Virus record (IMG/VR): IMGVR_UViG_3300033141_003386 | Span: 1-42,771 of that record | Length of the DNA stretch: 42,771 nucleotides | Source of the DNA: a virus | Strand: one strand, 5' to 3' | In this document: piece by piece, positions 1 to 42,771 of the stretch | How the letters are laid out: the number at the start of each line of letters is the position of its first letter | Numbering within the stretch: position 1 is the stretch's first letter | Notes under the pieces: generated by a model | Database searches by the model: none | What the model saw: the letters and a program-made list of their open reading frames with translations, nothing else | Told to the model about the DNA's origin: nothing | Made by a program: the position numbers and the translations under genes

Positions 1-112
1 CAAGGGCTTGGGCGTCGGTATGGCGTACAGAACCAAATCGAGAAGATTCTCAAGAAGGACTGGCGTGACCCACAGAAGGTTTTGGCAGAGATAGGTTGGA
101 CACCAAACGGAG
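1..112. repeat. Terminal redundancy, left copy
   Basis: These 112 bases are identical to the last 112 bases of the window (42660-42771). An open reading frame enters here in frame from the right end, so the repeat is best read as the overlap left when a circular molecule, or a circularly permuted phage genome, was assembled as a linear contig. True short terminal repeats of a linear virion genome are possible but less likely, because the repeat lies inside a coding sequence. Confidence 0.95.
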
Positions 113-177
113 CAAAGAAAGAACCTGATCGAAGGGTTGCGTACGGCGATTGCGTGTGCACTCGTGGGGACAGATAA
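1..177 (+). CDS. dndC: DndC-like protein, 3' part (continues from the right end)
   Basis: Codons 447-504 of the gene that begins at 41322, with stop TAA at 175-177. The frame is continuous across the joint. Bases 118-138 of this tail repeat, with one mismatch, a sequence found just before the dndC start (41274-41294). The last 20 or so residues (after GAKKEPDRR) may therefore be vector sequence added at insertion rather than native DndC. No catalytic motif lies in this part. Confidence 0.88.
   Translation, partial: QGLGRRYGVQNQIEKILKKDWRDPQKVLAEIGWTPNGAKKEPDRRVAYGDCVCTRGDR
118..138 (+). repeat. 21-bp direct repeat flanking dndC, copy at its 3' end
   Basis: Shares GAACCTRATCGAAGGGTT and flanking A residues with 41274-41294, 20 of 21 bases identical. 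On the circle the two copies bracket dndC, as expected if the gene came in by recombination at a short homology or was duplicated at its borders. Confidence 0.7.
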
Positions 178-196
178 ACACCAAAAGTTGCAACTT

Positions 197-230
197 CGAT
201 CAAAAGCTGAGTTATGGGAAGATTTGATCG
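197..230 (+). promoter_or_regulatory. Inverted repeat after dndC
   Basis: CGATCAAA (197-204) and TTTGATCG (223-230) form a perfect 8-bp inverted repeat with an 18-base loop, between the dndC stop and the next start at 268. There is no T-run, so it is more likely an operator or processing hairpin than an intrinsic terminator. Function unknown. Confidence 0.35.
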
Positions 231-267
231 AGTTCTTGACTTGATAACGCAGCGTTGGGGGTGTAAG

Positions 268-894
268 ATGATCATAAAGATACTGGAAAAGATAAAGCGT
301 AGAGCACGCAGCAGGAACCAGACACCCACAACCAGCGACTTCAACGAAGAAACAGCCCTACATGGATTCAAGGTACTGTGGGAACGCTACTCATGCTTAA
401 CGGATGGACACCCGTGTGTGGAGTACAGTTCTAAGTATTGGACTGTTCCCCAAAGGAAATGTGGTCCGTTAACCGTGTTCGACGATTTCTTTGCAGCGTA
501 TAGATTTACACACGATCATCACAACATAAGACCATACAGAAAGCCGTATGGAAACTTTGCCATTGTACCCTGCTCTTATATCCCATCGACCGAAACTTCC
601 GTATGGAGACCTGGCGATATTGATTCCGAACCCTCTACGAGACAAAGACAACTCGAAACTATGCCCAAAGGCACCGTCCTCGCTGATGCCGTGACCTTAG
701 ACCCATACCGGCCACCGGGGATCTATCTCGGACCGTGGGAGAGTCCATACGTCTTTATAGACCCCATTGACTGTTCCACCAGCTGGTTCGAAGATAAAAA
801 CCCATATCTAAAGTTCTGTAGGAAAAACCCATCCCGAGGGGAATGTGTACCCCGCAAACGACGATCGAAGACTTTGGATGTGTTGGGGGTATAA
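268..894 (+). CDS. Hypothetical protein, paralogue of the protein at 29662
   Basis: No known family recognised. The start at 268 (208 residues, MIIKILEKIKRR) is preferred over 214 because GGGGTGTAAG precedes it, matching the context of the gene at 1643. The central part matches the protein at 29662-30108: KCGPLTVFDDFF here against NCGPLTVFDTLI there, and MPKGTVLADAVT against LPQGTVLASAVY, in the same order and at similar spacing. The two are diverged copies of one family at opposite ends of the plus-strand genes. The N-terminus is basic; no membrane segment is seen. It is the first gene after dndC, in a run with the genes to 3103. Confidence 0.7.
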   Translation: MIIKILEKIKRRARSRNQTPTTSDFNEETALHGFKVLWERYSCLTDGHPCVEYSSKYWTVPQRKCGPLTVFDDFFAAYRFTHDHHNIRPYRKPYGNFAIVPCSYIPSTETSVWRPGDIDSEPSTRQRQLETMPKGTVLADAVTLDPYRPPGIYLGPWESPYVFIDPIDCSTSWFEDKNPYLKFCRKNPSRGECVPRKRRSKTLDVLGV

Positions 895-897
895 ACA

Positions 898-1557
898 ATG
901 ACACACGATTGGTATTACAAAGCTGTACAACTAGACCGCACATCACATTATGACGGCGCGACAAAATGGCGCAAAGGATCTGTTGTGCGGGCAAACAACC
1001 CATCGCCTCCAGAAACCGGTCCGTGCGGTCGTGGTATTCACTGTTCACCGACATTACTGGATGCAGTTGGTTGGCAACGTGGACCGTCCCGATACTATCG
1101 AGTACGACCGCACAAGATTATCGCAGCAGGTGACACAAAAGTTCGGTGTAACGCTGTAACAGTAGGTAGTGAACTGTCCCGTGCTGAACAGGACGAAATT
1201 GCTGGATTTAAGTTATGGGAAGCCAACCATCCGTTCAACCCGTTCACCCGAAATCCACGCCGAATGTCGGAACGAAAACAGATAGAATTGGTAAACGATT
1301 GGGCGTCGGTATGGGAATTTGTCAAGGATTCGGTCTGGAATTCGATTTGCGGTTCGTTCAGGAGTTCGGTCGGGGTTTCGGTCTGGACTTCAGTCAGGGT
1401 TTCGGTCTGGGATTCGGTCATGGATTTGGTTGGAAATTCGGGCTGGAATTCTGTCAAGGCTTCTGTTGGAGCTTATACTGGCGGCCTATTTCCCGCTATT
1501 ACAAACTGGAGATATATAGAACGGCCCGACCCGTGGCGGCCCCTATTAACTCTATAG
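898..1557 (+). CDS. DUF7666-like N-terminal domain with C-terminal xxSV tetrapeptide repeats
   Basis: 219 residues, starting three bases after the previous stop with GGGGG upstream. Residues 1-100 (YYKAVQLDRTSHYDGATKWRKG, then CGRGIHCSPTLLDAVGW and KVRCNAVTV) resemble small phage and metagenomic proteins of the DUF7666 type, function unknown. From about residue 135 to 192 the chain is a near-perfect tetrapeptide array of the form xxSV (WASV, KDSV, WNSI, WTSV, RVSV, WDSV and so on, about 15 units). This alternates small polar and hydrophobic residues every four positions, which suggests a repeated helical or solenoid structure. The matching DNA is a 12-bp-like repeat rich in TCGGTCTGG and may vary in length by slippage. 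Confidence 0.7.
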   Translation: MTHDWYYKAVQLDRTSHYDGATKWRKGSVVRANNPSPPETGPCGRGIHCSPTLLDAVGWQRGPSRYYRVRPHKIIAAGDTKVRCNAVTVGSELSRAEQDEIAGFKLWEANHPFNPFTRNPRRMSERKQIELVNDWASVWEFVKDSVWNSICGSFRSSVGVSVWTSVRVSVWDSVMDLVGNSGWNSVKASVGAYTGGLFPAITNWRYIERPDPWRPLLTL

Positions 1558-1642
1558 TACGCGGGATACGTACCGAGTTTTGACGGGACGGTATGGCGGT
1601 TACACGCCGGGCCAAACGCGTCCGTGGTGCTGGAGGTGTAAG

Positions 1643-1846
1643 ATGAGCGACGATACATCAGATAAAAGCTGCTGGTACTGTCGACACGCGGTAATCTGTA
1701 AGGTGTATTATGAGTTGGACCGGCTAATACATACAGCGGAGCTGACATCTGTAATAGATGTATGGAGTAACCGGCGTCGCATTGCCGCTGCGTTTGCAAG
1801 AGGTTGCGATCATTTTGAGTCAACGTTTGTGGATGACGAAAAGTAA
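1643..1846 (+). CDS. Small Cys-rich protein
   Basis: 67 residues, MSDDTSDKSCWYCRHAVICK onward. The ATG at 1643 has GGAGGT five bases upstream and is preferred to an upstream in-frame ATG at 1580 without a site. CWYC, AVIC and a later ARGC could bind a metal. The rest is helical and charged. Function unknown; it lies in the same plus-strand run as its neighbours. Confidence 0.65.
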   Translation: MSDDTSDKSCWYCRHAVICKVYYELDRLIHTAELTSVIDVWSNRRRIAAAFARGCDHFESTFVDDEK

Positions 1847-1889
1847 AATGGGTATTGGTACAGACAAGCAAAAGAATTGGGGTTGAAAC

Positions 1890-2549
1890 GTGGCGGTCTA
1901 TTTCGACAGATACGGCCATCTGATCGCTGATACCAAGGATGAGCTTCATCGGTTTGCTGAGCGCTTGGGGCTAAAGCGGGCGTGGTTTCAGGATCGCGGC
2001 CGACTACCTCATTATGATTTGACGACTGATCGCGCGAAACGGCGGGCGCTCGGTGTTGGTGCTGAGCTGGTGACCGACAGAAAACGGTTCATGCGGCTCT
2101 GGTACGCGATGGCTGGCTGCGAGCCCCAAGGGCGAATGCGACAGATTTTGTGTATCGCAGTGGCGCTGTTGGCAACGACGTTTGTGCATGCCGACATTCA
2201 GTTTGTGGTGGTTCCGAAACCGGGGGAATCTCCATTAACGTCGGTAACCGTAACGATCGAACCGAACGAACCCGTACACGTGCTGCTGGTCGATATGGCG
2301 GTTGGCGTATACGAGGTCTATGTGAACGGTGTACAACATAAAACCGTGGCGGCTAAAGATGGATGTGTAGAGTTTGAATTGGAACACGGTGGCGAAATAG
2401 CCGTAGTACAAGGTGGTATACAGAGACCGCCAGATGTGAAAGTGAAGGTGGGGGTTAGTTGCGGTAAGCCAGTCTCGGATCAGAAAAGATTGAAAATTCT
2501 GCTTGCAAGAAAGCAGGTACTAAATCCGGCAAACCGGGGAAAGCAATGA
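1890..2549 (+). CDS. DUF4031 protein fused in frame to a secreted domain
   Basis: 219 residues from a GTG start after GGGGTTGAAAC. Residues 1-82 (AVYFDRYGHLIADTKDELHRFAERLGLKRAWFQ, then HYDLTTDRAKRRALGVGA) are a complete DUF4031 domain, a small family of unknown function common in phages. At residue 83 an internal ATG (2136) opens a classical signal peptide (MRQILCIAVALLATTFVHA, then DIQ) followed by about 120 residues of beta-rich sequence. Either the two are one protein, which would bury a signal peptide in the middle, or translation restarts at 2136 (AAGGG just upstream) to give a separate 137-residue secreted protein. The second reading is more sensible biologically. Confidence 0.7.
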   Translation: MAVYFDRYGHLIADTKDELHRFAERLGLKRAWFQDRGRLPHYDLTTDRAKRRALGVGAELVTDRKRFMRLWYAMAGCEPQGRMRQILCIAVALLATTFVHADIQFVVVPKPGESPLTSVTVTIEPNEPVHVLLVDMAVGVYEVYVNGVQHKTVAAKDGCVEFELEHGGEIAVVQGGIQRPPDVKVKVGVSCGKPVSDQKRLKILLARKQVLNPANRGKQ

Positions 2550-3103
2550 AATATAAAACTATATTGTGCGACCCGCCCTGGAGTTACAGAAACAAGCGCA
2601 CCGGCGGGTCAATGAAGTCGGGCAGCTCTGTCAAATATCCCACACTGTCTACCACTGAATTGTGTGATTTACCGATTCAAAATATCGCAGACAAAGACTG
2701 TGTGCTGTTTCTCTGGGTTACTGTCCCATTGCTTCCAGACGGTCTTGATGTTTTAGGGGCTTGGGGGTTTGAATACAAGACGACGATATTCTGGCAAAAG
2801 GTTTCATCGTTGGGGATGGGATTCTGGTTCAGAGGTCAGGTAGAGCTGTGTCTTTTGGGAGTTCGTGGTAAGGTTAAAGCGTTCAGAAGCCAAAACTGCA
2901 ATGTTATCAAGTCCAAAGCACGGGCCCATTCCCGTAAACCGGACGAGTTTTATGATCTAATCGAGCCTGTTACACCAAAACCCCGGGTCGAGTTGTTTGC
3001 TACTCAATCCAGAGTTGGTTGGGTTTCTACTGGTTTAGATATCGATGGAACAGACATTAGACAGTTCTTACATCAGCACGTGGAGGTGCAGGTGGGGAGT
3101 TAG
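2546..3103 (+). CDS. MT-A70 family adenine-N6 DNA methyltransferase
   Basis: 185 residues; the start ATG overlaps the previous stop. CDPPWSYRNK at residues 8-17 holds the DPPW catalytic motif of the MT-A70 class, followed by LFLWVTVPLLPDGLDVLGAWGF and the conserved KSKARAHSRKPDEFYDLIE and PRVELFATQ segments, so the domain is full length. These enzymes transfer a methyl group from S-adenosylmethionine to adenine N6. In phages they mostly protect DNA from host restriction or act as orphan epigenetic marks. No restriction nuclease pairs with it. It is the last gene of the plus-strand operon, just before the terminator. Confidence 0.92.
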   Translation: MKYKTILCDPPWSYRNKRTGGSMKSGSSVKYPTLSTTELCDLPIQNIADKDCVLFLWVTVPLLPDGLDVLGAWGFEYKTTIFWQKVSSLGMGFWFRGQVELCLLGVRGKVKAFRSQNCNVIKSKARAHSRKPDEFYDLIEPVTPKPRVELFATQSRVGWVSTGLDIDGTDIRQFLHQHVEVQVGS

Positions 3104-3107
3104 TTGT

Positions 3108-3173
3108 GGCCGCGCAGGGACAGGTTACAGACTCCTCTTTGCCGGGTCCCCGGCTTATCTACCCTGCACGGCC
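3108..3173. terminator. Bidirectional hairpin between convergent operons
   Basis: Outer stem GGCCGCGCAGGG (3108-3119) pairs with CCCTGCACGGCC (3162-3173), eleven of twelve pairs. Inside it, GCCGG (3141-3145) pairs with CCGGC (3150-3154), flanked by CTCTTT on the left. It sits exactly where the plus-strand operon (ends 3103) meets the minus-strand operon (last stop 3155), so it probably stops both transcripts. The outer right arm lies inside the end of the glycosyltransferase gene. Confidence 0.65.
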
Positions 3174-4093
3174 ATGTATATCTTTTCCAGTCGCTCGATC
3201 TGCCGTCCCGCGTCGAACATTGCGATAGCGACATCGCGGAGTCGTTGCCCACAGTGTCGGTCGTACTTCGTTAGCTCCGCGGCCAGCGATGTAGCCGTAA
3301 ACTCCCGCCCGTAGCGACGGCCGCTGAAATTGGACATGGCAAACTCTTTAACCACACCCGGCGTAACCATACCGTCCCCGCCAAGATAGTCGTACACAAC
3401 CGGTATCCGCCCGCACATCATGGTCTCGATAACACCGCGCCCGAGACTGAACACGATACTGTGGCGGGAGATCATATCAGGCAGTGCATCTTGTGACATG
3501 AGGGTATCGCCGCCAACCACAGAGAGCGGAATCCCAGCCATTTCACACGCACCACTTATCACGGCCCGCACTTCCGGGGTGGCCCTATTGGACAACAACA
3601 ACGCGCTGTTGGGTTGTTCGGGCAACAGTTCCGTCGGCCGGAACAGATCGCTGTCAACGGGGTTCCGGAACAGACCTATCGGTGCCGCCGTTGTACCGCG
3701 CAACTTTAACCGCAGATTCTCTACGACCTCCTCGCTGACCCCAAGATAATATGCGACTTTCGTTTCCGGCCGAGGCGGCCGTTCGAGCTCCGGGATTACT
3801 CCGTGCGACATGTATACCATCGGGGTCTCGGGACAGAGCACCCGTGCAGCTTCAGCCATCGGGTAATGGTGGGCGTGAATGATATCGAACGGCCCGTCCA
3901 GACTGTTTCGACCGAGCACACGCACCGCCACACCAGCCTGTTCAAACCTCGGTAGAATAGTCTCTGTATCGAGACTGGCGGTCAAAACGGTAACTTCATG
4001 ACCGCGGCCAACAAGATGTTTCGCAATCGTATACGTACATACATCGCTACCGCTCCACGGCAGCAGCTGTTGGTTCGTCATCAGTACACGCAA
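3155..4093 (-). CDS. GT4-like glycosyltransferase (GT-B fold)
   Basis: 312 residues from the TTG at 4093, which has AAGGAGA six bases upstream and gives the family's usual opening MRVLMTNQQLLPWSGSD. An ATG at 4111 lacks such a site. Features of GT-B retaining enzymes are visible: the N-terminal nucleotide-like fold with HLVGRGHEVTVLTA, FDIIHAHHYPMAEAA, VSEEVVENL, FRNPVDSDLF at the domain link, and in the C-terminal half SLGRGVIETMMCGRIPVVYDY, where the usual E-x7-E nucleotide-sugar motif would lie. It overlaps the upstream radical SAM gene by 47 bp, so the two are translationally linked. Probable role: sugar transfer to a virion or host-surface acceptor; donor and acceptor cannot be seen. Last gene of the late operon. 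Confidence 0.87.
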   Translation of the reverse strand: MRVLMTNQQLLPWSGSDVCTYTIAKHLVGRGHEVTVLTASLDTETILPRFEQAGVAVRVLGRNSLDGPFDIIHAHHYPMAEAARVLCPETPMVYMSHGVIPELERPPRPETKVAYYLGVSEEVVENLRLKLRGTTAAPIGLFRNPVDSDLFRPTELLPEQPNSALLLSNRATPEVRAVISGACEMAGIPLSVVGGDTLMSQDALPDMISRHSIVFSLGRGVIETMMCGRIPVVYDYLGGDGMVTPGVVKEFAMSNFSGRRYGREFTATSLAAELTKYDRHCGQRLRDVAIAMFDAGRQIERLEKIYMAVQGR

Positions 4094-4928
4094 AACCCAT
4101 CTCCTTGGCACAGGCTGTACATATCGGGTACCGGCTATAATCGCCGGAACAAAACTCTGCCTGTACCCGACGCATAGCCGGACCGTTATAGATGTCGAGA
4201 ATAGGTGAGTCTAAGACGTTGCCGAACTCGGCTCGTGTGGTCTGCCGCCAATCATTACAACAGACTATAACAGTACCGTCCACCAGAATGCAAAAGTTTT
4301 GTGTAGGCTGTTCACAGAACGGCCCTGTGTTGAACCGCGTGTAATGCTGATTCGCGTACACGTCAGATACCGAGCCAGCCCTGCTACATGCGGCATGCAG
4401 TTCCAGCGGACAGTTCGGGAAAATCGTTTCAAACTCCGACCAATCTGTGTCTGGGATAGCCGGACAGTTTACACGAACATCCAACCGGCCGCCTGATTCA
4501 GCTACCAAGGCCCGTACATTCGACACTACCCTCTCGAAACTGAGTGTGGTCATTTGTTCGTATTGGCCTGAGTCTGAGGACGGTATGTGTATATGCACCA
4601 CCGACGGTCGAGCAGCGATCAACGCTGCACGTCGTTTCTCGTCAAGCAGACTGCCGTTTGTTGAGACGACTGTATAAGCACGCGTTTCTCTGTGTACCTG
4701 TTTCAGCCGGTCGGCAAGCGGCTCGTGCAGTAGCGGTTCTCCCTGCAAGTACAGGCCAACCTGACCGGTGAACTCCATCTCGACCATATCGTGCAGGATT
4801 TTCGACCAGACCTCATCCGACATATCCCTACGCGGCTCGTTGCGGTACGTCAACCTGTGTGGACAGTGTATACACCGAGCGTTACATGCCGTCGTCAACT
4901 GTACGAATATGGCTGCAGGATGGTTCAT
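4047..4928 (-). CDS. Radical SAM protein with SPASM-type C-terminus
   Basis: 293 residues. Cys15, Cys19 and Cys22 (ACNARCIHC) form the CxxxCxxC site for the SAM-binding 4Fe-4S cluster. LYLQGEPLLHEPL at about 59-71 is the GGE-like strand, and VVSTNGSLL follows. Cysteines at about 205, 213, 223-224, 260, 270 and 273 match a SPASM/twitch auxiliary-cluster domain (FCILVDGTVIVCCNDW). SPASM enzymes usually modify peptides or proteins. This one is coupled to the downstream glycosyltransferase and overlaps the endolysin gene by 4 bp, so it is expressed with late genes. That is unusual for a phage and suggests modification of a virion protein, a host-surface component or a made peptide. No small precursor-peptide gene is evident beside it. 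Confidence 0.88.
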   Translation of the reverse strand: MNHPAAIFVQLTTACNARCIHCPHRLTYRNEPRRDMSDEVWSKILHDMVEMEFTGQVGLYLQGEPLLHEPLADRLKQVHRETRAYTVVSTNGSLLDEKRRAALIAARPSVVHIHIPSSDSGQYEQMTTLSFERVVSNVRALVAESGGRLDVRVNCPAIPDTDWSEFETIFPNCPLELHAACSRAGSVSDVYANQHYTRFNTGPFCEQPTQNFCILVDGTVIVCCNDWRQTTRAEFGNVLDSPILDIYNGPAMRRVQAEFCSGDYSRYPICTACAKEMGFACTDDEPTAAAVER

Positions 4929-5404
4929 CTGGTTTCGTATACCCCACGGTACCGTTCTGTCGGCAGCGAAATGTGGAAGAAGTTGCGAGACCGGTACAAT
5001 ATCAGGTGACCGAACCCGTACCGGCAGTTCTCAACGTACCACTGGCAGACATCGGCCAAGTCTATCCCGGGCACAGTCAGATCGCTTGCCCGACCGTACA
5101 GATGGTCGCTGTCACGGTACCCGCCGATCCGGTTGTTGAGCTCGTCACTCCGGTACCCGGAAAGGATGATAAACGGTTGACCGAAATGTACGCGTGCGGG
5201 TTCAAGCAGCGTCCACGTCAGCCAAAACAGTGCCGCTGCATGTGCCTGCATAACGATATACGGCAGGTCCTTGACAAGGTCCGGATGCTGTTCGGACACA
5301 AAAAACTCCCCCCACCGAAAATGTGGACTGACATGGGCGGCCACATCGATAACCGGTTTGCCCAGCCTTACCCCTTGACCTCGCTCTTTATGCCCGAAGC
5401 GCAC
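4925..5404 (-). CDS. Endolysin, peptidase M15 family
   Basis: 159 residues from a GTG at 5404. Residues 28-35 (HFRWGEFF), 82-86 (SGYRS) and the zinc ligands His101 and Asp108 (DSDHLYGRASDL) and His144 (FFHISLP) give the M15 zinc D-Ala-D-Ala/L-Ala-D-Glu peptidase pattern, full length for the catalytic domain. It should cut peptide cross-bridges of peptidoglycan to free progeny. There is no signal peptide, so release needs the adjacent holin-like protein at 5422. The start is not certain; the Shine-Dalgarno signal is weak. It starts a short lysis group at the end of the virion genes. Confidence 0.9.
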   Translation of the reverse strand: MRFGHKERGQGVRLGKPVIDVAAHVSPHFRWGEFFVSEQHPDLVKDLPYIVMQAHAAALFWLTWTLLEPARVHFGQPFIILSGYRSDELNNRIGGYRDSDHLYGRASDLTVPGIDLADVCQWYVENCRYGFGHLILYRSRNFFHISLPTERYRGVYETR

Positions 5405-5421
5405 CAGCTATACGCCTTTTT

Positions 5422-5658
5422 TCAGCGAATAAGGGCAAATATGGCGCTACCGGTCACCCCGAGAAGGGCTACAAGCAGCGTCCATAAGAGCCGCTCGATT
5501 CGTACCAGTTTGTCGTCAACGGTCTTTTTCATGTTTGTTACGTCTGTTTTTACTTCTCGCACAGCCTCGTCGGTTCGCCTTTCAACGGCACCGACCCATT
5601 CTTCTAAGTTCCTGATCTTGACCTTGTTCTCCCGGCCCAAGGGACAATCGTCGTTCAT
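5422..5658 (-). CDS. Holin-like protein (XhlA-type: coiled coil plus one C-terminal membrane segment)
   Basis: 78 residues from an ATG (5658) that overlaps the previous gene's TGA in an ATGA. A much longer upstream in-frame start would run inside that gene and is rejected. Residues 1-55 are highly charged with a heptad-like pattern (VREVKTDVTNMKKTVDDKLVRIERL), and residues 56-75 (LWTLLVALLGVTGSAIFALI) form one membrane span, ending in a short tail. This is the layout of XhlA-like hemolysin/holin proteins. The endolysin gene follows 17 bp downstream, which supports a lysis role. A membrane-anchored spanin-like helper is the alternative. Confidence 0.75.
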   Translation of the reverse strand: MNDDCPLGRENKVKIRNLEEWVGAVERRTDEAVREVKTDVTNMKKTVDDKLVRIERLLWTLLVALLGVTGSAIFALIR

Positions 5659-8600
5659 CTGTACGTAGCCTCTAACTGTTTCTGATACTTTCTCATCATG
5701 GCCGTGTTCCCTTCTCGGTACGCGTTCCGTATCCGGGTTTTCAGCCGACCGCGCAACTCCCGGTCTTTCCACTGTTGGTACTTCATCTGTCGGGCACGGT
5801 CGACCTCTTGGGTTACAGGTCCCCACAACGCCCATTCACCAGCCAATTTCGGCAGAGTCACATGTCCTTTCTGCGGGACGCCGGCTACTGCACGTCGCGC
5901 TTGTTCAACCTGCCGACCGAGAAAGTTGATTTGCGGTAACATCTTCAAAAACGCTATGGTTTGCCGACGCATCGGCATACCCAAAAACATGTCATAGTCC
6001 CCGCCAAACTCTGTCATAGCAGGGTCTTCGATCATCTCACGACGCCAGGGGTCATACCCGGCCAAAGCCATAACCCCTCGCGCCGCAGGATGACTCTCGA
6101 CCACCAGGTCGATTCCCGCTTTCCGCATAACAGACTCGTCGTGCCACGGTGCGGCCGCTATCGCGGACCAGGGCAACCCGCGCCGCTCATCGATTTTAAT
6201 GTTCAGACTACGAGCCAGTTGCATCACATCGGCTACACCGAGCCAGTTACCCAACAGAAAATACTCTTTATTCCCGTCCGGATGTTCCCACACCTGTATA
6301 CCGACATTTTCCCGTACCCAATCCGGTGTAAGTTCGGCTCCGGGCTCCTGCTGACGTTCACCTGCACGGATAGCCTTTACCAGCGCGTTATAAGTACGGC
6401 TTTTCTCGTGCATCATACGGAGCTGTAACCCGAGATTCTTCTGCCGCCACGTAAAAAACGGGATCAGGTACCGTTTTATCTGCCGTTGCGCAGGAGTCAG
6501 CATATCGTAATCGAAATGGATTTCTCCGACGATTTCGCGTGCAAGTTTCGCGGTTTTGCCTTTCAACCGTTCATGAATGTACAGAGCTGTACGAGCATTG
6601 TTTTCAACAAGCGCACCAAAAGAGCGGTTCCACTCGGCTATACTCGACAGTACCCCCGGTTTCTGGCCGGGCCGCGACAACATCTGCGCTTCAACGCCGG
6701 CGAACCCATGAAAACCTACAACACCTTTTGCAGAAGTACGCAGCTCCTCGACAATCTTACTGATCGTGATACGTTCGCCGGTTTTGCTTACGCCCAGCAG
6801 CTTGGATTCCGGTAACCGAGGCCGTTTCAGAACACTATCAAGAAGCGAACCCAAGGGTTTAGCGCGGGTAACGCCGCCCTTTTGCATGAGCTTAAACGCC
6901 GACGGGTCTACCCGCCGCTGGACGTCAAACGCATAATCGTATATCCGTACGTCACGGAGACCGGCCAGCACCGTGTTCTTAAACACGTTTTCAACAGCGT
7001 TACGGATGTGAAACCCCGGTCGAGCCAGCACAGCCGCCATCCAGCCGCGCCGGAACTTGAGCCATGTACGCGCCAACTGTTGAGGGATATCGTCTCCAGC
7101 AAGACTTTGTGCATGATGGTTGATATACTTAACCAGGTCGGGCGGGAACATCCACCCTTCCAGCTCTTTATAGTTCGTCGTAGCCCAATGCGCGAGGTCC
7201 GTAAACCCGAGTTCCTGCACGTAGAAGTCCCGCAAGTCTACCGGCACGCCAAACTGTTTCTGTGCATCGAGGAACCATTTTGACACCCCAACCCGGTTCA
7301 CATCTTCCATATACGCTGCATGTGACAGAATCGGGTCTGTCAGGAACAGACCGGGTTCCCCTTTCTTTTTCACGCGTTTCATCAGCCATTCAGCGAAATG
7401 TTCGTGCCGGATCATGCCGTCTGAACCCAACATATCGACGAACCGGTTGACACCATCCGAGCCGTCCAGAATCATCGCGTTTATCTCAGCGACGCTTATA
7501 TCACCGCTGAACTTCCGATGTATATGTTCAGAAAGAAACGTCGACCAGTCGGCTGCCGGACCGCCGCCCGCTTGCCGCATCTTCAACCGCTCTTTCTGCA
7601 ACCATTTGTTAAACTTCGTGTTTTTGCGCAGAGCCACCTGCGCTTCCGGTGTGAGCAACCTGCGTACATACTGGACGTGGTCCTCCAGAAAATCCTGTAA
7701 CTGCTTGATACGTGGGTTCGTCAACGGGTCTGTACGCACGTTGACCCGCGCTATCTGTTTGGCGATACTGGCTTTTCGCCTTTCGATAGCCGACGCCTTA
7801 CCTGCCAGCACTTGCCGGAACCCCGGTTGAATCAACCCTTCAGCCCAAAACGGGTCCCGTTGCGCAGCTGCCAGAAACCCGCGCCGTTCATTCAACTGCT
7901 TTCCGATTTGTGTCAGCCGGCGACTGTGGTATGCCCGGGCTTTCGCCAGGTCTTTCCGTACAACCTTGATCTGTTCCCCTTTACTAACCTTGTCGGCGAG
8001 ACAAGCCAGCCGGTCGCGTACAGACTTGACCGTCTGATACCCTTCCATACCTTCAATCACATACTCTTCCGGAGCGGTCATAAGTTCGTCGACGGCTTCG
8101 TCCATGTATCGAGACATAGGGTGAAATCTGGCCGGATTCTTAACAAACGCGCCCCGATCATGCAGACTACGCAGATCGGTTAACATGGCTTCTACAGAAC
8201 TGGCTGTACCCCGCTGAACTCTATCGAGATTCTCGTATCCGAACTCAGCGGCAGCCACATCGAGCGGTTTATACCAATTCTTGCCGGTCGGTTTCTTGTG
8301 TACATAGTGTTTCACCAGGTTAACAAGATGTTCTCCGCCCAGATCAACCTGCATATGCGTGGTGGTACCAGGCACTTTCTGTTGGGACGTGAACCGGCCG
8401 CCTTTCTGAATAAACTTGCGTAACGCCTCTTGTTCAGGCGGCAGGCTGTCGAGTGCGTCTATAGCCTGCCGCCGAAGCTCCACAGCCCGTTTCCGCAACT
8501 CTTTCTTCGACACAGCTTGCGGTAGCCGGTCGATAAACGCTTGTACTTGGTTCTTGGACACACCTGCATGACGAACGGATACCAACCCTTTACCGAGCAT

Positions 8601-9971
8601 ATCGAGAGAGTCTCTGGCCCGTGCATGTACAGACGCCTGTGCCTCTAACCGTCGTACCTCTGCCCGAAGACCCCGGATACCTTCAGTCTGCGCAACTTGT
8701 GTAAGCCGGGTATACTCTTTTTCCATCCGGACGAGCTCTTTCTGTTTGGGTGCAAGCCGGGCCATAGCTTTTCCGCGTTCCCGTGCAAGAGTGCGTTCTA
8801 TCCGTCTGATATCTTCTACAACGTCGCCGCCCAACCGTTTCAAGGGGATACCACTCTGCTCGAACACTTTGGGTATATGTTCGTCATAGAACCACCGGAA
8901 CCCTTTGATAAACTCGCGTTGTTCAGGCGAATACTTCGTGCTCGCTATCGCTGTCTGGTACAACCCTTTCGGCATCTCTAACAGATGGTAAACTTCCGTC
9001 AACTTCTCAGGCGTACCCAATCCGACGTTATCCGCCCACTGGTACAGACCTTGCCGTACCTGTTCAGTTTCCAGTATCTTGAACTGCAACTCGTCCAGAT
9101 ATGTACGGGCCGTCCCGGCTATAGCCCGTTCGACCTGACCCGACCGCATCAGTTTAGCAAGTTCCGGGTCTCTTTTAACCGCCAGGAACCCGGCCAACCC
9201 CTGAATTCGGTCCCGATGTTTCGCGCTTACCCGGGACGGTAACGCATCGATAAGTTCGGTAAGTTTGGCTGCACTCGGGTTCGGTGTGTTCACAGCATAG
9301 TCGAGCAGATCATCACCAAGTTTGTGCTGTTGCAGCAGACTGGACAACATATCCGTAGCACGTTTAACGCTCTCATCTCCAAACAAGTCATCGAAACTCT
9401 TGTACGCCCGGACAGTACTTTTCCGCAGCGGCACGGGATACTTGCTGAACACACGGCGCAGAGGCGCCCGAACGCTGGTTTCGGCCAGTTCGGCTGCCGT
9501 CCGGCCGGCTGCCAGCAGCTTTTGTCCCTTAGCCGATCTGCTCAACCCGGCTACCGTTACCGCTTGCACCCCTTTCGCGCCCTTGCCGATAGGCTTTGTT
9601 ATCCATGCGGCGGGAATCCATGAAAGAGGGTCAGTCCCAATCTCGAACACCAGAGACTTTGCAATACCGGGGTCTTCGACACCCATCTCTTTGAGCGCCT
9701 GTTCGCCGGAGTAGTATTCCCCGAACTTGAGCCCTTTAAGTGCGGCCTTACCTATCTCGCCAGGGGTACCTCCTGAATACGCCGTCACAAACGCCCGGCG
9801 GGCCGGTTGGCCGAAAGCATCGAATATCCTGGCAAACACGTCCATACCGCCCGAGACTGGACGGCCCGGTGTAAGACCGGGCATCTGTATAGACGGCTGT
9901 ACCCCGCGTTGTGCGTTCAGCTTGGCGATTCGTGCCGCTAGAAACTGTCGTCGCTCCTCCGGAGTCATCAT
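5655..9971 (-). CDS. Large virion (DNA-ejection type) protein
   Basis: 1,438 residues. No enzymatic motif was found. The middle (about 390-860) is rich in charged helices and likely coiled coil. The C-terminal third has a pattern seen in very large phage virion proteins: RPGFHIRNAVENVFKNTVLAGL, then FDYDMLTPAQRQIKRYLIPFFTWRQKNLGLQ (the IPFFTWxRKN block). Such proteins are thought to be internal virion or DNA-transfer proteins of short-tailed phages, comparable in place to T7 gp16. It lies last among the structural genes, next to the lysis genes, as expected. A tape-measure role is unlikely, since no tail-tube genes are present. Function is inferred from size, place and this block only. Confidence 0.75.
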   Translation of the reverse strand: MMTPEERRQFLAARIAKLNAQRGVQPSIQMPGLTPGRPVSGGMDVFARIFDAFGQPARRAFVTAYSGGTPGEIGKAALKGLKFGEYYSGEQALKEMGVEDPGIAKSLVFEIGTDPLSWIPAAWITKPIGKGAKGVQAVTVAGLSRSAKGQKLLAAGRTAAELAETSVRAPLRRVFSKYPVPLRKSTVRAYKSFDDLFGDESVKRATDMLSSLLQQHKLGDDLLDYAVNTPNPSAAKLTELIDALPSRVSAKHRDRIQGLAGFLAVKRDPELAKLMRSGQVERAIAGTARTYLDELQFKILETEQVRQGLYQWADNVGLGTPEKLTEVYHLLEMPKGLYQTAIASTKYSPEQREFIKGFRWFYDEHIPKVFEQSGIPLKRLGGDVVEDIRRIERTLARERGKAMARLAPKQKELVRMEKEYTRLTQVAQTEGIRGLRAEVRRLEAQASVHARARDSLDMLGKGLVSVRHAGVSKNQVQAFIDRLPQAVSKKELRKRAVELRRQAIDALDSLPPEQEALRKFIQKGGRFTSQQKVPGTTTHMQVDLGGEHLVNLVKHYVHKKPTGKNWYKPLDVAAAEFGYENLDRVQRGTASSVEAMLTDLRSLHDRGAFVKNPARFHPMSRYMDEAVDELMTAPEEYVIEGMEGYQTVKSVRDRLACLADKVSKGEQIKVVRKDLAKARAYHSRRLTQIGKQLNERRGFLAAAQRDPFWAEGLIQPGFRQVLAGKASAIERRKASIAKQIARVNVRTDPLTNPRIKQLQDFLEDHVQYVRRLLTPEAQVALRKNTKFNKWLQKERLKMRQAGGGPAADWSTFLSEHIHRKFSGDISVAEINAMILDGSDGVNRFVDMLGSDGMIRHEHFAEWLMKRVKKKGEPGLFLTDPILSHAAYMEDVNRVGVSKWFLDAQKQFGVPVDLRDFYVQELGFTDLAHWATTNYKELEGWMFPPDLVKYINHHAQSLAGDDIPQQLARTWLKFRRGWMAAVLARPGFHIRNAVENVFKNTVLAGLRDVRIYDYAFDVQRRVDPSAFKLMQKGGVTRAKPLGSLLDSVLKRPRLPESKLLGVSKTGERITISKIVEELRTSAKGVVGFHGFAGVEAQMLSRPGQKPGVLSSIAEWNRSFGALVENNARTALYIHERLKGKTAKLAREIVGEIHFDYDMLTPAQRQIKRYLIPFFTWRQKNLGLQLRMMHEKSRTYNALVKAIRAGERQQEPGAELTPDWVRENVGIQVWEHPDGNKEYFLLGNWLGVADVMQLARSLNIKIDERRGLPWSAIAAAPWHDESVMRKAGIDLVVESHPAARGVMALAGYDPWRREMIEDPAMTEFGGDYDMFLGMPMRRQTIAFLKMLPQINFLGRQVEQARRAVAGVPQKGHVTLPKLAGEWALWGPVTQEVDRARQMKYQQWKDRELRGRLKTRIRNAYREGNTAMMRKYQKQLEATYR

Positions 9972-9983
9972 AACGACGCATCC

Positions 9984-11153
9984 TTACCACGGCGGATGAA
10001 CAAACGGGGTTACAACCGGCGCATTAACCGGCTCAGGCGGCGTAACCGCTCCAAGCAACGCTGCTATCATGGGGTTCTGCATACGGGACTGGCCGCCTCG
10101 AACCTGTGCAAGAAGCGCCCGTTCCGCTTCAGTTAACGGCAGACCGGCAGCCTGTTTCCGTAGAACCGTCTGTAGTTGCGCGTATGCCTTCGATCTGTTG
10201 ACCCCCCAGGGTATCCCTTTTGACTCCATCCCGGTCTTTGACCGTTTCTGTCCAGAGCTATACGTAGTCGGTGCCAATAGCGCATTAAGAAAACGTCTCT
10301 GGTTCGCTACACCCGACGGGGTCTGTCCCGGCACACCTTCCATAGCGTTAACCTGCTGACCGGCTATAGATTGTCGTGCGATGATATCGGCTAACGTATC
10401 GTCCGACGTAGCGTCACCAAACGCCAACACTTCGTCCAGATCGTCGGCAAAAAACCCGAACCGTTCGGCAACCTCATGTTCGGCGGCCAGTCTCGCTTTG
10501 TCCGGCAGAGACAGCGCTTCATTTTCACGGATATCTTCCGGCATTTTCGATTCGTTGGCTGCGTCCAGGTAGAACTTGTACCGCTGTTCGTACATCTCCT
10601 GTGCAAAACCAGCCGCTTTACGGTAGTTATCAAGCTCTTTGCTCCGGCCCATCAGCTGGCCCGTCCGGGCATAAGATTCCATACCGAGCGCCTGTTTGTA
10701 GTCGATTTCAGCTTCAGCCGCCTGTTGGTTGAGTCCGCGCATCTCGCGGGCATACTCGTCGAGTTCGGGTATCATTTCCTGTTGCCGTTTGTATTCCTGA
10801 TCTTCCCGTTCCCAAACCGTACGTTGCCGGTCGAACTGTTCGACGAGCTGTTCTAGTTCCGTGTTTCCGGTAGCGTTAGCGATTTCACGGGCCCTGTTGG
10901 ACAGTTCCTGACCTTTCATAGCCAGCTCTTGAGATGCAACAGACAGCTTTTGCGACCGTTCGATCAACGGCCACAGACTTTTCTCTTGCTCGAACTGTTC
11001 CTCTTCCCGCTGTTCCCGGCCTTTCCGGGCGGATATGGTCGACAACATGTCTTCTATAACCGTGTCATGTAGCTGTTGCTGCCGTTCGTATTCGGTACCG
11101 GCGCCCAAAGTCGCCACGTTTAGCAGCGCCCGCAAAAAGTCGTTGTTAGCCAT
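9984..11153 (-). CDS. Coiled-coil virion protein
   Basis: 389 residues; ATG at 11153 with AGGAGA upstream. Residues 20-180 are Gln/Glu/Arg-rich with long helical stretches (ERQQQLHDTVIEDMLSTISARKG, QLVEQFDRQRTVWEREDQEYKRQQEMIPELDEYAREM), a typical coiled coil. The C-terminus is proline-rich. No catalytic motif. Its place between the other internal-protein candidates suggests an internal virion or ejection protein. Confidence 0.68.
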   Translation of the reverse strand: MANNDFLRALLNVATLGAGTEYERQQQLHDTVIEDMLSTISARKGREQREEEQFEQEKSLWPLIERSQKLSVASQELAMKGQELSNRAREIANATGNTELEQLVEQFDRQRTVWEREDQEYKRQQEMIPELDEYAREMRGLNQQAAEAEIDYKQALGMESYARTGQLMGRSKELDNYRKAAGFAQEMYEQRYKFYLDAANESKMPEDIRENEALSLPDKARLAAEHEVAERFGFFADDLDEVLAFGDATSDDTLADIIARQSIAGQQVNAMEGVPGQTPSGVANQRRFLNALLAPTTYSSGQKRSKTGMESKGIPWGVNRSKAYAQLQTVLRKQAAGLPLTEAERALLAQVRGGQSRMQNPMIAALLGAVTPPEPVNAPVVTPFVHPPW

Positions 11154-11165
11154 AATCAGTTCTCC

Positions 11166-12980
11166 TTAGAACAGGCTGCCTAACATACTGGTTAACCCGC
11201 CGTATATGCCCGGTAAAGATGCGCCCAGACTGGCAAGGCTCCCAATACTGCCCAGCGCGTAGTCTAACCCGCTCGGTTGGTTCGCTCGACGGTTAGCGTG
11301 CATCTGGTAGTTGGCTTCTCTCTGTGCGTCCAGATATTGCGCCCAACCACTCGCCAGGTCCAGAGACGTATACAAAGCTCTGGTCGGGTCACCGAGCCCC
11401 CAGTTCAGTTGCTGTATCGCGCCGGGGATCGTGCCCTGTAGCATGTTGGCGTAATTACTCGCCAGGTTCGACTGTAACCCCAACCCACCAAGCTGCTGTC
11501 GCCACGCTTCCTGACCGGTAGCAAGACCAAGCCCCGCTTCTTGTCCCGCCAACCCCGACAGCAGCCGGTTATAGTCTTGGCCCAACCCGGCTTGACCTAA
11601 AGCGGCCTGTAATCCCAGCCCGCCTTGCGATTGCCGTAACCGTTCTGCCGTCTGCAACGCGTTAAGCTGGTTCGCCCAATTCTGGCCGGCCAACCCGATA
11701 TCCTGACCCCGTTGTTGCAGACCGCGCTGTTCCGCACCTGCACCCAGCCCGGCGTATCCCAACCCGTATTGACCAAGAGCCTGCCCCGTCTGATGTTGTA
11801 AGTTCTGCCATTGGCGACGCTGTTCTTCTGCACCCAGCGCCATACCGCGCAGGTTCTGAGCTTCTTGGATGGCCTGCTGTGTCCGTTGCAACCCGTACTG
11901 CCGTTCACCGGCCAACGGCCCTTGCACCGCACCGATAGCAGACGCCAGCTCTCCCGGACGAGCCAGAGCGGCTTGTGTTGCCAGTTGCCGTTGTGCATCG
12001 GCGACCTGTTGACCGGCCCGCTGGTGTGCCCCCATTATGGCTTGTGTCCCCAACGCGCCTCTGGTACCGACTCCACGAGCGCCCAGGTTCGCCATAGCAG
12101 CTTCAACACCCTGTTTTGTCGATTGCTGTGCGGTATCGCGTACCCCGCGCATAATCTGTTGCTGGACTTCTGGTGTCAGTCCGTGCGGTTGGGCCAATAG
12201 GTTGCCCGCCGCCCCCATAAGTTGACCGGACAACTGGCGTGTAGCCGGGTTCTGTTGGGCTCCGGCCTGAGACTGTGCCAGTTGCGGTTGCTGCATCAAC
12301 TGTTCAGCGACCGGTCTCAACAACGAGTTCTCTTGCCACTGTACCCCCTGACCCGGCTGTATAAGGTTCGCCAATCCCTGTACGTCAGGTGTCATACCGA
12401 TGTTCTGGCCGGTCGGAACGTTCGGGACGGATATCTGTCGCCCTGCAAGCCCGGCGATGCTCGGAGCGTACCCCTGACCGGTTAGCAGATTGTGTAGTTG
12501 ACCGCCAAGACCGCCACTGAATATGTTGGGTGTACCCATACCCATCTGTTCGGATCGAGCGTACAGATCGGGTGTCCCCGGCGTGACGGTCGGTTGTAGC
12601 TGTCGCGCGGCACCGGCCAGACGGCCCATAGCGTTGATAGCGCCGGGTAACCGCCCGTACCCCATATTGATCAACTCGTTCGCACCGCCTGCAACGCGCT
12701 GCATATACGGCGACGCTTCGGCCATCCGGCCACCGAGATAGCCGGCGATGTTACCGAGATTCTCAAACGCCCACGGGGACAGAACCGTCCTGCCCAGGTT
12801 CATCCAATGTTCGTGCATCCACGGGTTGGTATCGCGCGTTGCATACAATGCACGGATATTCTCTTGGCTGAGATCGGGTGGCCTTGTCTGGCTCAACGCC
12901 TCAAGGTAAGGGTTGACAGGTTCAGCGCCGAAACCGACCTGACCTGCAAGTAATTGCCGTAAAATGTCGTTAAAAGCCAT
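11166..12980 (-). CDS. Gln/Gly/Ala-rich virion protein
   Basis: 604 residues; ATG at 12980 with AGAAGGAGT upstream. Extremely rich in Gln, Gly, Ala and Leu, with repeated stretches such as QLMGAAGNLLAQPHGL, AGQQVADAQRQLATQAALA and GLGLATGQEAWRQQLGGLGLQ. This low-complexity helical make-up is common in internal virion or ejection proteins of short-tailed phages (compare T7 gp14/gp15 by place only). No enzymatic motif. It forms a three-gene block with the two genes downstream. Confidence 0.7.
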   Translation of the reverse strand: MAFNDILRQLLAGQVGFGAEPVNPYLEALSQTRPPDLSQENIRALYATRDTNPWMHEHWMNLGRTVLSPWAFENLGNIAGYLGGRMAEASPYMQRVAGGANELINMGYGRLPGAINAMGRLAGAARQLQPTVTPGTPDLYARSEQMGMGTPNIFSGGLGGQLHNLLTGQGYAPSIAGLAGRQISVPNVPTGQNIGMTPDVQGLANLIQPGQGVQWQENSLLRPVAEQLMQQPQLAQSQAGAQQNPATRQLSGQLMGAAGNLLAQPHGLTPEVQQQIMRGVRDTAQQSTKQGVEAAMANLGARGVGTRGALGTQAIMGAHQRAGQQVADAQRQLATQAALARPGELASAIGAVQGPLAGERQYGLQRTQQAIQEAQNLRGMALGAEEQRRQWQNLQHQTGQALGQYGLGYAGLGAGAEQRGLQQRGQDIGLAGQNWANQLNALQTAERLRQSQGGLGLQAALGQAGLGQDYNRLLSGLAGQEAGLGLATGQEAWRQQLGGLGLQSNLASNYANMLQGTIPGAIQQLNWGLGDPTRALYTSLDLASGWAQYLDAQREANYQMHANRRANQPSGLDYALGSIGSLASLGASLPGIYGGLTSMLGSLF

Positions 12981-12995
12981 AACCGTATACTCCTT

Positions 12996-13307
12996 CTACG
13001 CGCGGAAGGCGATCCATACCGTAACGCCCGTGTCGGTAAACCTGCATGGCACAGATTCGCTGTTCGCTTCGTTGTAGTCTACGTACATCCTGAACGCATC
13101 GTCTGAATCGTGTTTGACAAGCCATGCACCCGTCGGTGTAACGCCCAGCCCATGAAACACTGTTTCTTGTACGCACGCCTTGGTACCCGTAACATGTTGC
13201 ACGAGCGATATATGTGCCCGGCTCATAGCGTCTAACACCCGGTCGGTGGCAACGTTGCCGGTCGACACTTGTCGAAACGGTCTCTGTCGTACTTTACCCA
13301 CGGCCAC
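12996..13307 (-). CDS. Small beta-rich virion protein
   Basis: 103 residues, GTG start at 13307, overlapping the end of the nozzle gene by 14 bp. The sequence (FHGLGVTPTGAWLVKHDSDDAFRMYVDYNEANSESVPCRFTDTGVTVWIAFRA) has the GLG-x-P-x-G-W-V pattern and short beta strands seen in small proteins encoded beside tail genes of many podovirus-like phages. Role unknown, probably a tail or tail-fibre accessory. Confidence 0.65.
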   Translation of the reverse strand: MAVGKVRQRPFRQVSTGNVATDRVLDAMSRAHISLVQHVTGTKACVQETVFHGLGVTPTGAWLVKHDSDDAFRMYVDYNEANSESVPCRFTDTGVTVWIAFRA

Positions 13308-16300
13308 TCTCCGTAACTTCTATATCAAGGTCGGCTGCTAGAATCTCAACAGGCTGACCGGGATACGGGTTTGATAGTTCGTACTGTATCAACCGACCGG
13401 CAGAATTGTTGATCCTGTCGTGTCGCTGATAGCTTGCCGTCAGATCGATATAATCCGAAAAATCGTCTTCGTCTGTAAACGTGTCCGACAGATCGGTCGC
13501 CACCTTCAGACGCACTTTCTGTGCTCTCGGCAGATCGTCGTCGGAAGCGCGTACAACCAGAATTTCAGCGAGCTGGAAGTCGGCGATGTTGTCATCTTCG
13601 GATTCCCGCCAGAACAGACGAACCTCGGTACAAGTTGCAGGTGTCGAAAAGTCTACCTCTTGCCGTACCCATCCGTCAGCGTCGATATCTTGAGCCGTAA
13701 TCTCTGAGGTGTTGGTATAATCCTGTACGATCAGATGACACGTATCGCCTGTAGCGGACGCACATTTCAAGTAAAACCGGAGGGTATAATCTGTGCTGGG
13801 TTGAACCTTGAACTCGGCGGTACGTATCCCTTCACTTGCAGCGTCGGTCTGTACCCGTACAGCGTACCGGACGTTCGATGTAGGTAACGACGCCGTGATT
13901 TGCGATGTCGTTGAAGCGCCGTCCAGAGCGAAATTGTCCGGCAGCGTACCCGTCCAATCGTCCAGCAACCCGTTGGGACATATATTGTACCCGTTATCAT
14001 ATCTCAGGGTCCGGGCACTGTTGGCAACTTGGGCTACACTCAACATTTTCGGGATTTTCGTGCTCGATACATCCCCGAAATGTAAGTGGCCGGTCCTGTA
14101 CTTCCAGTCAATACCGGCGATAATAAACTCGTACCCCACGATGTCTGCCGGTGACCAATCCTCGCCAACGGTACATACTGTCGCTGTATTGGAAATGATA
14201 CGGCGGGTCTGCCACACGTCACCATCGCTATCGAGTATCTGTACCCGCAACCCCGCCAACCCATCTTCATAAACGGAAAACTCAGCGTTTGCGCAGGTGA
14301 ACGTTCTGGTACCGCTGTCCGTGACAATACCGCACAATGTCGTGGTTAGAGCTGCACCGTCAACATCCGTCGAGTCAAGCGCATAAACGACATTCTGACC
14401 GTCTGCACCTATCAACCGCTGTCCTTTGTCCGTCTCGATAAGGGCCAAAGCGCTATAGCTTTTATCCTGTAAAGTCCATTTATCGGTATCGTACTGGTAC
14501 ACGAACGTTTTGCTCTCTTGATCGAACACCGGCCCGCCAGACAACGCCCGTTTACCTCGTAAGTACAGATCGCGAATCTGCGTCTGTTGTAGAACTGTCG
14601 ACGAAATGAACGCGTTACAGATTGCACCGGGAAACTTCCACATGGTCGCGCTTCCGCCAATACCAAACGTACCGCGGACATCTACCTCTGTTCCATACTG
14701 ACTCGCGTGTACAAGCGTCCCCGTAAGTTCACCATCGACGTATATTCTCAGGGCGTTACCGTCAAACGTACCGACAACGAAAGTCCATTTGTCGAGAACG
14801 GGTGTAGCGCTGGAGTCCAGCCATTTGTTAGCGGACGCAGTCTTTAAGTGCAAACGCCAACCCTTTACCGACTCATATAGCAACTGTAGCCCGTAAGCAT
14901 CTGCATCATGCCACCCGATAATACCGCTCCAGCCGGACAGACTTGTCAGTTTGACCCATGCACCCATAGTGACGGTACGTGTAGCTCTTTTCAGCTGGGC
15001 TTCCAACGGACATGTAAGATAATCGTCGGTACCGTCGAAATCCAACGCGTTTGTAAACACCCCGTCTACTACGTCCGAGCTTGTCATGGTACCGTTCGAC
15101 GTCAGATGGCTGCCGTTCCCGCTGCTATCACGAAGTTCGTTGCCACCGTCGCTCGTGGGATCGGTGTCCAGCTTCCACAACCCCAACAGATCACCGTACG
15201 GCGGGTCGGGATCGCCAAAATGTAGGCTGAACCATATCTGCCGTTTTTCCGGGTACGAGACCGCACAACATTGACGCAACTTCTCGGTGTTCAGCCGCTG
15301 TGTCCGGCTGTCAAACCAGTCGTCTATAGGGCTCGATATCTTTGTAAACTCCGCCCCGTTAAAGAGATAAATACCGTCCCGGTCGACCAGCGCTACATAG
15401 TTGTCGACTCTGGCGACAGCATAATGGCCGACAACACCTCGGCCAAGATATGTAGCCGAGACGTACATGGTATGCGGACTTTCACCGGCCATCGCGTAGA
15501 TACCACGCTCTTTACACACGTACAGAACGCCACCCAACACGAACAGACCCGTAATCGGGTACCCGTCATCCTGTCCAATCTCGTACTCTGCCGCGACAGC
15601 CTCGAAATTGGCAGCTTGCGAAAAGTAGACTGTGTTCGGACTATCTGGATTACCCGCAGTCACGAGCCACGTTTTATACGTCGCACAGTACCGGCACGGC
15701 GGAAAAGCTACATTATCTGCATCGTACATGTCACCGACATCAGCGTCCCCGGTGTTGTCGGTATATGTCTGTTCACTGTTGTCGACCGTGGCAAGATAAT
15801 AGAATATGGCTTGTGAGCCCGGTGTCCCTCTCAACCCGCGATATATCTCGATCTCGTCCACCTGCGGATCGGCGCTGGGATAAACGGTAATCTGCGCTTG
15901 TGGAGTCCCGGTAAACGTCTGATCTTTGTACGGACTGCGTGTACTTCGTCTACCGGTAGCGCTGTTGCGGTATACGTAACAGAACGAATATAGCCCGGCC
16001 AGATAGTTTCCGGAACCAGTCTGTTGTGGCAGCGGTGCGCGTTGTGGCGGTTCGATACCCACCGCGCTTGGCGCTTCGATACCGTCATACTTCAGGTTTT
16101 TGCTGATACCGTTACATGCAACCAGGTAGCCGCCCACACTTGTAAATGTCGTCGGCAGGTTCTCGTTCTGTTCACCCGCCAGAAAATCCCATCGGGCGCC
16201 TCGTGCAACCTGTAGAGATGTACCTGCATGTACGACAAGTTCACGCCGCACGGGCGGACGATCCTCGATATACGCATACTCTGCTGTATCAATAACCGTC

Positions 16301-18063
16301 TGTTGTTGAGTTATGGCACGGACAACGGATGCCGGTCGACGAGTGACCGTCGAGTATCCCCATCGCGCTATATACGAGAACCCGTCAAGATCGGCAATGT
16401 CGGGGTAGAACCTAATAACGTGCGAGTCCCATTGTTCGTCCGTATCGGGTCGGACAAGGTTCGGTGTATATGCCCAACTGGTAGTGTTGCCGCCACCTTC
16501 AAACCATGTAGCCTCGTTTGAATGTAACCGCGTCTGTTCCAGCGGAAAGTACGCTATCAACGCCCCCTGCGTCTCGTCCTGCCGTGCATCCGGCAACCGG
16601 CGCCAAGCCCAATCGGCAAGCTGCTGATCTGTACGGGCATAATTCCATACCCGCAGTTCCTGGATGATCCCTATAAACTTTTCGTGTCCTGCAAGGTTTG
16701 TCCACCCGAGATAAAACGTAGTCGGTGTCGTGCCGTAACCGTCGTTTGCTCCGACCGTAGCGGAATCTTCAACCGTCCCGTTGATAACAAGTTCAACCTC
16801 TTCTTCTCGACGACGGACAACCACGTGTACAGGCGTTCCGGCCAGAGGAACAGTGTCGCTGTCGAGAGTATAATCTGTGGGCCCGGTTACCGATACCTTC
16901 GCCCGGATGTCATGACTCGTATCCTCAATCCATATCTGGCACAGCGGATGGTCGGTATCGCTACCGTAATGGAACAGCCCTATCTCGTCAGCCAGGTTGG
17001 CCGTTTTTGCCAGTTGCCCTTTCGCGTCTATAAACATCTCGACGGTCCATTCTTGCTCGTCGACAGCGAACAGACCGGCTTCACCTTTTCCGTACTGGAA
17101 CCCGTTAAAGATCAACCCGTTTACTTTCGAGTCAACCGACAGAAGCCCAGCTATCGGGGACGGCGGACCATAATGAAAATAACCGGGCCGGTTGTTCTTG
17201 CTGGAATCATGCAGCAGCGTACCACCGCCCTCATTGCACTTCAGATAACATTCAAGATAGTCCCAATCGCTATCTTCAGGGTCCAGCTCTTTATCGTGGT
17301 ACTCCAGTATCTCCGCCGCGCTGCGGTTTGTACTCCACAACCGGATTTCCGAAACCATACCGTGAAACGGGTGTTTGTCGCCGGAACCATACGCCATATA
17401 TGGCCTCGCCCCGCACCATACACGGTCGTCATCTGCGGGTTGTGCCCAGGTTGCGGCGCTAAGGTCCGCCGACGTATCTTCTTCTACACCGTCAATGTAC
17501 AGCCGAACGTATGTACCGTCAAAGACTATCGCGATGTGGATAGGTTCGCCAACGTCGATCCCTGTTTTGGTAAGGGTAAAAGGCAAAGGAATCGAATAAA
17601 TCATCTTGAACACTATCTGGTATATACCGCTGGAGCTGCGAGAGAAAGCGATTTTCCAGTTCCAGGTGCTGCTACCCAGGAGCGTTTGCGTGAGTATATA
17701 TTCTTCCCCCGAAGTTGCCACCCGGGGAGCACGCATAGGAATAACAGCTATTTCTATCGTCCATGCACTGTGTTGCGTCAGGTCCCACGGGCTCGTCTCG
17801 CCACCGGCCCAACCCGAAACATCGATAAACTGCCGTTCCTCATACGCATCGAAATACGGGTTGTTCAAAAACAAGCCCGTATTCTCACACGACCGGTTCA
17901 GCCATTTCTGCATACCGCGCCGTTTTAATACCGATTGACCGGACATATCGGTTTCGGGACAGTACGGACTGGCATACTCCGGCAGTACAGTCGGGTTGAT
18001 ACCCGACATATACCCCGCTGGATTCCGCAACAACGGGATCATCATGTGCGACTGATCTGCCAT
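13294..18063 (-). CDS. Tail nozzle-like protein with three LamG-like domains
   Basis: 1,589 residues. The core opens like tail tubular protein B/nozzle proteins (IPLLRNPAGYMSGINPTVLPEYASPYCPETD) and resumes at about 590-930 with repeated blades such as YLVACNGISKNLKYDG and GVLYVCKERGIYAMAG. Three concanavalin-like (LamG) segments are inserted: about 70-290 (WTIEIAVIP, GMVSEIRLWS), 305-500 (WTVEMFIDA, GIIQELRVWNYARTD) and 955-1160 (LDFDGTDDYLTCP, TMGAWVKL, RIYVDGELTG). A galactose-binding-like beta domain follows at about 1340-1490. Nozzle proteins carry the DNA exit channel, and the lectin-like domains probably bind surface sugars for host recognition. It is over twice the length of T7 gp12, all from these inserts. 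Confidence 0.82.
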   Translation of the reverse strand: MADQSHMMIPLLRNPAGYMSGINPTVLPEYASPYCPETDMSGQSVLKRRGMQKWLNRSCENTGLFLNNPYFDAYEERQFIDVSGWAGGETSPWDLTQHSAWTIEIAVIPMRAPRVATSGEEYILTQTLLGSSTWNWKIAFSRSSSGIYQIVFKMIYSIPLPFTLTKTGIDVGEPIHIAIVFDGTYVRLYIDGVEEDTSADLSAATWAQPADDDRVWCGARPYMAYGSGDKHPFHGMVSEIRLWSTNRSAAEILEYHDKELDPEDSDWDYLECYLKCNEGGGTLLHDSSKNNRPGYFHYGPPSPIAGLLSVDSKVNGLIFNGFQYGKGEAGLFAVDEQEWTVEMFIDAKGQLAKTANLADEIGLFHYGSDTDHPLCQIWIEDTSHDIRAKVSVTGPTDYTLDSDTVPLAGTPVHVVVRRREEEVELVINGTVEDSATVGANDGYGTTPTTFYLGWTNLAGHEKFIGIIQELRVWNYARTDQQLADWAWRRLPDARQDETQGALIAYFPLEQTRLHSNEATWFEGGGNTTSWAYTPNLVRPDTDEQWDSHVIRFYPDIADLDGFSYIARWGYSTVTRRPASVVRAITQQQTVIDTAEYAYIEDRPPVRRELVVHAGTSLQVARGARWDFLAGEQNENLPTTFTSVGGYLVACNGISKNLKYDGIEAPSAVGIEPPQRAPLPQQTGSGNYLAGLYSFCYVYRNSATGRRSTRSPYKDQTFTGTPQAQITVYPSADPQVDEIEIYRGLRGTPGSQAIFYYLATVDNSEQTYTDNTGDADVGDMYDADNVAFPPCRYCATYKTWLVTAGNPDSPNTVYFSQAANFEAVAAEYEIGQDDGYPITGLFVLGGVLYVCKERGIYAMAGESPHTMYVSATYLGRGVVGHYAVARVDNYVALVDRDGIYLFNGAEFTKISSPIDDWFDSRTQRLNTEKLRQCCAVSYPEKRQIWFSLHFGDPDPPYGDLLGLWKLDTDPTSDGGNELRDSSGNGSHLTSNGTMTSSDVVDGVFTNALDFDGTDDYLTCPLEAQLKRATRTVTMGAWVKLTSLSGWSGIIGWHDADAYGLQLLYESVKGWRLHLKTASANKWLDSSATPVLDKWTFVVGTFDGNALRIYVDGELTGTLVHASQYGTEVDVRGTFGIGGSATMWKFPGAICNAFISSTVLQQTQIRDLYLRGKRALSGGPVFDQESKTFVYQYDTDKWTLQDKSYSALALIETDKGQRLIGADGQNVVYALDSTDVDGAALTTTLCGIVTDSGTRTFTCANAEFSVYEDGLAGLRVQILDSDGDVWQTRRIISNTATVCTVGEDWSPADIVGYEFIIAGIDWKYRTGHLHFGDVSSTKIPKMLSVAQVANSARTLRYDNGYNICPNGLLDDWTGTLPDNFALDGASTTSQITASLPTSNVRYAVRVQTDAASEGIRTAEFKVQPSTDYTLRFYLKCASATGDTCHLIVQDYTNTSEITAQDIDADGWVRQEVDFSTPATCTEVRLFWRESEDDNIADFQLAEILVVRASDDDLPRAQKVRLKVATDLSDTFTDEDDFSDYIDLTASYQRHDRINNSAGRLIQYELSNPYPGQPVEILAADLDIEVTESGRG

Positions 18064-18941
18064 TATGACGGCCCTGTAACCAGTGTCGGGTTCTGACCAA
18101 GCGGCAAACCGGCACTCACACTCGGCATCTGCTTCACAATCGCCGACCGGGCGTGCCGGATATTGTCCCGCACCATGTTTTCGAGCAACTGCGCAGCTAT
18201 AACATGATCTTCGGGTTTCTGCGTATACATGGCAGCCAGATGAGCGATTACAACATGATCGTATTTCGGCGGCGTATCGAGCAGATCCGCTTCCCCGCCC
18301 ATCACGGTAGGCTGTTTAAGATACTGGTACGCGTAACTGATAACGTCGCCGGGAGCCGGATACAACCGCACTTGCGGGTAACCGCTGCTGTCTTCCCCGA
18401 ACAACGCGTATCGTGTCGGCGTACCGGCCGCGCCGGCGGCCGAATAGAACTCTTCAATCTGTTCGATAGTCCATTCACCCATCACCACGTTGTTTGTTGC
18501 GTCTCGAAGAACCAGCATCTTGTTGAAATCCGATGCAAGAGCATAAACATCTTGATAGATGATGTGGCTCAACCCGGAATCGGTTGATCCTTCATAGTTC
18601 CGGTCCAAGGTACCGCTGGTAGCGCTGACGTATGTAAACGTATACTCGACGGTGCTGTTATCGATAGCTATCTTGCGACCGGTCATACTCGACGTCCATG
18701 TCGTACCGGACCCCGTGATACTGGTGCTGCCGTTCGTGACCGAAACCGTACCGGTGTTGTACGCATCAACTGTCGCCAACGTCCCGGACTTCTGCATAAA
18801 AGACCATTCAGCCCGTTTCAGAATGTGCATCATCACGGCGGTCAGATTGGCGTATGCGCCGAACATATGAGGCGTAAGTCCTCTTTGCACAAGATGATTA
18901 TAAGTCTCGCGTAGAATCGTGAGTGCAGACGTGTTTGCCAT
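18063..18941 (-). CDS. Tail adaptor-like protein with a beta insertion
   Basis: 292 residues. The N-terminal helical part (TILRETYNHLVQRGL) and C-terminal helical part (PPKYDHVVIAHLAAMYTQKPEDHVIAAQLLENMVRDNI) resemble gp11/gp6-type head-tail adaptors. Between them, at about 60-110, lies a beta segment (VSVTNGSTSITGSGTTWTSSMTGRKI) typical of phage tail attachments. It lies directly after the nozzle gene in operon order and before another adaptor-like gene, so it probably sits at the portal-tail joint. Confidence 0.65.
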   Translation of the reverse strand: MANTSALTILRETYNHLVQRGLTPHMFGAYANLTAVMMHILKRAEWSFMQKSGTLATVDAYNTGTVSVTNGSTSITGSGTTWTSSMTGRKIAIDNSTVEYTFTYVSATSGTLDRNYEGSTDSGLSHIIYQDVYALASDFNKMLVLRDATNNVVMGEWTIEQIEEFYSAAGAAGTPTRYALFGEDSSGYPQVRLYPAPGDVISYAYQYLKQPTVMGGEADLLDTPPKYDHVVIAHLAAMYTQKPEDHVIAAQLLENMVRDNIRHARSAIVKQMPSVSAGLPLGQNPTLVTGPS

Positions 18942-18947
18942 GACGGG

Positions 18948-19574
18948 TTACACCCCCTTTGTATCAGCGCCGCTACGCTGGATGTCAGCAAGAAACTGTT
19001 GGAACCTGGTCTGGTAAGCCTGTTGCATCATCTGTACCTTATCGGGCGAATGGTTGAGCGTCTTATACAGTTCGTACCGGGCACCGTCCATCAAACACGC
19101 GTCCCACTGTGCACCGAAAATAGGCGTGTCGCTGTTCGCGCTCATGTCGGACGGCAAAAACTCGCCATCGTACTTGTATGTACCGGCATCGCCAGCTTCA
19201 GGAATAGGATGAAACTCGATCTTCATCTCGTTGCTGGTCCCGAGATCAATTACACGTGCGATTTCCGGTGTCCCCGCACGGTCGTAGTCGGTTACAAGAT
19301 TGTTCCACGCATCGTTCGTAACGACATCGATCTTGCCAGTAGTCGTAACCGCCGGTCGTACACGCAACACTTTTCGACATGCTGCATCGAGATCGTAATC
19401 CGCCGTACCGGCTACAACCGTGATATCCTTTACATCACGTTGCCACGAGTTGGGACTGAACGCGCACATCTCTCTGTACGCGACATTGATCGCTTTTTTG
19501 ATATGATCAAGCCTGTCGGCGGTGGTCGAGCCAATAGATTCCTGCAGCTCTACCTGCATTTCCTGAAAGGTCAT
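18948..19574 (-). CDS. Head-tail adaptor (gp11-like)
   Basis: 208 residues; ATG at 19574 with AGAAGGAGA upstream. TFQEMQVELQESIGSTTADRLDHIKKAINVAYREMCAF is the helical start typical of tail tubular A-like adaptors, with the C-terminal helix ACLMDGARYELYKTLNHSPDKVQMMQQAYQTRFQQFLADIQR. The middle is beta-rich. It probably joins portal to nozzle. Two adaptor-like genes in a row (this and 18063) may form a two-ring neck. Confidence 0.72.
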   Translation of the reverse strand: MTFQEMQVELQESIGSTTADRLDHIKKAINVAYREMCAFSPNSWQRDVKDITVVAGTADYDLDAACRKVLRVRPAVTTTGKIDVVTNDAWNNLVTDYDRAGTPEIARVIDLGTSNEMKIEFHPIPEAGDAGTYKYDGEFLPSDMSANSDTPIFGAQWDACLMDGARYELYKTLNHSPDKVQMMQQAYQTRFQQFLADIQRSGADTKGV

Positions 19575-19774
19575 TTGCTACGTCTCCTTCTACCAGCCGA
19601 CCGATGTGTTGTTCGTCGGGTAGACTTTCTGCCGGTAGGTTTCCATCCATGCTTCACGCCACGTAACAGACGAATAGCCCTGTCAGCAGCGGCCGGGCTG
19701 CTACACCGCTGTTTCACACGCCACGAGCCGCCCTTCTTGTGGAGCACTGAGCCCCCTCGTCGTTTGTACGGCAT
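19571..19774 (-). CDS. Small basic protein
   Basis: 67 residues from ATG 19774 (MPYKRRGGSVLHKKGGSWRVKQ). Strongly basic, with RLLRGVKHGWKPTGRKSTRRTTH. The pattern GGSV-x-KKGGxW-x-VKxR resembles small basic proteins that sit between capsid and tail genes in other phages, role unknown. An upstream in-frame start inside the previous gene is rejected. Its 3' end overlaps the adaptor start by 4 bp. Confidence 0.6.
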   Translation of the reverse strand: MPYKRRGGSVLHKKGGSWRVKQRCSSPAAADRAIRLLRGVKHGWKPTGRKSTRRTTHRSAGRRRRSK

Positions 19775-20603
19775 CGGTCGATTCTCTCCCTTCCGTACGA
19801 ATAAAAGCGTCCAGCCAGTCTCGGGCTTCTGCGATTCGTTTCTCGTTCGCATCGGCATCGTCTGCCGGCCAGTACACCTCTGCAAACTGCTTCTGGTAAT
19901 GCCGCTCGTTAATCACCATCGGCAGCCGCGATACATGATCGACAATAACTCCGCTGTGCACGTTCAGCTCGTACCCAAGCTGTTTCAACTGCCAGCTGAT
20001 AGCCATATCGACGCTGAACATCGAGTTGATCTTGAAGATGCTTTCACCGCAGTTGCGCCAATACGGACTTTCTTCTTCGATCCGGCGTAACGCGTCCATA
20101 CGGATCAGCGTACAGCCTAACCCGGTTCCATCAACCGAGATAATCCTGTTCTGCGGATACGTACGGAAATTGATATACGCCCGGTGATCGCTCTGGAACT
20201 CGCCGCGCCGTTTAGACGCCATCTCACTGTCGGCTTCTTTGAACAGCAACGGCCACGGCTCTTCCGGTTCGTTCAAGAAATACAAAGCCGCCAGATGGTC
20301 GAGGTTCCGCCGTTTGACCGTCGCCCACATCGTCGTGAACGTATGACCTTTACTTTCCGGCATCATGTCGGCTTCAAACGCAAAGAACCAGTCTGCACCA
20401 TAATCTTTCGCAGATTCGTAACAGCACTGGTACGCCAACTCGATGTTGCCCGTCTGTACGGTCTTAAACGCTACATCGACTTCAGGGAACGCTCGACCGA
20501 ACTCAAACCAGTTCAGCGAACATCTTAACCGGGCTATCTCGGCACATATCTGCGTATAGCTGGGGGTCGCCACAAAAATGCGCTCTTTACGTGTTGTCAA
20601 CAT
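19701..20603 (-). CDS. GT-A-like glycosyltransferase
   Basis: 300 residues from ATG 20603; a GTG at 20618 is possible. The N-terminal IFVATPSYTQICAEIARLRCSLNWFEFG and YESAKDYGADWFFAFEADMMPE are a GT-A nucleotide-sugar fold, with EAD in the place of the DxD metal site. VDGTGLGCTLIRMDALRRIEEESPYW is the usual acceptor-side strand, and SVDMAISWQLKQLGYELNVHSGVIVDHV resembles the catalytic segment with a possible base (D or H). Glycosyltransferases of this shape are found in some phages between head and neck genes. Probable target: a virion protein or host polysaccharide. It overlaps the small basic gene downstream by 74 bp. Confidence 0.8.
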   Translation of the reverse strand: MLTTRKERIFVATPSYTQICAEIARLRCSLNWFEFGRAFPEVDVAFKTVQTGNIELAYQCCYESAKDYGADWFFAFEADMMPESKGHTFTTMWATVKRRNLDHLAALYFLNEPEEPWPLLFKEADSEMASKRRGEFQSDHRAYINFRTYPQNRIISVDGTGLGCTLIRMDALRRIEEESPYWRNCGESIFKINSMFSVDMAISWQLKQLGYELNVHSGVIVDHVSRLPMVINERHYQKQFAEVYWPADDADANEKRIAEARDWLDAFIRTEGRESTDAVQTTRGLSAPQEGRLVACETAV

Positions 20604-20863
20604 ACCGTGTATACCCACTCCCGCAGTTTCGACCGGTTAAGATGTCCGGCCAGAACAATTATGACCAACAACCTCAGCAACAGTCGCAGTTTTGTACGAC
20701 GATGAAACGACTCTACCCCGAACATCACCGGTAACGCGCCGCATCGAGCACATTTGTACCCGTCTTGTTCGACCTGGTCCCGGATATACGGGTCATACGC
20801 GATGGCCTTACACCGTGCACACATTGCCCAACTGTCCGGGTCCAGAAACCTGGCTGGATTCAC
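20597..20863 (-). CDS. Zinc-ribbon protein with one membrane segment
   Basis: 88 residues from a GTG with GGAGGT upstream. CARC and CARC (residues 15-18 and 38-41) form a paired CxxC zinc ribbon. LRLLLRLLVIIVLAGHL (about 59-75) is one hydrophobic segment. Function unknown. It overlaps the glycosyltransferase by a few bases in the late operon. Confidence 0.6.
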   Translation of the reverse strand: MNPARFLDPDSWAMCARCKAIAYDPYIRDQVEQDGYKCARCGALPVMFGVESFHRRTKLRLLLRLLVIIVLAGHLNRSKLREWVYTVC

Positions 20864-20917
20864 ACCGTTACCTCCGTACGGGCGGAACCTCTCGATCCCG
20901 CCCGTACATCGAATCTC

Positions 20918-21364
20918 CTAAAAGTTGTTCGTATAGCTACCGAACACCAACACACTTTTCAGTGCCGGTGTGGTAGCCGTATACGCTTCACACAGAACTG
21001 CAAACGCCGGTTTACCGTCCGCTGCACCGCTACGCGTGAAGTAGTCCACACCGTTAGCGGTAATCAACACATCACCCAACGCCGAGCCCGTATTCCCGCT
21101 AACGTACGCGTCTACGGGTCCCAGGGTCTGTATTTTTACAGCGTCACCATCGGCTTTGGCTTCCAGGCACACACCGGCGAAGGCACTGAGATTCGCCGTT
21201 GCAGGTTGTTTGACTGTAAGCCCGTCGGTCGACGAACTGACATCAAAGTTCACAACGTTACCAACGACCGTTGCACTGCCGGTACCGTTCTTCACGTACA
21301 TGTAGTGTTTCTCGGCTTTCATCTTGGCAACGTCGGTTGTGTTCAGACCTTCACCAAATCCCAT
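20918..21364 (-). CDS. Head decoration-like protein
   Basis: 148 residues with AAGGAGGTGAAGG upstream. A beta-rich, Ala/Gly/Val-rich composition (SATVVGNVVNFDVSSSTDGLTVKQPATANLSAFAGVCLE, LGDVLITANGVDYF) and a place directly downstream of the major capsid gene suggest a head-decoration or capsid-cement protein. Family assignment by place and composition only. Confidence 0.65.
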   Translation of the reverse strand: MGFGEGLNTTDVAKMKAEKHYMYVKNGTGSATVVGNVVNFDVSSSTDGLTVKQPATANLSAFAGVCLEAKADGDAVKIQTLGPVDAYVSGNTGSALGDVLITANGVDYFTRSGAADGKPAFAVLCEAYTATTPALKSVLVFGSYTNNF

Positions 21365-21381
21365 TTTCCTTCACCTCCTTA

Positions 21382-22422
21382 CTACGCGGCTGCCGGCGCA
21401 TCTATACCGTAGATGACCGTTTGGAACCGCGGGTTAGTGCAGAACAGCTGGTGCGCAAGGAAGAATCTGGTGAACAGCGAGAACTGTTCGTCGCTTTTAC
21501 GCCACTCGTCTGCGGTAAAGTTCAGACCGGCCATCCGGTACCATTTCAGGTACTTGAGGTTGAGGATATAGACGCCATGACCGGTTTCGTTGCTGGCGCC
21601 CGGCTTATAATCCTCAATGTAATCGTCAACGAGGATCGGTAGACCGCGGAACACCGGGAATACAAGGCCAAGATCACCTTTGTTCCCACCCCGCGGCATA
21701 TCTTCCTGCACGAGATTGAAGGTCTTGAACCCGACCTTTTCCATGTACCCCATAACCGTGTTACCGGTGATGATAACCGAGTTTAGGGCATTTTCCAGAT
21801 CGTTCTGTGTGGCTTTCCGAATATACGTCGACAGATGGTTGATCAACTTGTTGTCGTTGACGCTACCGTCAGAGTTGTACGTATAGGCAGAGCCACAGTC
21901 CTGTACGTTGTTACGCCACCACGAATAGGTCGCCCGGTTGATGTTGGCATACGTCCCGGTCGAATCACCGTTGTACGGTACAGCTGATTTCAACCCCAAA
22001 AAATGGGTGCCTGTATCGAACATCAGTTTACTGACCTTCGTGCGCATCGTCCGTTTGGCATGTTCGGTTTTTGACCGTTGCAGATCGGCGATCTGGTCAG
22101 GGCCTTTTGCCTCATATATGTCCGCACGGTCGCACACTATAGGAACCTGCAGGTACGCCCAATTCATTTTCGCGCCTTTGAACGGATCGGTTTCGACCGT
22201 CGTCAGCACTTCGTACCCGTCAAACTCCTGGGACAAACCTTCTTCTACTTCTAACCGGACATCGAGCTCACGTCCACCTTTCAGGATAACGCTACCAGCT
22301 CGTTCCATTTTTCGCAGCAACGGGTTACCTTCGTACCATGTGTTCTCCATACGGGGCAGAATCGTTGTACGAACGTGTGCCCACATCTGGTCAAAGGTTC
22401 TGGTATCGGTTATTGCTGCCAC
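21382..22422 (-). CDS. Major capsid protein (HK97-fold type)
   Basis: 346 residues, GTG start at 22422 with GAGGAG upstream. The pattern FDQMWAHVRTTILPRMENTWYEGNPLLRKME, then KGAKMNWAYLQVPIVCDRADIYE, ENALNSVIITGNTVMGYMEKV (P-loop/A-domain) and VFRGLPILVDDYIED, FSLFTRFFLAHQLFCTNPRFQTVIYGI at the end, is that of HK97-like phage capsid proteins. Length and place after the scaffold fit. It forms the shell; no prohead protease is seen, so maturation cleavage is doubtful. Confidence 0.88.
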   Translation of the reverse strand: MAAITDTRTFDQMWAHVRTTILPRMENTWYEGNPLLRKMERAGSVILKGGRELDVRLEVEEGLSQEFDGYEVLTTVETDPFKGAKMNWAYLQVPIVCDRADIYEAKGPDQIADLQRSKTEHAKRTMRTKVSKLMFDTGTHFLGLKSAVPYNGDSTGTYANINRATYSWWRNNVQDCGSAYTYNSDGSVNDNKLINHLSTYIRKATQNDLENALNSVIITGNTVMGYMEKVGFKTFNLVQEDMPRGGNKGDLGLVFPVFRGLPILVDDYIEDYKPGASNETGHGVYILNLKYLKWYRMAGLNFTADEWRKSDEQFSLFTRFFLAHQLFCTNPRFQTVIYGIDAPAAA

Positions 22423-22451
22423 TTCTATTCAACTCCTCAATACATACCGTC

Positions 22452-23444
22452 CTACCCGCCGGGCATCATGCCTGCCGGAATATCACCGGCACTTATTTCG
22501 GTCGCGCGCGAGACTTTCTCTGTTATCTGTTTCCACGCGTCGTCGATGGTTTCGGGTTGAGAACGGCGACCCGGAGAAGCGCTGCCCGGCACCGGCAGAT
22601 GAGCCGCAACGTTACGGGAGTTACCTCCCGGAACCTGCTGTTGCTGTGCTGCCAGACTGGACATAAGATCAGGCTGTTCGGCATGTTTCGCGCCAGCTAC
22701 CATCTGGAACTGAACCTCAATAGGCAGCTGCCAGAAATATGTGCCGTTCGGGAAACGTACCGTACGTTGCCGTTCTCGCACCTCATCCAGGTACTGACTC
22801 ATGTGTGGGTGGGCGGTCGTATACTCCATTTCCTTCTGTCGCAAGACAGACTCGGCAAGCACGGCCTGTTGCTGTTGTATGGTTGCCTGTAACGCCTGAA
22901 GTTGCTTCTGAACTTCAGACTGTTCACTGGCAATCCTGCTCTTTGTCAGATGGTCCAGAGCGCGGAGAGCCGCGCCCGGATCGTCCGGATTCTGCTCGAA
23001 TATCTGTCGAGCTTCAGCAAGAGGGTCGCTTGTCGGTCCAGCTTGTCCCTGGGTAGAGGGAGCATTTTGACCTGGTGCGCCGTCTATAGAGGGGTTTAGA
23101 ACTGCGGCAGACATGACATGTTCCAGTTTGGAACGAGCTTCTGCCGGTAACGATAGAAGCCTCTCACCCAAATGCAACGCCTCTTCTTTGCCGCTAAACC
23201 GTCTCTTTAGTTCGGCTGCTTCTTGTGCATACTTTGTCCATCGGCTTTGTTCGGCTCTTGCCGTCAGGTCACGAACGGAGTTGACAAGCTCTTCAACTTC
23301 TTCGCCATACGACCCATCAGGCAACGATTCGCGGAACGCTCCAATCCGGCGTTCCAGATTTTCCCTGTCGATCTCCAACTGCGTCAGATCGTCAGGCGTT
23401 TGTTCAGACCCGTCAGGAGGCTGAACGTCAAACTGATTACCCAT
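22452..23444 (-). CDS. Scaffold-like protein
   Basis: 330 residues, ATG 23444 with AAGAAGGGG upstream. Acidic N-terminus; about 20-110 is charged helix (EIDRENLERRIGAFRESL, LTARAEQSRWTKYAQEAAELKRRF). About 175-215 is a Gln-rich coiled coil (SEVQKQLQALQATIQQQQAVLAESVLRQ), and the C-terminal tail is Pro/Gly-rich with a helix. This layout, directly before the major capsid gene, is that of a phage scaffolding protein. No protease motif is present. Confidence 0.75.
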   Translation of the reverse strand: MGNQFDVQPPDGSEQTPDDLTQLEIDRENLERRIGAFRESLPDGSYGEEVEELVNSVRDLTARAEQSRWTKYAQEAAELKRRFSGKEEALHLGERLLSLPAEARSKLEHVMSAAVLNPSIDGAPGQNAPSTQGQAGPTSDPLAEARQIFEQNPDDPGAALRALDHLTKSRIASEQSEVQKQLQALQATIQQQQAVLAESVLRQKEMEYTTAHPHMSQYLDEVRERQRTVRFPNGTYFWQLPIEVQFQMVAGAKHAEQPDLMSSLAAQQQQVPGGNSRNVAAHLPVPGSASPGRRSQPETIDDAWKQITEKVSRATEISAGDIPAGMMPGG

Positions 23445-23475
23445 CGTACGTCCCCTTCTTGATACGATCCCCTGA

Positions 23476-23685
23476 TCAGGTTGCTTTTACCTGCACATCC
23501 GCGTTGAGGATGCACCTAACCGCAACCGGATCAACTTCGCATCCGTGAAGTTCCTGTACTTTTGCCACCAAAGCGGAGACCGTTTCGTCGGGAAACCGAT
23601 CCCGAGCGGCTATCTCCGCATCTACACGCTGTTTCAGAGCCGTTAAATCGGCGTCTGTGAGACCCGTTATGTTTACTATTGCCAT
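23476..23685 (-). CDS. Small hypothetical protein
   Basis: 69 residues from ATG 23685, with GGAGAAGG upstream. MAIVNITGLTDADLTALKQRVDAEIAARDRFPDETVSALVAKVQ is a compact helical protein; no family recognised. An ATG 24 bases further upstream lacks a site. It follows a two-hairpin element (23713-23790). Confidence 0.6.
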   Translation of the reverse strand: MAIVNITGLTDADLTALKQRVDAEIAARDRFPDETVSALVAKVQELHGCEVDPVAVRCILNADVQVKAT

Positions 23686-23712
23686 GTCCTTCTCCATTCG
23701 ATCCCCCAAAAG

Positions 23713-23790
23713 AAAACGACCTACACCTCAATGACCTGATCAGGTGAAGGTCGTTTTTCTCTTTTTACATCGCGTGCGGCCTACACGCGA
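23713..23790 (-). promoter_or_regulatory. Two-hairpin element, copy upstream of the scaffold/capsid genes
   Basis: Hairpin A: AAAACGACC (23713-23721) and GGTCGTTTT (23749-23757), with the palindrome ACCTGATCAGGT in its arm and loop. Hairpin B: TCGCGTG (23770-23776), loop CGGCCTA, CACGCGA (23784-23790), seven perfect pairs. Read on the minus strand, B comes first, then A followed by T-rich sequence, then the next start at 23685. Bases 23734-23755 are identical to 28077-28098. Compare the copy at 28059-28123: B has the same 7-base loop but a different, still perfect stem. Probably a weak terminator, processing site or antiterminator site in the late operon. Confidence 0.7.
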
Positions 23791-23810
23791 ATATAGTCTA
23801 TGGGGGATAT

Positions 23811-24176
23811 TTAGTTATCTATACGCTCTCCTTGTCGTCCCGCTGCACCCACATGATCGTACGGCTGCACACCTGTAATACGTGAAAGCTCATCTTTCGA
23901 CACAATATGATAGTTGCCTCGTGCCAGAACACTCTCGACCTGCCGGTGTGTACGGACTTCTGGCGGTCGTTGTCCCGGTAACACACTATGGATCAGAGCC
24001 TCTTGGACTTCTGCCCTTGCACCCGGACCCAACTCCGTAGAACTCGGCCGTTCACTCATATAATCTCGTGTACACCGCCTGTCACATCGGGGACACTTGG
24101 CGGATCGACGGTGTTTTATCGTACGCTGCACGATAAACACGCCATGTTCCGGACATTTGAACACGTACTGTGGCAT
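23811..24176 (-). CDS. FmdB-like zinc-ribbon phage protein
   Basis: 121 residues. MPQYVFKCPEHGVFIVQRTIKHRRSAKCPRCDRRCTRDY is the FmdB/CxxC zinc-ribbon start found in many phage genomes near the portal and scaffold genes. The C-terminal part is helical. A virion or assembly role is suggested by place; unknown in detail. The start lies just after the portal stop. Confidence 0.72.
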   Translation of the reverse strand: MPQYVFKCPEHGVFIVQRTIKHRRSAKCPRCDRRCTRDYMSERPSSTELGPGARAEVQEALIHSVLPGQRPPEVRTHRQVESVLARGNYHIVSKDELSRITGVQPYDHVGAAGRQGERIDN

Positions 24177-24178
24177 AG

Positions 24179-26392
24179 TTACCCTTGTTGCATCCTTCCG
24201 AGATAGTTTGCCAACTGACCGGAACCGCCTTCTCCGGCCGTGGCATAAGCCGCATCAACGTTACCGCCACCGTACGGGGAAGCATTCGGACCACTGTTGC
24301 CGTTCCCGTTACCACCAGACTCGTTTGGCCCGGGCAACTGTAACAACTGGTTGGGCGGCGCACCTGTAAATACCTTGTCGATGCCGGGAATATCCCAATC
24401 GGCAAGAACAGACCGCCACGATTCGAGCAACCCTTCGGCATTGATTCGTGCACCCAAGCTCGGGAACAGTTGGATCAGCATACGAACCTCTTGAGTAAAC
24501 TCCATAAGCGTTCGCAACTTCTCCTGCCGACGCAAACTTTTCATCCGGGGTGTAGTCGACTCTTCCCGCATCTTGTACGAGAACCTGCGTGCAATCATGC
24601 TCGGTTCAAACCGCACGGCTACAGGCGGCATACCCGGCTGTTGCTGGACAGGTACAAGCCGGCCGGGACCTTGATAGAACTGCTGTATCATATTGCCCTG
24701 TACCCAGGCCGACCGCCCGATAAATATACCGATAGCCTGGAACATCCGCTCTAACCCGACTTCACGCTGTTGCGACAACGTATGAACTTCTGTAGCCGTA
24801 CGTTTCGACGGTAACGGTTGACCTATACCCAGCTCATTTTCGTTGCTCTGTTCTCGTATCTCCTGCCGTAAATCCTGTTTGTGGATATACATGTCCTGGC
24901 TGACAGGTTCGGGTTTGATTGGCAGAATCGGACCTCTACCGGCAGTCTGCGCCAAGATAGAATTAAGCCCTTCTACAGGTACAAGCGCATCCGAACGAAG
25001 CGAACTTAACGTGCTTCCCAGATTCTGGCTCAACATTGCGTCGATAAGCTGTATATTCTTGCCCTCGACACGGGCCTGACGCATAATGGCCGCACGTACC
25101 AGCAGATATTCTTCGACTATCGGGCGCCATGTGGCTACATCGTCGTTCGGATACTGGCCGACAACCGGTCGATTCCAACTCAAATACGAGAACGGCAAAT
25201 ACGGGACACCGTCAATATCCCTGTACGGCAACTCATCATAATACAACGGTGCATGAGCGTTATCGGTCAGTATTAAAACGCGGTTGTTATACTTCCGACC
25301 GCGCAACAGCGGGTCTTTCTTTATGAAAATGGTCCAGACCAGGATACGTCTGTCAATATTATCCCGATTCTCACGATCTGAATCTGTCGGCCCTTCCGAC
25401 GGTGGCGGCGATATCTCGTCCCGGTTATAGTGCATAAGGTTCTTATAGTTGTGCAGTATATCTTCACCGCTGCCGGACCCGTCCTCAACATCCTGCAACC
25501 GCCGCCATTGTTTACGTTCTCGAATCTCGTGTACGCTCATCCATTGACCGTATGCAGCCCACCGGGCGTCTGTTATACGTTTAGCTTCCGGGTCCATAAG
25601 AAACAGCCACGGATAAATCGACTTACCCCAAGGCTGGTCGGCGATCACGCCCTCGTCATAATAGAAAGTCGGGTCGTCCGGCGCTATCGTGCTGGTTGGT
25701 CTAAGATCGGATTCGATATACGAAATCAATGTGGTATCCGTCGGTGACAGCGGAGATATAAGCTCGTGTACATGCCCGGTTTTCTGGTCCTCTTGCATAT
25801 ATCCGGCTTCAATCTCGTGGAAATGCCCGTCTTTTGCATTGGCAGTCGTCCGGCCGTCACCATCCCCGTCAATCCTGTATCCGTGCGAATGCTTGTTCGC
25901 GGCCCCGGTAAACCCATAGTACAGTTGGGTCGCATCTTCGTTCGGGTTATATGCAGGCATTACACCATACCCATGAACCTTGACACCGTACCCGAACATA
26001 ATCGTGTTGGTAATCGCGTCCAAATCCTCTTGAGCTTGACCCGTACGTTTCCACAGATCGTTGATCAACACTTCCATAACTTGGCTGGATTGTCGTGCTG
26101 TGAACCCGCCGGAACCAATCTGCGTGTCCTGCAGCATATCGGATTCGGTCGGAATAACGTCGATCTGCGGTTCGTGCAGGTATAATGCCGAGAGACGAGC
26201 ATGTAGATGCTGTACGATAAAGTTCGGAGTAGCAATAGCGCCGGACCGGTATCCGTCTCTATCGAGTATGGCCGGCCGGTGCATCATCTCGATGGTGCTG
26301 TTCCACTGTTGACGCCGTTTATCCTGAAGGGCAACCGCCTCTTTAATGAGGTTTACCCACCGACGCGTATTATCTCTGCTAAGTTGCGTCAT
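24179..26392 (-). CDS. Portal protein
   Basis: 737 residues; the start overlaps the terminase stop region, with GGAGG upstream. The chain has the long helical form of a podovirus/siphovirus portal with the segments AIATPNFIVQHLHARLSALYLHEPQI, WATYGQWM-like helices, the stem RPIVEEYLLVRAAIMRQARVEGKNIQLID and the wing-to-crown KSLRRQEKLRTLMEFTQEVRM. The dodecamer forms the DNA gate. Odd: residues about 167-215 hold a His-rich insertion (NKHSHGYRIDGDGDG, then GHFHEIEAGY and GHVHELISPL), a possible metal-binding loop. Confidence 0.88.
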   Translation of the reverse strand: MTQLSRDNTRRWVNLIKEAVALQDKRRQQWNSTIEMMHRPAILDRDGYRSGAIATPNFIVQHLHARLSALYLHEPQIDVIPTESDMLQDTQIGSGGFTARQSSQVMEVLINDLWKRTGQAQEDLDAITNTIMFGYGVKVHGYGVMPAYNPNEDATQLYYGFTGAANKHSHGYRIDGDGDGRTTANAKDGHFHEIEAGYMQEDQKTGHVHELISPLSPTDTTLISYIESDLRPTSTIAPDDPTFYYDEGVIADQPWGKSIYPWLFLMDPEAKRITDARWAAYGQWMSVHEIRERKQWRRLQDVEDGSGSGEDILHNYKNLMHYNRDEISPPPSEGPTDSDRENRDNIDRRILVWTIFIKKDPLLRGRKYNNRVLILTDNAHAPLYYDELPYRDIDGVPYLPFSYLSWNRPVVGQYPNDDVATWRPIVEEYLLVRAAIMRQARVEGKNIQLIDAMLSQNLGSTLSSLRSDALVPVEGLNSILAQTAGRGPILPIKPEPVSQDMYIHKQDLRQEIREQSNENELGIGQPLPSKRTATEVHTLSQQREVGLERMFQAIGIFIGRSAWVQGNMIQQFYQGPGRLVPVQQQPGMPPVAVRFEPSMIARRFSYKMREESTTPRMKSLRRQEKLRTLMEFTQEVRMLIQLFPSLGARINAEGLLESWRSVLADWDIPGIDKVFTGAPPNQLLQLPGPNESGGNGNGNSGPNASPYGGGNVDAAYATAGEGGSGQLANYLGRMQQG

Positions 26393-28039
26393 TTAGTTCA
26401 GCCTCCCATCCATACGAAACTGCTCGACCCGATCCCAATTCCATTGTTCAGGCGGCAGATCGTCCATATGCCCCATAGTCGCTATCACCATCGGGTCAGG
26501 ATCATCGCTCTGAAGCTCTCTGATCAACAGCGCGTGCGACGGGAGTTTTATAGAGCGAGACTGGCGCAGTTTCGGTACGGCATACTCCAGACCCATAGCC
26601 AGCGAATCGATAATATCCATCGTACCCAGGGGATACTCGACAAAGGCGTCGATGATAGGTTTTGTAACCGGCGACCGGTTACACAGACGTAAACTATGCC
26701 GCTGAACCGGCCCCTGGCACCGGAGAATCCTCATTTCTTTGCTCGCTTGGTGATACCGAATAACCTGGATCGCCGGTACGTAGTCGCCAACCTCGATAAG
26801 CCGGTCAAGCTCGTCTTTCAACGCCTCGTTACTGATCTGTTCAATAATCATCCAGACAGCTTTCCATTTCGCACCAAGCTCGTATGCGATCGATGCCAGC
26901 TCCCGTGTGCTATACTTACCCAACGCGCCGTCTACAACCCACGGTTGGCCGAGTACATCCAGTCCCAGAACAACTATCCCGGATTTACTGGAACCACGAT
27001 GTTTGAAGAATCCCGGGTCAACTATCACGGCATAGTTGCTGTCATCCGGACCTAACGTCGAGTTTGTACGACACAACTCTAAATCCTCCAGCCGGAAGGC
27101 TGCCGTTTCGGGATCGATTGGGTCCATGAGATACTGCGAATGGTAATACGCGCTGCCCATGTTGTCCCGAATCTCTGCAAGGGTTTCTTTCGAGAGAACC
27201 GACGGACACAACAGCTTATCGGGTTCATTGTTGGGACCTCGTTCGGCGCTCCGTTCTACAACAAACATGCTTGGTATCCGCACTTTTGCCCGGGCGTACA
27301 GGTCGCGTACGGCCCAGCGTGTACCGATATAGTCGTTATGAGCCTCGTCAACGGGGTACATGAGCGGAAACGTACGCTTATCCCATTCGTCCAGAGCGTC
27401 TAGTTGTTCGGATGTAGTAGCGTTCTTCTGGTCTTGCGGATCGTCTTTCTTCAACCAGAAATAATGGTTGGACACAACATGCTGTTCAGTACCGACAGCG
27501 GTAAACGTACCTTCACCGAAATTGGCTTTACGGTTCGGTACAACACAACTCGATTTCGTGCCCCACACTTCCCCTTCAGGCGGCGCCATCTCGGGGAACA
27601 GACGACGCAACCGGACGTTATGTAGAAACTGCCATTTAATCTCGGCCAACATACGTTGCGCGTTTTCCAGTTTTGACGACATGATGGCTATACGAATCCA
27701 CTCACCGTACAAAGCCGCCAACCGGATAGAATCTGCTATGGTCAACAGCGTGGTTTTGAACGTACCGCGTGGTACCAAAAACATCCTGTACCGGAGATGT
27801 TCGGTATCGGTCACTATCTTGCACAGTTGTCTGTGCCACGGAGTATCAATGTCCCGGTAACCGAGAATGTCATGAGCCAGAAAGAACAGATCATGTTTGG
27901 CAAGTTCCCGTTCCATAGGCATAAGTTCCGCGTCAAGCGCATGTAAATCCAGTATCTCCGGGTCAATACCCGCCGGAAACGGATCGATCTTGTACGTATT
28001 TTCCGGGTCGATTCCGGGCTCTCGCTCTTCGTCCGACAT
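26393..28039 (-). CDS. terL: Terminase large subunit
   Basis: 548 residues. The ATPase part shows the Walker A LVPRGTFKTT (residues 88-97) and a Walker B-like FWLKKDDP (194-201). The nuclease part has Asp341 (VIVDPGF), Glu400 (WMIIEQ) and Asp475/478 (DIIDSLAMG). These are the usual motor and RNase H-like motifs of a headful- or cos-type TerL; the packaging mode cannot be told. The start is 20 bp after a hairpin element (28059-28123). Confidence 0.92.
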   Translation of the reverse strand: MSDEEREPGIDPENTYKIDPFPAGIDPEILDLHALDAELMPMERELAKHDLFFLAHDILGYRDIDTPWHRQLCKIVTDTEHLRYRMFLVPRGTFKTTLLTIADSIRLAALYGEWIRIAIMSSKLENAQRMLAEIKWQFLHNVRLRRLFPEMAPPEGEVWGTKSSCVVPNRKANFGEGTFTAVGTEQHVVSNHYFWLKKDDPQDQKNATTSEQLDALDEWDKRTFPLMYPVDEAHNDYIGTRWAVRDLYARAKVRIPSMFVVERSAERGPNNEPDKLLCPSVLSKETLAEIRDNMGSAYYHSQYLMDPIDPETAAFRLEDLELCRTNSTLGPDDSNYAVIVDPGFFKHRGSSKSGIVVLGLDVLGQPWVVDGALGKYSTRELASIAYELGAKWKAVWMIIEQISNEALKDELDRLIEVGDYVPAIQVIRYHQASKEMRILRCQGPVQRHSLRLCNRSPVTKPIIDAFVEYPLGTMDIIDSLAMGLEYAVPKLRQSRSIKLPSHALLIRELQSDDPDPMVIATMGHMDDLPPEQWNWDRVEQFRMDGRLN

Positions 28040-28058
28040 GTCGGCTCCAAAAGAAAAA

Positions 28059-28123
28059 AACGACCGTTCACCACGAACCTGATCAGGTGAAGGTCGTTAA
28101 TCTATCGGCTGCGGCCTACAGCC
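28059..28123 (-). promoter_or_regulatory. Two-hairpin element, copy upstream of terL
   Basis: Hairpin A: AACGACC (28059-28065) with GGTCGTT (28092-28098), plus an inner stem; it carries the same ACCTGATCAGGT palindrome (28077-28088). Hairpin B: GGCTG (28107-28111), loop CGGCCTA, CAGCC (28119-28123). On the minus strand hairpin A is followed by TTTTTTTCTTTT, a terminator-like run, then TerL. It is the second copy of the element at 23713-23790: the loop is unchanged while the B stem changed on both sides. Confidence 0.7.
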
Positions 28124-28135
28124 TAAATTCTGCTG

Positions 28136-28711
28136 TTACCCTTCTTGTGTTGCAGCTATTTCTTTCAGTACAGGTTCAAACTCTCTCAATCGTTCAAACC
28201 GCGCCAGTACATTCTCCGCCGTAATATGTCCCGCCGTCCCGGGCACATTAAGATTGGCGTTGATATGACGGTCCGGCGCTTTTGCGCCTGTCATGCTGAC
28301 CCACAACTTCGCTGCACTTAACTGTGTCCCATGATCCGGCCGGCTGCCAACCTGTTCACCTTTGACGACAATCGGCCGTTCGGCTTCAAGCGCGTCACTC
28401 ACAACTCGCGCAACTTTCTGTGGGGTGGCACCGGCTTCCGACAAAGCGTCCAACATACGTTCGTAGACTTCCGGCAAAAGTTTTCTGGCTCGGTACCGGG
28501 AAATACCTGTACGCCGGAGCGCTTCCTTGACATTACCGTTGGTCTCGCATAAAGCCTCGGTCAGGTCTGCTTTTGCACACTCCGCCTTTACAACGGCGTT
28601 CTGACGTGCAAGATCGGTGGGACGAACTCCGTTACGGGTGGCGTGTGCCGCATAAAACTCTATGGCGCGACGCCGTCTCTCTGCTGCTGAAAGTTTCCGT
28701 GTGTTCGACAT
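28136..28711 (-). CDS. terS: Terminase small subunit
   Basis: 191 residues. The N-terminal and central helices (KADLTEALCETNGNVKEALRRTGISRYRARKLLPEVYERML) form an HTH that can bind DNA. The segment GATPQKVARVVSDALEA, then PDHGTQLSAAKLWVSMTGAKAPDRHINANL, is common in phage small terminases. First gene of the late operon, directly before terL; it selects the packaging site. Confidence 0.8.
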   Translation of the reverse strand: MSNTRKLSAAERRRRAIEFYAAHATRNGVRPTDLARQNAVVKAECAKADLTEALCETNGNVKEALRRTGISRYRARKLLPEVYERMLDALSEAGATPQKVARVVSDALEAERPIVVKGEQVGSRPDHGTQLSAAKLWVSMTGAKAPDRHINANLNVPGTAGHITAENVLARFERLREFEPVLKEIAATQEG

Positions 28712-28741
28712 AACTAAACTGTGTCTGTAACCTTCACCACG

Positions 28742-28771
28742 AGTGTAGCACTAGATACCTTGTCTTGTCAA
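28742..28771 (-). promoter_or_regulatory. Late-operon promoter (sigma70-type)
   Basis: Read on the minus strand: TTGACA (28771-28766), 18-base spacer, TACACT (28747-28742). The start codon of terS (28711) is about 31 bases after the -10 box. It faces the plus-strand promoter at 28784; the -35 region forms TGTCAAG-N10-CTTGACA, an inverted repeat that a repressor might bind. Confidence 0.75.
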
Positions 28772-28783
28772 GCCCTTTTGTGC

Positions 28784-28812
28784 TTGACATTTGAGCGTCT
28801 CTCTTGTACACT
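28784..28812 (+). promoter_or_regulatory. Early-gene promoter (sigma70-type)
   Basis: TTGACA (28784-28789), 17-base spacer, TACACT (28807-28812), about 40 bases before the ATG at 28852. Divergent with the promoter at 28771-28742, sharing the region between the two -35 boxes. Confidence 0.8.
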
Positions 28813-28851
28813 ATACATGGCGGTACCAAGCGACAGGAGACGCGTACCGCC

Positions 28852-29244
28852 ATGTCAAGCCGAGCCAGGAAAGTCAAACGCACTACACAAAAAGAACGAT
28901 CTCTGCAAGACCATCTCAGCGGAGCGGCATGTATAGCATGTCCGTGTTGGTTCCCGGAAACTGGAGAATGCCGGGCAATACCGCCACAACCCGCACAACA
29001 CGTCAAGATGAGTAGCATGTTGAGGCCTGGAGTTAAACCCGAGGTTGAACCGTACCGTGTATGGCCGCGAACATCGCCGTTTGAAGATTTCTGTTACCTC
29101 CACGCCAACAAATTCTCTGTGGAACTAGCACGAGAACGGTTCGAGACCATGCAAAAGGAACAAGCTGAACGAACTCGATCCGACAGCGATCAACCTCAGG
29201 GAACAGGCGAAAGAGATACTGGCGATACCAAGACGGATAGATAA
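28852..29244 (+). CDS. Cys-rich early protein
   Basis: 130 residues from ATG 28852 (MSSRARKVKRTTQKERSLQDH), the first gene after the plus-strand promoter. CIACPCWFPETGEC (about 28-41) and a later FEDFCYLHANKF could bind zinc or Fe-S. The C-terminus is charged and helical (RERFETMQKEQAERTR). No family recognised; first early product, possibly a host-takeover or regulator protein. Confidence 0.68.
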   Translation: MSSRARKVKRTTQKERSLQDHLSGAACIACPCWFPETGECRAIPPQPAQHVKMSSMLRPGVKPEVEPYRVWPRTSPFEDFCYLHANKFSVELARERFETMQKEQAERTRSDSDQPQGTGERDTGDTKTDR

Positions 29245-29253
29245 GAACTGAAC

Positions 29254-29333
29254 CCCGGCAGGCGGGAGCGTTCCCGGTCCGAGTTGGCCGGTACGCTCGA
29301 TCCGGCGACGCGGTGTAGTTCCCGCCTGCCGGG
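29254..29333 (+). promoter_or_regulatory. Long-stem inverted repeat before a small gene
   Basis: CCCGGCAGGCGGGA (29254-29267) and TCCCGCCTGCCGGG (29320-29333) are a perfect 14-bp inverted repeat with a 52-base interior. Inside, GCCGG (29287-29291) pairs with CCGGC (29302-29306). It lies ten bases after the previous stop, and the next gene follows with AAGGGGGTG at 29346-29354. There is no T-run, so it is likely an mRNA structure or leader rather than a terminator. Confidence 0.6.
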
Positions 29334-29360
29334 ATAACCCAAAGAAAGGGGGTGAAACCC

Positions 29361-29597
29361 TTGACACAAAAACTTGTTCCTATACCCAATAACCCAAAAA
29401 AGAACATCGAAAAAGGAACCATAGCTACAGGTGGGGTCGGACTGGCCTATTTCTTAGGCCTGCTCTGTTCAGGTATTATCGTCAACAACAACCCTGAACT
29501 GGCACCGCTTCGACCGGCTATAACAGGTACGTTTTCTGCCATACTGGCCGGAATCGGCGCCTTCTTCGCAAACCGGCTCAAACCCCACTACAAGTAA
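29361..29597 (+). CDS. Small two-span membrane protein
   Basis: 78 residues from TTG 29361, six bases after AAGGGGGTG; a GTG at 29352 lies inside that site. Two hydrophobic stretches: TGGVGLAYFLGLLCSGIIV (about 25-43) and ITGTFSAILAGIGAFFANRL (about 54-73), with a basic N-terminus. A holin-like role is possible but the gene is early, apart from the lysis genes. Superinfection exclusion is another option. Function unknown. Confidence 0.62.
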   Translation: MTQKLVPIPNNPKKNIEKGTIATGGVGLAYFLGLLCSGIIVNNNPELAPLRPAITGTFSAILAGIGAFFANRLKPHYK

Positions 29598-29608
29598 CGG
29601 ACTGTACA

Positions 29609-29653
29609 GCCGTGACGGGATATCGTGCCCACTCCACCCCGTCCCGTCACGGC
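29609..29653 (+). promoter_or_regulatory. Long-stem inverted repeat, second copy in the early region
   Basis: GCCGTGACGGGA (29609-29620) and TCCCGTCACGGC (29642-29653), a perfect 12-bp stem with a 21-base loop. Its tip CGGGA/TCCCG equals that of the element at 29254, while the base of the stem differs. It is followed closely by the next gene at 29662. Confidence 0.6.
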
Positions 29654-29661
29654 TTGAGAAG

Positions 29662-30108
29662 ATGGATCATAAAATGTCCTCGATGAACATACCGCAACCC
29701 AAAACAAATAAGGGTAACGTCAAACTTCGACTCGGCTGGAGAATTAACCAGAACGGATGGTCTTTGAGTAGAGACCGCAAACGAGGCGGAGTACGATATA
29801 GACGCGGAAAATGGACGTACCCAAAAGAAAACTGCGGCCCCCTTACTGTTTTCGATACGCTCATACATGCCGTCGAGTCGCTCGATTCCCTGTCTTACTC
29901 GTTCGACATAGAGTTTCTGCCTTGTGCATATGACCCTGACCCGTATTACGCCGTCTTTGAAGAAGACGGGCCATCCTGGCTTCTCGACGAGCTACCTCAA
30001 GGCACCGTCCTTGCATCTGCCGTATACATCTTCAAAAAACAAGACCAGTGGCAGCCTATGCCGGTATGTGACCCGGAATACCATGACGAAGACAACAACG
30101 AGGACTAA
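29662..30108 (+). CDS. Hypothetical protein, paralogue of the protein at 268
   Basis: 148 residues. GKWTYPKENCGPLTVFDTLIHAVESL and DELPQGTVLASAVYIFKKQ match the corresponding blocks of the 208-residue protein at 268-894. The family is not recognised. ATGs at 29662, 29674 and 29683 are all in frame; the start is uncertain. Small and slightly acidic, no membrane segment. Confidence 0.68.
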   Translation: MDHKMSSMNIPQPKTNKGNVKLRLGWRINQNGWSLSRDRKRGGVRYRRGKWTYPKENCGPLTVFDTLIHAVESLDSLSYSFDIEFLPCAYDPDPYYAVFEEDGPSWLLDELPQGTVLASAVYIFKKQDQWQPMPVCDPEYHDEDNNED

Positions 30109-30128
30109 ACTGCACTCTCGGGAGATCA

Positions 30129-30551
30129 ATGATGGACACAGATCGCGTCGCTGAACTCGTTGCGTACATCCATAAACTAACTACATCTCTCAACAACATG
30201 GCTGAACAGATACAGCTAAACGCCAAAATCCGCGAAGTCCATGTCTGTCAACGATGTAATGAACACATAGCTACCAGAACTGTACCCACAGAAACCGGAG
30301 CCGTTATATGCGAAAAGACCTACCTGTGCGTCAGCTGTTTCGATACCTGGCTTGTTGAAAACAGGTTTATGTATGAACTCACCGCTGAAAACAGCCTCCG
30401 AAAACGGCTGATCTGTGAAAACTGTGACGTACACCAAAAGGACGACAATAGCGTGGATATCCACGAAGACCCGGTATTGCTCGAACAGGGCAAATACAAA
30501 ACGGTCGTCTTGTGTGCGCAATGCCTAAAAGCACGAACCGAGGACATCTAA
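30129..30551 (+). CDS. Four-CxxC zinc protein
   Basis: 140 residues (the second ATG at 30132 has the better spacing to GGGAGA). CQRC, CVSC, CENC and CAQC occur at even distances, which suggests two zinc ribbons, each joining two CxxC knuckles. The N-terminus (VAELVAYIHKLTTSLNNMAEQIQLN) is helical. Likely a DNA- or protein-binding early protein; function unknown. Confidence 0.65.
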   Translation: MMDTDRVAELVAYIHKLTTSLNNMAEQIQLNAKIREVHVCQRCNEHIATRTVPTETGAVICEKTYLCVSCFDTWLVENRFMYELTAENSLRKRLICENCDVHQKDDNSVDIHEDPVLLEQGKYKTVVLCAQCLKARTEDI

Positions 30552-30552
30552 G

Positions 30553-30621
30553 TTGAACAACCCGTTCAAAAAGATGCTGCAAAAACTGACGCATGACAAG
30601 TACCAGCTACCCTACCCCTAA
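30553..30621 (+). CDS. Possible 22-residue peptide
   Basis: From TTG at 30553: MNNPFKKMLQKLTHDKYQLP then YP. No good ribosome site, overlapping the end of the previous gene's last codons closely. It is a possible micro-gene and could be chance. Confidence 0.25.
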   Translation: MNNPFKKMLQKLTHDKYQLPYP

Positions 30622-30740
30622 ACGTCCACCCTAAACCCGAAAAACCACGTTCTACCGGATACCTGAACGACAAACGTAACCCCGCCCGTATGAAACACTG
30701 TGCCCAGTATAACCAGCTGGCATATCCCCAAGAGAATAAC

Positions 30741-31138
30741 CTGTACCCCTACCACACCCTACCTGTACCCCAAAAAAATTTTTCTGTACCCTTAGAGGTG
30801 AGACTCTTGACCTACCGAGGCCGGGTGGGGGGTGGCGGTCGGTTCTCGCGCGTGCATCCTGTACCCCAAGGGTGCATCTACGCCCCTAGGGTACAGACTG
30901 TACCCCAAACAGAAAGCGTGTACGGGGTACCACCTGTACCCCAAGAGTACAACTGTACCCCATACGTACAAACTGTACCCAGCACAGACAACCTCCTAGG
31001 GTACAGTCTGCACCCTCCAAGACAAATCTGTACCCAAGGGACCAATCTGTACCCCTAAGGGGAGGACTATCCGCTGTGTGGGGTACAGAGACAGGCATAA
31101 AGGGTACAGTATCCCTGCATAGGGTACAGACTGTACCC
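30741..31138. repeat. Array of CTGTACCC octamers in a convergent gap
   Basis: Perfect octamers, plus sense: 30741, 30763, 30784, 30859, 30898, 30934, 30953, 30973, 31028, 31047, 31131. Reverse sense (GGGTACAG): 30889, 30999, 31081, 31102, 31122. That makes 16 within 398 bp, with variants at 31008. Steps of 19-22 bp recur, and three pairs form GGGTACAG-N-CTGTACCC or a near copy (30889, 30999, 31122). The region 30622-31194 has no convincing gene. It lies between the plus-strand early genes and the end of integrase, so it is not a promoter region. Partition site, stoperator, arm-type sites or another protein-binding array are all possible. Confidence 0.8.
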
Positions 31139-31194
31139 CCCCTATAGTCCCCCCGTAGAGTGCCTGTTGCGGCAACTCGTAGATACCGCACAGA

Positions 31195-32340
31195 CTACTC
31201 CTCCTCGATAGCACGTACAGCGGTACGCAGATCGTCAGCCCCGAGGTGTGCGTACCGCTGAACCATGCTTGCAGACTTGTGCCCGAGCAGGTGTTGCACG
31301 CGGTAGAGGTCGACACCGGCCTGGACGAGCCACGACGCGAACGTATGCCGTAACGTGTGAAAACACACGCGGTAGCGGCGGTCTGTGACATCGTCGTTGA
31401 GCCCTACGGCATTTACCGCTCGCCGGTATGTACGGGACAGACCGCCCAGCTTCTTGCCATCAGCCGAGACGAACACATACCCCTTACGTCGAGGGTGCAG
31501 CCGTCGTCGAGCCTTGAGCATTTCCTTGGCTGTATCCGTCAGGTACGCGTACCGCGTCAACCGGTTTTTTGTATCGCGCAGCGTCAGGATACCCTTATCG
31601 AGATCGACATCAGCCCACGTCAAGCCCGCAATCTCACCCCACCGCAACCCGCAATGCAGCGACAACAACGCCTGATCGTGCACGGACCGGGACCGAACGG
31701 CCAGTTCGGCCAAGAGTGCAGCCGCTTCGTCTCGCGTGAGATACCGCAACCGCGTGTTATCGACCGGTTGCCACCGCAGCCCGGCAGTAGGAGCCGTACC
31801 CGACCACCGGTTACGCGCCCGGGCCCAATTATAGACCTGCCGCACGACCGCCATAGCGTACCGGCACGTTGCATCTGCCAAGCCGGCACGTACCATCTGC
31901 CGCCGTATCCGGTCGAGGTCGGCCACGCTAATCTCGTCGAGCCGTCGTCGAGCGAGTTCAGGCTCGATCCATTTCTGATAGAGCTGCCGTTCCCGGCGGG
32001 CAGACCGTTTCCTGAGACGTGCGTCGTCGTAGTAGTCGAGCCATACCCCGCCGAACGTTTCCTTGTCGAGCCCATCCCGAGCCGAAACAGCCCGTCGCGC
32101 AGCCATGGTGGTCGGCCCGCGCCCGAGCCGATGCGCTTCTTGTAGCCTGCCGCGTTCGAGACTGGCCTTATCGAGCGTCCATCCTTCCGACGCCCACCCG
32201 AGCCCTTCTTCACGGCGACGGCCTGCACGCGTGTAATAGATTGTGTAATATCGGTCAGGTCTACCCCGGTGTCGGCGGGCGGTATGCTCGTACCACCGCA
32301 CGCCCGGATGACGCGGGTTACGTTTCCACTTAACAGGCAT
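31195..32340 (-). CDS. int: Tyrosine-recombinase integrase
   Basis: 381 residues from ATG 32340; a GTG at 32358 is possible. The N-terminal arm domain and the core SAM-like domain (TFGGVWLDYYDDARLRKRSARRERQLYQKW) precede the catalytic domain with GLRWGEIAGL (catalytic Arg), HTLRHTFASWL (His-x-x-Arg), LLGHKS (His) and the nucleophile in MVQRYAHLG (Tyr), so all key residues are present. It should join attP to a host tRNA-Arg gene. The attP lies at 32483-32527, 143 bp upstream of the start. Confidence 0.95.
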   Translation of the reverse strand: MPVKWKRNPRHPGVRWYEHTARRHRGRPDRYYTIYYTRAGRRREEGLGWASEGWTLDKASLERGRLQEAHRLGRGPTTMAARRAVSARDGLDKETFGGVWLDYYDDARLRKRSARRERQLYQKWIEPELARRRLDEISVADLDRIRRQMVRAGLADATCRYAMAVVRQVYNWARARNRWSGTAPTAGLRWQPVDNTRLRYLTRDEAAALLAELAVRSRSVHDQALLSLHCGLRWGEIAGLTWADVDLDKGILTLRDTKNRLTRYAYLTDTAKEMLKARRRLHPRRKGYVFVSADGKKLGGLSRTYRRAVNAVGLNDDVTDRRYRVCFHTLRHTFASWLVQAGVDLYRVQHLLGHKSASMVQRYAHLGADDLRTAVRAIEEE

Positions 32341-32380
32341 TCTCCATCCGCTCTCCACGCTACAACGAGTATATTAGGGG

Positions 32381-32410
32381 TTGACAAGGTATCTCCGAGT
32401 ATGCTACTGT
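32381..32410 (+). promoter_or_regulatory. Promoter for the lipoprotein/repressor genes
   Basis: TTGACA (32381-32386), 18-base spacer, TACTGT (32405-32410) on the plus strand. It reads through attP to the lipoprotein (32659) and repressor (33158), and could stay active in a lysogen if the attachment crossover leaves it in place. Confidence 0.6.
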
Positions 32411-32482
32411 ACCACACACGGGCGGCAGAAGTCAAGGCGGACCACACCGTAACGTATGCCAGAGTATCTCATGCTCAACACA

Positions 32483-32527
32483 CTACGAATCCGTAGGTCG
32501 CAGGTTCAAATCCTGCTGGGCGCGCCA
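32483..32527 (+). other. attP: attP core: 3' part of a tRNA-Arg(ACG) gene
   Basis: The 45 bases read as the anticodon loop CTACGAA, the 3' anticodon stem strand, variable loop, T arm with GGTTCAAATCC, the acceptor strand and an encoded CCA. The 5' half is missing: the bases before the loop do not pair with the stem. This is the usual look of an attP core from integration in a tRNA gene, where the phage restores the tRNA 3' end. The predicted host site is tRNA-Arg(ACG). The outer limits of the shared core may be a few bases wider. Confidence 0.85.
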
Positions 32528-32658
32528 TTACAAATACGGGGGTTTGTGAGGGATACATGTTTCGGACTAGGGATCGTAAAACATGTTGCTCTCCATATAG
32601 TCTCCATTATTGGCGGGCCCAGAAGGAGAATCGGCAGCACAACGGAAAGGAGGTTATG

Positions 32659-33156
32659 ATGAGGTTCTTAGAGCTAGTCGTCCTCGGTGCATCCCTGCTA
32701 GTGTTCGGTTGCGCAACAATGTATCGGCCCTTAGCCGGGGGCAGTGGATACTCGGAAACACGTCTAGCGGAGAATGTTTTTCGGGTGTCGTTTTCCGGAA
32801 ACGCGTATACCGCGAAACACACGGTGTCTGACTTCGCCCTACTACGTTGCGCTGAAGTCGCGCTGCAAAACGGATTCACGTGTTTTGCAGTGCTGGAGTC
32901 AGACCAAGACGCAACAGCGGCTACATACACCACGCCGAGCACATCCTATACGACCGGTAGTGCCTATGCTGGCGGCTACGGAACAGCTTACGGCACCAGC
33001 AGGACAACCACCTACGGAGGAGGGACACACACCATCCTCGCTCCTCGCGTCACAAACACCATCGTGTGCTTTAGAGAAAAGCCCGAGAGAGTTGCTTTCG
33101 AGGCTAACTATGTTCGCAGCTCAATACGCGCGAAATACAGTTTGGGGGAGCGATAG
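32659..33156 (+). CDS. Lipoprotein of the CC0125/CC1285-like type
   Basis: 165 residues from ATG 32659 with AAAGGAGG upstream; an ATG three bases earlier is too close to it. Residues 1-17 form a signal peptide ending in LVFG, then Cys18, the lipobox cysteine. GYSETRLAENVFRVSFSGNAYT and DFALLRCAEVALQNGFTCFAVLE match a small family of bacterial lipoproteins of unknown function. The C-terminal third is Gly/Thr/Tyr-rich. Next to attP and before the repressor candidate, it is a likely lysogenic-conversion gene, for example superinfection exclusion. Origin from a host gene is plausible. Confidence 0.8.
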   Translation: MRFLELVVLGASLLVFGCATMYRPLAGGSGYSETRLAENVFRVSFSGNAYTAKHTVSDFALLRCAEVALQNGFTCFAVLESDQDATAATYTTPSTSYTTGSAYAGGYGTAYGTSRTTTYGGGTHTILAPRVTNTIVCFREKPERVAFEANYVRSSIRAKYSLGER

Positions 33157-33157
33157 A

Positions 33158-33625
33158 ATGAAAAGGCAGAAACGGCTTCAAAAACCGCAGGACCTTGGTC
33201 CGGCCAGCGCCCTCCGATTCTGGCGCAAAAAACTCCGTATGACGCAACAAAAACTCGCCAGCGTACTCGGTTATGCCGATGGCAACTATATCGGCCAAAT
33301 CGAGAATGGGGCGCGGGACATTAACAAAAAGTTCTTTGTCGCAGTCGCCCACTATGCCGGGCAAGAAGGTTTGAGCTTGCCTCCCGGGTGGGATAAACTC
33401 GCCGATAGTTTCTCGGACGAGCGAGATCCGCCAGTCAAGTTCATGATTGAGTGTCCGCGTAGCGAAAAAGTTGCGACACGAGATTATGACGAGGCACTTG
33501 GACTGATCAGGGACTCGTTTAACCGCTATCGGCGGTTTCCCCGAGTAACGCTAGACGGGGTCCTTATGGAAGATCGAGATATTCGGGATATGCTCGATCG
33601 CGGGGACCACAAAGCCACGGACTAA
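33158..33625 (+). CDS. XRE-type HTH protein, repressor candidate
   Basis: 155 residues from ATG 33158 with GGGGGAG upstream, one base after the lipoprotein stop. Residues 15-75 (ASALRFWRKKLRMTQQKLASVLGYADGNYIGQIENGARDINKKFFVAVAHYAG) form an XRE/Cro-CI helix-turn-helix. The C-terminal part (PRSEKVATRDYDEALGLIRDSFNRYRRFPRVTLDGVLMED) is helical with no peptidase S24 site. It may keep the prophage silent, but no SOS cleavage motif is seen. An overlong upstream start is rejected. Confidence 0.78.
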   Translation: MKRQKRLQKPQDLGPASALRFWRKKLRMTQQKLASVLGYADGNYIGQIENGARDINKKFFVAVAHYAGQEGLSLPPGWDKLADSFSDERDPPVKFMIECPRSEKVATRDYDEALGLIRDSFNRYRRFPRVTLDGVLMEDRDIRDMLDRGDHKATD

Positions 33626-33706
33626 GTTTTACCGAGACTTCATGCCAGCCCTACCACCTTTTTGCCTAGTCGCTTCAATACGTACCGCAGAGCATGACAA
33701 AAGAGC

Positions 33707-33736
33707 TTGACAACCCGTCACGATATGTGCTACACT
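33707..33736 (+). promoter_or_regulatory. Promoter of the replication/recombination operon
   Basis: TTGACA (33707-33712), 18-base spacer, TACACT (33731-33736). Very close to the promoters at 28742 and 28784. The CTTGACA part is shared with the early/late divergent promoter region, so one repressor might bind all of them. The first gene starts at 33897, leaving a 150-base leader. Confidence 0.78.
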
Positions 33737-33749
33737 ATATGCAGACAGT

Positions 33750-33864
33750 CGGGTTGTTGTTAGCACCAAAAAAGTAGCCGACAGACAACAAGACGATCTA
33801 TTGCCGGAACCGGCAGGCCGCTGGCGCTGTTCCTTTCCCGGTTAGCAGCAACCCGACACCAGCG
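33750..33864 (+). promoter_or_regulatory. Structured 5' leader, possible pseudoknot
   Basis: CGGGTTGTTGTTAGC (33750-33764) and GTTAGCAGCAACCCG (33841-33855) pair over 15 positions when G-U pairs are allowed. Two T/C differences in one arm face G, which speaks for an RNA fold. Inside lies GCCGGAACCGGC (33803-33814). CCGCTGG (33818-33824) can also pair with CCAGCGG (33858-33864) across the first stem's end, giving a crossing (pseudoknot or switching) fold. It lies between the promoter and the GTG at 33897. Confidence 0.6.
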
Positions 33865-33896
33865 GTCCTGGCCACGAGCAACAGGGAGGCAGCACC

Positions 33897-34136
33897 GTGG
33901 GGAACAAGAAACTCTCTAACCGTGTGATCAGAAACGTCCGAGACCGTCTACCAATCCTGTGCCGTCGGAGCGATATTGAAGCGGCGACCGACGGGCTGTT
34001 ACGCAAACAGACGTTGTCGAACATGGCGCACGACGGGCGCGGCCCGAAGTTCACGCGGATCGGGCGGCGCGTGGTATACGCGAGGGACGACGTGGTTGAT
34101 TGGCTGGAGGAACACGCGGAATGCGTCGGCGAATAG
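33897..34136 (+). CDS. Small winged/AlpA-like HTH protein, excisionase candidate
   Basis: 79 residues from GTG 33897, seven bases after AGGGAGG. RRSDIEAATDGLLRKQTLSNMAHDGRGPKFTRIGRRVVYARDDVVDWLEEHAE is a MerR/AlpA-like excisionase fold: a recognition helix followed by the GRRVVYARDDVVDWL wing. First gene of the operon, so it could act as excisionase or early regulator. Confidence 0.75.
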   Translation: MGNKKLSNRVIRNVRDRLPILCRRSDIEAATDGLLRKQTLSNMAHDGRGPKFTRIGRRVVYARDDVVDWLEEHAECVGE

Positions 34137-34408
34137 CAGACTTCACCAGACAGCAGGACGCCAGGATATTCCGGGCGAAACGCGAGGCTATGGGGCTAAC
34201 GGTCGTTCAATGTGCGACCGCTCTCGGGACATGGATACGTACCCTCAAACGCATTGAGGCGGGGCAGACCGGCAGCAGCCGGGTGTTGCGTATGTGTATC
34301 TGTCTGTTGCTGATAGTGATTCGGCACGGGTTATGGCACGAACTGACCGACGCTGATAAACGATGGGTATATGGACGCCGGGAGAAAAAAAGGAGGGAAT
34401 TGCAATGA
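34121..34408 (+). CDS. XRE-type HTH protein
   Basis: 95 residues from ATG 34121 (MRRRIADFTRQQDARIFRAKREAMGLT), overlapping the previous gene by 16 bp. REAMGLTVVQCATALGTWIRTLKRIEAGQTGSSRVLRM is a helix-turn-helix of the XRE class; a hydrophobic stretch follows. Likely a Cro-like regulator of the operon. An earlier in-frame ATG at 34100 is less likely. Confidence 0.7.
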   Translation: MRRRIADFTRQQDARIFRAKREAMGLTVVQCATALGTWIRTLKRIEAGQTGSSRVLRMCICLLLIVIRHGLWHELTDADKRWVYGRREKKRRELQ

Positions 34409-35433
34409 ACATCATCACGACGACCGGAACACATCCCGCCGTAGTAATGGCCCTGCAAGAAAGGGACAGGTGGTACAGCGGGGCTAACGACAAAGCGTTT
34501 GCCACCTGTACCCAACTGCTCAAACCGCCGTGGATGGTACAGCTGGAGAAAGCGCATAAAGACGAGCTCTACATCGAGGCCGATGACGCGGTCTGGATGC
34601 TGTTCGGCAGCGCGGTACACGAGATTCTGCGGCAACTGTTGGCCGACCAGAACGTATTGACGGAAGAACGGTTTACCGTCGATGTGTATATAGACAACGA
34701 ACCGGTCCCGATCTCGATGGGTACAGACCTGATCGCCCCTGCTCGATTGTGGGCCAAAGTGACCCGAAAGATCGACGCTCTGACCCGAGACACTCTGCAC
34801 CAACCACAACGAATATGGTCGCCTGAGCACGACCACCACCTCGACGAAAGCTATGTAGTATCAGATTTCAAAGTGACATCAACCTACACTCGCGATAACG
34901 AGCGATGGAACAACGAAGTGACAGCCCAACTCAACATGCACGCATACGCTGTCACCTTGGCAGGTTTCCCCGTTCGTGTGGCCGAGAACATTATCTTCTA
35001 CCGCGACTTTTTCCCGTCGAAATCCGGGCAGAACGGATATCCGCGGGCACGGATTGTCACCGTATCGCGGCCACTGTGGGGCACCGAACAACAGTTGCGG
35101 TTCATCACCGACCGTGCGACGGCTCTCTACAACGTGCTGGAGCGCGGCCAAACACCGGAACCGTGCAGCCCTGAAGAACGATGGCAGGTACCCGACAAGT
35201 GGCGCGTTAAAAAGCGTGGCGGTAAACGCGCTATTCGCGGCGGGGTATGTACCAGCCACGAACAGGCAGAAGCATTGATCGCCGAACAGGACAACCCGGC
35301 CAACTATCATTGGGAACACACGCCGGGCGAATGGACACGGTGTGAGAAGGGCTACTGTCGAGTATCCCAATGGTGCAGTCTGTACCAAGAGTATTCAGCA
35401 GAAAAACAGGCCCAGCAAGAGGACGCAGCGTAA
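34405..35433 (+). CDS. PD-(D/E)XK exonuclease with Fe-S cysteines (Cas4/RecB-like)
   Basis: 342 residues from ATG 34405 with AAGGAGGG upstream; ATGA overlap with the previous stop. FGSAVHEILRQLL, VSDFKVTSTYT (the D and K of the active site) and the mid segment TAQLNMHAYAVTLAGFPV form the RecB/Cas4 nuclease fold. One Cys near the N-terminus (FATCTQLL) and three at the end (WTRCEKGYCRVSQWCSLYQ) match the 4Fe-4S ligand layout of Cas4/AddB-like nucleases. Directly upstream of RecT, it probably provides the 5'-3' exonuclease of a phage recombination pair. Confidence 0.82.
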   Translation: MNIITTTGTHPAVVMALQERDRWYSGANDKAFATCTQLLKPPWMVQLEKAHKDELYIEADDAVWMLFGSAVHEILRQLLADQNVLTEERFTVDVYIDNEPVPISMGTDLIAPARLWAKVTRKIDALTRDTLHQPQRIWSPEHDHHLDESYVVSDFKVTSTYTRDNERWNNEVTAQLNMHAYAVTLAGFPVRVAENIIFYRDFFPSKSGQNGYPRARIVTVSRPLWGTEQQLRFITDRATALYNVLERGQTPEPCSPEERWQVPDKWRVKKRGGKRAIRGGVCTSHEQAEALIAEQDNPANYHWEHTPGEWTRCEKGYCRVSQWCSLYQEYSAEKQAQQEDAA

Positions 35434-35603
35434 TGTACTTATGGCCCGAAACCATACCGGTAGCGTGCTCTTGGTGCGGTGAGACGTGGCTTTCGGGCGA
35501 CATGATCTCACGATGGCACGGCAGTTTCAAACAATGCTTTTGCCCGGAGTGCAACGCTAAACTCGACGCCGAACAGGAGGATGAAGAAAATGCCGACGAC
35601 TGA
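35433..35603 (+). CDS. Small zinc-finger protein
   Basis: 56 residues; the start overlaps the nuclease stop in a TAATG. CSWCGETWL and CFCPECNAKL form a CxxC/CxxC knuckle, and the C-terminus is acidic. Function unknown; lies between exonuclease and RecT. Confidence 0.65.
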   Translation: MYLWPETIPVACSWCGETWLSGDMISRWHGSFKQCFCPECNAKLDAEQEDEENADD

Positions 35604-35781
35604 GTTGGAGCAGTTGAGAAAACAAATAAACGAACAGACGGACATCTTACGGCGGCAGGTTAGCGAGACTGTCGCTATCGCCCAGCAAGTCGCGCACATC
35701 GACCGAATGATAATCAACGTGTTGACAGCACAGGCCGGGGCGACACGCGCCGTGCTTAACGGGTTAGAGGGAAAGGAGTAA
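35590..35781 (+). CDS. Small coiled-coil protein
   Basis: 63 residues from ATG 35590 (MPTTELEQLRKQINEQTDILRRQ). AGGAGG at 35574-35579 is ten bases upstream; the ATG at 35581 sits too close to it. Helical and hydrophilic, with one hydrophobic C-terminal stretch. It may be an adaptor for recombination proteins; unknown. Confidence 0.62.
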   Translation: MPTTELEQLRKQINEQTDILRRQVSETVAIAQQVAHIDRMIINVLTAQAGATRAVLNGLEGKE

Positions 35782-35785
35782 CGAC

Positions 35786-36034
35786 ATGGGAATTCGATAT
35801 ACCTGCGACAGATGCTTGCGGCTGATAGATGCCGGAGACACCCCTATTTCTTGGCGGCTCACGGTACAACAACCAGACCCAGACCCAGAGCAGATCGTAG
35901 ACGAGTACCTGGTTGACGTGTCCGTTAACCATTCATGTACACGCTGTTTTGAGGCTATGCTCCAACGCACGAGGCAAATCGCCGACGCGTACAATGGGCG
36001 ATGTACCCTCAGTAGCCCGGAGGACGACCAATGA
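35786..36034 (+). CDS. Small zinc-binding protein
   Basis: 82 residues. CDRCLRLI and CTRCFEAML are paired CxxC motifs that can hold one zinc; the rest is charged. AGGAG upstream. It ends in an ATGA overlap with recT. Function unknown. Confidence 0.66.
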   Translation: MGIRYTCDRCLRLIDAGDTPISWRLTVQQPDPDPEQIVDEYLVDVSVNHSCTRCFEAMLQRTRQIADAYNGRCTLSSPEDDQ

Positions 36035-37293
36035 ACACCACAGACGAGACCGCCGGCGACATTATCGCCACCGAACCGGAACCTACGGGGACAGACAGCA
36101 CCCCGAAAGTGCCGGCAGTTACACGACCGTTTCGATCAAAAGACCAGGTGGCCGCGCTGATCCCTGAAATAGAGACGATGGAAGCTATGTGGATGCTGGC
36201 GAACAAGCTGGCAAAGAGCGGTGCGCTACCAAAAAGTCTTGTGCAGGGGAAGAACAGCAACCAACTGGTTGCCGACGTTTTTGCCGTGATGATGCACGGA
36301 GCCGCCGTTGGCTTTGCGCCCATGCAGGCCATCCAACAGATCGGTGTTATCAACGGCAAAACCACTATCTACGGGGCCGGAATACCGGCTTTGCTATACC
36401 AACACCCTGAATTTGAGTGGATAAAAGAGCGGATGCCGTCCGAGATCGACGAAAATCATCCTGCTGAGTGCACCCTGAAACGCAAAGGTCACGCACCACG
36501 GACGTACACGTTCAGTTTTGAAGATGCCAAGAAGGCCGGACTACTCAAGAAAAGCGGGGTATGGCAAACCGAACCCGAGCTGATGATGATGTACAAAGCT
36601 AGGAACCGCAACGCGAACGCATACTGTGCCGACATGCTGATGGGTCTGTACCCGCACGAAGAAGCTCTTGATATTCCAAACGGGAACATCAAAGACGTAA
36701 CCCCAAGTCACGAACAGTTACCCCCGCCGGCTGACAATACAGGAAAGACCGATCTGGATACACCTGCCCAAACAGATACGGAGAGAGACCAGCAGTCGGC
36801 GGGGGACAACCACAACAACGGGGCACGCCGTATTACCGAGAACCAACTACGTGCCATACAGACCATCTACGAAGAATGTAAACAGTTCGAGGAACCCCCC
36901 GAATGGCCGGTAATGCTTAAACGGTACTTCAAACGCGATATCGCGCACCCGGAAGAGTTGGATTACGAAGATGCGAAACTGATGCTGGACGAAAACTGGT
37001 ACTTCAAAAAACACAGACGCCGCGCTGAACTACGGGTCAGAACCCAAGAACACGCGGCAGAGGTACACTCGAAAGTACGAGATTATTGCGCTGTCGAGGA
37101 TATAGACCCGCCCCCTGACGACCTCACAGAGTTTGTGGTGCAGGCGTGTCGGAACTCGGGCCTCGATAACGGCGATAGCATAGCCGAACAGATGCAAAAA
37201 GCCGGACGTATCGGCAAGTGTAGCACCCCGCTACTTAAAGAGATACAGAAAGTACTGGACATAACTGACTTGGCTGTACAGCCGCAACAATAG
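36031..37293 (+). CDS. recT: RecT-family single-strand annealing protein
   Basis: 420 residues. SKDQVAALIPEIETMEAMWMLANKLAKSGALPKSLVQG, then DVFAVMMHGAAVGFAPMQAIQQIGVINGKTTIYGAGIPALLYQH and KARNRNANAYCADMLMGLYPHEEA are the conserved RecT/Redbeta-type core in residues 30-230. The acidic Pro/Gln-rich middle and a basic helical C-terminus (RRRAELRVRTQEHAAEVHSKVRDYCAVEDI) are additional. With the Cas4-like nuclease upstream this is a recombination module for replication and repair of phage DNA. Confidence 0.9.
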   Translation: MNTTDETAGDIIATEPEPTGTDSTPKVPAVTRPFRSKDQVAALIPEIETMEAMWMLANKLAKSGALPKSLVQGKNSNQLVADVFAVMMHGAAVGFAPMQAIQQIGVINGKTTIYGAGIPALLYQHPEFEWIKERMPSEIDENHPAECTLKRKGHAPRTYTFSFEDAKKAGLLKKSGVWQTEPELMMMYKARNRNANAYCADMLMGLYPHEEALDIPNGNIKDVTPSHEQLPPPADNTGKTDLDTPAQTDTERDQQSAGDNHNNGARRITENQLRAIQTIYEECKQFEEPPEWPVMLKRYFKRDIAHPEELDYEDAKLMLDENWYFKKHRRRAELRVRTQEHAAEVHSKVRDYCAVEDIDPPPDDLTEFVVQACRNSGLDNGDSIAEQMQKAGRIGKCSTPLLKEIQKVLDITDLAVQPQQ

Positions 37294-37297
37294 GGTT

Positions 37298-38155
37298 ATG
37301 GAAAGAGGGTATATCAAGATACCAGTCGGGTTTGTCGAGGCAATCGCACGAACGCGGTTGCCCGGTACGGAGATACGAGTCTTGTTGGTGATCGCCAGGA
37401 AAACGTGGGGATGGGGCAAACAGAGAGACCGAATAACCCTATCTCAATTCGCCGTGGCAACGGGCTTGAGGAAGCAACATATCCTTCGTGCACTCCGTCG
37501 TTTGACCCAAGAAGGCCACGTTACCAAATATGGTAACAAACAACACGTAACTTATGGTATCTCAAAGCGTTACACCGCAGCCGTTACCACCGATGGTAAC
37601 AACTGCGCCACAACTACAACCACAACAGACACTTGCGTACCATCGTTACCAAATACGGTAACGTTACCAAATATGGTAACAAGCGTTACCAAATATGGTA
37701 ACAAGGGGGTCCCGCCCGCGGGACCCACAATAGATACTCTTACAAAGAATACTTATACAAAAGAAACTCTTTCTTTGTCAGAACTCCTGCTGAACCTCAT
37801 CCTGGAACGGCAACCCAAACTCAAACGACCAAAGATCGAGAAGTGGGCCGTTCATATCGACCGAATGATCCGGATTGACAAACGGACGCCCGAAGAAATC
37901 AAACAAGTGATCCGCTGGTGTCAACAAGACGACTTCTGGCAGTCCAACATCTTGAGCACAGCCAAACTGCGGGAGAAGTTCGACCAACTTCAGGGCAGAA
38001 TGATATCGGAGGGGTACAGTGCAAACTACAATAAAGAGGTCATGGACGAACGCGCTGGCCGGCAACAACTCTACGACGAAGCAGACCGACGTCGAAAAGA
38101 GCGCCGCATTAAGCGGGAAAGCGGTCGGTCTGTTCCGCAGCCGGTACGTACCTAA
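37298..38155 (+). CDS. O-like replication initiator
   Basis: 285 residues. Residues 1-100 are the phage O N-terminal winged helix (YIKIPVGFVEAIARTRLPGTEIRVLLVIARKTWGWGKQRDRITLSQFAVATGLRKQHILRALRRLTQEG). The middle (about 75-145) encodes five 18-bp DNA iterons, and the C-terminus (TPEEIKQVIRWCQQDDFWQSNIL) probably meets the helicase loader. As in lambda, the initiator gene contains its own origin. The loader gene overlaps it by 137 bp. Confidence 0.87.
   Translation: MERGYIKIPVGFVEAIARTRLPGTEIRVLLVIARKTWGWGKQRDRITLSQFAVATGLRKQHILRALRRLTQEGHVTKYGNKQHVTYGISKRYTAAVTTDGNNCATTTTTTDTCVPSLPNTVTLPNMVTSVTKYGNKGVPPAGPTIDTLTKNTYTKETLSLSELLLNLILERQPKLKRPKIEKWAVHIDRMIRIDKRTPEEIKQVIRWCQQDDFWQSNILSTAKLREKFDQLQGRMISEGYSANYNKEVMDERAGRQQLYDEADRRRKERRIKRESGRSVPQPVRT
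37520..37780. other. Lambda-like replication origin inside the initiator gene
   Basis: Five 18-bp palindromic iterons of the form GTTACC-N6-GGTAAC lie at 37520, 37583, 37645, 37663 and 37685 (ends +17), three of them GTTACCAAATATGGTAAC. They are followed by GGGTCCCGC-CC-GCGGGACCC (37707-37726), a strong hairpin, and by an AT-rich stretch to about 37780. Iterons plus AT-rich unwinding region in the O gene is the lambda ori plan. The hairpin may be a priming or helicase-loading site. Confidence 0.85.
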
Positions 38156-39017
38156 ACCACCTCAGTGTAGCAACTGTGGGGACAGATCGGCTATTCCCGC
38201 AGTGTGTCTGTTGACGTATCGTGCTGACGGAACGCGCATATCGTACAGATGGGAATTGGGAGAAATCATTATGGGACTGGCGGTACCGAACGAGCACGGG
38301 GGAGAATCGTTGTGGTACCAGTCCGCCTTATGCGAACAGTGTGCACCGGACGCCGACACGATTTTACGCGAACAAGCTCGACCGGGCCGATATCTTAACC
38401 TGTTCCGGGCCAGTAACTTAGTGCGATACGGTGCAATGCCCGACGACGTATACCGAGCACAACATGTACGTTGGGAAACCGCTCGGTATCTAGTGCACGG
38501 ATATCAACAGAAAGAAGTGTTGGAGTTCGTGCGAGATTGGCAATGGTCGCGTGGTCTGTACGTGTACGGCGAGAGCGGTACGGGCAAAACGCACGCCTGT
38601 CTGTGTATAGCGAACCACTGGATGTGGGACCGGCAGGAAAGCGTGAAATACTACGTCGCTCCAAACATCTTGGATATGCTATCGGGATACAAAAGTCCAT
38701 CCAGACCGGAAGTTACGGCCCGGCTCACCAGCCCGAGTCTATTAATCATTGACGACCTGTCAATGGCCGAACCGGCACCGAAACTTGCGTCTATCCTGAG
38801 CGAAGTTATCGAAACGCGTGACCACGAACACAGGGCAACGCTGGTTACAAGCCAAATGTCGACAACCGCGCTGTTCGGTTTATGGCGAGGTAAAAAACAC
38901 GGGCCAGCCGAACATGTTCTAACGGCACTGGAAAGCCGGATGCGGGCAGCGTTAGAACCCGTCGAGTTCAACTGGCCGGACATGCGACACACGATTGATA
39001 AGGAGGATACACCGTGA
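38019..39017 (+). CDS. DnaC-like AAA+ helicase loader with zinc N-terminus
   Basis: 332 residues from GTG 38019, seven bases after GGAGG. This start overlaps the initiator gene by 137 bp. No later NTG codon precedes the zinc knuckle CSNC...CEQC (about 49-110), so the overlap is real. The AAA+ core has Walker A GESGTGKT (about 188-195), Walker B LLIIDDLS and the sensor ATLVTSQMST. It should load the host helicase on single-stranded DNA opened at the iterons. The zinc part is an extra domain not in E. coli DnaC. Confidence 0.87.
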   Translation: MQTTIKRSWTNALAGNNSTTKQTDVEKSAALSGKAVGLFRSRYVPKPPQCSNCGDRSAIPAVCLLTYRADGTRISYRWELGEIIMGLAVPNEHGGESLWYQSALCEQCAPDADTILREQARPGRYLNLFRASNLVRYGAMPDDVYRAQHVRWETARYLVHGYQQKEVLEFVRDWQWSRGLYVYGESGTGKTHACLCIANHWMWDRQESVKYYVAPNILDMLSGYKSPSRPEVTARLTSPSLLIIDDLSMAEPAPKLASILSEVIETRDHEHRATLVTSQMSTTALFGLWRGKKHGPAEHVLTALESRMRAALEPVEFNWPDMRHTIDKEDTP

Positions 39018-39127
39018 TCGTCTACAAGCTGACGGACAATAACGGTATGACGGGGACTGCTTACCGCACCCCGCTGCAATGGGGCAATTCGGATGAAGGG
39101 AACGGATATGATGTTGAAAATGGGTAA
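39014..39127 (+). CDS. Short protein, DUF7666-like start only
   Basis: 37 residues: GTG 39014 overlaps the loader's TGA, with AGGAGG upstream. MIVYKLTDNNGMTGTAYRTP then QWGNSDEGNG resembles the N-terminus of a longer phage family (YKLTDxxGxTxxxTxWGxxVTHEA) but stops early. It may be a truncated relic or a real short gene. Confidence 0.5.
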   Translation: MIVYKLTDNNGMTGTAYRTPLQWGNSDEGNGYDVENG

Positions 39128-39193
39128 ACACGGCTTGGTATCCGCCAATCGAGCTGCCGCTTACCGTTCCCTTTGTCCAAGTATCAAGTATAC

Positions 39194-39290
39194 GGTCGGC
39201 GCGGGGAATATCTGGCCCCCCCGCCAGCGGGTTTTTCCTTTCCTCCTCCCCGCTGGTGTGTTGTCTCCCCGGAGCACACCCGCGCCGACC
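39194..39290 (+). promoter_or_regulatory. Nested long-stem leader element
   Basis: GGTCGGCGCGGG (39194-39205) and CCCGCGCCGACC (39279-39290), a perfect 12-bp outer stem. Inside, CCAGCGGG (39224-39231) pairs with CCCGCTGG (39249-39256), with a pyrimidine-rich loop; the first inner arm followed by TTTTT could also act as a terminator. It lies just before the Cys-rich gene at 39308 and its GGAGGG site. No convincing gene is seen in 39128-39307. Confidence 0.62.
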
Positions 39291-39307
39291 AGTCCCGGAG
39301 GGCTGAC

Positions 39308-39715
39308 ATGACTCGTAAAACCAAAGCACGTAGCCCGTTGTGGGTAATCCGACAACGATGTGTGAACTGTGTAGGGTTCGAGTCTACACGAGTACGCACA
39401 TGTGACTTTACATGGTGTGCGTTGTGGCCGTTCCGAATGGGTCGGAACCCTAAACAGTGGCCTGTTGAAACCGTGGGGAAACGATACAGAGCCCGACAGG
39501 CGATCAAACGTCATTGTCTCTGGTGCTGCAACGGGAGCCATTATGAAGTGAAACGTTGTCCGGCGGATGGTTGCCCGTCGTGGAAGTGGCGGCTGGGTAC
39601 CCCGGAAGAGTTTCGCCGGAAACTTACCCCGGAACAACGCGCTAAATTGCTCCAGAATCTCAAAAACCCCGGTTCTCTTGGGGTGCAAACCGCGAAACGC
39701 GGGTCAACCGCATAG
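39308..39715 (+). CDS. Tandem duplicated Cys-rich zinc protein
   Basis: 135 residues from ATG 39308, with GGAGGG upstream. Two copies of the same motif, CxxC-x(8-10)-V-x2-C-x4-C-x-W: QRCVNCVGFESTRVRTCDFTWCALWPFRMG and RHCLWCCNGSHYEVKRCPADGCPSWKWRLG. Single-copy versions (CxxCxGG-EVR-CPxxxCPLWPYR) are common in phage genomes, function unknown. Duplication here is the notable point. The C-terminus is basic. Confidence 0.7.
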   Translation: MTRKTKARSPLWVIRQRCVNCVGFESTRVRTCDFTWCALWPFRMGRNPKQWPVETVGKRYRARQAIKRHCLWCCNGSHYEVKRCPADGCPSWKWRLGTPEEFRRKLTPEQRAKLLQNLKNPGSLGVQTAKRGSTA

Positions 39716-39736
39716 AAGGGTAGGGTCTAGACAGAA

Positions 39737-40144
39737 ATGGGACGAATCAGCCGACAACGAGGCAAACTGTTCGAGTTGCGATGTGCACGGCTGTTACCGT
39801 CGTTGCTCGAACACGACCGGTTCAAACGTACGGGCAGCCGCGGTACACAACCACGCGGCGACATTGTACCGGTCGACGAACGCGGCGCGATTGTGCCAGC
39901 TCTGGCAGATCGATGGTACATCGAGTGCCGACTTCGATCTCGATTGAGTTCCGGCATGATACGCCGGTGGATACAAGAGGTTCTCCGCGCCGGTCACTAC
40001 GCCGAACATCGTTGGTTGCTGTTCGCGCAGCTAGGCGGCCCGGTATTCGCGCTCTACTGTGATCTACAGAGCTGTGATAAAGACTGGCCGTTACGATGCA
40101 CGATACTAGAGGACGACCAAAAGGACGACGATAATGCCATGTGA
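39737..40144 (+). CDS. Resolvase-like PD-(D/E)XK nuclease
   Basis: 135 residues. GKLFELRCARLLPSLL, RTGSRGTQPRGDIVPVD and RWYIECRLRS follow the pattern of phage Holliday-junction resolvase-like nucleases: G-x-x-x-E-L, G-x-R-G-x-x-x-x-G-D, then E-C-R where E-x-K is usual. Probable role in resolving DNA junctions before packaging. Weak ribosome site. It overlaps the HNH gene by 11 bp. Confidence 0.72.
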   Translation: MGRISRQRGKLFELRCARLLPSLLEHDRFKRTGSRGTQPRGDIVPVDERGAIVPALADRWYIECRLRSRLSSGMIRRWIQEVLRAGHYAEHRWLLFAQLGGPVFALYCDLQSCDKDWPLRCTILEDDQKDDDNAM

Positions 40145-40532
40145 TTACTCGAAGTACCCGAAGGAGTGGCGGCAGATACGCGAGTGGATTCTGGCGCGTG
40201 CAAAAGATCGGTGTGAATTTTGTCGGGCAATTAATTACGAGCCGCACCCCGATACCGGTAGTAAGGTTGTCTTGACCATTGCGCACCTTGACCATGACAC
40301 GATGAACAATGACCCTGAAAATCTGCGGGCACTGTGTCAGCGATGTCATAACCGGTACGATGCGGCGTACCGTACCGCGAACCGGTCGCGCACGTTCGAT
40401 GAAAAGCGCGGGCAGATGCGGCTACCGCCAATCGAGAAACCCTATGAAGAAACTGAAGAATATGCAAGTATGCTCAAAAGAATAGAGGAATACAGGAAAG
40501 GAGACGCAGACGATGACGGCAAAACAGTTTGA
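40134..40532 (+). CDS. HNH endonuclease
   Basis: 132 residues. CEFC (about 24-27), VVLTIAHLDHD (the first H of HNH), N-D-P-E-N-L-R-A-L, then CQRCHNRYD, with zinc-binding Cys pairs. Typical free-standing HNH nuclease, often used near terminases in packaging or as a homing-type enzyme. Not beside terL here, so its partner is unclear. Confidence 0.83.
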   Translation: MPCDYSKYPKEWRQIREWILARAKDRCEFCRAINYEPHPDTGSKVVLTIAHLDHDTMNNDPENLRALCQRCHNRYDAAYRTANRSRTFDEKRGQMRLPPIEKPYEETEEYASMLKRIEEYRKGDADDDGKTV

Positions 40533-41040
40533 CAGAATGATAACGATAGTTGGAGCGGGGCTGTTCGCGATGGCAATGGCGATTGTGGTACACGCGCAAA
40601 CCACACTGGACGTACCGCCCACAAAAACTCAACGATGGGTTTCACCAACACACGACATAACTGTGCGAGTTCCCCAACCGCCAAGTGGGTACCACAAGAT
40701 TGCAGAAATTGTGATCGAACATCGGCAGTACACAGTAGATGGTACAAGCGAATGGGTAGAAGTTGACCGGTTTGAGTTTCCAGCAGATGCGGAATTCCCG
40801 TACGAAACCAAACGAACAGTTACGGATAGTGTTGGTGGATGGGAATATCGGGGATATGCAATCGGTCCGACCGGACTTGCTTCTGAGAATCGATTGCCGG
40901 ACGTAAACGTCGCCTGTGTACCGGGACAGCCACCAGATGTAATGGTAATTGTGGAACGGTTGGTTGGCGACACGAACCTTGACGGGTTGGTAAACGCTGT
41001 TGACGTACAGTTATGTGTAAACGCGGTGTTGGGAGTATAG
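40513..41040 (+). CDS. Secreted protein with one dockerin-like calcium repeat
   Basis: 175 residues, AAGGAGA upstream. Residues 8-28 form a signal peptide (ITIVGAGLFAMAMAIVVHA then QTT). About 30-140 is a beta-rich Ig/fibronectin-like domain. Residues 152-164, GDTNLDGLVNAVD, are an EF-hand-like dockerin loop (Asp, Asn, Asp, Asp at positions 1, 3, 5, 12) followed by a short helix. Single or half dockerins are frequent in Planctomycetota- and Hydrogenedentota-like bacteria but rare in phages. It may let a phage-made protein attach to a surface receptor. Not part of a cellulosome set here. Confidence 0.72.
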   Translation: MTAKQFDRMITIVGAGLFAMAMAIVVHAQTTLDVPPTKTQRWVSPTHDITVRVPQPPSGYHKIAEIVIEHRQYTVDGTSEWVEVDRFEFPADAEFPYETKRTVTDSVGGWEYRGYAIGPTGLASENRLPDVNVACVPGQPPDVMVIVERLVGDTNLDGLVNAVDVQLCVNAVLGV

Positions 41041-41050
41041 AGGAGAACGA

Positions 41051-41260
41051 ATGATGAAGTGCGTTCTAACAGAACATGTAGAAACAATGCTGTTGTGTAT
41101 TGAGCCAGAAACAAAAGAGGAAGCCGTGCGACTCGTGCGATTGGGAATGAATTACCTGAGAGAACCAACGGATATTGAAGTGCATTTATTTAGAGATGGC
41201 GGTGTGTCGGGGTATCTGACCTTTCCGCTGAAAAAGGCGAGGCGCAGCATAATTGAATAA
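41051..41260 (+). CDS. Small hypothetical protein
   Basis: 69 residues; ATGs at 41051 and 41054, GAGGAG upstream. MMKCVLTEHVETMLLCIEPETKEEAVRLVRLGMNYL is a short alpha-beta protein; no family recognised. Follows the dockerin gene by ten bases and precedes dndC. Confidence 0.6.
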   Translation: MMKCVLTEHVETMLLCIEPETKEEAVRLVRLGMNYLREPTDIEVHLFRDGGVSGYLTFPLKKARRSIIE

Positions 41261-41273
41261 CGCGTGAACAGAA

Positions 41274-41294
41274 AAAGAACCTAATCGAAGGGTT
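41274..41294 (+). repeat. 21-bp direct repeat flanking dndC, copy before its start
   Basis: Lies in the 61-bp gap between the 69-residue gene ending at 41260 and the dndC start at 41322. It differs from 118-138 by one base (A for G in CCTRATC). Confidence 0.7.
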
Positions 41295-41321
41295 ACACAT
41301 TCCCTAAGGAGGAAAAACCCG

Positions 41322-42771
41322 ATGGGCGATAAACGCGTTAAATCAGAGCATGTTATTGGTCTAAACAGTTCCCATGATAGTGTCTTTGCCACTCGCTCCA
41401 TAGAAGATATCTACGCCGAGGTTGTTGGTCTCTACAAAAGCGACCGCCGTCACTGGGTAATTGGGTTCAGCGGTGGCAAGGACTCGACTGTTACGCTTCA
41501 GTTGGTTTGGGAAGCTCTGGCACGACTCCCAGAACATGAACGCACAAAGCCCATCCATGTCATTTTTAGCGATACCTTTGTTGAGGCTCCCGTCATCACA
41601 GCCTACATCGGAGGTATACTAGATAAGATCAATGCCGCAGCAAGCCAACAGAACATACCGATCACTGCTCACATTGTATTTCCGCGGCTACAAGATACCT
41701 TCTGGGTCAACATGATCGGGCGTGGTTATGCCGCACCGTATCGACGGTTTCGATGGTGCACAGATCGACTCAAGATACAGCCCGCCAACCGATTCATCGA
41801 AGAGAAGGTTGACCATCACGGCGAGGTCATACTGGTACTAGGCGTGCGTCGTGCCGAGAGTGCCACACGCGCACAGGTAATGAGTCTTCATCGTAAGCCC
41901 GGCGATCTCGTCTCGCGACATTCGTCGCTTCGAAGTGCGTGGGTCTACGCGCCCATTGAGTTCTTCACGACAGATGACGTTTGGAGTTACCTGCTTTCGG
42001 TTAGGTCGCCTTGGGGAGCAGACAACAAGCAACTTCTTGCAATGTACCGCAACGCTCAGGCAGGCGAGTGCCCCCTGGTGGTTGATACCACGACGCCGTC
42101 GTGTGGGAATAGTAGGTTCGGTTGCTGGACATGTACCGTTGTCGAGCGAGACAAGTCCATGGAAGCGATGATTGATAGTGGTGACGAATGGATGGAACCA
42201 TTGTTGGCGCTTCGAGACTGGCTTGCGAACACGCGCGATCCGGAATCAAAACATGAATACCGTGAAGTGCGCCGAAGAAATGGACGTATTCAGCAATGGG
42301 GCGAGAATCAGGATCGAATCGTCTGGGGGCCCTACAAACTTGAGATTCGGCGAGATATCCTCCGCCGACTCCTTCAGGCTCAGGAAAAAGTCCGCCAAAC
42401 GGGCCCAAATCCGGATCTGCAGCTTATTAGACTAGAAGAGCTTCATGAGATTCGCCGAATCTGGCGGGTTGAGGAAGGTGATTGGGAAGATTCCGTTCCT
42501 CGCATCTATAGGGAAGTAACCAAACAAGATATCGAGTGGGTTGAAGAGGATGCACCTGCATCAAGCGAACTTGATGATCGTGTACTTATCGAGGTATGTG
42601 CGGAGAAAGAGGTTCCTGTGGGGCTCATGCGAGAGTTGATCGATCTTCAACGAAAGTTGCAAGGGCTTGGGCGTCGGTATGGCGTACAGAACCAAATCGA
42701 GAAGATTCTCAAGAAGGACTGGCGTGACCCACAGAAGGTTTTGGCAGAGATAGGTTGGACACCAAACGGAG
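41322..42771 (+). CDS. dndC: DndC-like phosphorothioation sulfurtransferase, 5' part (runs off the right end)
   Basis: Start ATG at 41322, preceded by a strong AGGAGG. Through the circular joint it reads to a stop at 175-177, giving 504 residues, the usual DndC size. Residues 50-56 are SGGKDST, the PP-loop of the PAPS-reductase/ATP-pyrophosphatase fold. Cysteines at about 250, 261, 268 and 271 (the last three in CGNSRFGCWTC) match the 4Fe-4S ligands of DndC; a further Cys is at 146. In Dnd systems DndC activates DNA with ATP and passes on sulfur from DndA for phosphorothioate modification. No dndA, dndB, dndD or dndE is present, so a host Dnd/Ssp system or another use must be assumed. The gene is poor in GTAC compared with the phage, which suggests recent acquisition. 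A phage PAPS-reductase-like protein is the alternative name. Confidence 0.88.
   Translation, partial: MGDKRVKSEHVIGLNSSHDSVFATRSIEDIYAEVVGLYKSDRRHWVIGFSGGKDSTVTLQLVWEALARLPEHERTKPIHVIFSDTFVEAPVITAYIGGILDKINAAASQQNIPITAHIVFPRLQDTFWVNMIGRGYAAPYRRFRWCTDRLKIQPANRFIEEKVDHHGEVILVLGVRRAESATRAQVMSLHRKPGDLVSRHSSLRSAWVYAPIEFFTTDDVWSYLLSVRSPWGADNKQLLAMYRNAQAGECPLVVDTTTPSCGNSRFGCWTCTVVERDKSMEAMIDSGDEWMEPLLALRDWLANTRDPESKHEYREVRRRNGRIQQWGENQDRIVWGPYKLEIRRDILRRLLQAQEKVRQTGPNPDLQLIRLEELHEIRRIWRVEEGDWEDSVPRIYREVTKQDIEWVEEDAPASSELDDRVLIEVCAEKEVPVGLMRELIDLQRKLQGLGRRYGVQNQIEKILKKDWRDPQKVLAEIGWTPNG
42660..42771. repeat. Terminal redundancy, right copy
   Basis: Exact copy of bases 1-112. The dndC reading frame that starts at 41322 is in register here: 42660 is the first base of a codon, as is base 1. 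Joining the ends gives a circle of 42,659 bp. Confidence 0.95.

Follow-up and report, generated by a model that had tools for sequence, protein, structure and literature searches.

Two copies of an RNA element of about 80 bases, each formed by a small hairpin (H1) followed by a second hairpin (hairpin 2) and a U-tract, were found on the minus strand of the window (the whole stretch of 42,771 nt analysed here), and their sequence, predicted folds and position suggest that they are probably duplicated intrinsic terminators within the late operon of a temperate podovirus-type phage, the upstream H1 having been duplicated together with them. Most simply, they can be read as a pair of ordinary internal terminators plus an extra hairpin. 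The copies, A and B, are 4,343 bases apart (Table 1). Their coordinates and the repeats that they share bore out the original prediction of two copies about 4.3 kb apart, one before terL and the other before the scaffold/capsid genes; the duplication is real.

Table 1. Features of the two element copies and of the neighbouring late genes
Feature	Position	Strand	Sequence or structure	Score or evidence
Copy A, whole element	28049-28129	-		
Copy B, whole element	23708-23795	-		
Exact repeat, copy A	28077-28098	-	AACGACCTTCACCTGATCAGGT	
Exact repeat, copy B	23734-23755	-	AACGACCTTCACCTGATCAGGT	
H1, copy A	28099-28129	-	core GGCTG-(TAGGCCG)-CAGCC at 28107-28123	dG -10.5, z -2.2
H1 lower extension, copy A	within 28099-28129	-	A/U stem AAUUUA/UAGAUU with GA bulge	
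H1, copy B	23766-23795	-	core CGCGTG-(TAGGCCG)-CACGCG	dG -13.3, z -2.7
H1 lower extension, copy B	within 23766-23795	-	UAUAU/AUGUA	
Hairpin 2, copy A	28059-28098	-	AACGACC TTCACC ... GGTGAA C GGTCGTT	d 31.2, z -4.8
Loop region of hairpin 2, copy A	within 28059-28098	-	carries TGATCAGG	
U-tract, copy A	28049-28060	-	TTTTTTTCTTTT	first two bases also stem-paired
terL Shine-Dalgarno	directly after copy A U-tract	-	GGAG	
Hairpin 2, copy B	23715-23755	-	AACGACC TT CACCT ... AGGTG TA GGTCGTT	z -5.4
U-tract, copy B	23708-23716	-	TTTTCTTTT, then GGGGG	GGGGG a possible Shine-Dalgarno
Outer pairing, copy B only	23802-23808 with 23701-23707	-	ATCCCCC can pair with GGGGGAT	minimum free energy fold
Terminase-small-subunit-like gene, before copy A	28136-28711	-		position and HTH-like stretch, no family match
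Terminase large subunit gene (terL), after copy A	26393-28039	-		phrog_38, 2e-49
Portal-like gene	24179-26392	-		by position, no family match
Small zinc-ribbon-like gene, before copy B	23811-24176	-		PF09723, below cutoff
73-aa gene, after copy B; scaffold-like gene; major capsid gene	23476-23697; 22452-23444; 21382-22422	-		block evidence phrog_9953, 2.6e-29

A direct repeat of 112 bases at the ends of the contig is as expected for a circular or terminally redundant phage genome. A 16-base exact repeat (TTGGGCGTCGGTATGG) occurs at 8-23, 1299-1314 and 42667-42682, twice via the terminal repeat and once internally. The genes of the contig include those for an integrase, a repressor-like HTH protein, RecT, an O-like and a DnaC-like protein, with the late region on the minus strand, and the integrase together with the repressor-like HTH gene suggest a temperate phage. 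The late genes run in the order small terminase, terL, portal-like, small zinc-ribbon-like, 73-aa, scaffold-like and capsid, resembling the modules of Mx9, BUCT555 and Bradyrhizobium phage; terL and capsid were the only ones with family matches, and the portal, scaffold and small terminase were named by position. Copies A and B occupy gaps of 96 and 113 nt respectively, the largest between the small-terminase-like and capsid genes, gaps elsewhere in the late region being mostly shorter than 60 nt; a late gap of 126 nt (19575-19700) had no copy of the element. The late region also carries radical SAM-like (4047-4928) and glycosyltransferase-like (19701-20618) genes of low similarity, which are possible auxiliary genes.

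The exact 22-mer common to both copies (AACGACCTTCACCTGATCAGGT) ranks with the longest dispersed repeats of the contig, and its chance expectation was 0 in shuffled sequences even when three mismatches were allowed. Both copies also contain an exact 11-mer, TGTAGGCCGCA, that is absent from the rest of the contig, and both kept the tract CTTTTGG ahead of the ribosome-binding site.

The 22 identical bases attributed to the second hairpin in the original prediction were thus confirmed, but the hairpin itself proved to be a different one: the palindrome ACCTGATCAGGT (ACCT/AGGT), which had been proposed to form it, had a pairing probability of ~0.0 in each of the full elements. Hairpin 2 spans about 40 bases; A and B do not differ in its seven outermost pairs, and its inner CACC/GGTG pairing was kept in both copies despite substitutions and indels in the 3' arm. 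Much of the palindrome falls in the loop of this AACGACC...GGTCGTT hairpin, and it pairs with itself only when the transcript stops short of the 3' arm, as was seen for B. As duplex DNA, ACCTGATCAGGT is a perfect palindrome of 12 bp that occurs nowhere outside the two copies, and it could be read as an operator or a recombination site. Such a DNA-level function is extremely unlikely, because there are just two sites, none of them near the repressor or integrase genes, and the arrangement of the U-tract would be left unexplained; moreover, the changes seen in H1 keep pairing and not sequence, which argues for a folded strand rather than an operator read as sequence.

In both copies, hairpin 2 is a stable stem-loop with G-C pairs near its base, and the T-rich stretch that had been noted after it corresponds to a U-rich tract directly 3' of the stem. 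The d'Aubenton-Carafa score (blind to factor-dependent terminators) was computed over the whole contig on both strands, and four sites had d above 0: copy A (31.2), copy B on the minus (4.3) and plus (7.0) strands, and a minus-strand site at 34391 that is borderline (2.1). Copy A scores highest among the intrinsic terminators of the genome and copy B is a modest pass on the minus strand, so that the proposed terminators were recovered at both places, strongly for A and modestly for B. By this score, the element supplies essentially all intrinsic terminators of the 42.8-kb genome; a looser terminator scan of the contig listed many further weak stems. Hairpin 2 of copy B is terminator-like on the plus strand too, because it has A-rich/U-rich flanks on both sides. 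The U-tract of this copy can pair with A-rich upstream sequence, which would weaken its terminator.

The possibility that a promoter separates the U-tract from the next gene was considered and discarded, as the Shine-Dalgarno sequence is a few bases beyond and leaves no room. The genes beyond the U-tracts would then depend on read-through, barring a promoter within the element or upstream of it. The ribosome-binding site found after both copies could also point to a translational operator, in which an RNA-binding protein (e.g. a terminase or head protein) would bind the fixed H1 loop and repress the next gene, and in copy B the predicted outer stem closes the element and can mask the possible Shine-Dalgarno sequence GGGGG. 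We consider this very unlikely, since H1 is well upstream of the start codon with the stable terminator stem between them, and copy A lacks a comparable masking stem.

That the downstream genes must be expressed though a stem directly precedes them would be accommodated if the late mRNA were cut within the stem of hairpin 2 (e.g. by RNase III), termination being unneeded. Such an intercistronic processing or stability element would leave the upstream piece with a protective hairpin and provide terL and the 73-aa gene with a U-rich leader. Stems of at least ~12 bp that are interrupted by a bulge or internal loop (that of B being longer through an A/U extension) and the kept CTTTTGG tract are consistent with processing. 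It is nevertheless an unlikely explanation, because a U-tract after the stem is the exact arrangement of a terminator and an RNase III substrate would usually have a longer stem than that of copy A.

If the two hairpins are intrinsic terminators, as we favour, hairpin 2 and the U-tract would stop or thin transcription before terL in copy A and before the 73-aa/scaffold/capsid block in copy B. Read-through would be either leaky, lowering stepwise the terL and then the scaffold/capsid transcripts, or carried out by a lytic RNA polymerase made terminator-resistant, which would lift the block during lytic growth. In the prophage state, these terminators would shield the head genes from stray transcription. 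Terminators located inside a virion operon can determine how much head protein is made and keep its production silent in a prophage.

Terminators within operons are known from other systems. Conjugation operons with conAn combine internal terminators with processive antitermination against stray transcription (PMC8955417), and lambda tR'-type late terminators were also predicted in the temperate podovirus YA3 (PMC7326022). The element described here resembles these in having a stable stem and a U-tract to be read through, and differs from them in its two copies, its identical 5' arm and the kept-loop hairpin in front, as well as in that no antitermination protein was identified in this genome. 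RNA sequencing of the T7-like phage LUZ100 revealed sequential read-through across phage terminators (PMC10134795). LUZ100 is also similar in having a strong terminator in the virion gene block and read-through over terminators elsewhere; its terminator is located after the major capsid gene, whereas those of the window precede terL and the scaffold/capsid block (PMC10134795).

With regard to H1, the 7-base loop TAGGCCG was found in both copies on differing stems, as originally described, and these stems are real. The loop is possibly closed further by a U-G pair, and the stems can be extended downwards in both copies by A/U pairs that differ between them. The pairing probability of H1 was ~1.0 in copy B, whereas H1 of copy A was moderately stable (~0.2 in a short context and 0.89 with more upstream RNA). 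Three of the five aligned stem pairs are unchanged and the other two differ by compensatory changes on both sides; the chance that two random right-arm substitutions would repair both pairs was 1.1%, 0.4% or 0.2% for arms of 5, 8 or 11 bases. In a two-row covariation shuffle control, which has no power because it compares two sequences alone, the observed value was reached in 117 of 500 shuffles.

The original prediction had taken a kept loop on a changed stem as the mark of a selected RNA fold. As a stand-alone argument, the shared loop was refuted by 40 loops of 7-9 nt common to hairpins of at least 5 bp in the contig; the significance of H1 comes instead from its adjoining the exact 22-mer in both places. 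The compensated pairs did hold and are suggestive, not decisive, of a selected fold, a claim that draws on two copies and two such pairs since no further copy and no close relative was found. H1 is not required for a terminator, yet it was copied along with it and its pairing outlived sequence change, which argues for some use; as an intrinsic terminator needs no H1, the terminator alone explains neither its co-duplication nor its compensated stem. H1 may serve in pausing, factor binding or RNA protection, or have no role; our preferred guess is that it acts as a hairpin for pausing or factor contact, by which the following terminator is tuned.

H1 and its fixed loop could also act as a recognition element deciding read-through of the adjoining terminator, with a local nut/put-like logic in which the recogniser would be a phage or host protein or RNA polymerase itself; conditional attenuation would be a further form of it. 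Two ~80-nt two-hairpin RNAs per genome recall putL/putR of HK022 (PMC9378689), the loop is kept over two compensated stem pairs, and a terminator is directly behind each H1. However, the put RNAs of HK022 follow early promoters, their stems join at a bifurcation, and the terminators that these RNAs act on lie further downstream (PMC9378689). Both systems have two related copies per genome, of ~70-80 nt and with two stem-loops (PMC9378689), but the copies described here are deep in the late operon, between late genes and not after a promoter, and their second stem is itself the terminator. Instead of meeting at a bifurcation, the H1 core and hairpin 2 are separated by linkers of 8 and ~15 nt, varying by 8 nt between the copies and firm only for B, as the extended lower stem of H1 closes the linker in copy A.

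No antiterminator that clearly pairs with the 5' arm of hairpin 2 appeared in the predicted folds, and the covariance model R1 had no match up to E 5 in the HK022 genome (a weak test with a two-sequence model). No boxA of lambda nut type (CGCTCTT-like) was seen on reading the stretch before each H1. A six-frame search of the phage's own genome for the Q families PF06530 and PF03589, which a divergent Q would escape, found none, a result that we also count against the terminator reading, as such a protein would explain lytic read-through. The two compensated pairs would be expected by chance at about 0.2-1%. Thus the element fails most of the features of a nut/put-type antiterminator testable here, contrary to the analogy first drawn, and H1 as a recognition element is improbable. 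That H1 is a new cis-acting switch for read-through, with RNA and not separate promoters gating terminase/portal and scaffold/capsid expression, is quite improbable. If the kept-loop hairpin matters, it would be a compact case of a phage with no recognisable Q passing its own stops; if it does nothing, the elements would be an ordinary terminator pair.

The searches for further copies and for relatives covered collections that may omit records near the window's own, and absences refer to the data searched. No further copy of the element was found in IMG/VR, INPHARED or GTDB genomes, the motif scans of the collections being exact, with no mismatches allowed. Two of these scans had no match and another gave 33, with the GGTCG partner in 0 of 33; the loosest gave at least 118 stretches, none among the matches listed having both stems and a U-tract, and three matches in GTDB had no terminator stem and were judged coincidences. 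BLASTN of each element against INPHARED produced only ~25-base matches with E of 0.4 or worse. No Rfam family matched above its gathering score, Thr_leader (E 0.026) reaching 21.6 bits of the 55 required. The SAS/ESAS of Cluster K phages are likewise inverted-repeat elements before genes, of unknown function (PMC3203893), the ESAS being multicopy, imperfect repeats of 17 bp that are linked to a SAS of 13 bp close to the start codon (PMC3203893); the 13-bp SAS (GGGATAGGAGCCC) was absent from the start site on reading both leaders.

Close relatives were found neither by megablast of 12 kb against INPHARED nor by scanning IMG/VR for peptide patterns of terL, portal and capsid, and the portal protein had no relative in 786 genomes, drawn from two phyla picked arbitrarily, or in three single genomes. 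An alignment scan with terL gave 28 loci at 22-35% identity, none of which had the element motif. When model R1 was run on 18 records (13 of the terL-related loci and five annotated phages), its single match, a weak one (E 0.058), was inside a terL coding sequence as judged by its coordinates. The occurrence in relatives proposed as a check was therefore not seen in distant relatives, a negative that cannot count fully because no close relative was found. In phage MW202554.1, terL (L003:32005-34542) shows no similarity beyond its N-terminal ATPase part, and another terminase-like gene is located downstream, so that its terminase looks split or intein-interrupted.

Other repeats and folds were observed in the window. 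Within the replication O-like gene, three nearly identical palindromic repeats (GTTACCAAATATGGTAAC; 37505-37704) coincide with the most stable local fold of the contig and resemble a lambda-type origin carrying iterons. The stretch 30727-31139, directly past the integrase gene, contains repeated CTGTACCCC blocks, as well as a 20-base palindrome (TAGGGTACAGACTGTACCCC) at 30887 and 31120, and these repeats are perhaps operators or integrase arm sites. A 12-base tandem repeat of about ten to thirteen units (1309-1464) overlaps a plus-strand open frame, and a very stable local fold on both strands (z ~-5.8) was detected at 29241-29351, upstream of the small-terminase-like gene.
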